Positions 1 through 64,000 of a stretch of DNA of 64,000 nucleotides are shown in pieces. The position numbers were made by a program, and so were the translations under genes. The first letter of the stretch is position 1. The number at the start of each line of letters is the position of its first letter. Below the pieces are notes generated by a model. It did no database searches. It had not been told where the DNA came from and saw only the letters and a program-made list of their open reading frames with translations. The stretch covers positions 1 to 64,000 of the forward strand of contig DVNT01000047.1 in the NCBI GenBank assembly GCA_018714185.1. The letters are read 5' to 3'. The stretch is from Candidatus Aphodousia gallistercoris (GTDB lineage: Bacteria > Pseudomonadota > Gammaproteobacteria > Burkholderiales > Burkholderiaceae_F).

Positions 1-229
1 GTTAAATACGTAACTAGTATAACAAATAAAAAGAAAACTCGCAAGTCCAAAAAATGAATAAATTTGAGAACTTACGAGTATTTTGGGGTGACAGCGATTT
101 GAACTACTTAACTATTTCTGCAAAATTTGGGGAACTATGGGAATGTCAAATTTTTGAAATGAATGAGAACACGCCGCAAATAGGTGTTTAAACCTGTAGT
201 TTGCGAAGTTGTCTTAACTCACCTTTTTA

Positions 230-610
230 TCATTCTCCGCCTTGAAAATCCCGACAAGACAAATGCATCACCCGCTCAATGATGTGATGCAATTCTTGCG
301 CCAACTCGGAATCGGCAGCGCGGTAAAACACTTCTTTTCCTTCCCTACGCGTTTGCACCAGGCCGCTAAATTTCAACAGTCGTAAATGGTGGGCCACCGC
401 CGGACTACTCATATCCATTAAAGACGCAATATTAATCACGCACTCCTCTGAGTGGCACAGCAACAAAAAAATCTTGCAGCGCACTGGATCGCTTAACTGC
501 TTAAACACCTGTGAGACTTGCTCAAAATTGGATGATTTCGGCAATGCGGCCACGGCGGCGCTATTTAAATGCCCATGCGTATGCGGCAAAGAATTTTCCA
601 GTTCGTTCAT
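230..610 (-). CDS. ArsR/SmtB-family metal-responsive transcriptional regulator
   Basis: 126 aa; winged-helix pattern FKQLSDPVRCKIFLLL..CVINIASLMDMSSPAVAHHLRLLKFSGLVQTRREGKEVFYR; divergent from metal-transport genes. Confidence 0.9.
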   Translation of the reverse strand: MNELENSLPHTHGHLNSAAVAALPKSSNFEQVSQVFKQLSDPVRCKIFLLLCHSEECVINIASLMDMSSPAVAHHLRLLKFSGLVQTRREGKEVFYRAADSELAQELHHIIERVMHLSCRDFQGGE

Positions 611-635
611 TTTTCAATTAAAAGCCTATTTAATC

Positions 636-664
636 TTGACAATATCCATCAACAGGATTATATT
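636..664 (+). promoter_or_regulatory. Sigma70-like promoter TTGACA-17-TATATT for the HMA gene
   Basis: TTGACA at 636-641, 17-nt spacer, TATATT at 659-664. Confidence 0.7.
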
Positions 665-673
665 TCATTTTAA

Positions 674-695
674 TGATTAAACAAACATTTAATCA
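674..695. promoter_or_regulatory. Putative ArsR-family operator TGATTAAA-CAAACA-TTTAATCA
   Basis: Perfect 8-bp inverted repeat with 6-nt spacer just downstream of the predicted start site. Confidence 0.6.
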
Positions 696-715
696 AAGCA
701 TTTTTGGAGAACATC

Positions 716-934
716 ATGAAAAAAACCTATGAAATTGAAGTCGACTGCGCCAACTGCGCCCAATTGATGGAACAAGCGGCTTCCAAAGTCGAAGGCGTTG
801 CCTCTGTTGTCGTGAACTTTATGACGCAAAAAATGATTGTCGAGTTCAAAGAAGGGGCTGACGTTAAAACCGTTATGAAGCAGGTCCTAGCCGACTGCAA
901 AAAGGTCGAACCCGACTGCGAAATTGATCTCTAA
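716..934 (+). CDS. Free-standing heavy-metal-associated (HMA) domain protein
   Basis: MKKTYEIEVDCANCAQLMEQAASKVEGVASVVVNF..; CxxC-type metal-binding motif DCANC and HMA-like length. Confidence 0.85.
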   Translation: MKKTYEIEVDCANCAQLMEQAASKVEGVASVVVNFMTQKMIVEFKEGADVKTVMKQVLADCKKVEPDCEIDL

Positions 935-950
935 GCATTCAATAAAAGAA

Positions 951-985
951 AAAAGCATCATTTTTTAAGGATGGTGCTTTTTTAC
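951..985 (+). terminator. Intrinsic terminator between HMA gene and P-type ATPase
   Basis: AAAAGCATC..GATGGTGCTTTTTT stem followed by T-run. Confidence 0.6.
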
Positions 986-993
986 ACAAAAAC

Positions 994-1013
994 AATTAAA
1001 CGATTGCTTAATT
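994..1013. promoter_or_regulatory. Second operator-like inverted repeat AATTAA-N8-TTAATT upstream of the ATPase
   Basis: ATTAAACGATTGCTTAAT has the same ATTAA-N8-TTAAT geometry as the core of the 674-695 site. Confidence 0.45.
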
Positions 1014-1029
1014 TACAAAGGCAAGGGAA

Positions 1030-2916
1030 ATGAAGGCTAAACAAAAGAAGATGCTCATCCGCATCATTATCGCTGCGGTCTTACTAATTGCATTGGCTCT
1101 TTCTCCGGTCACCGGCTACTTGAGACTAGGCCTGTATTTGATCCCCTATTTGATTGTCGGCTATGACATTTTGCAAAAAGCCGGCAAGGGCATTTTAAAC
1201 GGTCGCATTTTCGATGAAAATTTCCTCATGACCGTAGCAACGTTGGGGGCTATTGCCATTGCGCTTTATGACAACACCGGCGATTACACCGAGGCGGTTG
1301 CCGTAATGCTTTTTTATCAGATCGGCGAATGGTTTCAAGGCTATGCCGTCGGCAAAAGCCGTAAAAATATTAGCGAATTGATGGATATTCGCCCTGACTA
1401 TGCCAACATTGAAAAAGACGGGCAACTGGTCCGCGTCGATCCCGATGAAGTGAAGATCGGTGATGTGATTGTGGTGCAACCCGGGGAAAAAGTTCCTTTG
1501 GACGGCATTGTCATCGAAGGTAAATCTAGCCTTAACACCAGTGCCCTCACAGGCGAAAGCGTGCCCCGCGGCATCGAAGCCGGGGCCGAGATCACCAGCG
1601 GTTGCATCAATTTGACGGGACTTTTAAAGATTCGCACCACAAAGCTTTTCGGCGAATCAACCGTTTCTCAAATTTTGGAATTGGTAGAAAATGCGAGCTC
1701 TCGCAAATCCCGTTCGGAAGCTTTCATCACTCGCTTTGCCCGCGTTTACACTCCGATCGTGTTTTTCAGTGCCTTGGCCTTAGCCATTATTCCGCCTCTG
1801 GTGCGTTTATTCGGCATGGGACTTGAGGCCGACTGGGACGACTGGATTTACCGCTCGCTCGTCTTTCTCGTCATCAGTTGCCCCTGTGCTTTGGTGATCA
1901 GTATTCCGTTGAGCTTTTTCGCCGGCATCGGCGGTGCAAGCAAGGAGGGCATTCTCGTCAAAGGCTCCAACTACTTGGAAGCGCTCTCGGAGGCCACGAT
2001 CCTTGTCTTTGACAAAACCGGCACCATGACTCAAGGCGTCTTTGAAGTCACCGACATTCACCACAGCACTATTGATGATGCCAAACTCATTGAACTGGCC
2101 GCCTTGGCAGAAAGCTCCTCTTCGCATCCCATCAGCAAGAGCCTGCAAAAAGCCTACGGCAAGGCAATTGACCGCAACCGCATCAAAAACGTGCAGGAAA
2201 TCAGCGGCGAAGGCGTTATCGCTACCGTTGACCGCATCCAAGTCGCCGCCGGCAACGAAAAACTCATGCGACGCTTGGGTGTTGAACCGATCTCTTGCCA
2301 CTCTGTCGGCACCATTGTTCACATGGCTCTTGACGGAAAGTATGCCGGCCACATCGTGATCGCAGACCGCATCAAGCCCCACGCGGCCGAGGCCATCCGC
2401 GAAGCCAAGAAGGCGGGCGTGAAAAAGACGGTCATGCTCACGGGCGATACGCGCAAAGTCGGTGAAAAGGTGGCCGCCGAACTGGGCATCGATGAGGTTC
2501 GTGCCGAACTGATGCCGGCCGATAAAGTCACTATTGTGGAAGAATTAATCGCGCAAAATAAAGGCAAGCAAAAACTCGCCTTTGTGGGCGATGGAATCAA
2601 TGATGCACCGGTTCTTTCTCGTGCCGATATCGGCATCGCGATGGGCGCGATGGGCTCTGATGCCGCCATTGAGGCCGCCGATGTCGTCTTGATGGATGAC
2701 GATCCGCTAAAAATTGCCAAGGGCATCAAAATCTCTCGCAAGTGCCTTGCCATTGTGAAAGAAAACATTTGGTTTGCCATCGGCATCAAAGTAGCTTGCC
2801 TTATTCTCGGCGCCTTCGGTCTTGCCAATATGTGGATGGCTATTTTTGCCGACGTCGGCGTCATGATTCTGGCGATTCTAAACGCCATTCGAGCGCTCTT
2901 TGTCAAAAATCTGTAG
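1030..2916 (+). CDS. Heavy-metal-translocating P1B-type ATPase (Zn/Cd/Pb type likely)
   Basis: CPCALVIS, DKTGTMT, HPIS, GDGINDAP motifs; DVG in last TM; no N-terminal HMA domain. Confidence 0.95.
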   Translation: MKAKQKKMLIRIIIAAVLLIALALSPVTGYLRLGLYLIPYLIVGYDILQKAGKGILNGRIFDENFLMTVATLGAIAIALYDNTGDYTEAVAVMLFYQIGEWFQGYAVGKSRKNISELMDIRPDYANIEKDGQLVRVDPDEVKIGDVIVVQPGEKVPLDGIVIEGKSSLNTSALTGESVPRGIEAGAEITSGCINLTGLLKIRTTKLFGESTVSQILELVENASSRKSRSEAFITRFARVYTPIVFFSALALAIIPPLVRLFGMGLEADWDDWIYRSLVFLVISCPCALVISIPLSFFAGIGGASKEGILVKGSNYLEALSEATILVFDKTGTMTQGVFEVTDIHHSTIDDAKLIELAALAESSSSHPISKSLQKAYGKAIDRNRIKNVQEISGEGVIATVDRIQVAAGNEKLMRRLGVEPISCHSVGTIVHMALDGKYAGHIVIADRIKPHAAEAIREAKKAGVKKTVMLTGDTRKVGEKVAAELGIDEVRAELMPADKVTIVEELIAQNKGKQKLAFVGDGINDAPVLSRADIGIAMGAMGSDAAIEAADVVLMDDDPLKIAKGIKISRKCLAIVKENIWFAIGIKVACLILGAFGLANMWMAIFADVGVMILAILNAIRALFVKNL

Positions 2917-3068
2917 CGATTTCCGACTCCCTCGCAACAAGACGCGGCAAAGCGGCTAGCGTTTGCGCGGGAGTCTTTTCCCTCGGCCGACAAGTCATCA
3001 GTTCACTCAAACCTTGACTTTTCTGATACATTAAGACCATCTTTTGCATTGCCGCCGCCGGAGACCAT

Positions 3069-4031
3069 ATGGATATTTCCCATGATGATTTGCGTTTTTT
3101 CCTCTCTCTTTGGGAAACCCGTAGTTTGAGCCGAACTGCCCAAAAGTTAAATCTTACCCTGCCTACGGCCTCGCGCCGCATGGCAAAACTAAGGGCCATT
3201 TTCCAAGACTCTTGCTTTATCCGCTCGCCTCAAGGCCTGCTGCCTACAGCCTTGACCGAAGAAATTATCGACCAAATACGCCGGGCCGATTCCGACCTAA
3301 GCGCGCTCGTCAAGCAAAAGCCGTTCGATCCGGCGCAACTCAAACGAGTCATTCGCATTGCAACGCCTGACAACGCCATTCCCTACCTGCTCAACCACGT
3401 CCTCAAGGCTCTTGTGGAGCGCGCCCCGCACTCAACGGTCGTTCTGTCTCACAGCGATAGCGGCAATTTTGATTTGCTTCAAAAAGGCAGGCTCGACTTC
3501 ATCATTTATCCCAAGTCGCTTCTGCCGAGCGGCCATCACTACATGCCGCTGCACGTTTTCGAACAAGTCATTGTTGTTCGAAAAGGCCACCCGCTGATAG
3601 AAACATTCCGCCAAAAAGGGCACCTGAGTGCGGAAGATCTTAGCCGTTACGGCCGCGTGCTTATCAATGACAACTATGCAGACCGGCTCGAGGGAGGGAT
3701 CTTTATCAGTAGTTACGACCGGCACTTCTCCAACGACACCGTTCAAAAAAATAAAATCGTACTTCCATATTTTTTAGGTGCCCCATACTTTCTGGAAAAC
3801 ACGGATTTCACATTGACCCTACCGAAAGAAACGGCAGAAAAAATTGTTGAACGCAATCCCCGACTCAGCCTTTTGCCCAACCCGCTGGCGAAACAAAACT
3901 CCATTGTGACATGTCTTTTTTGGCATGACAGAAGCCATCATGATCCGGCCATGCAGTGGGTCAGAAGCCTTTTCAAAATGTTCAGCCAAACCGATATTGC
4001 AGCCGAAATGGAGCATCAAAATCACTTTTAA
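3069..4031 (+). CDS. LysR-family transcriptional regulator
   Basis: N-terminal HTH LRFFLSLWETRSLSRTAQKLNLTLPTASRRMAKLR plus substrate-binding-like region. Confidence 0.9.
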   Translation: MDISHDDLRFFLSLWETRSLSRTAQKLNLTLPTASRRMAKLRAIFQDSCFIRSPQGLLPTALTEEIIDQIRRADSDLSALVKQKPFDPAQLKRVIRIATPDNAIPYLLNHVLKALVERAPHSTVVLSHSDSGNFDLLQKGRLDFIIYPKSLLPSGHHYMPLHVFEQVIVVRKGHPLIETFRQKGHLSAEDLSRYGRVLINDNYADRLEGGIFISSYDRHFSNDTVQKNKIVLPYFLGAPYFLENTDFTLTLPKETAEKIVERNPRLSLLPNPLAKQNSIVTCLFWHDRSHHDPAMQWVRSLFKMFSQTDIAAEMEHQNHF

Positions 4032-4162
4032 AATTTGAAAATCCGTTCTTCGTTTTTTATCAAAATTCGCAGGATTATTCCGTCTACGCCTCAGCCAAAG
4101 GCCCTCTTACACTAAAAAAGCCTATTTTCAATCCCGCCGGGATTTTCTCTAAGAGGACACTT

Positions 4163-5980
4163 ATGCTGATTAAAAAACTTGCTCCGGTTGCCTTGGCCGT
4201 TGCCTTGGCAACAACCGCTCTGCCGATGACAGCCCTTGCCTCCGGTGCTGCCTCAGGTCCTGCCGTGGCCTTCTACACTCAAGGCAATCTCGGTGAGGTT
4301 GTCATGAATCCCTACCAAATCGCCCCGCTGACGGCCGTTATTAAAAACGGCGGCTACGGTATTGAAGAAGCCACCGTGCGCATCGTTCCGAAAAAAGACG
4401 GTCAGGAAATCAAGTACACCGTCTCCAAGCGCCAACTGTTGACGCACGGCGGCGTTCCGGTCTTCGGCCTTTATCCGGACTACGTCAATACGGTGGAAGT
4501 CTCCTACACGAGAAATTTCAACGGCAAGCTTGAAAAGTTCAACGACACATACACCATGTATGCGCCGCCCGTCTACACGGAAACCAACGGCATGCCGAGC
4601 CTGAAGTCTACGATGTTCAAGACCAAGGTCATTAAGTCGGACCCTGCCTTCGGCGATCGGCTCTATCTGGTCAATAACCTCCTGCAAAACTTTGCCAAAG
4701 CAAGCCGCACGGTCTGGAACAATCCCTCGGGCGGGGCTTTGCAATGGAACTTCTACCCCCAAAATGCCATCATCGACAGCAAAGGCGAAGTCCGTTGGTA
4801 CATGCGCGTTGAACCGATTTATGACGTGGAATCGGTCTTTCATTCCGGCGTGATGATGGGCTTTCAGCAAGACCAAGACGGCAACATCACTTGGGGTTAC
4901 GGCCAGCGTTATGCCAAGTACGACTTGATGGGGCGCGAAGTGTACAACCGCCGCTTGCCTCCGGCTTATGCCGACTTCTCCCACTCCTTTGATAACGGCC
5001 AAAACGGCCACGCCTTCTTGCGCGTGTCTTCGTCAGACTATCGCCGACCGGACGGCAAGCGGGTACACACGGTTCGCGACGTAATCGTTGAACTTGACGA
5101 ACAAGGTCAAGTGGTTGACGAATGGCGCCTGTGGGAAAGCTTGGATTCATACCGCGATAATGTCTTAAAGGTCATGGACCAAGGGGCCGTATGCTTGAAT
5201 TTGGACGCAAGCAAGGCCGGTCAAACCCTCTCGGCTGAAGACTTGGCCAAGATGGACGACAGCAACGACTTCGGCGATATTACCGGCTCCGGTCCGGGCC
5301 GCAACTGGGCTCACGTCAATTCCGTTGATTACGACCCGAGCGATGACTCGATCATCATCTCCTCTCGCCACCAATCGGCTATCGTCAAGATCGGCCGTGA
5401 TAAGAAGGTTAAATGGATTTTGGCTTCGCCCGAAGGCTGGAAGGGCGATCTTGCCAAGAAGGTGTTGACCCCGGTGGACAACAAAGGCAAGAAGATCCAG
5501 TGCGAAAACTCCGTCTGCCAAGGCTCCTTTGATTGGACCTGGACGCAACACACGGCCTTCCGTATCGATGAAAAGTCCAACAAGGACGTGATTTACATCA
5601 CCGCTTTCGATAACGGCGACGGCCGCCACATGGAGCAACCCGCCCTGCCCACGATGAAATATAGCCGTGCCGTTGTCTACAAGATCGACCAAAAGAAGAT
5701 GACTGTCGAACAAATTTGGGAGTACGGCAAGGAACGCGGCATTGATTGGTATAGCCCTGTCACTTCGCTTACGAAATACTTTGCCGATAAAGACTCCGTC
5801 ATGGTCTACTCGGCGACAGCCGGCATGGGCGCAAAATTCTCCAACGACGTGGCTCCGCACCCCTACATTGAAGAATTCAAGTGGGGTGCCAAGGAACCGT
5901 CCGTTGAAATCCAACTGCTCGATACCATGGGCTACCAAGCCATGCCGGTGAGCCTGGATAAGGCCTTTAATACGAAGTAA
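4163..5980 (+). CDS. assT: Periplasmic aryl-sulfate sulfotransferase
   Basis: Signal peptide MLIKKLAPVALAVALATTALPMTALA; ArsST-like sequence; immediately followed by DsbA-like and DsbB-like genes as in known assT-dsbL-dsbI operons. Confidence 0.88.
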   Translation: MLIKKLAPVALAVALATTALPMTALASGAASGPAVAFYTQGNLGEVVMNPYQIAPLTAVIKNGGYGIEEATVRIVPKKDGQEIKYTVSKRQLLTHGGVPVFGLYPDYVNTVEVSYTRNFNGKLEKFNDTYTMYAPPVYTETNGMPSLKSTMFKTKVIKSDPAFGDRLYLVNNLLQNFAKASRTVWNNPSGGALQWNFYPQNAIIDSKGEVRWYMRVEPIYDVESVFHSGVMMGFQQDQDGNITWGYGQRYAKYDLMGREVYNRRLPPAYADFSHSFDNGQNGHAFLRVSSSDYRRPDGKRVHTVRDVIVELDEQGQVVDEWRLWESLDSYRDNVLKVMDQGAVCLNLDASKAGQTLSAEDLAKMDDSNDFGDITGSGPGRNWAHVNSVDYDPSDDSIIISSRHQSAIVKIGRDKKVKWILASPEGWKGDLAKKVLTPVDNKGKKIQCENSVCQGSFDWTWTQHTAFRIDEKSNKDVIYITAFDNGDGRHMEQPALPTMKYSRAVVYKIDQKKMTVEQIWEYGKERGIDWYSPVTSLTKYFADKDSVMVYSATAGMGAKFSNDVAPHPYIEEFKWGAKEPSVEIQLLDTMGYQAMPVSLDKAFNTK

Positions 5981-5993
5981 ACACTTTTCTGAC

Positions 5994-6032
5994 AGAGGGC
6001 AAGGTTTTTGCTCCTTGCCTTGCCCTCTTTTT
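5994..6032 (+). terminator. Intrinsic terminator/attenuator between assT and dsbL
   Basis: AGAGGGCAAGG - 13-nt loop - CCTTGCCCTCT then TTTT. Confidence 0.75.
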
Positions 6033-6070
6033 CATCCCGAATCACTCAAACTTATGCAAAGGAATTCATT

Positions 6071-6727
6071 ATGTTACGTCGTCAATTCTTAGCCATGGCC
6101 GCTGCAGCGGCAATCGGTACGGTCGCCTCTATGCCTGCCATGGCCTTGACCGAGGGTACCGACTATGTCGTGCTCGAAAATCCGGTCCCCAACGCTGAAA
6201 ATACCGTTATCAAAGTCTTCAGTTACGACTGCCCCTTCTGCTTTAAGTATGCCCAGGCTGTTGACAAGGCCGTTTTGGACCAAGTCCCGGAAATGCAATT
6301 TACGCCCTTTCACTTAAAGACCAAGGGCAAGTATGGCATTCAAGGCTCGCAGCTGCTTGCCGTTGCCTTAGTCAAGGATGAAGCGGCCGGCCTTAAACCC
6401 TTGGATCCGAATTCCAACTTCCACAAGGTAGAAATGGGGCTTTATAACGCCTATCACGTGAAAAAAGAACGCTGGGATGACGGAGCCGACGCCTTTATTG
6501 ACACCGGCTTAAAGGCAGCCGGCTGGGACCGGGCACAGTTTGACAAGGATGTGCAGGACCCCAAGGTACAAGCGTTGATCGAGCGTTGGGAAGTTTCCTA
6601 TCCGATCGCCAAAATCCAAGGCGTCCCGGCCTATGTTGTCAACGGCAAGTATCTGCTAAAGACCGCCCGCATCACGAGCTTGGACGGTATGGCAGCTTCC
6701 ATTCGTGAACTCTCCGCCAAGAAATAA
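6071..6727 (+). CDS. dsbL: Thiol:disulfide interchange protein DsbA/DsbL family
   Basis: Thioredoxin-like CPFC in SYDCPFCFKYA, signal peptide, position after assT. Confidence 0.85.
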   Translation: MLRRQFLAMAAAAAIGTVASMPAMALTEGTDYVVLENPVPNAENTVIKVFSYDCPFCFKYAQAVDKAVLDQVPEMQFTPFHLKTKGKYGIQGSQLLAVALVKDEAAGLKPLDPNSNFHKVEMGLYNAYHVKKERWDDGADAFIDTGLKAAGWDRAQFDKDVQDPKVQALIERWEVSYPIAKIQGVPAYVVNGKYLLKTARITSLDGMAASIRELSAKK

Positions 6728-6739
6728 GGAAACACGTCC

Positions 6740-7405
6740 ATGAAAGGGTTCTGTTCACGCTTTAAAAAAGATCCGTGGGGAACGCTCGCAGACTGGCAGG
6801 ACACGCGCGAGCCGTGGCTGCTATTTGCCGCGACCTCCATCATTTTGGTCTTGCTCGCCCACTATTTATTCCAAAATTGGCTTCATATGTTGCCGTGCGA
6901 ACAGTGCGTCTACATCCGCTACGGCAATATCGTGATGGCTATCGGCGGTTTTATCGTTGCCATCAAGCCAAAACTGATTTGGACGAAAATCGTCGGCATC
7001 GGCGTCTTCCTTTACGGTCTGATTTACACCATGATGTGCTCCTGGAAACTCATGGGAATTCATGATGCCGTCCACTCGGACGATCCGATGGCCATGTTCG
7101 GGATGCAAGGCTGCTCGACCGAACCCACATACCACTTCGGTCTTCCGTTAGATAAGTGGTGGCCGGACTGGTTCAAGCAAACCGGCGATTGCGGCTATGA
7201 CGCGCCTGTGGTGCCGGACGGCACTCAGCTCGGTGACTTCCAACGCTGGCTCATTGAGATTTATCAAGCCAGCGACGGTTGGTATCTCTTTCCGCAATGG
7301 AAATTCATGGATATGGCCGAATGCTGCATGCTAGCGTGCGTGTGCTACGCCGCACTCTTGGCGGCTTTGATGATCGGCTGCTTTATCCGCTCGCGTCGCG
7401 CCTAA
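6740..7405 (+). CDS. dsbI: Disulfide bond formation protein DsbB/DsbI family
   Basis: Multi-TM protein with LPCEQCVYIRYGN active-site pair and second Cys pair. Confidence 0.85.
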   Translation: MKGFCSRFKKDPWGTLADWQDTREPWLLFAATSIILVLLAHYLFQNWLHMLPCEQCVYIRYGNIVMAIGGFIVAIKPKLIWTKIVGIGVFLYGLIYTMMCSWKLMGIHDAVHSDDPMAMFGMQGCSTEPTYHFGLPLDKWWPDWFKQTGDCGYDAPVVPDGTQLGDFQRWLIEIYQASDGWYLFPQWKFMDMAECCMLACVCYAALLAALMIGCFIRSRRA

Positions 7406-7420
7406 CCGAGCTTTCACTTC

Positions 7421-7456
7421 GAGCGTTTCTCTCAGACGAAGAGAAACGCTCTTTTC
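7421..7456 (+). terminator. Intrinsic terminator after dsbI
   Basis: Perfect 12-bp stem GAGCGTTTCTCT/AGAGAAACGCTC followed by TTTT. Confidence 0.9.
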
Positions 7457-7496
7457 CCATAGAAAAAACATATCAGCCCCCATAAAAAAGAAGTAT

Positions 7497-7526
7497 TTGA
7501 CGAGATCTTTCATTCTTTCCTATACT
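7497..7526 (+). promoter_or_regulatory. Sigma70-like promoter TTGACG-18-TATACT driving a long leader/ncRNA
   Basis: TTGACG 7497-7502, TATACT 7521-7526, 18-nt spacer; hairpin GGCGTTGGATTCGCC begins at 7531. Confidence 0.75.
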
Positions 7527-7530
7527 CATT

Positions 7531-7935
7531 GGCGTTGGATTCGCCATAAAAAGAACCTTCGACATCTTGAATATTCTTCGCTCGAAGCTCTTCTGCACTG
7601 TGCTTTTTCGTGAAATCCCCCTACCCTGAAGGCAGAAGCGGTGCGGCAGACAGTCGCCCCCTTTCCGACATGGGCGAAGGTTTACGACCGACTTTGAAGG
7701 CCGAGGGGAACAAACTCGGGAGTATCGGTTCTCAATAGGCACGGGAAGTCCCTGATGCCGTGCCCGCCGGTAGCCTTGATGCGCGAAAAAGCTTAACGGC
7801 AGGCGAATTTCGACAAGGAGCAGTTGCAAAAACTGCACTAAGGGGAAAAATCGCAAGACCTTTTTAACCGAAATGCGAAAGAAGCAGGCGCTTGCCCTCC
7901 GGTCTTAAGACGGAAGTTCCCGCGCCTTTTTATCT
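7531..7935 (+). ncRNA. Candidate structured 5' leader / cis-regulatory RNA upstream of amino-acid ABC transporter
   Basis: ~390-400 nt without convincing coding content; many hairpins (CTTCGA/TCGAAG, CGCCC/GGGCG, CCGAG/CTCGG, GGCACGG/CCGTGCC, GCAGTT/AACTGC); ends in a GGCGC..GCGCC stem followed by TTTTT just before the permease ATG. Confidence 0.5.
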
Positions 7936-8604
7936 ATGAATTCCGACACTCTGAATCTACTGATTGACTCGTTTTGGAACATATTGCTGCCCGGTCTGAC
8001 CGTAACGATTCCGCTTACGGCCATTTCGTTTGCTTTTGCCTTGGTCATTGCCATTGCGGTTGCCCTGGTGCAATTTGCCAAAATCCCGGTTCTGACCGAG
8101 CTCTCGCGTCTTTACATCTGGATTATCCGCGGCACGCCCCTTCTGGTGCAGCTGTTTATCGTCTTTTACGGCTTGCCTCACGTCGGCATCCTGATCAACC
8201 CGTTTGTGGCCGCCGTGATTGTCTTTTCCATCAATGAAGGGGCTTACTGTGCCGAAACCATGCGAGCAGCGCTGGAGTCCGTCCCGAAGGGTCAGCTTGA
8301 GGCAGGATTATGCGCCGGCATGAGCTGGCTTCAAACGATTCGGCGCATCGTGCTGCCCCAAGCTTTTCGAACCGCGTTTCCTACCCTGGGCAATTCGCTC
8401 ATAGCCATGGTCAAGGATACGTCGCTTGCCGCCAACATCACCGTGACGGAAATGTTCATGACCACGCAGCGCATTGTTGCGCGCACCTACGAGCCGCTAT
8501 TGCTTTACATCGAGGTCGGCCTCATTTACCTGCTGTTTTGTACCGTCCTCACCCAAGTGCAACGCGCCGGCGAAAAGCGCCTGCAAAAGTTTGGCGAACG
8601 CTAA
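7936..8604 (+). CDS. Polar amino-acid ABC transporter permease
   Basis: HisM/GlnP-type permease; ESVPKGQLEAGLCAGMSWLQTIRRIVLPQAFR EAA loop. Confidence 0.92.
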   Translation: MNSDTLNLLIDSFWNILLPGLTVTIPLTAISFAFALVIAIAVALVQFAKIPVLTELSRLYIWIIRGTPLLVQLFIVFYGLPHVGILINPFVAAVIVFSINEGAYCAETMRAALESVPKGQLEAGLCAGMSWLQTIRRIVLPQAFRTAFPTLGNSLIAMVKDTSLAANITVTEMFMTTQRIVARTYEPLLLYIEVGLIYLLFCTVLTQVQRAGEKRLQKFGER

Positions 8605-8616
8605 GGAAGGTGCACC

Positions 8617-9351
8617 ATGCTTGAAATTCACGACCTGCACAAGTCCTTCGGTACGCAAGAAGTGATCAAAGGCGTTGACCTGGCAATCGACAAAGGCGAT
8701 GTCGTTGCCATTATCGGTCCGAGCGGCTCGGGTAAAACGACGCTTCTGCGCTGCCTGAACTTTCTGGAAAAGGCCGATCGCGGACAGATGGTCTTTGACG
8801 GCGAAATCTTTGACATGAGCCGTATGCACCGCAAAGATATTCTGAGAATCCGGCAAAAAACGGCCTTCGTTTTTCAAAATTACAACTTGTTTTTAAATAA
8901 AACGGCTCTGGAAAATATCACCGAAGGGCTTATTGTGGGCCGCGGCGTTTCCCGCCGTCAAGCTCAGGAAAAAGCCCGAGCGCTGCTTAAGCGGGTGGGG
9001 TTGTCCGAACGGGAAGGCTATTACCCGAGCTCGCTTTCGGGCGGGCAGCAACAGCGCGTTGCCATCGCCCGTGCGATGGCTGCCGACCCGGAAATTATTT
9101 ATTTTGACGAGCCGACTTCTGCACTGGATCCGGAATTAACGCAAGATGTTTTGGACCTGATGCGGCAGCTCGCCGACGACGGCATGACGATGCTCGTTGT
9201 CACCCACGAGATGAGCTTTGCACGCGATGTCGCCAATAAAGTGATCTTTATGGAAGGCGGCCGCATTGTCGAAACGGGCCGGGCAAAAGAATTTTTCGCC
9301 CACCCGGCAGACAAGCGCAGCAAAGCTTTTTTGCGCTTAACCGATGTGTAG
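8617..9351 (+). CDS. Polar amino-acid ABC transporter ATP-binding protein
   Basis: Walker A GPSGSGKTT, LSGGQQQRVAIARA signature, Walker B. Confidence 0.95.
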   Translation: MLEIHDLHKSFGTQEVIKGVDLAIDKGDVVAIIGPSGSGKTTLLRCLNFLEKADRGQMVFDGEIFDMSRMHRKDILRIRQKTAFVFQNYNLFLNKTALENITEGLIVGRGVSRRQAQEKARALLKRVGLSEREGYYPSSLSGGQQQRVAIARAMAADPEIIYFDEPTSALDPELTQDVLDLMRQLADDGMTMLVVTHEMSFARDVANKVIFMEGGRIVETGRAKEFFAHPADKRSKAFLRLTDV

Positions 9352-9373
9352 CAATTACTGAGGAGTTTTTTAG

Positions 9374-10204
9374 ATGCATTCCCTTTTGAAAACCATCACC
9401 CTGGCGGCAGCAGCCGTTGCTGCCGGCGCCATGCTATGCGCCTGCTCGCCCTCGGAAGACTCGGGCGAAACCGCCAAGACAACGACCGCCCAACAGGATT
9501 TGCTCGAAACCATCCGCTCGCGCGGCAAGATTGTTATTGCGACCGAAGGGACATGGGCGCCTTGGACCTTCCATGACGAAAGCGGCAAACTCACGGGCTA
9601 TGATATTGAAGTGGGGCGCCTCATTGCCGAAAAGCTCGGCGTCAAGCCTGAATTCATTGAAGGCAAATGGGACGGCTTACTTGCCGGCATCGAAGCCGGC
9701 CGCTACGACATTATGATTAACGGCGTAGACATGACGCCGGAGCGCGAAAAAGCCTACCGCTTCACTCAACCGTACGCCTTTAACCGCACGGCGGTCATTG
9801 TCAACGAGCAAAACGACACGATCCGCAGCATGCAAGACCTCAAGGGCAAACAAACGGCCAATACCATTTCGAGCACCTACGCGGAATTAGCCGAGCGGTA
9901 CGGGGCCAAAGTCCTCGGGGTGGATGACTTGAACCAAACGTTTGAGTTGCTTCTGAGCGGACGCATCGATGCAACGCTCAATGCGGAAGTCACCTATTAC
10001 GACTACAAAAAGGTTCATGCCGAGGCGCCCATCAAGATTGCCGTCATAGCCGACGAAACCACCTCCGTGGGTATCCCCCTTCGGCGGGAAAATACGGAAA
10101 AGCTCTGCGAGGAACTCAACAAAATTTTGTCTGACCTCCACAATAACGGTACCCTCAGCCGGCTTTCCGAACAATTCTTCGGTACCGACATCTCCAAGAA
10201 ATAA
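9374..10204 (+). CDS. Amino-acid ABC transporter substrate-binding lipoprotein
   Basis: Family-3 SBP (GKIVIATEGTWAPWTFHDESGKLTGYDIEVGRLIAEKLG) with lipobox-like LCAC. Confidence 0.92.
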   Translation: MHSLLKTITLAAAAVAAGAMLCACSPSEDSGETAKTTTAQQDLLETIRSRGKIVIATEGTWAPWTFHDESGKLTGYDIEVGRLIAEKLGVKPEFIEGKWDGLLAGIEAGRYDIMINGVDMTPEREKAYRFTQPYAFNRTAVIVNEQNDTIRSMQDLKGKQTANTISSTYAELAERYGAKVLGVDDLNQTFELLLSGRIDATLNAEVTYYDYKKVHAEAPIKIAVIADETTSVGIPLRRENTEKLCEELNKILSDLHNNGTLSRLSEQFFGTDISKK

Positions 10205-10225
10205 TCGATTTTTCCCCATTGCCAA

Positions 10226-10258
10226 CCCGGCCGATCGGAAAACGGCCGGGCTTTTTTT
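10226..10258 (+). terminator. Intrinsic terminator after ABC operon
   Basis: CCCGGCCG/CGGCCGGG stem then CTTTTTTT. Confidence 0.9.
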
Positions 10259-10356
10259 CCTGCCTAAATTTCAAGAATTCGTCCTATACTAAATCGTAAA
10301 GAGATCCGGTTCGGGTGCGTTTTCGCCCGATGTTTTCTTCAAAAGGTCGTGTTGTT

Positions 10357-11781
10357 ATGTCTTACGATTTTGAAAAAATTTATATCAACGGACAATGGGT
10401 TGATTCCGATAGCGGTGAGTTCATCGAAGTGGAAAATCCGGCCACGCTGGAACATTTTGCCCGCGTGCCCGACGGCAATGCCAACGACATTGACCGGGCG
10501 GCGCAAGCCGCTCACGCCGCCCTTGCCGCTTGGTCGGCCGTGCCGCTGCAAGAGCGCATTGTGCTCATGAAAAAAATGCTCAAACTCTTTGAAAGCTACC
10601 AAGACCAGATCGTGGAGCTTGAAGTCAAAGAGCTCGGCTCGCCGGTGGAGTTTGCCACGGAAAGCCATTGCCTGTACCAGTACACGCGCACGCGCTCCTA
10701 TATCGAAGCGGCCGAAAGCTTGGTACTTGAAAAATCCTTGCCGCTTAGCCAAGTCTACCGAGAACCGATCGGCGTCGTCGGCTGCATTACGCCTTGGAAC
10801 TACCCCTTGGGACAAGTGGTCCAAAAAGTGATTCCGGCCATTTTGATGGGCAATACGGTCATTCTCAAGCCGAGCCAGCATACGCCGTTGACCTGCTATC
10901 TGCTTGTTGATGCGTTTGACAAAGCGGGCTTCCCTGCCGGCGTTATCAACTTGGTAACAGGCCGCGGTTCCAAAGTCGGAGACGCCATTGCCTCGCATCC
11001 CTTGGTCAACATGGTCTCCTTTACCGGCTCGACCCGCGTGGGCATTCAGTTAAGCCAAAGGGCCCTGGAGTCGCTCAAACACATCAGCCTTGAGTTAGGC
11101 GGCAAGTCCCCCTTCATTTGGCTGCCGATGAAGGACTATGCCCCGGCGGTCTCGAAGCTGTTTAGCTCCATTTTCTTGAATTCCGGTCAAACGTGCACGG
11201 CTTTTTCCCGCCTGCTCGTGCCCGAACAAGATTTAGAAAAAGTCAAAGCGACGCTTTTAGCGCATGTGGGCGAATACACGGTAGGCGACCCCACCGATAG
11301 CCGCAACAAGCTCGGCCCGCTCTCCTCGAAAGCGCAGTTTGAAAAAGTCGCAAGTTATATCCGTTTGGGTTTGGAAGAAGGCGCAACCCTGCTGTCCGGG
11401 GAAATCCCCACCGACTGCTCCAAAGGCTATTACGTCAAGCCCACCATTTTCACTAATGTAAAAAACAGCATGCGGATTGCGCGTGAGGAAATCTTCGGGC
11501 CGGTGCTTTGCGTGATTACTTATAAGGATGTTGAAGAAGCTATCGCCATTGCAAACGATACCCCCTATGGATTAAATGCGGCGGTTTACGGTCCGAAGGA
11601 TGAAGCCATGGCCGTAGCCCGTCGCATTCAAGCGGGAAACGTTTACATCAACGATGCCCCCCGCGATGTGCTGGCCCCCTTCGGCGGCTATAAGCAAAGC
11701 GGCATCGGGCGCGAGGGCGGCGTGGCCGGCCTTTTGGAATTTACCCAATTGAAGGCCATTTTTAACCACAGCAGCTACTAA
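10357..11781 (+). CDS. NAD(P)-dependent aldehyde dehydrogenase family protein
   Basis: PWNYPLGQ, FTGSTRVG, LELGGKSPF, SGQTCTA motifs. Confidence 0.93.
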   Translation: MSYDFEKIYINGQWVDSDSGEFIEVENPATLEHFARVPDGNANDIDRAAQAAHAALAAWSAVPLQERIVLMKKMLKLFESYQDQIVELEVKELGSPVEFATESHCLYQYTRTRSYIEAAESLVLEKSLPLSQVYREPIGVVGCITPWNYPLGQVVQKVIPAILMGNTVILKPSQHTPLTCYLLVDAFDKAGFPAGVINLVTGRGSKVGDAIASHPLVNMVSFTGSTRVGIQLSQRALESLKHISLELGGKSPFIWLPMKDYAPAVSKLFSSIFLNSGQTCTAFSRLLVPEQDLEKVKATLLAHVGEYTVGDPTDSRNKLGPLSSKAQFEKVASYIRLGLEEGATLLSGEIPTDCSKGYYVKPTIFTNVKNSMRIAREEIFGPVLCVITYKDVEEAIAIANDTPYGLNAAVYGPKDEAMAVARRIQAGNVYINDAPRDVLAPFGGYKQSGIGREGGVAGLLEFTQLKAIFNHSSY

Positions 11782-11788
11782 CAGTCCC

Positions 11789-13297
11789 TTACCCGCCCAG
11801 GCCGCCATCTCGACGGCTTGGGCTTTTTCGTGCCTTATCGGGGAAAAAGACGGCCGAGGGCTCCGCCGGGGCCGTCAGCAAGGCGACAATGACAAACACC
11901 AAGGCTGAAATCGCCAAAGACGGCACGACGGCGTGCCAACCGCCCAACGGCCAATGACACAGTCCGGCCCCCAAGTAAAAAAGCAAACCGGCCGTCACAG
12001 AGGCAAAGGCTGCCTTAGCCGTAGCCCGTGCCCAGAAGAGCCCGCCAATCAGCGGACATAAAAAGGCAATCTCCAATCCGCCGAAGGCAAACAAATTAAT
12101 CCAGGCAATCAGATCTAAGGGGAAAATAGCCAAAATAAGAGCCAGTGCTCCCAGCCCGAAGGTGCAGCCCTGCGCACGACGCAAAAGGCCATCGCGGCCT
12201 TTCTCGGGGGCCAGTCGGATGAAAATGTCTTTGATGATTGCCGAAGAGGCGGCAATGAGCAAAGAACTCACCGTTGACATGGTGGCAGCCAAAGGACCGA
12301 TGAGCGTCAAACCGGCCATCCAAGGCGACATGTGGTGGGCAATAAGGTAAGGAATCATGGCATCGGTATTGCCGCCGAAGGCTGCTTCCTCGGGCAGTAC
12401 GGCCCTCGCTAAAAAACCCATCATGGTCATACCGATCATCAGCGCTCCGCACACGACCGTAGCCACCAGCATTGCCCTTTTCAGATCTTCGCTTTTTTTG
12501 TACGCCAAGCACCGAACGGCCGACTGCGGCAAGGCGGCCGTGGCAAAGCCGACTAAAATCCACGCAGAAAAAAGTAAACTCCACGGCAAGGCGCCGTTGG
12601 AAGTCGGGGAAAACAGTCCGATGTCATGTTGCTCATCCGCTGCATGGATTTGCTCGATAAGCCTGTCCCAACCGCCGGCTTCTTGAACAATCGAGGAACC
12701 TAAAAAGAACATGCCGGCCACCATAAGCACGGCGCAGGCGGCATCGGTCAGGGCTACCGCGCGAAAGCCTCCGAAACTCGTATAGAAGACGACAATCAAG
12801 CCGAAAATCAGTAATCCGGGAACGTAACCGATGCCGGCAGCCTGCGAGATGATCTGAGCCCCTCCGATAAATTGCCCGACCATCATAGCCGTAAAAAAGA
12901 TAAGCAATAGGGCAGCCAAGTAGATCGCCAAAGCGCGGCTTTGAAATCGAGCGGCCAACACGTCTATCACGGTGACGGCCCCCAGGCGCCGCCCGATCAG
13001 CGCGAGCTTGCTGCCAAGCACCCCCAGCACCAGAAAGCCCGTAATAATTTGAGGCGCAGCAAAGGCCACCCACCCCAAACCGAAACGCCAAGCCAGTCCC
13101 GGGCCGGAAACAAACGAACTCACTGAACCGTAGGTTGCCACCAAAGACATGGCCAACACGAAACCCCGCAAACTGCGGCCGCCTAAAAAATATTCCGACA
13201 GAAATCCCGTCTCAGGCTTGTCACGCGATCGCAGGCTAAGCCAAACAAGAAAGGCAAAGAAAACAAGGATAGGCGCAAAAATCTCCAACGCCCTCAT
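11789..13297 (-). CDS. panF: Sodium:solute symporter, pantothenate symporter-like
   Basis: SSS-family sequence; paired with YhdT-like gene upstream as in E. coli yhdT-panF. Confidence 0.82.
   Translation of the reverse strand: MRALEIFAPILVFFAFLVWLSLRSRDKPETGFLSEYFLGGRSLRGFVLAMSLVATYGSVSSFVSGPGLAWRFGLGWVAFAAPQIITGFLVLGVLGSKLALIGRRLGAVTVIDVLAARFQSRALAIYLAALLLIFFTAMMVGQFIGGAQIISQAAGIGYVPGLLIFGLIVVFYTSFGGFRAVALTDAACAVLMVAGMFFLGSSIVQEAGGWDRLIEQIHAADEQHDIGLFSPTSNGALPWSLLFSAWILVGFATAALPQSAVRCLAYKKSEDLKRAMLVATVVCGALMIGMTMMGFLARAVLPEEAAFGGNTDAMIPYLIAHHMSPWMAGLTLIGPLAATMSTVSSLLIAASSAIIKDIFIRLAPEKGRDGLLRRAQGCTFGLGALALILAIFPLDLIAWINLFAFGGLEIAFLCPLIGGLFWARATAKAAFASVTAGLLFYLGAGLCHWPLGGWHAVVPSLAISALVFVIVALLTAPAEPSAVFFPDKARKSPSRRDGGLGG
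11795..11828 (+). terminator. Intrinsic terminator of the ALDH gene, lying within the panF 3' coding end
   Basis: GCCCAGGCCG/CGGCTTGGGC stem then TTTTT. Confidence 0.75.
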
Positions 13298-13563
13298 CCG
13301 TCAATCTCCGCCGATACAGATTCCAAGTGATTGTCCCTGAAAAAGAACCGAACCAAAAGGCCCACAACAAGAATGGAAAAGAAATACCCTCCGATACAGG
13401 AGAGCCAAAACCACAGCGGCAAGCCAAACCACACCGTCAGACTATCTTTAGCCCAGTAGATACTTGCCCAAAAAAACAGCGTAATCAGCACGGCCGCCGC
13501 CACGCTGCAAAGCGCCTCTTTGTCGGCTTGCTTTAACGCTTTTTCATAAAGGACGGTTTTCAA
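13294..13563 (-). CDS. yhdT: YhdT family (DUF997) small membrane protein
   Basis: 89 aa, two TM segments, overlaps panF start by 4 bp. Confidence 0.78.
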   Translation of the reverse strand: MKTVLYEKALKQADKEALCSVAAAVLITLFFWASIYWAKDSLTVWFGLPLWFWLSCIGGYFFSILVVGLLVRFFFRDNHLESVSAEIDG

Positions 13564-13650
13564 TAGCGGACTCCCACAGAAAAGGCCGGTTCACCGCAGT
13601 ATAGCGAACAGGCCCGGACTTGCAAAAATTGCCCGCTAAAGGCTCGATGT

Positions 13651-14352
13651 TTAACAAGCCTGAATAAAACGCTTGATCAACTCCAAGTTTTCCGGACGTC
13701 CTTGGTAAATTCGTTCCGGATGCCATTGAACCGCCATCAAAAAGTCCTCCTTCGGGGCCCACACGGCCTCAACAATTTGATCGGTCACCGAACGGGCCAT
13801 TACGTCAAGCAACGGCGCCACCCGATCAACGGCCTGGTGATGGTAGCTATTGACCGTCATGCGCTTTTGACCGACCAAGGCCATCAAAGGAGAACCCTCC
13901 ACGAGTTCCACCTCGTGCATGCTCGGAGCCGCCGGCGGCATGTAGCGGTGTTCCGTCGGCGTTTTGACTTGGCTCGGGATATCTTCGATGAGCGTACCGC
14001 CCAAAGCGACATTAATCAGCTGCATGCCTCGGCAGATACCGAAAATCGGACGATGAGCCTTGTGCGCAGCATCAAAAAGCGCCAACTCCATTACGTCACG
14101 CACTTCGGCTTTCGACTGGCAACGTTCGACTTTTTCGTAATCGTAGTAATCGGGAGAAATGTCTTGTCCGCCCGTAAATAAAAAGCCCTGGCAGCGGGCA
14201 AGCGCCTCATCAATCGCCTCGGGCGAGCTGTTAAGCGAAAGCACCATCGGCATGCCGCCTGCATCCCAAATCAGCTCCATATAGTTTTGCCACATCCAGC
14301 CACAGTTTTTTACGCTATCCCAAAGGGACGTTACGCCGATTAACGGTCTCAT
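13651..14352 (-). CDS. Class I glutamine amidotransferase-like / gamma-glutamyl-GABA hydrolase (peptidase C26) family
   Basis: RPLIGVTS..GFLFTGGQDISPDYY..FGICRGMQLINVALGGTLIEDI..VQWHPE. Confidence 0.9.
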   Translation of the reverse strand: MRPLIGVTSLWDSVKNCGWMWQNYMELIWDAGGMPMVLSLNSSPEAIDEALARCQGFLFTGGQDISPDYYDYEKVERCQSKAEVRDVMELALFDAAHKAHRPIFGICRGMQLINVALGGTLIEDIPSQVKTPTEHRYMPPAAPSMHEVELVEGSPLMALVGQKRMTVNSYHHQAVDRVAPLLDVMARSVTDQIVEAVWAPKEDFLMAVQWHPERIYQGRPENLELIKRFIQAC

Positions 14353-14454
14353 TGCCAATTCCTTAAAAAAATCCCCACGGAAACCTTTATCAGTCTCCAT
14401 GGGGAAAGCAGTTTAATACAGGATGCGCTTTTTTACCGCGATCCTGCCGTGCTT

Positions 14455-15723
14455 TTAGTCAACCTTCTTGGGAAGCAAGGGAGCTTCGCCTTCTACACCG
14501 ACCAAAGCCAAAGCACTAAGCGTTAGCAGTTGGGGGCCCTTTTGCGTATCGACCATTTCAAAGAATTCTTTCAAGTTGTGGGCATTCTCAGCATGCCCGC
14601 CCGAGCACAAGCACGTCGACGGAATGTTCGCGCTCATCGGAGCGTTGGCATCGGTCGAAGAGCGGACGTATTGCGTGAGCTCGATCCCCAATGTCTTTTG
14701 AGCGCTTCGAGCCACTTGCAAAACAGGGCAATCATGCGGACGGGTCCCGGCGGGGCGATCACCGATCGCCGTCTTCGTTACCTTGAGCAAGCGCTCCGGA
14801 TCCTGGATATTCCAAGAAGCATTTTCTTCGGCTACAGCCTCGTCAAACTTAGCCAAAATTTCAGCCTCGATGGCGAGCAGGCAGTTGTTGTCGAAGCTGC
14901 GCATATCGATTTCCACTTCACAGTGTGCGGCAATGGCGTTTACCGTCGTGCCGCCCTTGATCGTGCCCACCGTCCAAGTGGTCTTCGGATCGGCGGCAGG
15001 ACGCAAATCGGCAAACTTCGAAATGGCCCGGGCCATTGCATGAATCGCGCTCGGCATCTTGCCGTATTCGGCAAAGCTGTGGCCGCCCAAGCCGTCGATG
15101 CTCACGCGCCAACGGTGCGAGCCCGTAGCACCGTAGAGCACGCGGCCCACATCGGTCGAGTCAACGGCAATGAAACCGTCGATTTTGTTATTTTTAACGA
15201 GGAACTTGGATCCGCGGATATCTCCGTTGCCTTCCTCGCCGACCGTGCCGACAAACCAAATGTCGCCCTGGGTTTGAATTTGGGCCTCTTCAAGGCCGCG
15301 CAAAACTTGTAAAATCGCACGCAAGCCGCTGCAGTTATCCCCAATACCGGGGGCCGAGTAGCGGATACCGTCCTTTTTGACCGTCACGTCCGTGCCTTCA
15401 GGGAAAACCGAATCCATGTGGGCTCCGAGCACCAAAATCGGACCGTTTTCCATCACACCCTTGCGAACGCCGATCACATTGCCGATATCGTCCATTCTGA
15501 CATCGGTCAGACCGTACGCCTTCATGCGCTGCATCACCGAACGGGCCCGCTGCTCTTCCTTAAAAGTCGGGGCCGGAATTTCACACAGCTCGACTTGCTC
15601 GTCCATAGCCCTTTGCACGTCACGTTGAGCAATTTCAAAGGCTTGGCGAACCTTAGGCATTTGGGCCACTTTCTGCACTTGAGCCAATACGGCTTCACTT
15701 AAAGGGGGAAGTTCTTTTGCCAT
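14455..15723 (-). CDS. M20-family metallopeptidase (peptidase T-like)
   Basis: LGAHMDSVFPEG, GIGDNCSGL, GTVGEEGNGD metal/active-site motifs. Confidence 0.88.
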   Translation of the reverse strand: MAKELPPLSEAVLAQVQKVAQMPKVRQAFEIAQRDVQRAMDEQVELCEIPAPTFKEEQRARSVMQRMKAYGLTDVRMDDIGNVIGVRKGVMENGPILVLGAHMDSVFPEGTDVTVKKDGIRYSAPGIGDNCSGLRAILQVLRGLEEAQIQTQGDIWFVGTVGEEGNGDIRGSKFLVKNNKIDGFIAVDSTDVGRVLYGATGSHRWRVSIDGLGGHSFAEYGKMPSAIHAMARAISKFADLRPAADPKTTWTVGTIKGGTTVNAIAAHCEVEIDMRSFDNNCLLAIEAEILAKFDEAVAEENASWNIQDPERLLKVTKTAIGDRPAGTRPHDCPVLQVARSAQKTLGIELTQYVRSSTDANAPMSANIPSTCLCSGGHAENAHNLKEFFEMVDTQKGPQLLTLSALALVGVEGEAPLLPKKVD

Positions 15724-15853
15724 GGATATCTCCTAATAAACCAGTCCGTCGCTCAGGTGCGCGAACATGAGCGTAGACGGAGCATTCGAAACAAGGACAA
15801 AATCGTCCGATTAATCTATTTGATTTTAAAGAAGGAGACTGTTAAGGAGAAAG

Positions 15854-16390
15854 TTAATGTTTGCTCCAATGAGAACTTTTCTCAGATTTTTGTGCCTGCG
15901 GGCCGCAAAGCCTATAGATGATTTGCCTTGCAATACGTTCGCAGTCTCGGATATGGGCTTCGCCCAAATATTTCAGGGCGGCATAGCCTAAAGCGGCGGC
16001 CGTAGCCTGCCCCACCACCGGCATCCAACGCGCAGCTTGCTTGGCACTCATTCGCACCCCGACCGTTTTCAGCACCGACACGGCCAGTTGCGATGTCACG
16101 ACCTTGCCGGCAAGCAGCGTTCCCGCCCACGTTATCGCCTCGTAAGCCAAAACCCGTTCGGAGCTGGAAAGTCGGGCAATCTGCTCCGGCGTCAATCCGA
16201 ACTCCTTATTGATATGATCAATCATTTTGATCATGACGGACACATCCACGAGCATGTCAACGCCCGGCACCGGCACAAGCGTTGCGCCGGCCGACAGCAA
16301 AGCCTGCCTGGCGACGTGCCTTCGGGCCCGCTCGGAGGCGGCAGCCACAGCCTCTTCACTTGTAGGAATTGTCGGTAAATAATTGACCAT
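15854..16390 (-). CDS. DUF697-like small membrane-associated protein
   Basis: 178 aa; VPVPGVDMLVDVSVMIKMIDHINKEFGL pattern typical of DUF697/YcjF-type proteins. Confidence 0.6.
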   Translation of the reverse strand: MVNYLPTIPTSEEAVAAASERARRHVARQALLSAGATLVPVPGVDMLVDVSVMIKMIDHINKEFGLTPEQIARLSSSERVLAYEAITWAGTLLAGKVVTSQLAVSVLKTVGVRMSAKQAARWMPVVGQATAAALGYAALKYLGEAHIRDCERIARQIIYRLCGPQAQKSEKSSHWSKH

Positions 16391-16468
16391 AAGGAAAATT
16401 TAATTCATTCGCTATAAACTTACGCACCTAATTTGGATTGTAGGGTAACTTTTTCCTTTTTTCTTTCC

Positions 16469-17758
16469 ATGCACTTACTTGCTTTAGGCTTAAACCACAA
16501 TACGGCCCCGCTGGCTATTCGCGAACGGGTGGCATTCGGTCCGGACGAAATTGCCGAGTCCATCGACAAGATCGTCTCACGCTTGAATGCCGAAGAGTCC
16601 GGCTGCATTTCCGAGGCGCTGATCCTGTCGACATGTAACCGGACGGAAATTTATTGTGCAGCCGAGGACACTGATTTGGCCCAAGGTGCATTGGAAGCCT
16701 TTTTGGCTGAAGAAAAAAATCTGAAACTTTCCGAGCTCACGCCGCACACCTACGCCCTCGCCGATGAAGAGGCCGTGCGCCACGCCTTTAGCGTTGCCAG
16801 CGGCTTAGACTCCATGGTGCTTGGCGAAACACAAATCGTCGGACAAATGAAAAAGGCCGAAAAGGCAGCCCGGCGCGCCCACGGTTTGGGGCTCATGCTC
16901 AATACGCTTTTCCAAAGAACTTTTACGGTAGCAAAAGAAGTCCGCACCGCCACTGAAATCGGTGCGCACTCGGTTTCCATGGCTTCAGCGGCCGTACGCT
17001 TGGCCAACCGGCTCTTCGGCGAGCTCGGCGAGCAGCGGGTGCTTTTTGTCGGTGCCGGCGAAATGATCGAGTTGTGCGCGGCCCACTTCAGTGCGCAACA
17101 TCCTCTGAGCATGACCATTGCCAATCGCTCGCTTGATAAAGGCGAAGCGCTGGCCTCGCGCTTTGGGGCCAGCAGCATGAAGCTTGCCGATTTGCCCGGC
17201 CGCATTGCCGAATTCGACATCATTGTCTCCTGCACCGCCAGCGCGCTGCCGATCATCGGCTTAGGCATGATGGAAAGGGCCGTGAAGCAGCGCTTGCACC
17301 GCCCGATCTTCATTGTGGACTTGGCCGTGCCGCGCGACGTGGAAGCCGAAGTTTCTCGCTTAGACGATGTCTACGTCTACACCATTGACGATTTGGGCCA
17401 AGTCGTGCAAAGCGGCAAAGCCGAGCGTCAGGCTGCCGTGAGCGAAAGCCGAGCCATCATTGAAATGCGGGTTCAGGATTTCACGCACTGGCTTCAAAGC
17501 CGTGAGGCCGTTCCCACCATCGAAATGATGATTTCTCGAGCCCGCCACATGAGCGAACCGGTACTGGCCCGAGCCAAACACGTTATTCACAGCGGCGGCG
17601 ATGTTGACGAAGCTCTTGAACGGCTGACTCATGATTTAGTCAAGAAGCTGCTGCACGACAACTTGACGCTTCTGAAGAATACCGAAGCCTTGTCCGAGGC
17701 CGAGCGCGAGCATTTAAGTACCTGCTTTAAGCGCTTTTATCTTGAACGGCGCCGTTAG
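16469..17758 (+). CDS. hemA: Glutamyl-tRNA reductase
   Basis: MHLLALGLNHNTAPLAIRERVAF, LSTCNRTEIY, GETQIVGQ. Confidence 0.97.
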   Translation: MHLLALGLNHNTAPLAIRERVAFGPDEIAESIDKIVSRLNAEESGCISEALILSTCNRTEIYCAAEDTDLAQGALEAFLAEEKNLKLSELTPHTYALADEEAVRHAFSVASGLDSMVLGETQIVGQMKKAEKAARRAHGLGLMLNTLFQRTFTVAKEVRTATEIGAHSVSMASAAVRLANRLFGELGEQRVLFVGAGEMIELCAAHFSAQHPLSMTIANRSLDKGEALASRFGASSMKLADLPGRIAEFDIIVSCTASALPIIGLGMMERAVKQRLHRPIFIVDLAVPRDVEAEVSRLDDVYVYTIDDLGQVVQSGKAERQAAVSESRAIIEMRVQDFTHWLQSREAVPTIEMMISRARHMSEPVLARAKHVIHSGGDVDEALERLTHDLVKKLLHDNLTLLKNTEALSEAEREHLSTCFKRFYLERRR

Positions 17759-17848
17759 TGCGGCCGCTCTCATCGAAAAGGCCGCGCGTGTTATCATGCG
17801 CCTCGGCAATCATTTGTTTTAAAAAGATTTTAATTTGAGGAGACTCAC

Positions 17849-18925
17849 GTGAAAGAGTCGATGCGCAGCAAGCTGCTGCAACTCGGTCGCCGGTTGGAAG
17901 AAATCGATGCCATGTTGGCCGCCCCCGACGCCGCCAATGACATGAATCGCTTCCGCGACCTCTCGCGCGAACGCGCCGAAATTGAACCGGTCGTTGCCAA
18001 AATGAAGGCTTACGAATCCACCGAAGCCGATATGGAAGCGGCCCGCGAAATGCTCGAGGATCCGGAATCGGCTGATTTTGCCCGCGAAGAAATCGACAAC
18101 GGCAAAGAGCGGCTTGAGCAATTGGAAAAAGAGCTGCAGATCATGCTCTTGCCGAAAGATCCCAACGACAATAAAAACATCTATTTGGAAATCCGTGCCG
18201 GCACGGGCGGCGATGAATCGGCTTTGTTTGCCGGTGACTTGCTGCGGATGTACACCCGCTACGCCGAACGTCAAGGATGGAAGACGGAGATTGTCTCCGC
18301 CAGCGAAAGCGACCTGGGCGGCTACAAAGAAGTTATCGTACGCGTGATCGGCGAAGGGGCCTACTCCAAACTCAAATTTGAAAGCGGCGGCCACCGCGTC
18401 CAACGCGTTCCCGAAACCGAAAGCCAGGGGCGCGTTCATACCTCGGCTTGCACCGTGGCCGTCTTGCCGGAATTAGACGAGATCGGAGAGGTGCAAATCA
18501 ACCCGGCCGATCTTCGCATTGACGTCTATCGTGCTTCGGGCGCCGGCGGCCAGCACGTGCAAAAAACCAACTCGGCCGTGCGCATTACCCATATTCCCAC
18601 CGGCACCGTGGTGGAATGCCAGGATGAACGCAGCCAGCATGAAAATAAAGCCCGTGCCATGAGCGTGCTCATTTCGCGCATCACCGCCAACGAAATCGCC
18701 AAACAGCAAGCCCAAGAAGCCAGTACCCGCAAGAGCTTGGTCGGCTCGGGCGACCGCAGCGAGCGCATCCGTACCTACAACTACCCTCAAGGACGCGTAA
18801 CCGATCACCGCATCAATCTCACGCTCTACAAGCTTGACTTCATCATGGACGGCGACCTCGATGAAATCATTTCGGCGCTCACTACCGAGCATCAAATCGA
18901 GCAGCTTGCCAGCCTAGGCGAGTAA
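17849..18925 (+). CDS. prfA: Peptide chain release factor 1
   Basis: [22 protein letters not shown] (GGQ) and downstream of hemA. Confidence 0.97.
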
Positions 18926-18947
18926 CGCATCGGCTCCCGCAGCAACC

Positions 18948-19766
18948 ATGCCCACGATAGCACAGGCTCTTAAAGAAGCTTCGCAACAAATCGACCGATT
19001 TGAGGCGAAGCTGCTGCTTGCGGCCGCTCTCGGCAAAGATCGCACCTACCTGATCGCACACGATCGCGATGCGCTGCAAGACGATGTGCTCGCACTGTAC
19101 CGGCAGTTTATCGAGCGGCGGCTTCGCGGCGAGCCCGTTCCCTACATCCTCGGCAAACAAGAATTTTTCGGGCGTTCCTTTCACGTCTGCAGCGCCGTTC
19201 TCATTCCACGGCCGGATACCGAAACACTCATTGAAACGGTCTTGCAGTACTGCCGGGAACACGACGTCCGTACGCTTCTCGACTTAGGCACAGGCTCGGG
19301 CTGCATTGCCATCACGCTTGCACTGGAGCTGCCGCAGCTACAGGTTTTTGCAAGCGACAATAGCCAAGAGGCCCTCGCCGTGGCTAGAGAAAACGCTCAA
19401 GAACTCGGTGCCAGAGTGCGTTTTTATGAAAGCGACTGGTTCAGTGCCTTGCACGAGCTCACCCTTTTTGACGCAATCGTGAGCAACCCGCCTTACATTC
19501 GCCGAGATGACGAACACCTTCTTCAGCTCGGGTACGAACCGATTCAGGCGCTTACCGACGGCAACGACGGACTCGATGACATTCGGCAAATCATTAAACA
19601 GGCGCCGCGCCATTTAAACCGAGGCGGGCTATTGGCCTTTGAACACGGTTGGGATCAGGCCCGAGCGGTGAGGGATCTCTTCTCGGACCCGATTTGGGAT
19701 ACGCCCCGGACCGTTAAAGACTTGGCCGGCAACGATCGCGTCACCTTCGCCAGACGCCACGCTTAG
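18948..19766 (+). CDS. prmC: Release factor glutamine methyltransferase
   Basis: LDLGTGSGCIAI, SNPPYI motifs. Confidence 0.95.
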   Translation: MPTIAQALKEASQQIDRFEAKLLLAAALGKDRTYLIAHDRDALQDDVLALYRQFIERRLRGEPVPYILGKQEFFGRSFHVCSAVLIPRPDTETLIETVLQYCREHDVRTLLDLGTGSGCIAITLALELPQLQVFASDNSQEALAVARENAQELGARVRFYESDWFSALHELTLFDAIVSNPPYIRRDDEHLLQLGYEPIQALTDGNDGLDDIRQIIKQAPRHLNRGGLLAFEHGWDQARAVRDLFSDPIWDTPRTVKDLAGNDRVTFARRHA

Positions 19767-19807
19767 CCCTCTCGCACAAGCATTATCTCGCCCTTTTCGG
19801 ACCGATT

Positions 19808-19825
19808 TTGTCATCAGTTTGTCAT
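19808..19825 (+). promoter_or_regulatory. Pho-box-like direct repeat TTGTCAT-N4-TTGTCAT
   Basis: Two identical heptamers with 11-bp periodicity, as in CTGTCAT-N4-CTGTCAT PhoB boxes; 235 bp upstream of the ABC operon. Confidence 0.4.
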
Positions 19826-19916
19826 AATCGAATTTTGCCGTTACCTTTTTTAATTCAAAAAATTCTTATAAAACATAGGGTTATAAGATAACGCCCATTT
19901 TTCCGACAAAACCCTC

Positions 19917-19934
19917 CTGTCATTGAAATATCAC
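19917..19934 (+). promoter_or_regulatory. Second Pho-box-like site CTGTCAT-TGAA-ATATCAC
   Basis: First half exact match to CTGTCAT, second half degenerate. Confidence 0.3.
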
Positions 19935-20059
19935 CGTTTCATTGTCTCGGTGACATATTGAAGTTTCAAAATTCCCTCCAAACCTTTCGTAACAATCATG
20001 CTTGGGCTCAGCTGTTTTGTATCCGAGCCTTTGATTCTTCTCTTTGTTGGAGTTCATGT

Positions 20060-21613
20060 ATGTCTAATTTCCGCAAAATTGTTGTTGCCACTTTAATGGC
20101 CTCCTGCGGCCTCGCAGCCCAATCCGTTTGGGCCAGCGCCGATCACATGGTCATTGCCATGCCGCAATTGCCGCCCACGGTTGAACCGCAAGGCATCAAC
20201 AATAACGCGATTGATCGTGTCGTCGCCTCCATCTACGAAACATTAATTCACGCCAACCAGACGACCGGCGCCTTGGAGCCCGGCTTGGCAGAATCTTGGA
20301 AGCGCATCTCGCCGGAAACCGTTGAGTTTAAGTTGCGTCATGGCGTGAAGTTCCATGACGGCACGGATTTCACGGCCGATGACGTTGTATTCTCCTTCGG
20401 GCCGGAACGCTTCTCCGGCGAAAAAGCTCCCGGTCGCGCGGCCGGTTGGGAATTCTTAGGCGGATTAAAGGAAGTCAAGAAAGTCGATGACTACACGGTT
20501 CGCGTGACCATGAAGTCGCCCGATCCTTTGATTGAACGCCGCTTCTCGGCCCGTATGTCCGAAATTATTTCCGAAGACGGCTACAAAGCCGCCGGCGGTT
20601 GGGATAACTGGATTAAAAAGCCGGCCGGTACCGGTCCTTACAAGATTGATTCTTTCAAGACGGGCAATCGCCTCGAGCTGTCCCGCTTTGACGGCTACTG
20701 GAATAAAAAAGCCCCGGCAGCCAAGTTAAGCTTCGTGGAAGTGCCTGAGCTTTCGGCTCGCGTTGCCGGTTTGCGTTCGGGCGAATTTGACCTCATCACG
20801 GAAGTCCCTCCCGACCAGATCAAGCCGCTCTCCTCTGACGGCCGTGTTGATGTGGTGGGCGGTCCTGTCGATAACATCTATGGCTTGATTTTTGACAGCA
20901 AGTCTTCCAAGGTAATGCAAAGCAAGGAATTGCGCTTGGCTATCTTGCACGCCATCGACCGCGAACTGCTGGTGCAGGCCTTATTTGCCGGCAAGACCAC
21001 CACGGCCGATAGCTTCCAGTCGAAGACTTTCGGTGACCTCTACATCCCCGAAATGAACCAAAAGCTCTACGATCCGGAAAAGGCCAAGGCTTTGATCAAG
21101 GCCTCCGGCTACAAGGGCGAACCGATTGTCTGGCGCATTCAAACCGGGTACTACACGCTTGAAATGACCGTCTCGCAGGCCATTGCCGCCATGCTCAAGA
21201 ATGTCGGCTTGAACGTTGAAATCCAAGTAAAAGAAAACTGGTCTCAAGTGGAAGCCGCCGGTCCCGATCGCATGATCAACAATGCTTCCTTCTCGGCCTA
21301 CTTCCCGGATCCGGCTTCGCAATTGTGGCGCCGTCTCAAACCGGGCACCTCTTGGGACACGATGGGCTTCTTGGATACTTCCTCTCCGGAATACAAGCGC
21401 TTTGCCGAACTCGGCAAGATCTTGGAGACCTCGACTGATCCTGCCGCACGCAAAGAAGCTTGGAAAGGCATGTTGCAAGCCTTTATCGAAAATCCGCTGG
21501 CTTGCCCGCTTTATGCCCTGCCGATGATTTACGCGAAACAAAAGAACGTGAATTGGACGCCCGGCATCGAAGGCCGCTTGGATCTCGGGGCCAACAACCT
21601 GTCCTTCAAGTAA
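20060..21613 (+). CDS. ABC transporter substrate-binding protein, family 5 (DppA/OppA-like)
   Basis: Signal peptide; LAESWKRISPETVEFKLRHGVKFHDGTDFTADDVVFSF motif. Confidence 0.93.
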   Translation: MSNFRKIVVATLMASCGLAAQSVWASADHMVIAMPQLPPTVEPQGINNNAIDRVVASIYETLIHANQTTGALEPGLAESWKRISPETVEFKLRHGVKFHDGTDFTADDVVFSFGPERFSGEKAPGRAAGWEFLGGLKEVKKVDDYTVRVTMKSPDPLIERRFSARMSEIISEDGYKAAGGWDNWIKKPAGTGPYKIDSFKTGNRLELSRFDGYWNKKAPAAKLSFVEVPELSARVAGLRSGEFDLITEVPPDQIKPLSSDGRVDVVGGPVDNIYGLIFDSKSSKVMQSKELRLAILHAIDRELLVQALFAGKTTTADSFQSKTFGDLYIPEMNQKLYDPEKAKALIKASGYKGEPIVWRIQTGYYTLEMTVSQAIAAMLKNVGLNVEIQVKENWSQVEAAGPDRMINNASFSAYFPDPASQLWRRLKPGTSWDTMGFLDTSSPEYKRFAELGKILETSTDPAARKEAWKGMLQAFIENPLACPLYALPMIYAKQKNVNWTPGIEGRLDLGANNLSFK

Positions 21614-21635
21614 CTCGTCTTTAATGAGTTGACCG

Positions 21636-21672
21636 CTCCCGTCGCTGCAAATACAGGCTCGGCGGGAGTTTT
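21636..21672 (+). terminator. Attenuator-like hairpin between SBP and ATPase genes
   Basis: CTCCCGTC..GGCGGGAG stem then TTTT. Confidence 0.5.
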
Positions 21673-21697
21673 CGCTACACAAAACCGTTTGACTTCT

Positions 21698-23755
21698 ATG
21701 CAACAAGATCCTCTATTGCGCATCCGGGATTTACACATCGCATTCGGCCCCGTTGAGGTTCTCCACGGGATCGATTTAGACATCCAACCCGGTGTGATTC
21801 ATGCCCTGATCGGAGAATCCGGCTCCGGCAAAAGCGTATTGGCCCGATCAATCTTGGGCCTGGCCGGAAACAACAGCCGCATCACCGGCAGCATTCGCTT
21901 TCAAGGCCGGGAGCTCGTCGGCCTGTCCGCCCACGAGTATGCTGCCCTGCGCGGTTCGGAAATTGCCATGGTGGTGCAAGATGCCATGAGCGCCCTCAAC
22001 CCCATGCGCACCATCGGCTACCAACTAATGGAAACCATTGCCTACCGGCACCCGAATTATCGCGGCCAGTCCGCTACGGCCGTCTTAGCCAGCCACAAGC
22101 ACGACTTGCATGACATTGCCTTGGAATACCTCAAAATCGTCGGCATCACGGCCCCGGAAAAGCGCATGTCAAGCTACGCGCACCAACTCTCCGGCGGCAT
22201 GCGCCAACGCATCATGATTGCGCTTGCGCTTGTGGGTGCTCCGAAACTGCTTTTGGCCGACGAACCGACGACCGCCCTAGACGTGGTCGTGCAACGGGAA
22301 CTTCTACAAGAAATGCGCGAAATCGTCCTCAAGCGCAATATGTCGATGCTTTTAGTCACGCACGATCTGCACTTGGCCCACGACGTGGCCGATAAAGTCT
22401 CCGTGATGTATGCCGGCTATCTTTTGGAAGAGGGGCCCGTCGCCAAGGTGATTCCCAATCCGTCGCATCCTTATACGGAGGGACTTTTGGATGCCATGCC
22501 TGACATGAACAGCAAGCGCGGCACCCTCAAACCGATTCCCGGCGAAATTCCCTCGCCTGACAAATTGGGCAAAGGCTGCCCCTTTGCCAGCCGCTGTAGC
22601 CGAGTCAGCGAGCACTGCCGCACAACGCTGACCCCGCTTTCTGCCGTCGATGCGCAAAGCGATTGGGTGAGCCGCTGCCAATTAGCCCACCATGCGAGCG
22701 AAGAAGTCGTGAGCCAGGCCTTGGAAGAGACTGCCGCGATGGAGTCCATTGCCAACACGGAAAGGTCGGACTTTTTAGAGGTCATTGACGCACACATTCG
22801 CAAGCATTGCTACCTGTCTCGCCAAGGATTTTTCGGACGGAAAAAACCGTGGGACGTATTGCAAGACATTGAACTGCAAATCCATCACGGCGAAGTTTTA
22901 GGCCTTGTCGGCGAATCCGGTTGCGGCAAATCAACCTTAGCAAGATTGTTGCTCGGGCTGCAGAAACCCACCCAAGGCGTGATTCGGTTCAAGGACGAAG
23001 AGTTCCCCGAACCGCGAAGCGCGGCTTGGCGTGCGCAACGGGCCTCCATGCAAATGATCTACCAGGATCCTTACGGTTGCTTTGATGCCCGCATGCCGAT
23101 CATCGAGCAGGTGGCCGAGCCCTTAATGATTCACCAAAATCTCAGCAAAGAAGCCGCTCTGGCTAAAGCCAAAGTGGTCCTTAAAGCCGTCGGCATGCCC
23201 GAGCATCACGTTACGCGCCTGCCCGGCGTCATGTCCGGCGGTCAGCTGCAACGCGCCGCCATTGCCCGCGCCATCGCACTCAAACCGGCATTGCTCGCCT
23301 GCGACGAACCGGTAGCCTCCTTGGACGTTTCAATCCAAGCCCAAGTGCTCGAGCTTTTAAACCGCCTGCGGCAAGTCTCCAAGATGTCCATGCTTTTTGT
23401 CTCGCACAACCTCAATGTCGTGCGTTACATCTGCGACCGGGTGGTCGTCATGTATCTCGGCCGCATTGTAGAAATGGGCGATGTGCAAGACATTTTCCAA
23501 CACCCGAAGCATCCCTACACCCGTCTTTTGATGGCCTCGACCCCGGGAGCGGACAGCAGCGTCATTCGCTTTTATCCCAAAGGCAGCATGCCGAGTCCGA
23601 TCGACCGTCCGAAAGGCTGCGTGTTTGCCAACCGCTGCCCGCTCGCGAGCGATCGCTGCCGCGAACAGGTACCGGAGCTTGTCAAAGGCGAAGACGGCCA
23701 TGCCGTTGCTTGTTTTTCCGATAAAACCGTTGACCAACTGCAGGCTCAGGAGTAA
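21698..23755 (+). CDS. Dipeptide/oligopeptide-type ABC transporter, two fused ATP-binding domains
   Basis: Two Walker A (GESGSGKS, GESGCGKS), two signatures (LSGGMRQR, MSGGQLQR), oligopeptide C-terminal Cys motifs. Confidence 0.93.
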   Translation: MQQDPLLRIRDLHIAFGPVEVLHGIDLDIQPGVIHALIGESGSGKSVLARSILGLAGNNSRITGSIRFQGRELVGLSAHEYAALRGSEIAMVVQDAMSALNPMRTIGYQLMETIAYRHPNYRGQSATAVLASHKHDLHDIALEYLKIVGITAPEKRMSSYAHQLSGGMRQRIMIALALVGAPKLLLADEPTTALDVVVQRELLQEMREIVLKRNMSMLLVTHDLHLAHDVADKVSVMYAGYLLEEGPVAKVIPNPSHPYTEGLLDAMPDMNSKRGTLKPIPGEIPSPDKLGKGCPFASRCSRVSEHCRTTLTPLSAVDAQSDWVSRCQLAHHASEEVVSQALEETAAMESIANTERSDFLEVIDAHIRKHCYLSRQGFFGRKKPWDVLQDIELQIHHGEVLGLVGESGCGKSTLARLLLGLQKPTQGVIRFKDEEFPEPRSAAWRAQRASMQMIYQDPYGCFDARMPIIEQVAEPLMIHQNLSKEAALAKAKVVLKAVGMPEHHVTRLPGVMSGGQLQRAAIARAIALKPALLACDEPVASLDVSIQAQVLELLNRLRQVSKMSMLFVSHNLNVVRYICDRVVVMYLGRIVEMGDVQDIFQHPKHPYTRLLMASTPGADSSVIRFYPKGSMPSPIDRPKGCVFANRCPLASDRCREQVPELVKGEDGHAVACFSDKTVDQLQAQE

Positions 23756-23760
23756 ACGCT

Positions 23761-24684
23761 ATGTTCGCTATTGTTCTACGAATTGTTTTGCGAGCGCTCG
23801 TCACCCTTTTCCTGCTGACGGCGTGCGTATTTTTTGCATTGCACTTAACCGGCGACCCGGCCCGTATCATGTTGGGCGACGGCGCCGATGCAACAGCCCT
23901 TGCCGCGTTCCGTGCCCAGTGGGGCTTGGACAAGCCGCTGTGGGAGCAATTTTTAGTCTATCTGCAAAAATTCCTCACACTGGATATGGGGACAAGCTAC
24001 ATGACCGGATTGCCCGTCAAGGACGTTTTCCTCAATGCCTTCTGGCCGACGCTTGACCTAATGATTCCTACGGCTATCGTGACGCTTCTTATCGGCATCC
24101 CCTCGGGCGTCATCGCCGCGCTGCACCGCAACCAAGGGCTTGACCGGGCCATGATGTTTATCTCGGTTTTCGGTTACGCCGTTCCGAACTTCTTCATGGG
24201 CGTTCTGCTGCTGTTGATTTTCTCGATTTGGTTAGGATGGCTGCCTTCTTACGGCAACGCCACGGGCTGGCACTACATCATGCCGATTATCACCATGGCC
24301 ACCTCGGAGGCAGCCATTTTCTCTCGCTACGCCCGCAGTGCCATGATTGACTCGATGCGCCTGCCCTGCGTTAAGGCAGCCCGCATGCGCGGCATTCCCG
24401 AGCGACGCATTATTTGGTTGCACGCCCTGCCCAATGCCATGCTGTCGATCTTGACCATTTTGGGCTTTTTCTTGGGCACGCTGGTTGCCGGGGCCGTGAT
24501 TACGGAAAACGTCTTCTCTTGGCCCGGCGTCGGCAAACTGCTCGTGCAATCGGTTGCCAACCGTGATATTCCCGTTGTTCAGCTCATCGTGCTGGCTACG
24601 GGAGCCTCGTTGATCTTATGCAACCTGCTCATGGACCTTTTAGCTTTAGTTGTTAATCCCCGCTTGCGTCGCGGCGATCACTAA
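23761..24684 (+). CDS. DppB/OppB-type ABC permease
   Basis: DppB-like sequence; RYARSAMIDSMRLPCVKAARMRGIPERRIIWLHALPNA. Confidence 0.93.
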   Translation: MFAIVLRIVLRALVTLFLLTACVFFALHLTGDPARIMLGDGADATALAAFRAQWGLDKPLWEQFLVYLQKFLTLDMGTSYMTGLPVKDVFLNAFWPTLDLMIPTAIVTLLIGIPSGVIAALHRNQGLDRAMMFISVFGYAVPNFFMGVLLLLIFSIWLGWLPSYGNATGWHYIMPIITMATSEAAIFSRYARSAMIDSMRLPCVKAARMRGIPERRIIWLHALPNAMLSILTILGFFLGTLVAGAVITENVFSWPGVGKLLVQSVANRDIPVVQLIVLATGASLILCNLLMDLLALVVNPRLRRGDH

Positions 24685-24698
24685 GGAGATCAAGCATT

Positions 24699-25538
24699 AT
24701 GGCTTCTACTGCGAATACGCCGAAAAAAAGCAGCGAAACATTAGTTATCATCAGCGCCGCTTTACTCGGTTTCTTCTTCATCTGCGGCATCCTGGCCCCG
24801 TGGATTGCTCCTTACGACTTGGAGTACATGGACTTGAGCTCGCGACTGCTGATGCCGTTTTCAAGCGCCTCTCACATTCTGGGTACTGATGAACTCGGCC
24901 GCGATGTGTTCTCTCGTTTGGTTTATTCCCTGCGCCTGTCGTTTTTGCTAGCCATTGCCGGCACGATACTCGGCGCCATCCTCGGAACGTTCCTGGGGTT
25001 CCTGGCGGCCCGCTTCGGCGGCATCGTCGATGACGTTGTTAACGCCGGCATCGACTTTACAGCCTCGTTACCCTTCATCATCTTGGCCTTGACCATCTTG
25101 GCCTTTTTGGGAACCAATGTCACGGTGATTATTGTCATCATGGCCGTCTACGGATGGGACCGCTATGCCCGTCTGACACGCAACCTTGCCCGTTCGGCCT
25201 ACACCGAAGGCTATGCCTCGGCGCTCGAGGGCTTGGGCATTCCCACTTGGCGCATCGGCCTTTACCATATACTTCCCAACATCGCCTCGGCCTTGGTCGT
25301 CAATATGACCTTGAATTTCCCGGGTATGATTTTGCTGGAAACATCGCTATCCTTCCTGGGGGTCGGCGTTCAACCGCCGATGAGCTCTCTGGGTACAATG
25401 CTCGGTTTCGGCCGTGACTACCTTACTACGGCATGGTGGATTGCCGTGGTGCCCGGCGTGGTGATCGTGCTTTCGACGCTTTCCATGTCGATTCTCGGGG
25501 ACTTCGTACAACAAAAATTGGAGCCGCAAGCTCGGTAA
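24699..25538 (+). CDS. DppC/OppC-type ABC permease
   Basis: HILGTDELGRDVFSRLVYSLRLS and EAA loop. Confidence 0.93.
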   Translation: MASTANTPKKSSETLVIISAALLGFFFICGILAPWIAPYDLEYMDLSSRLLMPFSSASHILGTDELGRDVFSRLVYSLRLSFLLAIAGTILGAILGTFLGFLAARFGGIVDDVVNAGIDFTASLPFIILALTILAFLGTNVTVIIVIMAVYGWDRYARLTRNLARSAYTEGYASALEGLGIPTWRIGLYHILPNIASALVVNMTLNFPGMILLETSLSFLGVGVQPPMSSLGTMLGFGRDYLTTAWWIAVVPGVVIVLSTLSMSILGDFVQQKLEPQAR

Positions 25539-25544
25539 ATTTCT

Positions 25545-27068
25545 ATGCAGAACAATGATATAAAGTTTGTTATCGTCGGATTCGACGGTCTGCGTCCGGA
25601 CTGTATTGAAAAAGACATGCCCCATTTGGCGCGTTTTATTTCACAAAGCCATTATTGGAACAACTATCTGGCGACATTCCCGACGGAAACCTATGTCAAC
25701 CATCCGTCGATTTTCTCGGGCTTTCGCCCCAACCGTCACGGCATTATCGGCAATGCTTACTATGACCGGCGGCTCGATCGCGAGCACTGCATTTTCCGCG
25801 GCAACAGCGTCGCCAGTATCATCGCCCATGACCAGCAGCCCGGCGGCGTTATCTCCGTTCCCAGTCTCGGTGAGCGCCTGGGCAAAGCCGGAAAGACCAT
25901 GCGCGTGATCTGCGCCAACTCCTCGGGCAGCACTCGCTTGCAGCACATCCACGCCGACCGATTTGACGGTCACATGAATTGCTGCGTGCATGACTTAAGC
26001 CAAGCCATTCCCATCAATGAACGGCAAGCCCTGCAAGCCAAATGGGGCAATGGCGTGAATCTGATGTTCCCGGATTTTGCCGGCACGCAATTAGCCACGG
26101 ACATTTTCTTTGACTATGAGGTGGCACGCGGCTTAGGCGACGTCACCGTTTTGTGGATCGGCGAACCCGACCACTCCAGCCATGAGTTCGGCATTTTCGA
26201 TGAAAAGACCGTCCAGGCCCGCCGTGATGCCGACCAAGCCTTTGCCCGTGTTCTTCAATGGTGGGAGCACGAAGGGCGTGATCAAAATGTCCAACTCGTA
26301 GTCATGTCCGATCACGGACACGGAGAAGTCGCTAAACACTTCGACCTCCAGACCTATCTGCAAGAAGAGGGCTGGCAGGTTCTGACCGGGCTCGACATAA
26401 ATGCCGGCAAAGATCCCACCGAGGCCGATATTGTCATGGTGGGGACTTACGCACTCGGGCTTTGGGTCAATCAGCCGAGCATGCCGCGGCTTTTAAAATT
26501 AAGGGATGACCTGATGCGCTGCCCCGCCGTCGGCTTGCTGTTTTCCCAGCCCGATCCTGAAGATCCCTCGTCAATCGTCGGGCGAATTCCCGGCACGTTC
26601 TCTGAAGCCGTTGTATTTTCCGAAAACATGCGGGGTCCGGATATCCGAGTGGTGCATTTAAACAATCCGGAAAGCGGCAAACTGATCATGAGTGATGAAT
26701 TGGGAATCGGCGCCGGTAACCACGGAGGACTTCTTCCGCAGGAAATTCACTGTCTGCTGGCAATGTCCGGCAACGCTTTTGCCGAACCGCGCGTTCATGA
26801 CCAACCGGCCGGACATGATGACTTCGCCGTTACCGTTATGAGCATGATGGGGCTGCTCGATCCTGAAAAAGCCCTGCAACCCCTGCCAAGCGCACGACCG
26901 CTTAACGAAGCCCTCGGCGAAGAAACCACTGAAGAAAAACCGGTCACCGAGCGCTTGCGTCTGCAGTGCGACGATTACGCCCAGTATATTGAACGGGTAC
27001 ACTACCGGGGCGAAACGTATGTGACCTGCGGAGCCCGAGAAACCGAATTTGAAGATTTTTTGAAGTAG
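25545..27068 (+). CDS. Type I phosphodiesterase/nucleotide pyrophosphatase (NPP, alkaline phosphatase superfamily), cytoplasmic
   Basis: GFDGLRPD, nucleophile motif FPTETYVNHPS, GEPDHSSHEFG, MSDHGHGE; no signal peptide. Confidence 0.85.
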   Translation: MQNNDIKFVIVGFDGLRPDCIEKDMPHLARFISQSHYWNNYLATFPTETYVNHPSIFSGFRPNRHGIIGNAYYDRRLDREHCIFRGNSVASIIAHDQQPGGVISVPSLGERLGKAGKTMRVICANSSGSTRLQHIHADRFDGHMNCCVHDLSQAIPINERQALQAKWGNGVNLMFPDFAGTQLATDIFFDYEVARGLGDVTVLWIGEPDHSSHEFGIFDEKTVQARRDADQAFARVLQWWEHEGRDQNVQLVVMSDHGHGEVAKHFDLQTYLQEEGWQVLTGLDINAGKDPTEADIVMVGTYALGLWVNQPSMPRLLKLRDDLMRCPAVGLLFSQPDPEDPSSIVGRIPGTFSEAVVFSENMRGPDIRVVHLNNPESGKLIMSDELGIGAGNHGGLLPQEIHCLLAMSGNAFAEPRVHDQPAGHDDFAVTVMSMMGLLDPEKALQPLPSARPLNEALGEETTEEKPVTERLRLQCDDYAQYIERVHYRGETYVTCGARETEFEDFLK

Positions 27069-27076
27069 GAAACACC

Positions 27077-27940
27077 ATGGTAGATATCGTTATTCACGGA
27101 CCTGATGCCCAAGCGCTGCTTAAAACGCTCAATGTCGAGCACGTTTGGATTAAGCCGCAAGCGGTGCGCATTGTCGGGCTCGATGCAGGCTGCGACTGCA
27201 TTCAAACGATTGTTGAGTCGGCACGCAAAGCTCATTTAGACGTTAATGTCGTTCAACACGGACTATCGATCCGTAACTTCGGCATCATCACGTTAGATAT
27301 GGACAGCACCCTTATTCAACTCGAGTGCATTGATGACATCGCCGATCAGTATGGAGTCGGCGCAGAAGTCGCTGCGATGACGGAAAGAGCCATGCAAGGG
27401 CACATGGAATTTGCTCCCTATCTTCGTGACCGGGTCAAACTGCTTGCCGGCGCACCGGCCTCGGTTATCGAGGAGACCGTCAAGCACGCTGTCTTAATGC
27501 CGGGCGCGCGCACTCTCATCGACTTTATGAAAGCTCACGGCGTGCGCAGCTACATCCTATCCGGAGGCTTTAGCGACATTGCCCGAGCCGTTGCCGAAAC
27601 CCTCGGCATGGACGGTTATCTGTGCAACCAGTTGGTCATCGCCAACGGTCATCTCACCGGTGAGGTGACCGGCCCGGCAGGAGGCGAAATTCTGGACGCT
27701 CACGGCAAGCGTCGTGCTTTGGAAATGCTTTGCATGCTCAACGGATTGAATTTGACGCAATCCATTTGCAGCGGCGACGGGGCCAATGACTTGGAGATGA
27801 TCCGCGTGGCCGGCATTGGCGTTGCCTTTCACGGTAAGCCCGTCGTAGAAAGCTCTGCGGCTTACGCCATCCGCCATGGCGGTTTGGATGTGATGGTGGA
27901 TTTCTTTGTAGAAGCTTGGGAACAAGCCCAAAAAGCCTAG
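27077..27940 (+). CDS. serB: Phosphoserine phosphatase (HAD family)
   Basis: LDMDSTLIQLECIDDIA, LSGGFSDIA, GDGANDLEMI. Confidence 0.93.
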   Translation: MVDIVIHGPDAQALLKTLNVEHVWIKPQAVRIVGLDAGCDCIQTIVESARKAHLDVNVVQHGLSIRNFGIITLDMDSTLIQLECIDDIADQYGVGAEVAAMTERAMQGHMEFAPYLRDRVKLLAGAPASVIEETVKHAVLMPGARTLIDFMKAHGVRSYILSGGFSDIARAVAETLGMDGYLCNQLVIANGHLTGEVTGPAGGEILDAHGKRRALEMLCMLNGLNLTQSICSGDGANDLEMIRVAGIGVAFHGKPVVESSAAYAIRHGGLDVMVDFFVEAWEQAQKA

Positions 27941-27950
27941 CACTCTCTTA

Positions 27951-27980
27951 ACGCCGAAAAGCCCGGCTTTTCGGCGTTTC
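27951..27980 (+). terminator. Intrinsic terminator after serB
   Basis: ACGCCGAAAAGCC-C-GGCTTTTCGGCGT then TT. Confidence 0.75.
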
Positions 27981-27994
27981 CCTTTAACGATCCG

Positions 27995-29191
27995 TTAATG
28001 ACTTAAAGCCTCGGCTCTTCTTAAACCGATTACGGTCATCATGGTGGCACCGGTAGCAAGGGCCTTGTCGTTGAAGTCAAACGAGGGATTATGCAACCCG
28101 GCTTGATGCTCTGCATCACCCAGACCCAATCGGAAAAGGCATCCGGGGCGCTTTTGCATCATAAAGGCGAAGTCTTCGGCAATCATTTGAGCCGGCTCGT
28201 CCAGCACCGCATCGGCTCCCACCACTTCGAGGGCGATATCCTTGACTGCCTGGGCTTGGTCCGGATGGTTAAAGAGTGCCGGATAAAGGCGCGTATAGTG
28301 GCACTGAGCCTTGGCGCCGTACGCTTGGGCCGTACCGGCGGCAATTTCTCCCAAACGACGCTCTACCAAATCCTGCACCTGAGGCTCAAAGGTCCGACAC
28401 GTCCCCACAAGCGTCGCCTTTTGCGGCAACACACTCGAACCGTTAAGATCGCCGGCTACGCACGCTCCGAAGGTCACAACGGCCCCTTTGAGAGGATCCA
28501 CGTTGCGGCTTACAATCGATTGGCTCGATACGACAATCTGCGAGGCAACTAAAACGCTGTCAATAGCCAAATCCGGATGAGCTCCGTGTCCGCCCTTGCC
28601 TTCGACCTCGATCTTAAATATGTCAGCTGCCGCCATAATGTAGCCGGGATTAATGCCGACAGTGCCGGCCGGCGTCGCCGGTTCTCCGTGAAAGGCATAG
28701 ACCTCATCGATCGGGAAACGATCAAAAAGACCGTCTTCAATCATGTGCCGGGCCCCGGCGTAGCCTTCTTCTCCGGGCTGGAAAATCAGCGCAATCGTCC
28801 CGGTAAAATCACGGTGCTGCGTCAAATACATGGCCGTTGCCAAAGCCACGGTCATATGGCCGTCATGGCCGCAAGCGTGCGAACGCTTTTCACGAAGCGA
28901 AACGTAATCGTGCCGACCTTCGTCTTTGAGCGGCAAAGCATCCATGTCGGTTCGCAACCCCACCCAGTGCTTTGATTGGCCGCCCCGGCCATGAATGACA
29001 GCCACCAGTCCGCCTCCGATCCCTTCATGGAGCTCATCAACTGCGCAACGTTGCAAAATGTCTTTGACAAATTGCGTCGTCTCCGGCAAATCCAGACCAA
29101 TTTCCGGATACTCGTGCAAATGGTGACGCCACTGAGCAATCGTTGATTCTTGCTCAATGAAAAATTGCTTTATATCTTGAGGGGCTTGCAT
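27995..29191 (-). CDS. M20-family amidohydrolase (hippurate hydrolase/aminoacylase-like)
   Basis: GLRTDMDALPL, ACGHDGHMT, FQPGEEGYAGA. Confidence 0.92.
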   Translation of the reverse strand: MQAPQDIKQFFIEQESTIAQWRHHLHEYPEIGLDLPETTQFVKDILQRCAVDELHEGIGGGLVAVIHGRGGQSKHWVGLRTDMDALPLKDEGRHDYVSLREKRSHACGHDGHMTVALATAMYLTQHRDFTGTIALIFQPGEEGYAGARHMIEDGLFDRFPIDEVYAFHGEPATPAGTVGINPGYIMAAADIFKIEVEGKGGHGAHPDLAIDSVLVASQIVVSSQSIVSRNVDPLKGAVVTFGACVAGDLNGSSVLPQKATLVGTCRTFEPQVQDLVERRLGEIAAGTAQAYGAKAQCHYTRLYPALFNHPDQAQAVKDIALEVVGADAVLDEPAQMIAEDFAFMMQKRPGCLFRLGLGDAEHQAGLHNPSFDFNDKALATGATMMTVIGLRRAEALSH

Positions 29192-29294
29192 GCAAATAGG
29201 TCCTTTCAACAAATGTTTCGATTGTTCTATTTTTTCACAATCGCGACATGCTGTAGCCGATAAAGCTTGAGATTGGTAAGCACTTCAGCCTAGC

Positions 29295-30059
29295 CTAGGC
29301 CGGCAAAGCAAAGAAAAATTGATTTTCCTTCTCTTTTGCCGCCACCGCCGAGAGCTTTTCTCGTATGGCAGTTTCCGCCGCCGCAGGCAAAGCCTTCGCT
29401 TTCTGCGGGCATAGATGCACGCAACGCATGCAAAGTAGGCACAGCGAAGGATCGGTTTGGGAGGGATCGGCCGGATTGATCGCCCGAACCGGACAGCGCC
29501 TGACACATTCTCCGCAATGCACGCAGGTTCCCACCGTCACCGGCGTCATCGGCATCTTTTGCCATTGTCTGTACGGACGATTGCCGGGCACAACCACTTC
29601 ACGGACTTGCTGCGCCGATAAGCTTTCCCGTGCAAACCGGGCAAATACGGAAAGATTTTGCATGTCTGTTGCGCTCGGCTTGCCGGCGGCAATTGAGGGC
29701 AACATGGAGTGCGAGCAAACAACAGCCGCACTGGCAACAGCAACGGCCCCTTGTTCGCGAAGACTGTCATTGAGCTCGAGCAAGGCATCCTCATAGGCAC
29801 GGTTGCCGTACGTCACGATGCTAACGGCTCTTGCGCCGCTAAATTGCAATTGCTTTAGCCGATCTCGCACGAGACTCGGAATGCGACCGCCATAGACCGG
29901 ACATGCGACAACAAGGCTGGCACCTTCCACGGCTCGCCCTTTAAACGACGGATCCCCTAAATCAATGCAGTCATAGTGCCCGTCTAATTGTGCCGCTACC
30001 GCCTCCGCCACCCGCTTCGTGCGTCCGGTGGCACTAAAGTAAACCAAAGTTAAACTCAT
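29295..30059 (-). CDS. EFR1-type flavodoxin/4Fe-4S ferredoxin fusion protein
   Basis: N-terminal flavodoxin-like LVYFSATGRTKRVAEAVA; two C-terminal clusters CVHCGECVRRCP and CLLCMRCVHLCP. Confidence 0.85.
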   Translation of the reverse strand: MSLTLVYFSATGRTKRVAEAVAAQLDGHYDCIDLGDPSFKGRAVEGASLVVACPVYGGRIPSLVRDRLKQLQFSGARAVSIVTYGNRAYEDALLELNDSLREQGAVAVASAAVVCSHSMLPSIAAGKPSATDMQNLSVFARFARESLSAQQVREVVVPGNRPYRQWQKMPMTPVTVGTCVHCGECVRRCPVRAINPADPSQTDPSLCLLCMRCVHLCPQKAKALPAAAETAIREKLSAVAAKEKENQFFFALPA

Positions 30060-30300
30060 TGCACTCTCTCCCTTATTCTTTTCTCAGATGGATTAATTGT
30101 AGGCCTGATCTTTGCGCAGATACCCGCTTCTGCACAAAATCGATTCTTTTGCTTAAAAGCAAATATTGTCAAAAAGCTTAAGTGTTAACCCTTAAAAAGT
30201 GTAGACTGAAATTAAGGATGAAGTTCATCCTTGCATTAAAACAAGACCGGCCGAAACAGTCTTCGCCCGTGCCAGAACAACTTTTCTACGGAGTGTGAAT

Positions 30301-31200
30301 ATGCGTGTCTTAGTTCCCGTTGATGGCGGCTTGGATTGCCGTAAAGCGATTGAATTTCTTTGCGCCCGTCAAAATTGGCTTGAAGAAAGTAAGGCTGAAG
30401 TTGAGCTGCTTTATGTTCAAAAACCCTACATAGAGCATCCAATGGAAATCGGCGACTTTGACCTGCAGGTCTATTACGATGAAAAAACAAAAGAGACGTT
30501 TGACCGCATGGCCGATGTGTTAAAGAAAGTGACCTTCAAATACACCAAGAAAGTTTTGATCGGCCATCCGGCGAAGTTGATCCCGGAATATGCATCGGAA
30601 CATAACGTTGACTTAATTGTCATGGGTGCCCGTGGCCTGACGCCGATTAAGAACTTGTACCTCGGTTCTGTCTCTTTGGGCGTGCTCGCACGTGCCAAAT
30701 GCCCGGTGATGATTTGCCGTTACGCAGGCGAAGAACCTACCCGCATGGACGGTTGGCGTGTTGGCATTTCCGTTGACGGCTCGGCTTTCGGTCCGAGAAG
30801 TGCCGATGTTGTCGCCCACCATCTCGGCTTCTTCGGCAAAGATGCGAGCTTTGAAGTGATCAACGTTGCCGACTCTGACAGAACATTGCCGTTGGAACTC
30901 GTCGACAAAGGCGTTTTGGAAATCGACAAGGAATTGCCCGAACTCGATAAGAAAGAGTTCGAAGAAGCTACGCGCGATACCCTTGCCAAATTTAAGGAGT
31001 ACAACATTGCGGTCAAGCCGGTGTTCTTACAAGGCAAATTACATAAGAGCCTGGTGGAATATGCCGAGAAGAACTTGGATATGCTCGTCATGGGGACGCA
31101 CGGCCGCGGTGCTCTGAGCTCCCTGGTGTTCGGTAGCTCCACCCGCGCGGTGATTGCCGCCACCCGGCTACCGCTGTTGATTATCCCGAAAAAAGACTAG
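30301..31200 (+). CDS. Tandem-domain universal stress protein (UspA family)
   Basis: Two Usp domains; LIVMGARGLTPIKNLYLGSVSLGVLARAKCPV and LVMGTHGRGALSSLVFGSSTRAVIAATRLPLLII. Confidence 0.92.
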   Translation: MRVLVPVDGGLDCRKAIEFLCARQNWLEESKAEVELLYVQKPYIEHPMEIGDFDLQVYYDEKTKETFDRMADVLKKVTFKYTKKVLIGHPAKLIPEYASEHNVDLIVMGARGLTPIKNLYLGSVSLGVLARAKCPVMICRYAGEEPTRMDGWRVGISVDGSAFGPRSADVVAHHLGFFGKDASFEVINVADSDRTLPLELVDKGVLEIDKELPELDKKEFEEATRDTLAKFKEYNIAVKPVFLQGKLHKSLVEYAEKNLDMLVMGTHGRGALSSLVFGSSTRAVIAATRLPLLIIPKKD

Positions 31201-31223
31201 ATAGCTTCGTTGCTTAGCCACCG

Positions 31224-31263
31224 AAACTCCTGCCGGATCTTCCTTTTTCGGCAGGAGTTTTGT
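31224..31263 (+). terminator. Intrinsic terminator after usp
   Basis: AAACTCCTGCCG/CGGCAGGAGTTT stem. Confidence 0.85.
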
Positions 31264-31318
31264 TTACCGTGCGCGGCTGGTATATTCTTGCTACCGAATA
31301 CACCCAACGGAGAACACC

Positions 31319-32566
31319 GTGAGCGAGCCCCTTTTCATCGGCATGGCCGGAGCCGGAACCGTCGGTTCTGGCGTATATACCCTCCTTAATGATAATCGGG
31401 CATTGATTGCCCAAAAAATCGGGCGTCCCATTGTCCTGAAGAGCATCTACTGCCGCCACCCGGAGAAAGTCCGAAGTCAACTCGGAAACGATTGCCCGCT
31501 CACCACAGACATTTTTTCTCTGGTGCAAGATCCGGACATTCAAATTGTTGTCGAGGTTATGGGCGGAATCGAACCGGCACGTTCCTTTATTTTGAACGCG
31601 CTCGAGCACGGCAAACACGTTGTGACGGCTAACAAAGCTCTTTTAGCTACTCACGGCAATGAAATTTTCGACAAATCCCGTCGCTGCCGCAGGCAAGTTT
31701 TTTTTGAAGCCGCTGTAGCCGGAGGCATCCCCATTATCAAAGCCTTGCGAGAAGGCCTTGTGGCCAATCGCATTGATCGGATCGCCGGAATTGTCAACGG
31801 GACGTGTAACTTCATACTAACAGCCATGCAAAAACAGGCGCTAAGTTTTGAGCAGGCACTGGCACAAGCGCAACAATTCGGCTACGCCGAAGCCGATCCC
31901 AGCTTTGACATCGAGGGCATTGATTCCGGCCATAAGCTTAGTATCCTTTGCTCATTGGCTTTTCAAAAACGCATCCGCTTTGAACCCTCTCACGTCCTCG
32001 GAATTTCGAAGGTGTCCCTAACAGACGTTAAAATTGCCGAAAAACTGGGTTATCGCATTAAATTGTTGGCTGTTTGCAAAACAACCGCCTCGGACAAGAT
32101 CGAATACCGAGTGGAGCCGACACTTTTACCGGCAGCTCATTTTCTAGCCCAAGTGGACTCGGTGATGAATGCCGTGATGGTTCACGGCGATGCCGTCGGA
32201 ACCACGCTTTACTATGGTGCAGGAGCAGGAGGGAAAGCAACCGCCAGCGCTGTCATCGCCGATATTGTTGACGCTTCACGGGCAAGCGGCTCCGTCGGTT
32301 ACTGTTTTGAAGAGGCGCCTGATTTTTTGTTGCCGGACGATAGCGAGAGCCCTTACTACGTCCGTGTGGGCAACACCGGATTGACCGCGAAACAATGGCA
32401 AGAACGGTTTTCGCAACATCAAATTGAAGTCAAACGGCTCGCAGAGGTAGAAAAAAGCCGGATTTGGATAACCGGGCCCTGTCTGCTCGCTAACCTCAAA
32501 GCACTTTGCTCGACCTTAGCCCCTGAGGATCATCCCCTTAGCATACTGCGCATTGAGAATTCCTAA
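31319..32566 (+). CDS. hom: Homoserine dehydrogenase (GTG start)
   Basis: GMAGAGTVGSGVYTLL, NKALLA, GIVNGTCNFILT. Confidence 0.95.
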   Translation: MSEPLFIGMAGAGTVGSGVYTLLNDNRALIAQKIGRPIVLKSIYCRHPEKVRSQLGNDCPLTTDIFSLVQDPDIQIVVEVMGGIEPARSFILNALEHGKHVVTANKALLATHGNEIFDKSRRCRRQVFFEAAVAGGIPIIKALREGLVANRIDRIAGIVNGTCNFILTAMQKQALSFEQALAQAQQFGYAEADPSFDIEGIDSGHKLSILCSLAFQKRIRFEPSHVLGISKVSLTDVKIAEKLGYRIKLLAVCKTTASDKIEYRVEPTLLPAAHFLAQVDSVMNAVMVHGDAVGTTLYYGAGAGGKATASAVIADIVDASRASGSVGYCFEEAPDFLLPDDSESPYYVRVGNTGLTAKQWQERFSQHQIEVKRLAEVEKSRIWITGPCLLANLKALCSTLAPEDHPLSILRIENS

Positions 32567-32687
32567 GGCAACTTGTTTGAGCCTTTCATCGGAATGCGCC
32601 GAGAAAACTTTCGATTTCACGATACTCGCCCTGGTCAATCAATGAGGAGCAACAACGGGAGAAAGCACAAAGTAAGAACCTGAGGAT

Positions 32688-32729
32688 AAAAAAGTCCGCA
32701 CGATACTTAACACGCGCGGACTTTTTATA
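32688..32729. terminator. Bidirectional intrinsic terminator between hom and tRNA-Thr
   Basis: AAAAAGTCCGC..GCGGACTTTTT stem. Confidence 0.85.
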
Positions 32730-32805
32730 TGGTGCCCAATGACTGACTCGAACAGACGACCTACCGCTTACAAGGCGGTTGCTCTACCAACTGAGCTAAT
32801 TGGGC
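32730..32805 (-). tRNA. tRNA-Thr(UGU) with encoded CCA
   Basis: Minus strand GCCCAATTAGCTCAGTTGGTAGAGCAACCGCCTTGTAAGCGGTAGGTCGTCTGTTCGAGTCAGTCATTGGGCACCA; cloverleaf with CTTGTAA anticodon loop. Confidence 0.95.
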
Positions 32806-32819
32806 AGAAAAGAATTGCG

Positions 32820-33203
32820 TTATTTTACACGAGAAAAAACCGGAATGTTGGTCTTTTTCTCGCTCTCTTTCGGTTCATCAGGCTCATCGCTGGCCGGACT
32901 GAACATCATCCCTTTATTAGGCTCTTCCTGAGGGAACATCCCAGCAATGTTCTTGTACGGGACATAGCAATGCATCGCCTTCTCACCGAAACGAGCCTGG
33001 AAATGAACGGCCTTTTCTTCAAATTGCAATTCATAAGCTGCTTCAGTAGAAATATCGAAAATGATCTGCCCATCCTCGACAAACTCCTTAGGCACCACGC
33101 AATTATCATCCACTTTCACAAGGATATAAGGCGTCAAACCAACATCCGTGCACCAATTCCAAATGGCTTGCACAAGATACGACTTAATGGATGGTCTTGA
33201 CAT
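32820..33203 (-). CDS. sspB: ClpXP protease specificity-enhancing factor SspB
   Basis: SRPSIKSYLVQAIWNWCTDVGLTPYILVKVD; downstream of sspA. Confidence 0.93.
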   Translation of the reverse strand: MSRPSIKSYLVQAIWNWCTDVGLTPYILVKVDDNCVVPKEFVEDGQIIFDISTEAAYELQFEEKAVHFQARFGEKAMHCYVPYKNIAGMFPQEEPNKGMMFSPASDEPDEPKESEKKTNIPVFSRVK

Positions 33204-33222
33204 GACAGCTCCAACACCCCTA

Positions 33223-33825
33223 TTAACGACGCATAACTTTTTCAGACGGCGTCATTGAATCAATAAATGACTGACGCGAGAACAACCGTTCAGCGTATTT
33301 GTGTAACGGCGCAGCCGAGGCCGGCAATTCAATCCCGTAAACGCCCAAACGCCACAACAAAGGCGCCAAAACGATATCAAGCATCGTGAAGTCATCGCCG
33401 AAAATATATTTATTCTTCAAAAAGAGCGGTGCCATGCCGGTTAACTGGCTACGAATAGCATCACGAGCCTTGGCTTTGGCCGAATCCGTGCTAGCGCGTG
33501 ACTCCAGCGTTCTGACATGCGTAAACAACTCTCTTTCAAAATTGAACATTAACAAACGCACACGGGCGCGAACGACCGGCTCTGAAGGCATCAATTGCGG
33601 ATGCGGGAAACGTTCGTCCAAATATTCACAAATAATGTTAGCCTCATAAAGGGCGAAATCTCGTTCGGCAAGCACCGGAACTTCACCGTACGGATTCATC
33701 GTCACAATATCCGGCGGTATGTTATTGACGTCCACATCAACGACATCAAAATCCATGCCCTTTTCATACAAAAGGAAACGGCAACGATGAGAGAAGGGAC
33801 AAGTCGAACCGGAATATAAAATCAT
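33223..33825 (-). CDS. sspA: Stringent starvation protein A / GST-fold
   Basis: MILYSGSTCPFSHRCRFLLYEKGMDFDVVDVD. Confidence 0.93.
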   Translation of the reverse strand: MILYSGSTCPFSHRCRFLLYEKGMDFDVVDVDVNNIPPDIVTMNPYGEVPVLAERDFALYEANIICEYLDERFPHPQLMPSEPVVRARVRLLMFNFERELFTHVRTLESRASTDSAKAKARDAIRSQLTGMAPLFLKNKYIFGDDFTMLDIVLAPLLWRLGVYGIELPASAAPLHKYAERLFSRQSFIDSMTPSEKVMRR

Positions 33826-34169
33826 GAATGACTCCAAAAAACTGATCAGCGCCTATTTAGACGCAGGCCGAAGAAACACAAACCCGGCCTGTAGCCCGAC
33901 GCCTTACCCTATTTTAAGACCTTTACCGTCAAAAGGCTACAAATATTCATTTTTTCACTGAATATACAATGAGTTATAAGCTTTTCAAGGGTTCTTTTTC
34001 CCTCTGGATCCGAAAAGCCCTGCATGGGATAAAATTCGATCAATATAGTTAACGTTCAAAATCCCGACAAGTATTTCTGCATCAGGCTTTCCCTTATTGA
34101 AAAAACCTTTACGCTCCAATTATGATGAGCGCCCACCTCTTCGTTGTGATTTTGCAGGAGTCACCCACT

Positions 34170-35072
34170 ATGCAATGGAATATCAAAACACAAGCGGCGG
34201 CTACTGTGATTGGACTTATTGCTCCCCTGATGTGGGGCGCCAGCGTCTCCCTGGTTCGCACCGTAGCCGAAAATTTCGGCATTGCTCAAGGGCAATGTTT
34301 GCTCTATGTCGTTGCTGCCGTTGCTTTATTTTTTATCGTAGGGATCCCGAAATTTGAAAAAATCCCTTGGCAATATAAAACCATCGGACTTATCACGGCG
34401 AACCTTTCGAGCATCACGTTTTGCTTGGCACTTTATTTTTCCGATGGCGGCACCCAAACCATGGAAGTCGGCATGGTCAACTACTTATGGCCGACATTAA
34501 CCATTGTATTTGCCATTTTATTTAATGGTCAAAAGGCTCGTTGGTGGATTGCACCGGGAGCCTTGTTAAGCTTTTGCGGCATCTATTGGATTTTGGGCGG
34601 CGGTCATATTGCCGTCGGCTCGTTTATTGAACATGTCCGCGCGAATCCCATCAGCTACTTCTTGGGTTTAATGGCCGCTCTAACTTGGTCTTCTTTTTCC
34701 TCCATGACGCGAGCTTGGTCAAAAGGAGAAAATATGAGCACCGTCATTTTTTTCTTAGACATGCTGATTTTCGGTGCTTTTTGGGCTTTAGGTATCGGAG
34801 GAAGTCCCGAAATCACCTCGCTCGGCGTATTGAGCGTGATCTTCGGGGGCATCGCCATGGCGGTAGCCTATGCGTCCTGGACTCATGGGATGAGCTACGG
34901 CAACATAACCATTTTGGCGATTGCGTCGTACTTTACGCCTGTTCTTTCGTGCCTCTTCGCCTCATTTTGGCTTGGGGCCGAACTTAACGCGGCCTTCTGG
35001 CAAGGTGTCGGGATGGTCGTTTTAGGCTCACTTCTTTGTTGGCATGCCACCCGCCCGTCAGGGCGGAATTAA
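34170..35072 (+). CDS. yddG: DMT-superfamily exporter, YddG-like (aromatic amino acid)
   Basis: Ten-TM EamA-like sequence; GLIAPLMWGASVSLVRTVAENFG..VGMVNYLWPTLTIVFA. Confidence 0.75.
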   Translation: MQWNIKTQAAATVIGLIAPLMWGASVSLVRTVAENFGIAQGQCLLYVVAAVALFFIVGIPKFEKIPWQYKTIGLITANLSSITFCLALYFSDGGTQTMEVGMVNYLWPTLTIVFAILFNGQKARWWIAPGALLSFCGIYWILGGGHIAVGSFIEHVRANPISYFLGLMAALTWSSFSSMTRAWSKGENMSTVIFFLDMLIFGAFWALGIGGSPEITSLGVLSVIFGGIAMAVAYASWTHGMSYGNITILAIASYFTPVLSCLFASFWLGAELNAAFWQGVGMVVLGSLLCWHATRPSGRN

Positions 35073-35812
35073 ATCGGGTTGTCATCATCAACAAAAATGC
35101 ATTCCAACCCGAATTCTTTTTCTATTCTGGCTCCCAAAGCTTGGATGCCGAAACGTTCCGTTGCATGATGCCCGCAAACCAAAAAGGGCACTCCGGACTC
35201 TCGGGCCAGATGCGTCGAACGTTCAGCTGCTTCTCCGCTTAAATAAGCTCCGGCCCCGATGGCAATCGCTTCTTCCAAAAAGTCAGCCGCTGCGCCCGAG
35301 CACCAAGCCATGTTGTGGATTTGTTTATCCTCGTTACCTAGCACCAGAACGGGCCGATGCAATAGCTTTGACAAACGCTGCGACAAATCCCGAACGGAAG
35401 TCGGCTCAATTTCCCCCGACCACACAAAATCGCCCTCACCGCTTTGTCGAACGTGAGTCGCGTGAAGGAGCTTACCCAAACACGCGTTATTGCCCATCTC
35501 CGGGTGAGCATCCAGCGGAAGATGATAAGCAATCAAGTTAATGTCGGCGGCCAAAATCGATTTGATACGATTTTTCTTCACGCCGATCAGGCGCGAATCT
35601 TCCCCACGCCAGAACCAGCCGTGATGCACCAACAAGGCATCGGCTTGCAGCTCAACGGCCTTATCAATCACCGTCTGGGTGGCCGAAACGGCGGTAACGA
35701 TACGGCTGATCTCCGCCCGTCCTTGCACTTGCAAACCGTTCGGTGCGTAGTCTTTAAACTTCTCCGGCTCAAGCCAGACGTTTAATCGGGCTAATAATTC
35801 ATCGCGTTGCAT
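35069..35812 (-). CDS. Nif3-like dinuclear metal center hexameric protein
   Basis: YAPNGLQVQGRAEISRIVTAVSATQTVIDKAVELQADALLVHHGWFW. Confidence 0.93.
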   Translation of the reverse strand: MQRDELLARLNVWLEPEKFKDYAPNGLQVQGRAEISRIVTAVSATQTVIDKAVELQADALLVHHGWFWRGEDSRLIGVKKNRIKSILAADINLIAYHLPLDAHPEMGNNACLGKLLHATHVRQSGEGDFVWSGEIEPTSVRDLSQRLSKLLHRPVLVLGNEDKQIHNMAWCSGAAADFLEEAIAIGAGAYLSGEAAERSTHLARESGVPFLVCGHHATERFGIQALGARIEKEFGLECIFVDDDNPI

Positions 35813-35821
35813 AAGAGTTTC

Positions 35822-36607
35822 CTATTCGCCTGACGGTTCCGGCAAGTGATCTTTCTTTCCGAAATATTTCACCAACCATAAGCCGACCTGATACAGCACC
35901 ACCAAAGGCACGGCCAACAAGCACTGGCTCAACACGTCCGGCGGTGTAACGATAGCCGCCAACACAAAAGCACCGACGATCACATAAGGACGGATTTTGG
36001 CAAGCTTTTCATAAGAGGCCGCTCCCACGCGGTTGAGCACCATTACCACAATCGGAACCTCAAACGTAAGTCCGAAAGCGGCAAACATCGTAATGACAAA
36101 GCTAAAGTACGCGTCAATATCCGGGGCGAAATTGACGCTCTCCGGACTAAAGCCGGCGATAAAAAGAAACACCATCCGGAAAACAACAAAGTAGCAGTAG
36201 AGCATACCGACGGCAAACATCAGCACGCTGGAGAAAAGGATGGGAAACACCAGCCGTTTTTCACGCTTGTACAAGCCCGGCGCAATGAATGCCCACATTT
36301 GGTAGAGCACGTAAGGTAATGCAATTAAAAAGGCCAAAAAGAGCGTAACCTTCAAGGGCACAAAGAAAGGAGCAACAACCCCGGTTGCCAGCATTTTCGA
36401 TCCCTGAGGCAAAGCCACCATCAAGGGCTGGCTGAGCACATCAAAAATCTGCTTCATGAAAGGCGACAAGCAAGCAAACACAACAACCACGCTAAGCGCG
36501 GCGCGCACCAGTCGCGTACGCAGCTCGAGCAAGTGCGACATCAACGGCTGCTCGCGGTCGACTTCCTCATCTTCGGGATTTTCATAGCTTAGTTTTTCGT
36601 TTGCCAT
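35822..36607 (-). CDS. tatC: Twin-arginine translocase subunit TatC
   Basis: MSHLLELRTRLVRAAL, six TM segments, next to tatB/tatA. Confidence 0.96.
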   Translation of the reverse strand: MANEKLSYENPEDEEVDREQPLMSHLLELRTRLVRAALSVVVVFACLSPFMKQIFDVLSQPLMVALPQGSKMLATGVVAPFFVPLKVTLFLAFLIALPYVLYQMWAFIAPGLYKREKRLVFPILFSSVLMFAVGMLYCYFVVFRMVFLFIAGFSPESVNFAPDIDAYFSFVITMFAAFGLTFEVPIVVMVLNRVGAASYEKLAKIRPYVIVGAFVLAAIVTPPDVLSQCLLAVPLVVLYQVGLWLVKYFGKKDHLPEPSGE

Positions 36608-36622
36608 GTTTGAATCGAAATC

Positions 36623-37264
36623 TTAGCGGTAAATTCTTGGACGGTTTACTCGGGAACGCGGGGCGTAACGGCGGTTATACCCTCCCAAACTCTTTCTTGG
36701 CAAGGCGAGCTCCCGGCGAATCTCTTCGAGCTCTTCGATGACGTCATCGAGCGAAGCCGTCGGCTTATAGCGTTTGGGAACATACATAGAGTGGTAGGAC
36801 GAGGCTGGTTCATCATCTCCCAAATCCCAACCGAAAGGATTGTTTTTTCGAAAATCGCTAACTGCGGCCCCGCTTTGAGAAGCCTTTTCCGGTTCAGGGA
36901 AAGTCGCTTCGCTCTGATTAAATTGGGTATAAGGGCTATTCTCGCTTTCAAGCTGGTCAACTTCTTTGCGAACATCGTTCAGAGAAGCGTTCACGCTATT
37001 GACTTCTTGAGTGAGCGTTTTTTGCACATCACTGACCGAACTTTTCAGAGCATTTGCCGAGGTCGCGATCTCCTCACGCAAGCGTTGAATCTCAGATAGC
37101 TGCGTTTCCCGGTTAAATTCGGACTTCACTTGAGTCACATAGCCCTGAGCCTTTGCAATAAAGCGCCCAACGGCACGGGCGACCTCCGGCAAACGCTCGG
37201 GCCCCAACACCACCAGCGCCACCACAAAGATAACCAAAATCTCTGTAAAGCCTAAATCAAACAT
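36623..37264 (-). CDS. tatB: Twin-arginine translocase subunit TatB
   Basis: MFDLGFTEILVIFVVALVVLGPERLPEVARAVGRFI. Confidence 0.95.
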   Translation of the reverse strand: MFDLGFTEILVIFVVALVVLGPERLPEVARAVGRFIAKAQGYVTQVKSEFNRETQLSEIQRLREEIATSANALKSSVSDVQKTLTQEVNSVNASLNDVRKEVDQLESENSPYTQFNQSEATFPEPEKASQSGAAVSDFRKNNPFGWDLGDDEPASSYHSMYVPKRYKPTASLDDVIEELEEIRRELALPRKSLGGYNRRYAPRSRVNRPRIYR

Positions 37265-37326
37265 AGACAGACACGCAACAAGCGAAACCCGAGGTCTCGC
37301 TTGTTTTTATTCGGAAAACGTCAGAC

Positions 37327-37578
37327 TTATTTCGTCGAAGTCTTTTCTTTAGCGGTTACATCAACCGCCTCAGTGTTAGCCGCCGACTGATTCGTCACTT
37401 TTTTTGTTTCGCCGGTTGCATCGGCTTGAGTTTCATCCTGCCCTTCCTTGAGCCCTTCTTTGAATCCTTTGATTCCGCTGCCCAAGTCGCGGCCGAAATT
37501 GCGCAACTTGCTGGTACCGAAAACCAACAAGATGATGATCAAGACGATCAACCAGTGCCAAATGGAAAAACTACCCAT
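37327..37578 (-). CDS. tatA: Twin-arginine translocase subunit TatA
   Basis: [40 protein letters not shown]. Confidence 0.96.
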
Positions 37579-37583
37579 GCTGT

Positions 37584-37925
37584 TTAACTCCTACGAGGCC
37601 ACGGTTGGGGTCCGCCCAACACATGAATATGCAAATGTCCGACTTCCTGGCCCCCGTCACGGCCCGTGTTGATGATAACGCGGAAACCGTTTTGGCAACC
37701 TTGTTCTTTGGCCAGCTGCGGAACCAAAGCGAGCATTTTACCCAAAAGATGCGTATCTTCCGGTTGAATATGAGCCAAAGACTCCAAATGCTTTTTAGGA
37801 ATCAGCAAAAAATGAACCGGTGCGGCTGGATTAATGTCGTGAAAAGCCAGCACATCCTCATCTTCATAGACCTTTTTGCAGGGGATTTCCCCATTGATGA
37901 TCTTGCAAAAAATGCAATCCGACAT
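37584..37925 (-). CDS. hinT: HIT-family (HinT-like) hydrolase
   Basis: [41 protein letters not shown]. Confidence 0.9.
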
Positions 37926-37938
37926 AAGCGTCCTTCCT

Positions 37939-39252
<1,314 letters not shown>

Positions 39253-39327
39253 TCACGTCTAGCAAAAATCATAATGATTTTGCCGTGCTTAGCGCACTCC
39301 GAACGGATAGAAATTCGTTTGAGATTG

Positions 39328-39618
39328 TTACGGTTTTTGCGCGGATTCGTTTTTACGGCAATAGGGGCGAATCAGTTCCCGAACCCCGTAAAGCTTCGCC
39401 AAGCTCCACATGCCTTCGGGCAAATTAATAATTGCCGGCGATAGCCTGCGGCCCTGCGCTTCTTTTATCCACTTCAGAATCAAAGCCAACAAAGCACTGT
39501 CGGCCTTGCGCAACGAAGAGCAGTCGATGACGGCATCTCCCTCGCGCAAGGCTTGAGCCACTTTCGGCTCCCACTGGTGGATATCATCGTATCCGACTTT
39601 TTCAGCTGTGATTTTCAT
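39328..39618 (-). CDS. mlaB: STAS-domain protein, MlaB-like
   Basis: 96 aa STAS-like (GDAVIDCSSLRKADSALLALILKW) at the end of the mla operon. Confidence 0.8.
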   Translation of the reverse strand: MKITAEKVGYDDIHQWEPKVAQALREGDAVIDCSSLRKADSALLALILKWIKEAQGRRLSPAIINLPEGMWSLAKLYGVRELIRPYCRKNESAQKP

Positions 39619-39622
39619 TGAC

Positions 39623-40261
39623 CTACTTCTTTGCGGGCGGATTATCCAAGCGCTCTTGCATGCGCTTGATCAAACCGTCGATACCTTCTTGAGCAGCGAT
39701 GCTGCCGTACTGGTTGCGGTAGTTGCTAACGAGCCAGACGCCTTCCACGTTCACATCAATGACACGCCACCCCTGGCCCTTGTTATTTCTGAGCCGGTAG
39801 ATAATTTGCACTTCCGGCTGATTGGGATCAGAAATTGAATTCATCCCCGTTCGCACAATTGCCTCGGAACCGTCATTTTGTCCGCGGGGCAAAATACGCA
39901 CTTTTTGGTCTTTCCCCATAGCAAGGGCCCCGGAGTAGACCTGAATGAGCGTTTCCCGAAACAGATACTGCAGTTTTTCCCTTTGCTCGGGCGTCGCTTC
40001 GCGCCACTTAGGGCCTACCGCAGAACGGGTCATCCGCAAAAAGTCCACGGCCGGCATCATCTTTTGATCTACCAAAGCTTCGATGGCCTTGTTATCACCC
40101 TTTTGAATCTTGGGATCATTGCGAATCGCCTCTAAAATATCATTGGCAACGCGCTCAACAAAGGCCTCGGGGTCTTCGGAGGTCTGCGCACTCAGCGCAG
40201 CCGGAGCCCAAACCGCCAAAGACAGACAGCCGAGTAATCCGAGAAAGGCTCTTCTTAACAT
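39623..40261 (-). CDS. mlaC: Phospholipid-binding protein MlaC
   Basis: Ttg2D/MlaC-like with signal peptide, mla context. Confidence 0.93.
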   Translation of the reverse strand: MLRRAFLGLLGCLSLAVWAPAALSAQTSEDPEAFVERVANDILEAIRNDPKIQKGDNKAIEALVDQKMMPAVDFLRMTRSAVGPKWREATPEQREKLQYLFRETLIQVYSGALAMGKDQKVRILPRGQNDGSEAIVRTGMNSISDPNQPEVQIIYRLRNNKGQGWRVIDVNVEGVWLVSNYRNQYGSIAAQEGIDGLIKRMQERLDNPPAKK

Positions 40262-40276
40262 GTCTCTGCTCCCTTT

Positions 40277-41035
40277 TTATTCATCGAAATCTTCATCCCC
40301 AAAATCATCTTCGGGGAAAATTAACGGAGGATTGCCGTCATAGACGGAAAATTCCCGGTTCTGCAAATAGGCCTCACGAACGGCAACATACGGATCAACC
40401 GCCGTGGCCAGCATGGCGTCCGTTGCCAACAGTCCGGCCCGCATATCGATCACGTAAAGCGCTCCTTGTGCTAAAGAATACGGCACCAAATCGCTCTCAC
40501 CCCAATAGAGGTAAGTCGACGGGTCAGCCGCTACGTCAAATGGATAGCCGACTGTATCCCTCAGGGTGCTCGGACCGAGCAAAGGCCACACGATGTATGG
40601 GCCAGCCGGCACGCCCCATTTTCCTAATGTTTGGCCGAAGTCTTCCGGCGCATGCTCCAAATTCATATAGGAAGCCACGTCGAACAGTCCGACAATACCC
40701 ACCGTCGAATTGATTAAAAAGCGCGCCACACTGACGGCAGAATCAGCACCCTTGCCCTGCAATAAATTATTAATAGCGTTTCGAGGTTCACGCAAATTGG
40801 AGTAAAAATTATGGACGCTGTCGCGAACCGGCTCCGGCACATAGTCAACGTAGCCTTGAGCAACCGGATGCAATACATACTCGTCCAAAGTCATATTCAA
40901 TGCGTGCGTTTGCCGATTGATCGTTTCCAAAGGATCCTTCGGATTGTCCCCGGAATTAGGGGGCACAACGGCACAGCCGGTCAAACCTAACCCTACAGTT
41001 AGTGTCAGAGCGAGTCCTTTCAGAGAGACAGACAT
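40277..41035 (-). CDS. mlaA: MlaA/VacJ lipoprotein
   Basis: Lipobox LTGC; DPLETINRQTHALN..VARFLINSTVGIVGLFDVA. Confidence 0.95.
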   Translation of the reverse strand: MSVSLKGLALTLTVGLGLTGCAVVPPNSGDNPKDPLETINRQTHALNMTLDEYVLHPVAQGYVDYVPEPVRDSVHNFYSNLREPRNAINNLLQGKGADSAVSVARFLINSTVGIVGLFDVASYMNLEHAPEDFGQTLGKWGVPAGPYIVWPLLGPSTLRDTVGYPFDVAADPSTYLYWGESDLVPYSLAQGALYVIDMRAGLLATDAMLATAVDPYVAVREAYLQNREFSVYDGNPPLIFPEDDFGDEDFDE

Positions 41036-41042
41036 GAAAACA

Positions 41043-41528
41043 CTATTCCTTATTGTTATTTTCTACAAAACTGTACATTAGCTTACTGATGAGCTGCTCG
41101 AGCACCATCGCCGATTGAGTGCGACGAATCTTGCTGCCGCCTTCGAGCACCTCCTCATCCGCACCGGCCATCAGACCGATATATTGTTCGCCCAAAAGAC
41201 CGGAAGTCAAAATTTGAGCTTCCGTATCGGCCGGAAACTGATATTGGGCATCCAATGACATGGTCACCTTAGCTTGGAAAGAAGAATTATCAAAAGTTAC
41301 GGTCTCCACGCGACCGACGACAACCCCGGCACTTTTGACCGGCGCCCGCGCCTTAAGCCCGCCGATATTGTCAAACATGGCTTCCACCGTATAGGTATTC
41401 TGCGACCAAGAAAAGCTTCCTAAATTTGCCGCTTGAAGCGCAGTAAAAAGCAAAGCGGCAAAGCCGGCCACGACAAAAAGTCCGACCATCAATTCCACTC
41501 CGCGCTTGCGATCTGTTTTGCGTTCCAT
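41043..41528 (-). CDS. mlaD: MCE-domain protein MlaD
   Basis: GLFVVAGFAALLFTALQAAN..FDNIGGLKARAPVKSAGVVVGRV. Confidence 0.95.
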   Translation of the reverse strand: MERKTDRKRGVELMVGLFVVAGFAALLFTALQAANLGSFSWSQNTYTVEAMFDNIGGLKARAPVKSAGVVVGRVETVTFDNSSFQAKVTMSLDAQYQFPADTEAQILTSGLLGEQYIGLMAGADEEVLEGGSKIRRTQSAMVLEQLISKLMYSFVENNNKE

Positions 41529-41548
41529 TTATAAGCCCCTTTCCTACA

Positions 41549-42325
41549 CTAAACCGAAAACATTAACGCCGTCATAATAAAGTCCAAACCGAGGACCATT
41601 AGCGACGAAATCACCACCGTTCGGGTGGTTGCGCGAGACACGCCTTCCGGCGTGGGCCTCGCTGTAAATCCTTGATAAAGAGAAATCAGTCCGACGGCCA
41701 CGGCAAAAACGATAGCCTTGATAATGCTATTGCCCACATCGGAGAAAACATCCACGCCGCTTTGCATCTGCGACCAGAAGGCTCCTCCGTCTACGCCGAT
41801 CATGATGACTCCGACTACCCAGGCGCCGAAAATGCCCACGGCCGTAAATATGCATGACAGCAACGGTAGCGAGACAAACACGCCCCAAAAACGAGGAGCG
41901 AGCACACGGCGCACGGGATCGACCCCCATCATTTCCATGGCAGCGACTTGCTCGCCGGCTCGCATTAGCCCGATCTCGGCCGTCAGCGAGGTTCCCGCTC
42001 GGCCGGCAAACAGCAATGCTGAAACCACCGGCCCGAGCTCGCGTGTCAAGCATAACGCCACTAAAACGCCCAGTGCCTGCTCACTGCCGTAGGTCACCAA
42101 AATATAGTAGCCTTGCAATGCCAGCACAAAGCCTACAAACAAGCCCGATACCGCAATAATGAGCAGCGAGTAATTGCCGATAAAGTGAATCTGTTGGACA
42201 ATAAGCCAAATCCGCGACAACGAAGCCGGCAAAACCTTAAATAGTTGGGCAGAAAAAATCGCCAGGCGTCCGACATGACGAATCTGCTCTAAAACCCAAG
42301 CGCCCAAGTCAATCAGGATGTTCAT
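41549..42325 (-). CDS. mlaE: ABC permease MlaE
   Basis: MlaE-like; GRAGTSLTAEIGLMRAGEQVAAMEMMGVDPVRRVLAPRFW. Confidence 0.95.
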   Translation of the reverse strand: MNILIDLGAWVLEQIRHVGRLAIFSAQLFKVLPASLSRIWLIVQQIHFIGNYSLLIIAVSGLFVGFVLALQGYYILVTYGSEQALGVLVALCLTRELGPVVSALLFAGRAGTSLTAEIGLMRAGEQVAAMEMMGVDPVRRVLAPRFWGVFVSLPLLSCIFTAVGIFGAWVVGVIMIGVDGGAFWSQMQSGVDVFSDVGNSIIKAIVFAVAVGLISLYQGFTARPTPEGVSRATTRTVVISSLMVLGLDFIMTALMFSV

Positions 42326-43131
42326 GGCATCTTCACCCCAAATTCTTCATCAATCGGCTCAGCCGGATAGTGGAAAGCCACCGGACCGTCGGGCTCTCCA
42401 TTAATGAACTGGCGCACGTACGGATCCGTTGATGCCGTCAGCTGCGCGGGCGTTCCCTGCGCTGCAATCCGACCTGACGAAATCATGTAGACATAGTCGG
42501 CAATGGCAAAAGTCTCCGGCACATCGTGCGTTACGATAATGCTAGTGGCATTGAGCGCATCGTTTAATTGGCGGATAAGCCGTGCCGTAATTCCCATGGA
42601 GATCGGATCCAAGCCGGCAAAGGGCTCATCGTACATGATAAGTTCAGGATCCAATGCCGTTGCACGGGCCAAGGCGACGCGCCTGGACATGCCGCCGGAG
42701 ATCTCGCTCGGCATCAAAGCGGCTGCCCCACGCAGGCCTACGGCATTGAGCTTCATCAAGACCATTCTTTCGATAAGATCCTCGCTAAGATCGGTTTGCT
42801 CCCGAAGCGGAAAAGCCACGTTATCGAAAACAGACATATCGGTAAAGAGCGCCCCGAATTGAAAGAGCATCCCCATGCGACGTCTCATGGCAAATAGCGA
42901 CGCTCTGTCGGTCGTATCCATCTTGGTCCCGCCGAAAATGATCTCGCCTTTTTGCGGGGTCTCCAAGCCGCCGATCAATTTCAGCAGCGTCGTCTTGCCC
43001 ATACCGGAGCCGCCCATAATGGCCACAACTTGCCCGCGGCCGAAACGCAGCGTGACATCGTCCAAAATGACACGCCGCCCGTACCCGAACGTTACATCTT
43101 TGACAACAACCAAATCCTGCACGGATAACAA
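42322..43131 (-). CDS. mlaF: ABC ATP-binding protein MlaF
   Basis: GGSGMGKTTLL, ISGGMSRRVALARA; overlaps mlaE by 4 bp. Confidence 0.95.
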   Translation of the reverse strand: MLSVQDLVVVKDVTFGYGRRVILDDVTLRFGRGQVVAIMGGSGMGKTTLLKLIGGLETPQKGEIIFGGTKMDTTDRASLFAMRRRMGMLFQFGALFTDMSVFDNVAFPLREQTDLSEDLIERMVLMKLNAVGLRGAAALMPSEISGGMSRRVALARATALDPELIMYDEPFAGLDPISMGITARLIRQLNDALNATSIIVTHDVPETFAIADYVYMISSGRIAAQGTPAQLTASTDPYVRQFINGEPDGPVAFHYPAEPIDEEFGVKMP

Positions 43132-43232
43132 CCTCTACAAATAACGAACTGAACAACCGTTCAGCACAGTCTCCTCATTATATCGCCCTGCTCTCGTCCG
43201 TAACCCCTGTATCAACGACTGTTAACAAAAAA

Positions 43233-43715
43233 CTATCCCAAGTGGTGGGGAATAAAGCGGACAAGCCGTATCAAGCCGTCGGCAAGCAATCGCGGGTCAT
43301 CATCGGCAATCACCGTAAAAGCGGCGGCCACCTCGGCGGGCACCGGCTTCGGACGACCGGTTGCATAATCGATATAAACCCACTCGGTTGCGCCGACACA
43401 AACGAGGCGCTTATCGCGCTTGATGGCATAACGGCGCAATGAGTGCGACCCCTGAATATTAGCAACCCATGTTAAAACCGTCAGCTTTTCGCCCTCATAG
43501 GTCGGACGCAAGTATTCGATCCAGTGTTCCCGCGCCACCCAAGTTTCCCCTCGCGTGAGATAGGCTCTGGCATCCCACCCCAGCGCCGCCGCGTGCTCAA
43601 TGGCCGCCTTCTCCATCCAACGCAAGTACTCTCGATTGTTAACATGTCCGAGAACATCAATGGACTCTGCCGAAACAGTCAAATCATACTGGTAAATATC
43701 TATCATAGAAATCAT
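43233..43715 (-). CDS. Acyl-CoA thioesterase (4HBT hotdog fold)
   Basis: VLGHVNNREYLRWMEKAAIEHAAALGWD. Confidence 0.85.
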   Translation of the reverse strand: MISMIDIYQYDLTVSAESIDVLGHVNNREYLRWMEKAAIEHAAALGWDARAYLTRGETWVAREHWIEYLRPTYEGEKLTVLTWVANIQGSHSLRRYAIKRDKRLVCVGATEWVYIDYATGRPKPVPAEVAAAFTVIADDDPRLLADGLIRLVRFIPHHLG

Positions 43716-44253
43716 AAAACGATTCGCTAAGAAGCCATGCTCGGAAAAACAGCCCCTCCCGGCCAAATTTTCCGAGAATACTTAGCGAAACGTGTTTCCT
43801 CCTGTTTGTCCCCACGTTCAAGTGGTATCGTCAGTTGCCTCGCACCGACGCGTAATGTTTCTTCAAAGCGGACTTGGACGCGCTTGCTGATATTTGTCGT
43901 AGCATACCGAGGCAGAGCCATTTCTTCAACGATCCCCAACCCGCTTCAAGCGCTTTCTTGGAAAAAGTGGGACGCGGCTTTCTCACGAAAACGCAACCTG
44001 AGTCAGGCGAGAAGTATTTTTGAGCGGGCTCAAATGTATCAAACGCAACTCTTTGAGACGCTCTATCACAATTTGGCTTAAAAGTTAGTACCATTACACC
44101 TTTGGATTAAGGTGATCGTTTTCTCTTCCCTTGCGCGGTCTGCTCGAATTCTTCGGTTTTAAAAAAGCCGAGTTTCAGCGTTACAAGTGCTATTTGAAGC
44201 CTCGACCAGGGCCGTATCTCCACCGAGATCCGTTTTCGAAAAATCGCGTTTTC

Positions 44254-44340
44254 GGAAAAGCGCAAGACATTTTTAACTGAATTAACCGAACTAAGAAAGA
44301 AGGCGGTGCTTTCTTCCTCGTATAAGTACGGGGTCGCGCC
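44254..44340 (+). promoter_or_regulatory. RNA-like leader element upstream of mrcA, similar to 7844-7926
   Basis: GGAAAAGCGCAAGACATTTTTAAC..AAGAAAGAAGGCGGTGC..CCTCGTATAAGTACGGGGTCGCGCC; resembles the end of the 7531-7935 leader. Confidence 0.45.
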
Positions 44341-44348
44341 GAAATTCT

Positions 44349-46712
44349 ATGAAAAAAACACCCACGCATAAATCTTGGCTAAAAAAGACTCTGAAGTGGC
44401 TCTGCATTGCCGGTGTGAGTGCCGGCGTAATCGGCGTCAGTCTCGGGCTGGTTGTCTTTTCCGTCGTGTATTACAAACTGCCTCCGATTGATACACTCAC
44501 CGACTATCGCCCCAAAGTGCCGCTTCGCATCTACACGGCCGACGGCGCCCTTATCGGGGAGTTCGGCGAAGAACGCCGGGATTACGTTCCGATCGAAGAG
44601 ATGCCGCGGCACGTCCGTTTGGCAATTTTGGCCGCCGAAGACAACGGCTTTTACGAACACTCCGGTATTGAATTTATGGGCATCGCCCGTGCCGCTCTAG
44701 CCAACTTAATCACCGGACGTCGCGGTCAAGGCGGCAGCACGATTACGATGCAGGTTGCCCGCAACTTCTTTTTAAGTTCCGAGCGCAGCTACGTGCGCAA
44801 GCTCTACGAAGTGGCATTAGCCTTCAAAATTGAGCAAAACCTTTCTAAAGATCAAATTTTTGAAATTTATGCCAACCAAATCTTCTTGGGCCATCGCTCC
44901 TACGGTTTCGGCAGCGCCGCCAAAACGTATTTCGGAAAGGACTTGCGCGATGTATCTATTTCCGAGGCCGCGGTCTTAGCCGGTCTGCCTGTTGCTCCGA
45001 GCGCCTACAATCCGATCGTCAATATTCGTAGGGCGACCATGCGACGCAATTATGTACTCGGACGCATGCTCCAGCTCGGCTACATTGATGACATCACCTA
45101 TGAGACCGCGCTCGGCCAACCCATCGAAGTCCACCAGACCTCGGCCCAACAAAAGAAAACCACTTTACAAACCGAGGACTTGCACGCTGGCTACATTGCC
45201 GAGCTGGCCCGAATGCTGCTGATTCCGTACTTCGGCGAAACGATCTATGATCAGGGAATCAATGTGTACACAACGATCCGTTCTGAGGATCAGCGCATTG
45301 CCAGCGCCGCCGTGCGCAAGGCCTTGATCGCTTATGATCACAATTACGGCTACCGCGGCGTTGAAGGCTATGTGGATTTGTCTGAAGGGGCCGACCGAGA
45401 AGCCAATATCCGTCAAGGACTGGCAAAAATCGTCTCTAGCACCAATTTATTGCCGGGCGTTGTCACAGAACTGACCCCCAAGAGCATGACGGTGGAAATC
45501 GCTAACAATGAAAAAATCACCATTGATTCGAAAAATTACGCTTTTGCCTCCAAGTACATTGCCGGCAAAGGCAAAAAACTCACCGGGCGCTACAAGCAAA
45601 AAGAGCTTCGTGTCGGCGCTATTGTTCGCGTCACCAAAAATCCTAAGGGGCAATGGACTTTGGGCCAAATCCCGGTAGCAGAAAGCGCCTTTATTTCCGC
45701 AGACTTTAACACCGGAGCGATTTATTCCCTCGTCGGCGGCTTTGACTTTAAATTTAACCAATTTAATCACGTCACCCAGGCGTGGAGGCAGCCGGGCTCT
45801 AGCTTTAAGCCCTTTATTTATTCAGCCGCTTTGGACAAGGGCTTTACCCCGGCGACCATCATCAACGATGCGCCGATCTCCATTGATCCGCGCTTGACCG
45901 GCGGGCGCCTCTGGGAACCGAAAAATGATGACGGCCGATACGAAGGCCCCATGTCTTTAGCCCGCGCCCTAGAGCGTTCCAAAAACCTGGTTTCGATCCG
46001 TGTCATGCAGGCCATTGATCCGTACTATGCGCAGCAGTACCTGACCCGTTTCGGCTTTGACAAAAAACGTCACCCGCCGTTGCTCACAACGGCATTAGGC
46101 GCCGGTTCCGTCACGCCTTGGGAAATGTTGACGGGCTTTTCGGTTTTCGCCAACGGCGGCTACTTGGTTCAACCTTACCTTATTGAAAAGGTCACGGATG
46201 CCGACGGCAATATCCTGATGCAATCGCATAATCAGCAAGCCGGCAAGGGCGCGCCGCGCACCATTGACGCTCGCAACGCGTTCGTGATGAATTCCTTGTT
46301 GCAAGGAGTTGCCCTGCGAGGCACCGGACAACGGGCCGGCCGTGCTTTAAAGCGCTCGGATATCGGAGCTAAAACCGGCACGACCAACGACTTCTTCGAC
46401 GCTTGGTTTGCCGGGTATGCCGGCAACATCACCGCGGTCGGTTGGATGGGATATGACCAACCGAAATCGCTGGGCCACAATGCCTACGGTGCCGGGCTCG
46501 TGCTTCCGATCTGGACCGAGTACATGAAGGCCGTACTAAAGGATGTTCCTGAGTACCAGCGGCCCCAACCTCCCGATGTGGTGGAAATTAACGGCCAGTA
46601 TTTCTATGCTGATCAGGTTGGCTCGACCGTGGAAACCGTCGGCTTTGGAGAAACGAAGGAGCCGACCCAGGTTGATCCCTTGCAAGGTTCTATCAGAGAT
46701 CAGATATTCTGA
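44349..46712 (+). CDS. mrcA: Penicillin-binding protein 1A (bifunctional transglycosylase/transpeptidase)
   Basis: GT51 motifs (ILAAEDNGFYEHSG, GQGGSTITMQVARN) and SxxK/KTG transpeptidase motifs (PGSSFKPF, GAKTGTTND). Confidence 0.96.
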   Translation: MKKTPTHKSWLKKTLKWLCIAGVSAGVIGVSLGLVVFSVVYYKLPPIDTLTDYRPKVPLRIYTADGALIGEFGEERRDYVPIEEMPRHVRLAILAAEDNGFYEHSGIEFMGIARAALANLITGRRGQGGSTITMQVARNFFLSSERSYVRKLYEVALAFKIEQNLSKDQIFEIYANQIFLGHRSYGFGSAAKTYFGKDLRDVSISEAAVLAGLPVAPSAYNPIVNIRRATMRRNYVLGRMLQLGYIDDITYETALGQPIEVHQTSAQQKKTTLQTEDLHAGYIAELARMLLIPYFGETIYDQGINVYTTIRSEDQRIASAAVRKALIAYDHNYGYRGVEGYVDLSEGADREANIRQGLAKIVSSTNLLPGVVTELTPKSMTVEIANNEKITIDSKNYAFASKYIAGKGKKLTGRYKQKELRVGAIVRVTKNPKGQWTLGQIPVAESAFISADFNTGAIYSLVGGFDFKFNQFNHVTQAWRQPGSSFKPFIYSAALDKGFTPATIINDAPISIDPRLTGGRLWEPKNDDGRYEGPMSLARALERSKNLVSIRVMQAIDPYYAQQYLTRFGFDKKRHPPLLTTALGAGSVTPWEMLTGFSVFANGGYLVQPYLIEKVTDADGNILMQSHNQQAGKGAPRTIDARNAFVMNSLLQGVALRGTGQRAGRALKRSDIGAKTGTTNDFFDAWFAGYAGNITAVGWMGYDQPKSLGHNAYGAGLVLPIWTEYMKAVLKDVPEYQRPQPPDVVEINGQYFYADQVGSTVETVGFGETKEPTQVDPLQGSIRDQIF

Positions 46713-46720
46713 TCACGATC

Positions 46721-47038
46721 TCAACACGAAAGCTTGACCGGACGGCCAAGCTTTTGTGTTAATAAAGCGGCCAAAGCTTGGGACAAAGTCTGACGGGTGC
46801 ATGTATCGACCCATTCATCACCTTGACGCTCATAGTGATGTCCGCCTTTGAGGCTGGCTAACCATATTTGCCGAGTCGGTGTTTGCTTGTTAATGACGAT
46901 TTGGAAACCGTCATCGGTTTCAATCGTCAGCACGTTGCCTTGACGGTCAACATCTAAGTCGTCATCCAAGGCTTCAACAGCCGCTTGCAAACGCTCTAGA
47001 GTTGCCTCTGCAATTTCTATAAACTCTGTTTCTGTCAT
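46721..47038 (-). CDS. cyaY: Frataxin-like iron donor protein CyaY
   Basis: LDDDLDVDRQGNVLTIETDDGFQIVINKQTPTRQIWLASLKGGHHY. Confidence 0.95.
   Translation of the reverse strand: MTETEFIEIAEATLERLQAAVEALDDDLDVDRQGNVLTIETDDGFQIVINKQTPTRQIWLASLKGGHHYERQGDEWVDTCTRQTLSQALAALLTQKLGRPVKLSC
46723..46760. terminator. Bidirectional terminator between mrcA and cyaY, overlapping the cyaY 3' end
   Basis: AACACGAAAGCTTG..CCAAGCTTTTGTGTT inverted repeat. Confidence 0.55.
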
Positions 47039-47055
47039 CGTAGTTAAGGATCAAA

Positions 47056-47217
47056 ATGAAACACTTGAAAATTGTAGCGATTCTTGCCGCCTGCATGATA
47101 GTGTCGGCATGCGGCCTTAAAGCAGATTTATACTTACCGCAACCGACCGAAGCCCCGACGCAGTCAGTCGAAGACATCGAAGACTCTTCGGTTGCCACGC
47201 AAGGGACGGCTCAATAA
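47056..47217 (+). CDS. lptM: Small LptM/YifL-like lipoprotein upstream of lysA
   Basis: MKHLKIVAILAACMIVSACGLKADLYLPQ..; SACGLKADLYLP motif typical of the family; position before lysA (not in supplied ORF list). Confidence 0.85.
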   Translation: MKHLKIVAILAACMIVSACGLKADLYLPQPTEAPTQSVEDIEDSSVATQGTAQ

Positions 47218-47229
47218 AAAAGGACAATC

Positions 47230-48531
47230 ATGTCAACACAAACGGCTTTACCCGGCTCTCATTTTTCGTACCGACACGGCGAACTTTTCTGCGAAAACAT
47301 CAGTGTGAAGATGCTCGCCCGTCGTTACGGTACGCCGCTTTATGTCTATTCCCAAGCGGAAATTTTGCAGGCCTTGGCGAAGTACGAAAACTCGCTAAAA
47401 GACTGGCCCCACCTCATTTGCTATGCCGTCAAAGCCAATTCCAACTTCAGCATTTTGCAGCTCTTGGCTCAACACGGATGCGGATTTGATATTGTCTCCG
47501 GCGGTGAATTATTAAAGGTGAAAGCGGCCGGGGCCGACATGGGAAAAGTCACTTATTCCGGCGTCGGGAAAACCGAAGAGGAAATCCGTCTTGCCTTGCG
47601 CTCGGAAATTAAATCCTTCAACGTAGAGAGCGCATCGGAATTAAATCGCCTATCGCGCTTGGCCGCTCAAGTTTCGAAACAAGCCCGTATCAGCATTCGC
47701 ATCAATCCCGATGTGAATGCCCATACCCACCCTTATATCTCCACCGGCTTAAAGGAAAACAAATTCGGCGTTTCCCCCCAAGTTGCCTTTTCACTTTACC
47801 GGCAAGCCAAAGAAGATCCTTGGCTGTGCCCGATAGGTATAGACTGCCACATCGGCTCCCAACTGACCGAAATTTCACCATACATCCAGGCCTGCGAAAC
47901 CGTAGTCAATTTATTGGATCGTCTCACCCGGGAAGGAATCTACCTCGAGCACATCGACTTTGGAGGTGGTGTCGGCGTTCGCTACCGCGATGAGCCCGTC
48001 ATCGACCTCGCGGCTCTGACCAAAGAGCTTCACACGATACTTGCCCAACGCGGTTACGGGCATCTCAGCATGATATTTGAACCCGGCCGTTCCATCGTTG
48101 CTTCAAGCGGGCTTCTTATCGGGCAAGTCCAATATATCAAGACCACGGAGACAAAAAATTTCCTTATCTCCGACACAGCAATGACGGAAATGATCCGCCC
48201 AGCCCTTTACCAAGCGTGGATGCCGATATTGGAGGTTTCCGCAAAGCCGCAACTTCAAGAAAAGCTCTACGACATCGTCGGGCCGGTTTGTGAAAGCAGT
48301 GATTGGCTGGGTAAGCAACGAGCATTAAAAATCGCCGAGGGCGACTATTTTGCCGTGGCCATGGCCGGAGCCTATGGCATGAGTATGGCAAGCACCTATA
48401 ACTGCCGGAATTTGCCCGCTGAAATTCTCGTTGATCGCGACCGCTATCGTCAAATACGCAGACGCTTGCCGGTTGAAGATCAATGGGCGGCAGAAATGCC
48501 GGAAACAATCACTGAGAAAGCGTTAGGATAG
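47230..48531 (+). CDS. lysA: Diaminopimelate decarboxylase
   Basis: PLYVYSQAEI, CYAVKANSN, HIGSQLTEI, EPGRSIVA, CESSDWLGK. Confidence 0.97.
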   Translation: MSTQTALPGSHFSYRHGELFCENISVKMLARRYGTPLYVYSQAEILQALAKYENSLKDWPHLICYAVKANSNFSILQLLAQHGCGFDIVSGGELLKVKAAGADMGKVTYSGVGKTEEEIRLALRSEIKSFNVESASELNRLSRLAAQVSKQARISIRINPDVNAHTHPYISTGLKENKFGVSPQVAFSLYRQAKEDPWLCPIGIDCHIGSQLTEISPYIQACETVVNLLDRLTREGIYLEHIDFGGGVGVRYRDEPVIDLAALTKELHTILAQRGYGHLSMIFEPGRSIVASSGLLIGQVQYIKTTETKNFLISDTAMTEMIRPALYQAWMPILEVSAKPQLQEKLYDIVGPVCESSDWLGKQRALKIAEGDYFAVAMAGAYGMSMASTYNCRNLPAEILVDRDRYRQIRRRLPVEDQWAAEMPETITEKALG

Positions 48532-48641
48532 TGTATTGAGAATAAACCCTAACACATTGAACAGAATCATTTTTTTAGCGTAGGATAGTGGATTCTTATC
48601 GTTAATGCTTTCATGTTCTGCATTTTGCATAGTTCACTATC

Positions 48642-50327
48642 ATGGATTGGATTACTGCATTATTTTCCAACCCCGACTCTGTAGCCCATATCCTAATGGC
48701 CTACTCCATTGTGATTGCGCTTGGCCTCGCTCTTGGAAAAATCAAGGTTTTCGGGGTTTCGTTAGGGGTCACTTTCGTGCTGTTTGCGGGACTGGCCTTG
48801 AATTATTTCGGTCTCAAAGTCAATGCTTCGGTACTTGGCTTTATCAGAGACTTCGGCTTGATTCTCTTTGTCTTTTTTATCGGCCTGCAAGTCGGTCCAT
48901 CATTTTTCTCCTCCTTCAAAAGCGGCGGGCTGGTACTCAATAGCCTAATGGTGCTAGCTGTTGTATTAAGCGTGGCCGTGACCATCGTCCTGTACTTTTT
49001 GTTTGATGACAAAATTTCGCTGGCCCAAATGTTAGGGGTGCATTACGGCGCCGTGACAAACACACCGGGGCTCGGCGCCACTCAAGAGGCGCTTGCGCAA
49101 TTGCACTATCAAGGCGAAGACATCGCCGTGGCTTACGCATGCGCTTACCCCCTCGGCGTAGTTTCCATTATCGGTACGGCCATTGCCCTACGCTTGATTT
49201 TTAAGATCAATCTCAAAGAGGAGGACCAGCACTGGGAAGCCGAGGAACAGGCAACGAACCACGCTCCGATTTTCTTTCACGTGATAGTGGCCAACCATGC
49301 TTTGGAGGGGCGTTCCATCCGTTCAATTCGAGATTTCATCGGCCGTCCTTTCATTTGTTCTCGTATTTTGCACAACGGCGAAATCACCAGCCCGGGAGCC
49401 GATGATCTTGTTCATATCGGCGATACCATTCGCGTTGTCTCGGCCGAAGAAAACAAGGATGCCATTGTTGCCTTTTTTGGCGAAGAAGACACCAAAGTGG
49501 ATTTGGCCACAGAACATTCCCCGATTACAAGCCGTCGTATTTTAGTAACCCGCCAAGAAATTAACGGACTCACGGTAGGGGATTTGCACCTAAGCCATTC
49601 CGATGGAGTCAATATCACTCGCGTGTACCGAGCCGGTATGCAACTCTTCCCCTACCAAAATTTGCATATTCAAATCGGCGATGAACTTTTCTGCGTCGGC
49701 CCGGAAAACTCGGTCAAGCGCTTGGCCGACCGCTTAGGCAATAAAGTCAAGCGCCTGGAACATCCGAACCTTATTACCATTTTTATCGGCATTGCTATCG
49801 GTATTCTTTTCGGCTCACTGCCGATTGCCATTCCGGGCATGCCCGTCCCCCTGAAATTAGGCTTGGCAGGCGGTCCCCTAATCGTTGCCATTTTATTAGG
49901 CCGCTATGGGTCGCTCTTTCGCTTGGTTACCTACACAACGTCTTCGGCCAACCTTATGATGCGCGAAATCGGCATTGCTTTATTCTTGTCCAGCGTTGGT
50001 CTAGCGGCGGGGGAAAATTTCGTTGATGCTCTTTTAGTCGGCAACGGTTGGTTATATGTACTCTTGGGACTTTTTGTTACCATCATTCCCCTGATGACGG
50101 TAGGCTGTATTGCAAGAAAATTTTTCAACATAAATTATCACAGCATCGTAGGGCTTTTAGCCGGCGCGACGACCGATCCGCCGACTCTAGCTTATGCCGC
50201 AACGCTTTCAGAAAAGAATTCGTCGGCTGTTGCTTACTCAACCGTTTATCCGCTAGCCATGTTCTTGCGTATTTTAACCGGGCAACTGATCCTGCTCGTC
50301 ATGTGGTCTTACGTAACCGTCTCCTAA
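48642..50327 (+). CDS. AspT/YidE-YbjL-type transporter with two TrkA-C domains
   Basis: Duplicated membrane domain flanking two RCK_C-like domains; GVHYGAVTNTPGLGATQEAL. Confidence 0.88.
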   Translation: MDWITALFSNPDSVAHILMAYSIVIALGLALGKIKVFGVSLGVTFVLFAGLALNYFGLKVNASVLGFIRDFGLILFVFFIGLQVGPSFFSSFKSGGLVLNSLMVLAVVLSVAVTIVLYFLFDDKISLAQMLGVHYGAVTNTPGLGATQEALAQLHYQGEDIAVAYACAYPLGVVSIIGTAIALRLIFKINLKEEDQHWEAEEQATNHAPIFFHVIVANHALEGRSIRSIRDFIGRPFICSRILHNGEITSPGADDLVHIGDTIRVVSAEENKDAIVAFFGEEDTKVDLATEHSPITSRRILVTRQEINGLTVGDLHLSHSDGVNITRVYRAGMQLFPYQNLHIQIGDELFCVGPENSVKRLADRLGNKVKRLEHPNLITIFIGIAIGILFGSLPIAIPGMPVPLKLGLAGGPLIVAILLGRYGSLFRLVTYTTSSANLMMREIGIALFLSSVGLAAGENFVDALLVGNGWLYVLLGLFVTIIPLMTVGCIARKFFNINYHSIVGLLAGATTDPPTLAYAATLSEKNSSAVAYSTVYPLAMFLRILTGQLILLVMWSYVTVS

Positions 50328-50338
50328 CGAACCCGCCG

Positions 50339-50378
50339 GGCATCCGAGAGCTTTTGAACGGCCTCGGATGCCGTTTTT
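50339..50378 (+). terminator. Intrinsic terminator after AspT-like gene
   Basis: GGCATCCGAG/CTCGGATGCC stem then TTTTT. Confidence 0.85.
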
Positions 50379-50440
50379 CTTAAACTTTGCGTAAGATTGT
50401 CGCTCTAGAATCTTTCCCCAATCTAAAAGAGGACCATACC

Positions 50441-52113
<1,673 letters not shown>

Positions 52114-52169
52114 TCTCGGATAGTATTTAGGACAAGCGCTTGCTCCGAGCGTCAGTTCGGGCAAGCGTT

Positions 52170-52562
52170 TTAGTATCCCCTGAACCGTCTTAATTCTCGT
52201 CCTTCTCGCTTTGTCGGACGGCCTTTGCTGGTTCGATCCAATGCGGGCTCTACCGCCAACTTCCTCAATTCCGCTTGTGCCAAACGTTTAGCTTTACCTT
52301 CTTCGGTTTCCATGTACATTAGTTGTGCTACGCTTGCCGGACCTCGCTGAAGATTAAATCCACAGACGAGAACCTCGTATAAATCCTCGCCTCGATGAAT
52401 TTCCAAGCGATCCGAGAGCTTGACTTCCTTGGATGGCTTTACGCGCTCTCCGTTGAGTTTGACTCTGCCGAGCTCTATCGCTTCTTGGGCTAAACTCCTC
52501 GTTTTAAAAAAACGAGCCGCCCACAACCATTTGTCCAATCGTTCTGATGTTAGTTCCGACAT
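52170..52562 (-). CDS. hslR: S4-domain RNA-binding protein (Hsp15/HslR-like)
   Basis: ERLDKWLWAARFFKTRSLAQEAIELGRVKLNGERVKPSKEVKLSDRLEI. Confidence 0.85.
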   Translation of the reverse strand: MSELTSERLDKWLWAARFFKTRSLAQEAIELGRVKLNGERVKPSKEVKLSDRLEIHRGEDLYEVLVCGFNLQRGPASVAQLMYMETEEGKAKRLAQAELRKLAVEPALDRTSKGRPTKREGRELRRFRGY

Positions 52563-52635
52563 GAGATCCTTAGCACATATTAAAAAGGGAAGCCTTCCGA
52601 CTTCCCCTGATAACAAACCTTAAACTGAAAGAAGC

Positions 52636-53052
52636 TTATTCAGCCTTTTCTTCCTTAGCTTGTTCAACAACCTTGGCTTCTTCAACAACCGGAGCGGCCT
52701 TTTCGACCAATTCCATGTAAGCCATCGGAGCGTTATCACCAACGCGGAAGCCCATCTTCAAAATACGGGTATAACCGCCGTTGCGATTGGCAAAACGGGG
52801 ACCGATTTCATTGAAGAGTTTCGTGACCATTTCACGGTCGCGCAAGCGAGCAAAAGCCAAACGCTTGTTGGCAACGGTGGGTTCCTTACCCAACGTAATC
52901 ATCGGTTCGATAACACGACGAAGTTCTTTAGCCTTGGGAAGGGTGGTCTTGATAGCTTCATGACGCAACAAAGAGTTCATCATGTTGCGAAGCATGGCGA
53001 GACGGTGAGCACTGGTGCGATTTAATTTACGCAAACCATTACGATGACGCAT
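52636..53052 (-). CDS. rplQ: 50S ribosomal protein L17
   Basis: [29 protein letters not shown]. Confidence 0.98.
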
Positions 53053-53162
53053 TTTATTTATTTCCTTAAAAAGTTAGTCTTTGAGGGTTCTTAGGGAACC
53101 CATATCCCATCTTCTTCTATCCGGTTAAACCGGCGGGCGGGTAATTTTGAGTAAACACTCAA

Positions 53163-53188
53163 GAGGCGAGATTTTAATATCTCGCCTC
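53163..53188 (-). repeat. Perfect 10-bp hairpin between rpoA and rplQ
   Basis: GAGGCGAGAT-TTTAAT-ATCTCGCCTC. Confidence 0.8.
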
Positions 53189-53206
53189 AAATTTAGCAAA
53201 TGCCGA

Positions 53207-54211
53207 TTAGTGTTGTTCCAAACCGGCAGGCGGCCAGTTCTCAAGCTTCATGCCTAAGGTTAAACCGTGAGCAGCAAGAACTTCCTTAATTTCATTCAAA
53301 GATTTACGACCCAAATTCGGCGTCTTGAGCAATTCATTTTCGGTACGTTGAATAAGATCACCGATGTAGAAGACTTGCTCGCCCTTCAAGCAGTTGGCAG
53401 AACGAACCGTCAATTCAAGATCGTCAACCGGGCGCATCAGGATCGGATCAAGCGGCGGCGGGTTGTTCAAATCTTCTTCCGGAGCGGTCTTACCGGCTTG
53501 TTCAGGCTTAATCGTACCAAACACCGTCAATTGATCTTGAAGGATATGGACGGCTTCGCGCAAAGCTTCTTCGGGCTCGATAGCTCCGTTGGTTTCAATC
53601 GTCATAACCAACTTATCCAAGTCCGTACGTTGTCCGACACGGGCTGCGCTGACTTCGTAGGCAACACGACGAATCGGGCTGAAAGAGGCGTCCATAATGA
53701 TGCGACCGATCGTGCTCTTGGAGTAGTCATCGCGGAATGCGCGCATATTACCGGGTTGGTAGCCACGACCCTTTTCAACCTTGACCTGCATGTCAAGCTT
53801 GCCATTGGCCGACAAGTGAGCCAAAACGTGGTCAGGGTTAATAACGGTTACATCATGGGGAAGATCAAAATCGGCAGCGGTAACAACCCCTTCCGTGCTC
53901 TTACGCAAAGTCAGGGTAACTTCGTCACGGCCTTCCAGCTTGAACACAACGCCCTTGAGGTTTAACAGGATGTCGACCACATCCTCTAAGACACCGTCAA
54001 TTTGAGAATATTCATGAACCACGCCGGCAATTTGAGCCTCAGTAGGAGCATAACCTACCATGCTGGCAAGCAAGATACGACGCAGGGCATTACCTAACGT
54101 GTGGCCATAGCCGCGTTCAAAAGGTTCAAGAGTGATGATTGCAAGGTTAGGATTGTTTTCATCGACCACTGCTTCAACAGTAGTCGGCTTCAACAAGGTG
54201 GTATTTGCCAT
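53207..54211 (-). CDS. rpoA: RNA polymerase alpha subunit
   Basis: [21 protein letters not shown] and [17 protein letters not shown]. Confidence 0.98.
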
Positions 54212-54287
54212 GTTTGGACTGTCCTTTTCAATACCCTCGGCTCGTTACACCGATAAGGCTGATGGATGGTCTGGGGCTTGATTGCAA

Positions 54288-54321
54288 ATGCGATCGGCGC
54301 CCCAAAAAGGACCGATCGCAT
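54288..54321 (-). repeat. Perfect 10-bp hairpin between rpsD and rpoA
   Basis: ATGCGATCGG-14 nt-CCGATCGCAT. Confidence 0.8.
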
Positions 54322-54385
54322 GGAAATTTTATCAGGTATGAAGGCCGTTCGCGCACTACACCAACAGCCCTCATCAAAAACCTGA

Positions 54386-55021
54386 TTAACGCGAGTAAAG
54401 TTCGACGACCAAGGATTCGTTAATTTCTTGAGCGATTTCGTCGCGGGCGGGAATTGCCTTAAACGTGCCTTCAAACTTCGCTGCATCAACAGAAACCCAA
54501 GCCGGGAAACCGTTAGAAGCAGCTAATTCCAAGGATTCGCTAATACGAGCCTGCTTCTTGGACTTCTCGCGAATGGAGATAACATCACCGGGTTTAACAC
54601 GGTAGGAAGGAATATTAACCTTATTACCGTTAACCAAAATGGCGCAGTGGCTCACCAACTGGCGAGCTTCGGCGCGGGTAGAGCCAAAACCCATGCGATA
54701 AACAACATTATCAAGACGGGTTTCGAGCAAAGCGAGCAACATTTCGCCCGTGTTGCCCTTCATGCGTTCGGCTTGAGCGAAATAACGGCGGAATTGACGT
54801 TCAAGAACGCCGTAAATGCGCTTAACCTTCTGCTTTTCACGCAATTGATCTGCGTAGTCCGATTGACGAGCACCGGAAGTCTTACCGTGCTGGCCCGGTT
54901 TGGTGATCGAATCGGAGCCCTTGCCAGCCTTACTGGCAAAGGAACGACGCGCGCTCTTTAAATTAAGGTCACAACCTTCGCGGCGCGCGAGCTTGAGTTT
55001 GGGACCGGTATATCGTGCCAT
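54386..55021 (-). CDS. rpsD: 30S ribosomal protein S4
   Basis: [30 protein letters not shown]. Confidence 0.98.
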
Positions 55022-55104
55022 TTAATATGCCTCTCTTATCCTGTGAACACTGTCACATTCAGTCTGCTTATCCTCATAAACAGACGCGGGATTAGAACGA
55101 ATAA

Positions 55105-55518
55105 TTAGACGCGACGACGCTTGGACGGACGCACACCATTGTGAGGAATGGGGGTCACGTCTTGGATCGACGTCACGCGAATGCCGAGAGCGTTCAAAGC
55201 ACGAACGCTAGATTCGCGGCCGGGGCCAGGGCCCATAATGCGAACTTCAACATTCTTTAAACCATATTCAAGAGCGATACGACCAGCGTGTTCGGCAGCG
55301 ACTTGGGCTGCGAACGGCGTGGACTTACGAGAGCCCTTGAAACCTTGGGCGCCAGAGGAGGATGCAGCGATTGCATTACCTTGGCGATCGGTGATCGTAA
55401 TGATCGTATTGTTGAAGGAAGCGTGAACGTGCGCGATACCTTCCGTAACGACCTTCTTCACCTTCTTGCGAGCACGTTGCTGAGCAACTTGCTGACTGCT
55501 AGGAGTTTTGCCAGCCAT
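55105..55518 (-). CDS. rpsK: 30S ribosomal protein S11
   Basis: [19 protein letters not shown]. Confidence 0.98.
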
Positions 55519-55534
55519 TGTAATCCTTTAATGT

Positions 55535-55900
55535 TTACTTCTTAAGGGCGACACCGACTTTCTTCGGACCCTTACGCGTACGAGCGTTCGTACGAGTACG
55601 TTGGCCACGAACGGGCAAGCCGCGACGGTGACGCATACCACGATAAGTACCCAAGTCAATCAGGCGCTTAATCGAGAGTTGAACTTCACGACGCAAATCA
55701 CCTTCAATGGTGTATTGACCGATCGCATCACGGATGCGTTCGAGTTCGGCGTCGGTGAGATCTTTAATTTTCTTGGTGTATTCCACACCAACCTTGTCGA
55801 GAATTTCGTGAGCGCGGGAGCGACCGATACCATAAATGGCGGTCAGACCGATCTCGGCATGTTGGTTCGGCGGAATGTTAATACCGGCAATACGAGCCAT
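55535..55900 (-). CDS. rpsM: 30S ribosomal protein S13
   Basis: [32 protein letters not shown]. Confidence 0.98.
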
Positions 55901-55911
55901 CTTTTACCTCT

Positions 55912-56025
55912 TTAGCCTTGACGCTGTTTGTGACGCGGATCAGAGCAGATCACACGAACAACGCCTTTGCGCTTAATGATCTTGCACTTGCGGCACATTT
56001 TTTTGACCGAAGCGTTAACCTTCAT
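55912..56025 (-). CDS. rpmJ: 50S ribosomal protein L36 (Cys-containing form)
   Basis: [37 protein letters not shown] read from minus strand; not in supplied ORF list. Confidence 0.96.
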
Positions 56026-56085
56026 TGTTATCTCCAACCGTGTAAATTCACGGATCATTGTTGTCCACACGACAGGAAACTCGAG

Positions 56086-56114
56086 AGGATACTCTCTTTT
56101 TCCTTACTCTTCAA
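56086..56114 (-). promoter_or_regulatory. Sigma70-like promoter TTGAAG-17-TATCCT upstream of rpmJ
   Basis: Minus strand -35 at 56114-56109, -10 at 56091-56086, 17-nt spacer. Confidence 0.6.
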
Positions 56115-56242
56115 GTTTTTATCTGCGTAGTGCACATCTAAAAACTGTCCGAGACAGAACTAGGAGGATCTCCCCTCCTACTCTGCGTGCTCTCGAGGCC
56201 TGAAGTATGGCCTCGAGCAGACACATTTGACTCTGCAGAATC

Positions 56243-57574
56243 CTAGAACCCCGCCGAGCCGAAGCCCTTGAAGTTAGTCTTCTTGAGCAAATTTTCATAC
56301 TGTTGCGACATCATGTACGCCTGAACTTGACTCATGAAATCCATCGTTACGACAACCACGATCAACAAAGACGTGCCGCCGAAATAGAACGGAACATTGA
56401 AACGTAAGTTCAAAAATTCAGGAACCAAGCAGACGAACACCAAGTATATTGCACCGCCGAGCGTCAAACGCAATAACACCTTATCGATGTAGCGTGACGT
56501 TTGCTCACCGGGACGAATACCAGGGACGAACGCACCACTCTTTTTCAAATTCTCTGCCGTTTCGCGCGGATTGAACACCAAAGCCGTGTAGAAATAGGCA
56601 AAGAAAACAATTAATGCTGCATAAAGCAAAGTGTAAAGCGGTTGACCGGGTGACAATGCCGCAGCCAAGTCACGGATCCAACGGGTTGAATCACCGCTCG
56701 TAAACCAACCGGCAAGGGTTGCAGGGAACAAAATCAAAGATGACGCAAAGATCGGCGGAATAACGCCGGACATATTCATCTTCAAAGGCAAATACGACGT
56801 CTGACCGCCGTACAAGCGATTCCCAATTTGACGCTTGGCATAATTAACCGTGATACGGCGTTGACCGCGTTCAATAAAGACCACGAAAGCCGTCACCAAA
56901 GCAACGATGGCAATCACGAAAATCGCAGAGAGCGGGCTGATGGCACCCGTGCTGACCAACTGGAACAAACCAGAAATAGCCGAGGGTAACCCAGCGACGA
57001 TACCGGCGAAAATAATGATGGAAATACCGTTGCCTAAACCGCGCTCAGTGATTTGTTCACCGAGCCACATCAAAAACATCGTACCCGTCACCAAGGACAC
57101 GATACACGTGAAGCGGAACATAAAGCCCGGAGCCAACACGAGACCTGCTTGGGTTTCGAGTGCGACAGCGATACCGAAAGCCTGGAAAATACCTAACAAC
57201 AACGTACCATAACGCGTATATTGGGTGATTTTCCGACGACCCGATTCGCCTTCTTTACGCAAACTTTCAAGCGAAGGCAGAACATACGACAACATCTGCA
57301 TAATAATCGATGCAGAAATGTAGGGCATGATCCCCAACGCAAAAACCGAGAAGCGCGATAAAGCGCCCCCGGAGAACATGTTGAACAGCCCGAGAATACC
57401 GCCCTGTTGCTCCTGAAAGAGCTTGGACAGCATGTCGGGATCGATACCGGGAACCGGCACGTGAGCGCCGATTCGGTACACAACTAAGGCAAGCAGCAGG
57501 AAGATGATACGGCGCTTGAGATCGCCGTACTTACTGCCGCTTGCTTGCTTGTTGGAACTAGGGCTGGTCGCCAC
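56243..57574 (-). CDS. secY: Protein translocase subunit SecY (GTG start likely)
   Basis: [27 protein letters not shown]; classical SecY motifs. Confidence 0.97.
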
Positions 57575-57596
57575 GTTGTTCTTCCTAAAAAGCGAG

Positions 57597-58034
57597 TTAC
57601 TCTTCCACAGAGCCACCAGCCGCTTCAATAGCAGCCTTGGCACCCTTGGTAGCGCTTACGCCGCGCAAAACAACCTTGCGGGAAATTTCACCCGACAAGA
57701 TCACGCGAGCCGACAAAGCGCGAGCCGAAACGATGTTGGCAGCCTTCAAGACCGACAAATCGATTTCTTCTACGGACAAACCTTGAAGTTCGTTCAAACG
57801 AACTTCTTCGCAGAAGCGGCGAGTCAAAGAAGAAAAACCACGCTTCGGCAGGCGACGATGCAGCGGCATTTGACCGCCTTCGAAGCCGACCTTGTGGAAA
57901 CCACCGGCACGGGACTTTTGACCCTTGTGGCCACGGCCAGCCGTCTTACCCCAACCGGAGCCGACACCGCGACCAACGCGGTGACGAGCACTCTTAGCAC
58001 CCACTGCAGGTTGCAAAGTATTTAATTGCATCAT
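57597..58034 (-). CDS. rplO: 50S ribosomal protein L15
   Basis: [44 protein letters not shown]. Confidence 0.98.
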
Positions 58035-58044
58035 CTACCCCTAA

Positions 58045-58224
58045 TTACTCGGCGCGAACTAAGTACGCAACCTTGGTGATCATGCCACGAACGGCGGGCG
58101 TGTCTTCGAGCTCACGAGTTTGGTTGAGCTTGCGCAAACCCAAACCGCGAAGCGTAGCACGGTGATCAGCTTTCGTGCCGATCGGGCTCTTGATCAACGT
58201 AACTTTAATGGTCTTCTTAGCCAT
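58045..58224 (-). CDS. rpmD: 50S ribosomal protein L30
   Basis: [59 protein letters not shown] read from minus strand; not in supplied ORF list. Confidence 0.96.
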
Positions 58225-58245
58225 CTCGAAATCTCCTCTTGGGGA

Positions 58246-58767
58246 TTAACCTAAGATTTCTTCGACCGACTTACCGCGCTTGGCAGCAATATCAGCCGGA
58301 GAACGAAGCGCTTCGAGGGCCTTCATCGTAGCGCGAACCATGTTGTACGGGTTCGTAGAACCATGAGCCTTAGCCACGATATTACGAATGCCGATAGCAT
58401 CAAACACAGCGCGCATCGGACCACCGGCGATGATACCGGTACCTTCCGAAGCCGGAAGCAACATCACACGGGCAGCACCATGGTGAGCTTCAACAGCGTG
58501 ATAAATGGTTCCGTTGTTAAGCGGAATCTTTTCCATGCTGTGACGAGCACGTTCCATAGCCTTTTGCACGGCAGCCGGAACTTCACGGCTCTTACCCGTA
58601 CCAATGCCAACGCGGCCATCGCCATCACCAACAACCGTGAGAGCAGCAAACGCCATAATGCGGCCACCCTTCACAACTTTGGTCACGCGGTTTACCGCGA
58701 TCATTTTTTCACGCATGCCGTCGTCAATAGCGTCGACAGCCGCATTCTTTCCTTGAGCCTTAGCCAT
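58246..58767 (-). CDS. rpsE: 30S ribosomal protein S5
   Basis: [35 protein letters not shown]. Confidence 0.98.
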
Positions 58768-58776
58768 AAGTCCCTC

Positions 58777-59145
58777 TTAGAACTTCAAGCCAGCTTCACG
58801 CGCGGCCTGAGCCAACGCAGCGATGCGGCCATGAAAACGGTAACCGGAACGGTCAAAAGCACACGTTTCAATGCCGGCGGCCTTAGCCTTCTCAGCCAAA
58901 CGCGTACCAATCAACTTGGCGGCATTGATGTTGCCACCACGACCTTGTTCATTTGCCAGCTGAGCGCGCACTTCGGGTTCAACCGTGGAGGCAGAAACCA
59001 AAACACGACCGCCATCAGCACTGATAATGCTGGCATAAATGTGCAAGTTCGTACGATGAACCGTCAAACGATCCATCTTTTGCATCTTAATGCGGGCACG
59101 AGTAGCACGTGCACGACGCAGACGATTTTCTTTCTTATTGAACAT
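58777..59145 (-). CDS. rplR: 50S ribosomal protein L18
   Basis: [29 protein letters not shown]. Confidence 0.98.
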
Positions 59146-59162
59146 TTTTGTCTCCGCCCCGC

Positions 59163-59696
59163 TTACTTCTTCTTGGTTTCCTTGATCACGACGACTTCGT
59201 CGGCGTAACGAACACCTTTACCCTTATAGGGTTCCGGCGGACGATACCCGCGAATAACGGCAGCCGTTTGACCAACCTGCTGCTTGTTAGCGCCCTTGAT
59301 CACAATTTCCGTTTGACTCGGGGTTTCAGCCTTGATGCCGGCAGGCATCTTGTGCACCACAGGGTGACTAAAGCCGAGCGACAAATTCAACGTGTCACCA
59401 CTGACCTGAGCGCGGAAGCCCACGCCAACCAACGTCAATTTCTTTTCAAAACCGACGCTGACACCCTTGTTCATGTCATTGACCAAAGCACGAATCGTAC
59501 CGGAGGCCGCATTGGCTTCACGGCTATCATCGACTGCTTCAAAGTGCAAATGGTCACCGTCTTGCTTAATCGTCACCAAAGGATTGAGCTTCAAGCTCAA
59601 TTCGCCCTTGGGACCCTTCATGGAGATCAAGCCATCGCCAATCTTGCAATCGACGCCCTTAGCAATGATCACCGCTTCTTTAGCGATTCGCGACAT
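59163..59696 (-). CDS. rplF: 50S ribosomal protein L6
   Basis: [27 protein letters not shown]. Confidence 0.98.
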
Positions 59697-59714
59697 TCTT
59701 ATATCCCTCCTCGC

Positions 59715-60110
59715 TTAAGCAACGTAACAAAGAACTTCACCACCGATGCCGGCTTCGCGAGCCTTACGATCGGTCATCACACCCTTCGGGGTGGAAACAA
59801 TCGCAATACCCAAACCGTTCATCACTTGGGGAATCGTTTCGTGGTTCTTGTACACGCGCAAGCCCGGACGAGAAACGCGCTCGAGGCGTTCGATCACGGG
59901 ACGACCGGCGTAATACTTCAAACCGACGTGTAATTCAGGCTTACCTTCGTTAGCAACGACCGTAAACCCATCAATGTATCCTTCATCCTTCAAGACTTGG
60001 GCGATAGCCACCTTCAACTTCGAGGAGGGCATCACCACTTCCGTCTTGTCGACAGTCTGACCGTTACGAATACGGGTCAACATATCGGCGATCGGATCAC
60101 TCATGCTCAT
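59715..60110 (-). CDS. rpsH: 30S ribosomal protein S8
   Basis: [16 protein letters not shown]. Confidence 0.98.
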
Positions 60111-60124
60111 GATAATCTCCTCGC

Positions 60125-60430
60125 TTACCAGCTAGCCTTGACAAGGCCAGGAATATCACCGCGCATAGCGGCTTCGCGGATCTTGCCGCGGGCCAAGCCG
60201 AACTTGCGGAACGTGCCACGGGGACGACCCGTCAAACCACAACGATTGCGAAGACGGCAGGGACTGGCGTCACGGGGCAACAATTGCAATTGATGACGAG
60301 CTTCCATGCGCTCTTCAAAGGAGCGCGAGGCGTCATTAATGACCGCTTTCAAAGCGGCGCGCTTTTCCGCGAACTTAGCGACCGTACGGGCGCGCTTCAA
60401 GTCACGGTTAATCAGTGCGAGTTTAGCCAA
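60125..60430 (-). CDS. rpsN: 30S ribosomal protein S14
   Basis: [54 protein letters not shown]. Confidence 0.98.
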
Positions 60431-60442
60431 TTCACACCTCGA

Positions 60443-60982
60443 TTAATTGCGGAACGGAAAGCGGAAAGCGGCAAGAAGAGCCTTAGCTTCTTCGTCGGTT
60501 TTCGCAGTCGTCGTGATGGAAATATTCATCCCACGAATCTTATCGATCTTGTCGTATTCGATTTCGGGGAAGATGATTTGTTCTTTAAGACCGATGTTGT
60601 AGTTGCCGCGGCCATCAAAAGAGCGACCAGAGACACCACGGAAGTCACGAACACGCGGGAAAGCGATCGTGATCAAACGGTCCAAGAAGTCGTACATACG
60701 TTCGCCACGCAAAGTGACCATGCAACCGATCGGCATATTTTCGCGGATCTTAAAGTTAGCGATGGCCTTGCGGGTCTTAGTCACCACCGGCTTTTGACCG
60801 GCAATCTTGGTGAGATCGGCAACAGCGTTGTCGATCAACTTTTTGTCGTTAACCGCTTCGCCGACACCCATGTTCAACGTGATCTTCGTGATACGCGGAA
60901 CTTGCATCGTGGTTTTGTAGCCGAACTTCTTAATCAATTCGGGAACAATGGCTTCACGGTAGAGAGTTTGGAAACGAGACAT
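60443..60982 (-). CDS. rplE: 50S ribosomal protein L5
   Basis: [22 protein letters not shown]. Confidence 0.98.
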
Positions 60983-60997
60983 TCGATTTACCCTCTA

Positions 60998-61318
60998 TTA
61001 AGCCTTAGCGCCGACAACACTGCCGTCGCTCTTAAACACGCGAACCTTCTTACCGTCGACTACTTTAAAGCCAACGCGTTCGCCCTTACCTGTTGCCGGA
61101 TTCACGAGCATAACGTTCGATTGATCAATCGGCATAACCTTGTTTTCAATCCCGCCGGTAACACCCATCATCGGGTTCGGGCGACGGTGCTTCTTAACAA
61201 CATTAATGCCTTCAACCGTCACATGACGATCGTCAACGCGGGAGAGCACGGTACCGCGCTTGCCCTTGTCTCGGCCGGTGATAACGATAACTTCGTCACC
61301 TTTACGGATGCGTTGCAT
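60998..61318 (-). CDS. rplX: 50S ribosomal protein L24
   Basis: [22 protein letters not shown]. Confidence 0.98.
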
Positions 61319-61329
61319 CGCGCCTCTCC

Positions 61330-61698
61330 TTACAAAACTTCCGGAGCCAAGGAAACGATCTTCATAAATTGTTCCGTACGCAATTCACGCGTAACCGGCC
61401 CGAAGATACGAGTTCCGATAGGTTCCAACTTAGAATTAAGCAGAACAGCGGCATTGCCATCAAAAGAGATGGAAGAACCGTCTGCACGACGAACGCCCTT
61501 GGCGGTACGAACGACAACAGCGTTGTACACTTCGCCCTTCTTGACGCGGCCGCGAGGAGCAGCTTCCTTCACCGTCACCTTGATGACATCACCGATGTTA
61601 GCGTAACGGCGCTTAGAGCCGCCTAACACCTTGATACACATCACCGAACGTGCGCCAGTGTTATCAGCGACGTCCAGCTTGGTTTGCATCTGAATCAT
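61330..61698 (-). CDS. rplN: 50S ribosomal protein L14
   Basis: [33 protein letters not shown]. Confidence 0.98.
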
Positions 61699-61874
61699 GA
61701 TTTCCTAATTCCCAACTTATTCCGCCATGCGGATAGTATTGGTCCCGTTATGGGAGGAAGAACAACCAAATAACTCTGCGGAAGCCCGAAATTGCTCGGG
61801 GTGCTCGGCTATTCAGTGCCCTTGACGAATACAGTTGAGGTTGTCATGACGACAACCCCAACCACGAAGCCGCA

Positions 61875-61903
61875 AGTATATCTAAAAATTAGAAAACTTG
61901 CAA
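61875..61903 (-). promoter_or_regulatory. spc-type promoter TTGCAA-17-TATACT upstream of rplN
   Basis: Minus strand -35 at 61903-61898, -10 at 61880-61875, exactly 17-nt spacer. Confidence 0.75.
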
Positions 61904-61912
61904 AACTTTTTA

Positions 61913-62188
61913 TTAGATGATTTCGGCCTTCTTCAAAACCTTGGTCACAGTCCAAGACTTGGTCTTGGAGATGGGACGGGTTTCAGCGATTTCAACCGTA
62001 TCACCTTCAGTTAAGTCGTTCGTTTCGCTGTGAACGTGGTACTTCTTAGAGACCAACACAAACTTGCCATACAGCGGATGCTTAACTTTACGTTCAACGA
62101 GAACCGTAACCGTCTTTTGCATCTTGTTGCTGACAACTTTGCCAACCAACGTACGAGTCAACGACGTGTTTTGATTTTCTTGTGTCAT
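61913..62188 (-). CDS. rpsQ: 30S ribosomal protein S17
   Basis: [31 protein letters not shown]. Confidence 0.98.
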
Positions 62189-62379
62189 TTCGAGGCCGCC
62201 TTTTGAGCGAGAATCGTGCGAACGCGCGCGATATCACGACGCGTCGTGCGCAACTGATTCGTGTTTTGAAGTTGTTGGGTTCCGTGTTGCATGCGCAATT
62301 TAAAGTGCGCTTGCATCAAGTCAGCCAGTTCCTTCTTAAGCGCAGCCTCATCTATGGCGCGCAATTCTTTTGCGTTCAT
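62185..62379 (-). CDS. rpmC: 50S ribosomal protein L29
   Basis: [57 protein letters not shown]. Confidence 0.97.
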
Positions 62380-62391
62380 TGCCGTCTCTCC

Positions 62392-62808
62392 TTACATGCC
62401 GACTTGGCGGACAACAAACGTGGTCTTGACCGGCAACTTGGCTGCGGCGAGAGCAAAAGCTTCGCGAGCCAACGCTTCGTCAACCCCGTCCATTTCATAA
62501 AGTACGCGACCCGGTTGAACCAAGGCTACCCAGTATTCCGGATTACCCTTACCGTTACCCATACGGACTTCGGCAGGCTTTTCAGAAATGGGCTTATCCG
62601 GGAATACACGAATCCACACGCGGCCACCACGCTTGATATGGCGAGTAATGGCACGACGAGCGGCTTCGATTTGTCGAGCCGTAAGACGACCGCGTTCGAG
62701 CGTCTTCAGACCAAATTGACCGAAGGACACATTGGCGCCGCGAGTGGCTAAACCATAGTTGCGGCCCTTTTGATCCTTACGGTACTTGCGTCGATTAGGT
62801 TGCAACAT
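62392..62808 (-). CDS. rplP: 50S ribosomal protein L16
   Basis: [34 protein letters not shown]. Confidence 0.98.
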
Positions 62809-62811
62809 CGC

Positions 62812-63648
62812 TTATTCTCCGTCTTTTTCAGCAGCCGGTGCAGCTTTCTTAGCGCGGCGTACGGGCTTCTTATCAGCCTTTTCGCCGTTAGCAGCGGCAG
62901 CATCCGTCTTTTCCGACGTCTTGCGAGCACGACGAGCGGCAGGCTTGCCAGCACGATCTCCAGCAGGACGACGAGAACGACGATCATCACGTTCAGTCTT
63001 TTCTTGAGCTTGAGCTTCTTCACCGAAGTTGTCGCCCTTATAGACCCACACCTTCACGCCGATCACGCCATACGTCGTGTTGGCTTCGGAGAAGCCGTAG
63101 TCGATGTTGGCACGAAGGGTATGAAGCGGAACGCGGCCTTCACGGTACCATTCGGTACGAGCAATTTCAGCGCCGTTCAAACGACCGGCGGACATGATCT
63201 TAATGCCCTTGGCGCCCAAACGCATGGCGTTTTGCATGGCACGCTTCATGGCACGACGGAACATCACACGCTTTTCCAATTGCTGCGTGATGCTGTCAGC
63301 GATCAATTGAGCATCAAGTTCCGGACGACGAATTTCTTCGATGTTGACATGCACCGGCACGCCCATCATCTTTTGAACTTCGTTCTTCAAAACTTCGATG
63401 TCTTGGCCTTGCTTGCCGATCACCACACCCGGACGGGCGGAGTAAATCGTGATGCGAGCGTTCTTAGCAGGACGTTCGATCAAAATGCGGCTAACAGAGG
63501 CATTGCGCAATTTCTTTTGCAAGAAGCTGCGAACTTTCAAATCTTCACCCAAGGTACGGGCAAAATCACGGCCTTCCGCGTACCAACGCGAGGTCCAATC
63601 ACGCGTCACGGGGAGACGGAAGCCGGTGGGGTTAATTTTCTGTCCCAT
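62812..63648 (-). CDS. rpsC: 30S ribosomal protein S3 with extended C-terminal tail
   Basis: [30 protein letters not shown]; tail rich in K/A/R/E. Confidence 0.98.
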
Positions 63649-63657
63649 GATTCACCT

Positions 63658-64000
63658 TTACTTCTTAACGTTAGCGTCACCGACGGACACGTAAATGTGG
63701 CAGGTTTGCTTATTAATGCGCGTACCACGGCCTTTGGCGCGAGCACCGAAACGGCGCAACGTCGTAGCCTTTTCCACATAGATCTTCGTTACACGCAAAT
63801 CATCGATATCAGCGCCATCGTTATGTTCAGCGTTGGCGATAGCCGACTCAAGCGCCTTCTTAATGATCACAGCAGCTTTTTTCTGCGTGAACGTAAGAAT
63901 GTTTAAAGCCTTATCCACGGGCTTACCGCGGACGAGGTCGGCGACTAAACGGCCCTTTTGAGCCGAAAGACGAACGCCACGAACAATAGCAGAGGTTTCC
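63658..64000 (-). CDS. rplV: 50S ribosomal protein L22, 5' end truncated by window edge
   Basis: Frame is open to the window end ([37 protein letters not shown]..); supplied ORF starts at an internal Met. Confidence 0.95.

Follow-up and report, generated by a model that had tools for sequence, protein, structure and literature searches.

Decayed right ends of IscB transposons before start codons in Candidatus Aphodousia gallistercoris and their probable persistence as donated ribosome-binding sites

Two unrelated genes in a 64,000-nucleotide stretch of the genome of Candidatus Aphodousia gallistercoris (assembly GCA_018714185.1, contig DVNT01000047.1, positions 1 to 64,000; hereafter the window) are each preceded by a similar structured element that runs up to the ATG. 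This raises the question of what the element is and why it should lie against a start codon. A first-pass annotation had aligned the last ~80 nt before the ATGs at 7936 and 44349, had described nested stem-loops in both and had suggested a shared translational or terminator-type switch. The similar sequences lie before these two ATGs and reflect homology rather than chance, and folding predicts for each an outer stem of the GGCGC/GCGCC type that encloses an inner hairpin. The likeness over the last ~80 nt is real but it extends further upstream, into remnants of an omegaRNA and of iscB. A terminator-type element is not supported, since in most copies no run of U follows the stem. The features of the two loci are as follows.

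7627..7770, plus strand: remnant of the omegaRNA (HEARO) 3' part with the first iscB codons (nhmmer, E 6e-18, model positions 154-296).
7765..7876, plus strand: remnant of the iscB 3' coding end (nhmmer match 7765-7931, E 4e-17; IscB profile match 7783-7896).
7877..7884, plus strand: GAAAGAAG, decayed counterpart of the GAAAGGAGG Shine-Dalgarno (SD) of intact elements; weak, best nearby 9-mer -4.1 kcal/mol.
7887..7926, plus strand: right-end hairpin, outer stem 7887-7891/7922-7926 (GGCGC/GCGCC), inner hairpin 7899-7913; covariation.
7927..7935, plus strand: the element's terminal 9 nt (TTTTTATCT) up to the insertion junction, then ATGA; copy alignment.
7936..8604, plus strand: ABC transporter permease gene (BPD_transp_1, Pfam PF00528), here named artM; start conserved in genome G001.
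44193..44292, plus strand: remnant of the iscB 3' coding end of a 5'-truncated element (nhmmer match 44193-44352; IscB profile match 44183-44314).
44293..44303, plus strand: AAGAAAGAAGG, SD-like stretch 5' of the stem; sequence and anti-SD energy.
44305..44340, plus strand: right-end hairpin, outer stem 44305-44309/44336-44340 (GGTGC/GCGCC), inner hairpin 44316-44322/44327-44333; covariation.
44341..44348, plus strand: the element's terminal 8 nt (GAAATTCT), then ATGA; copy alignment.
44349..46712, plus strand: mrcA, bifunctional penicillin-binding protein gene (Pfam PF00912, PF00905, PF17092).

Sequence comparison identifies both elements as the decayed right ends of transposons of the IscB/HEARO kind, which belong to the IS200/IS605 superfamily; IscB is the ancestor of Cas9. 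In relatives an ORF lies directly 5' of the matching right end, reading ...SYKKLSLLEKRKTFLTELRKEG, and in intact relatives this ORF is IscB (Pfam RRXRR PF14239, E 4e-63; HNH PF01844, E 2e-8). Upstream of iscB these relatives carry the HEARO RNA (RF02033), the omegaRNA family of IscB, with scores above the gathering threshold and up to 137 bits. The stretch GGAAAAATCGCAAGACCTTTTTAACCGAA, singled out in the first-pass annotation, is a remnant of the IscB C-terminus. When an IscB protein profile was compared with the whole genome it gave two matches only, both in the window and each just before an element, at 7783-7896 on the artM side (residues 378-415, E 0.006) and at 44183-44314 on the mrcA side (residues 375-415, E 0.002). 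An nhmmer DNA model made from intact elements of other species only, with no sequence of this genome, matched at 7627-7770 (E 6e-18), 7765-7931 (E 4e-17) and 44193-44352 (E 3e-12), which shows that the artM copy is internally deleted and that the mrcA copy is 5'-truncated. In the former a deletion of ~1.07 kb joins the 5' and 3' remnants and the model jumps from position 296 to 1363.

Parts of the omegaRNA and of iscB were recognised by the IscB profile and the intact-element model; there is no RF02033 match to a full HEARO RNA in the window, where the 3' part alone is present at 7627-7770, and the window copies are therefore remnants and not intact members. An Rfam scan of the window returned one tRNA and nothing else, and a permissive search gave chance-level matches only; the scan is blind to the window elements because their HEARO part is too decayed. 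Besides HEARO no Rfam family matched the element, and the copy before lptA elsewhere in this genome gives an end-to-end HEARO match of 46.6 bits, below gathering. The known HEARO/IscB element (RF02033; ISC group, IS200/IS605) has in common with the window copies the omegaRNA, the RRXRR and HNH iscB, the right-end hairpin and the insertion adjacent to ATGA, but the window copies are decayed and IscB-less. In both of them ATGA follows the right end, fitting an NTGA target-adjacent motif (TAM).

The first-pass annotation had proposed a genome-wide search with a two-sequence model; BLASTN and a covariance model find many further copies. Within the genome (G000; 1.8 Mb in 71 contigs) BLASTN with the artM-side element gave matches ahead of galE, of a PEBP-family gene and of a GNAT gene, with E from 2.7e-11 to 0.002; the mrcA-side element matched a copy before murD (E 1.3e-5). 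A two-helix covariance model built from six copies then recovered 16 credible copies, each ending at an ATG that in 15 cases is a gene start. The genes behind them, named from their translations, are the artM-like permease, PEBP, galE, mrcA, GNAT, lptA, murD and DUF523 genes and rlmI, ppiB, bamB, purD, obgE, a C69 dipeptidase gene, an LpxL-like gene and an ABC-F gene, a different one for each copy. Relatives in the family hold dozens more, with as many as 33 matches in a single genome. The stems also withstood the covariance check. The alignment comprised 51 distinct sequences, including a few end-hairpin or reverse-strand matches; double compensatory changes occur in 10 of 12 pairs, and 94% of cells pair as against 34-51% in slid controls.

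Two neighbouring observations may be recorded here. At the rlmI copy (C68:50308-50373) the junction ATG begins a two-codon frame, ATG AAA TGA, just ahead of the probable GTG start of rlmI, as though initiation there were coupled. On the minus strand of the window another hairpin (AACAAGCGAGACC..GTTTCGCTTGTT) is found at 37265-37310, just before the start of the ORF 36623-37264; this looks like the terminator of the upstream gene and not like an end of an IscB element.

Same-genus orthologues of artM, mrcA and murD lack the element, so that the insertions are lineage-specific; the mrcA start is conserved in the orthologues without it, and in G001 a clean empty site is present between mraY and murD. 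The intact elements of Duodenibacillus massiliensis, with left end GTCAACTACCCC and right end ...GGAATTTCT, allow the insertion sites to be read more fully. ATGA follows every one of the 24 distinct copies that have the SD-type end, and rejoining of the flanks gives normal gene starts with a native ribosome-binding site (RBS) beside the ATG, for example serC, where AAGGGAGAAACCTC meets ATGAACCGT (begins ATGAAC), and a further site where TTTTCCGGAGTTTCTG meets ATGATCAGT. About 18 of the 24 copies lie at true gene starts, whereas among control ATGA sites 64 of 565 resemble one (p about 1e-12); start codons were classed by ORF and empty-site logic and not by curated annotation, plasmids excepted. 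This rejoined empty-site test replaced a comparison of downstream ORF length, which gave a weak contrast since long frames also open at 40% of the control ATGA sites of this GC-rich genome. Outside the family (Sutterellaceae) about half of the copies precede a long ORF, 18 of 32 distant-locus junctions, read by eye, opening one of at least 60 codons compared with 26% of control ATGA sites (p 2e-4); some copies there sit within genes. Among RefSeq-annotated plasmid IscB elements the next CDS begins exactly at the junction in 4 of 7 examined (from the distant genera Cetobacterium, Anoxybacillus, Finegoldia and Pseudoalteromonas).

The target-adjacent motif of IsrB has been reported as NTGA, with ATGA cleaved (PMC9581776), and the start codons ATG, GTG and TTG followed by A all fit it. 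A subfamily of IscB elements in Sutterella wadsworthensis has the right junction ATGG in place of ATGA (ATGGAG, ATGGAC, ATGGAA), which suggests a shifted target motif. Two IscB elements of D. massiliensis exceed the usual 1588 bp by ~0.9-1.2 kb and perhaps carry an extra insert.

What the element would bring to a start codon can be seen at its right end. The last iscB codons are GAAAGGAGG or near it, a strong SD, in Proteobacteria and Firmicutes alike, and the order at the right end is the SD just 5' of the outer stem, the covarying hairpin, 7-9 nt and the AUG. It had been claimed that neither window gene has a canonical SD and that the only purine-rich stretch lies inside the stem. The artM and mrcA genes of the same genus, in orthologues without the element, likewise show no obvious SD; as to the latter claim, a purine stretch resembling an SD lies just 5' of the stem, at about -60 to -45, and not only inside it. 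In the decayed copies of this genome anti-SD pairing energy in this region is -6.6 kcal/mol or stronger in 13 of 16, and in most the usual window holds a weak SD or none. SDs are weak in the copies before artM, lptA and lpxL. The case for SD use is weakest at the two copies in the window, artM reaching -4.1 kcal/mol, and the state of the same-genus orthologues means that artM and mrcA may need no SD.

Intact right ends carry CTTCCTCC, complementary to GGAGG, in an internal loop of the hairpin, and many of them have the stop codon of iscB in the apical loop. Masking of the SD by the CCTCC of the intact hairpin was considered and rejected: partition-function folding predicted an accessibility of 0.38 in intact and a moderate 0.44 in decayed copies, no clear difference and no sign of a switch.

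Taken together with the insertion sites, this arrangement points to the following course of events. Action of a Y1 transposase on the element ends, along with the NTGA motif of IscB, would place the right end directly 5' of ATGA. Where that ATGA is a start codon the native RBS of the host gene would be displaced to the left of the element, and the right end could substitute for it, with the GAAAGGAGG SD in the last iscB codons followed by the hairpin, 7-9 nt and the AUG. The hairpin would loop out ~40 nt and so set the SD close to the AUG, and ribosomes would use the SD across the hairpin. Copies at start codons would be tolerated and kept because the element brings a ribosome-binding site. 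In old copies iscB and most of the omegaRNA would have decayed, the unit of SD, hairpin and ATG being kept since the gene depends on it and serving murD, obgE, purD and other genes as their RBS. On the sequence evidence assembled here we consider it probable that the elements, inserted 5' of ATGA, persist at start codons as donated ribosome-binding sites.

The most serious alternative is that the copies are neutral debris, their position at start codons reflecting the loss of insertions within genes and the SD and hairpin having no translational role. The hairpin is, after all, a transposon end, some genes in relatives lack an SD, and the SD codons double as iscB coding sequence, which also counts against RBS donation. 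Against such a neutral origin, GGAGG is exact in 9 of 16 decayed copies whereas just 1 of 16 retains the CCTCC found in intact hairpins (counts made by eye), and murD, single-copy in this genome, has nothing in the usual SD window apart from bases inside the stem. A natural control is provided by a second element of D. massiliensis, a 1.75-kb IS605 element with tnpA (Y1, PF01797) and tnpB, present in eight copies (one at L209:1346-3094). It shares with the IscB elements the right-end hairpin and the ATGAA junction; its genes lie on the opposite strand, its end lacks an SD and it is rarely found at gene starts. Filtering of in-gene insertions should act equally on both elements, yet 2 of 8 tnpA/tnpB copies and 18 of 24 IscB copies are at gene starts (p 0.018; a small sample). 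Neutral debris is thus unlikely as the full account, and we infer that selection, beyond insertion preference alone, causes the start-codon bias. The same tnpA/tnpB element is a likely source of transposase in trans for the IscB elements, which TnpA would thereby mobilise.

It might also be supposed that the position arises mainly from RNA-guided targeting, omegaRNA guides copied from an RBS beside ATGA steering IscB to other RBS-ATGA sites and repair then spreading the element. The 25 nt to the left of the element, the presumptive guide site, are indeed native RBS regions, and the TAM NTGA corresponds to a start codon plus A (PMC9581776), but guides differ strongly between copies, and repair by homing would re-establish a copy where it had been without creating new ones; we regard this explanation as improbable. 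A regulatory RNA common to a regulon and acting as riboswitch or thermometer, as a covarying conserved structure beside the start codon and an SD that in intact copies is accompanied by a CCTCC able to mask it might suggest, is very hard to credit when the insertions are lineage-specific and orthologous artM, mrcA and murD lack them, the downstream genes are unrelated with nothing in common, the element is homologous to a mobile element with no Rfam match beyond HEARO, and predicted SD accessibility shows no clear difference between intact and decayed copies. What stands of the switch first proposed is a structured element fused to start codons, for which a translational role in cis is plausible; regulation by it is unsupported.

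The kind of element is a known one and its original description reportedly already gave an ATGA/GTGA integration site. Start-codon occupancy and RBS donation by IscB elements were not found described in the literature searched, and occupancy together with the carried SD is apparently undescribed there. Partial parallels exist. In the phage T4 gene 38 type of initiation a hairpin lies between SD and AUG and, by analogy, a looped-out hairpin would bring the SD near the AUG; here, by contrast, the whole unit of SD, hairpin and AUG would be donated by a transposon, and at many genes. Mobile promoters borne by insertion sequences are a further case in which the end of an element gives an expression signal to the next gene, whereas the IscB end would give a ribosome-binding site abutting the start codon.

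We are inclined to think, with less assurance than for RBS donation itself, that IscB elements have evolved a start-codon niche, in which a target of start codon plus A and a dual-use stretch of iscB, read both as protein code and as a ribosome-binding site in front of the looped-out end hairpin, make insertion harmless and ends become domesticated as host ribosome-binding sites across phyla, essential genes included. Donation of ribosome-binding sites predicts testable effects on expression and provides a simple way to spot old IscB-less insertions that would otherwise be mistaken for regulatory leaders. If true, it would explain the NTGA target motif of IscB and the high copy number that IscB elements reach without killing genes, and it would account for essential genes having their ribosome-binding sites replaced by a mobile element.
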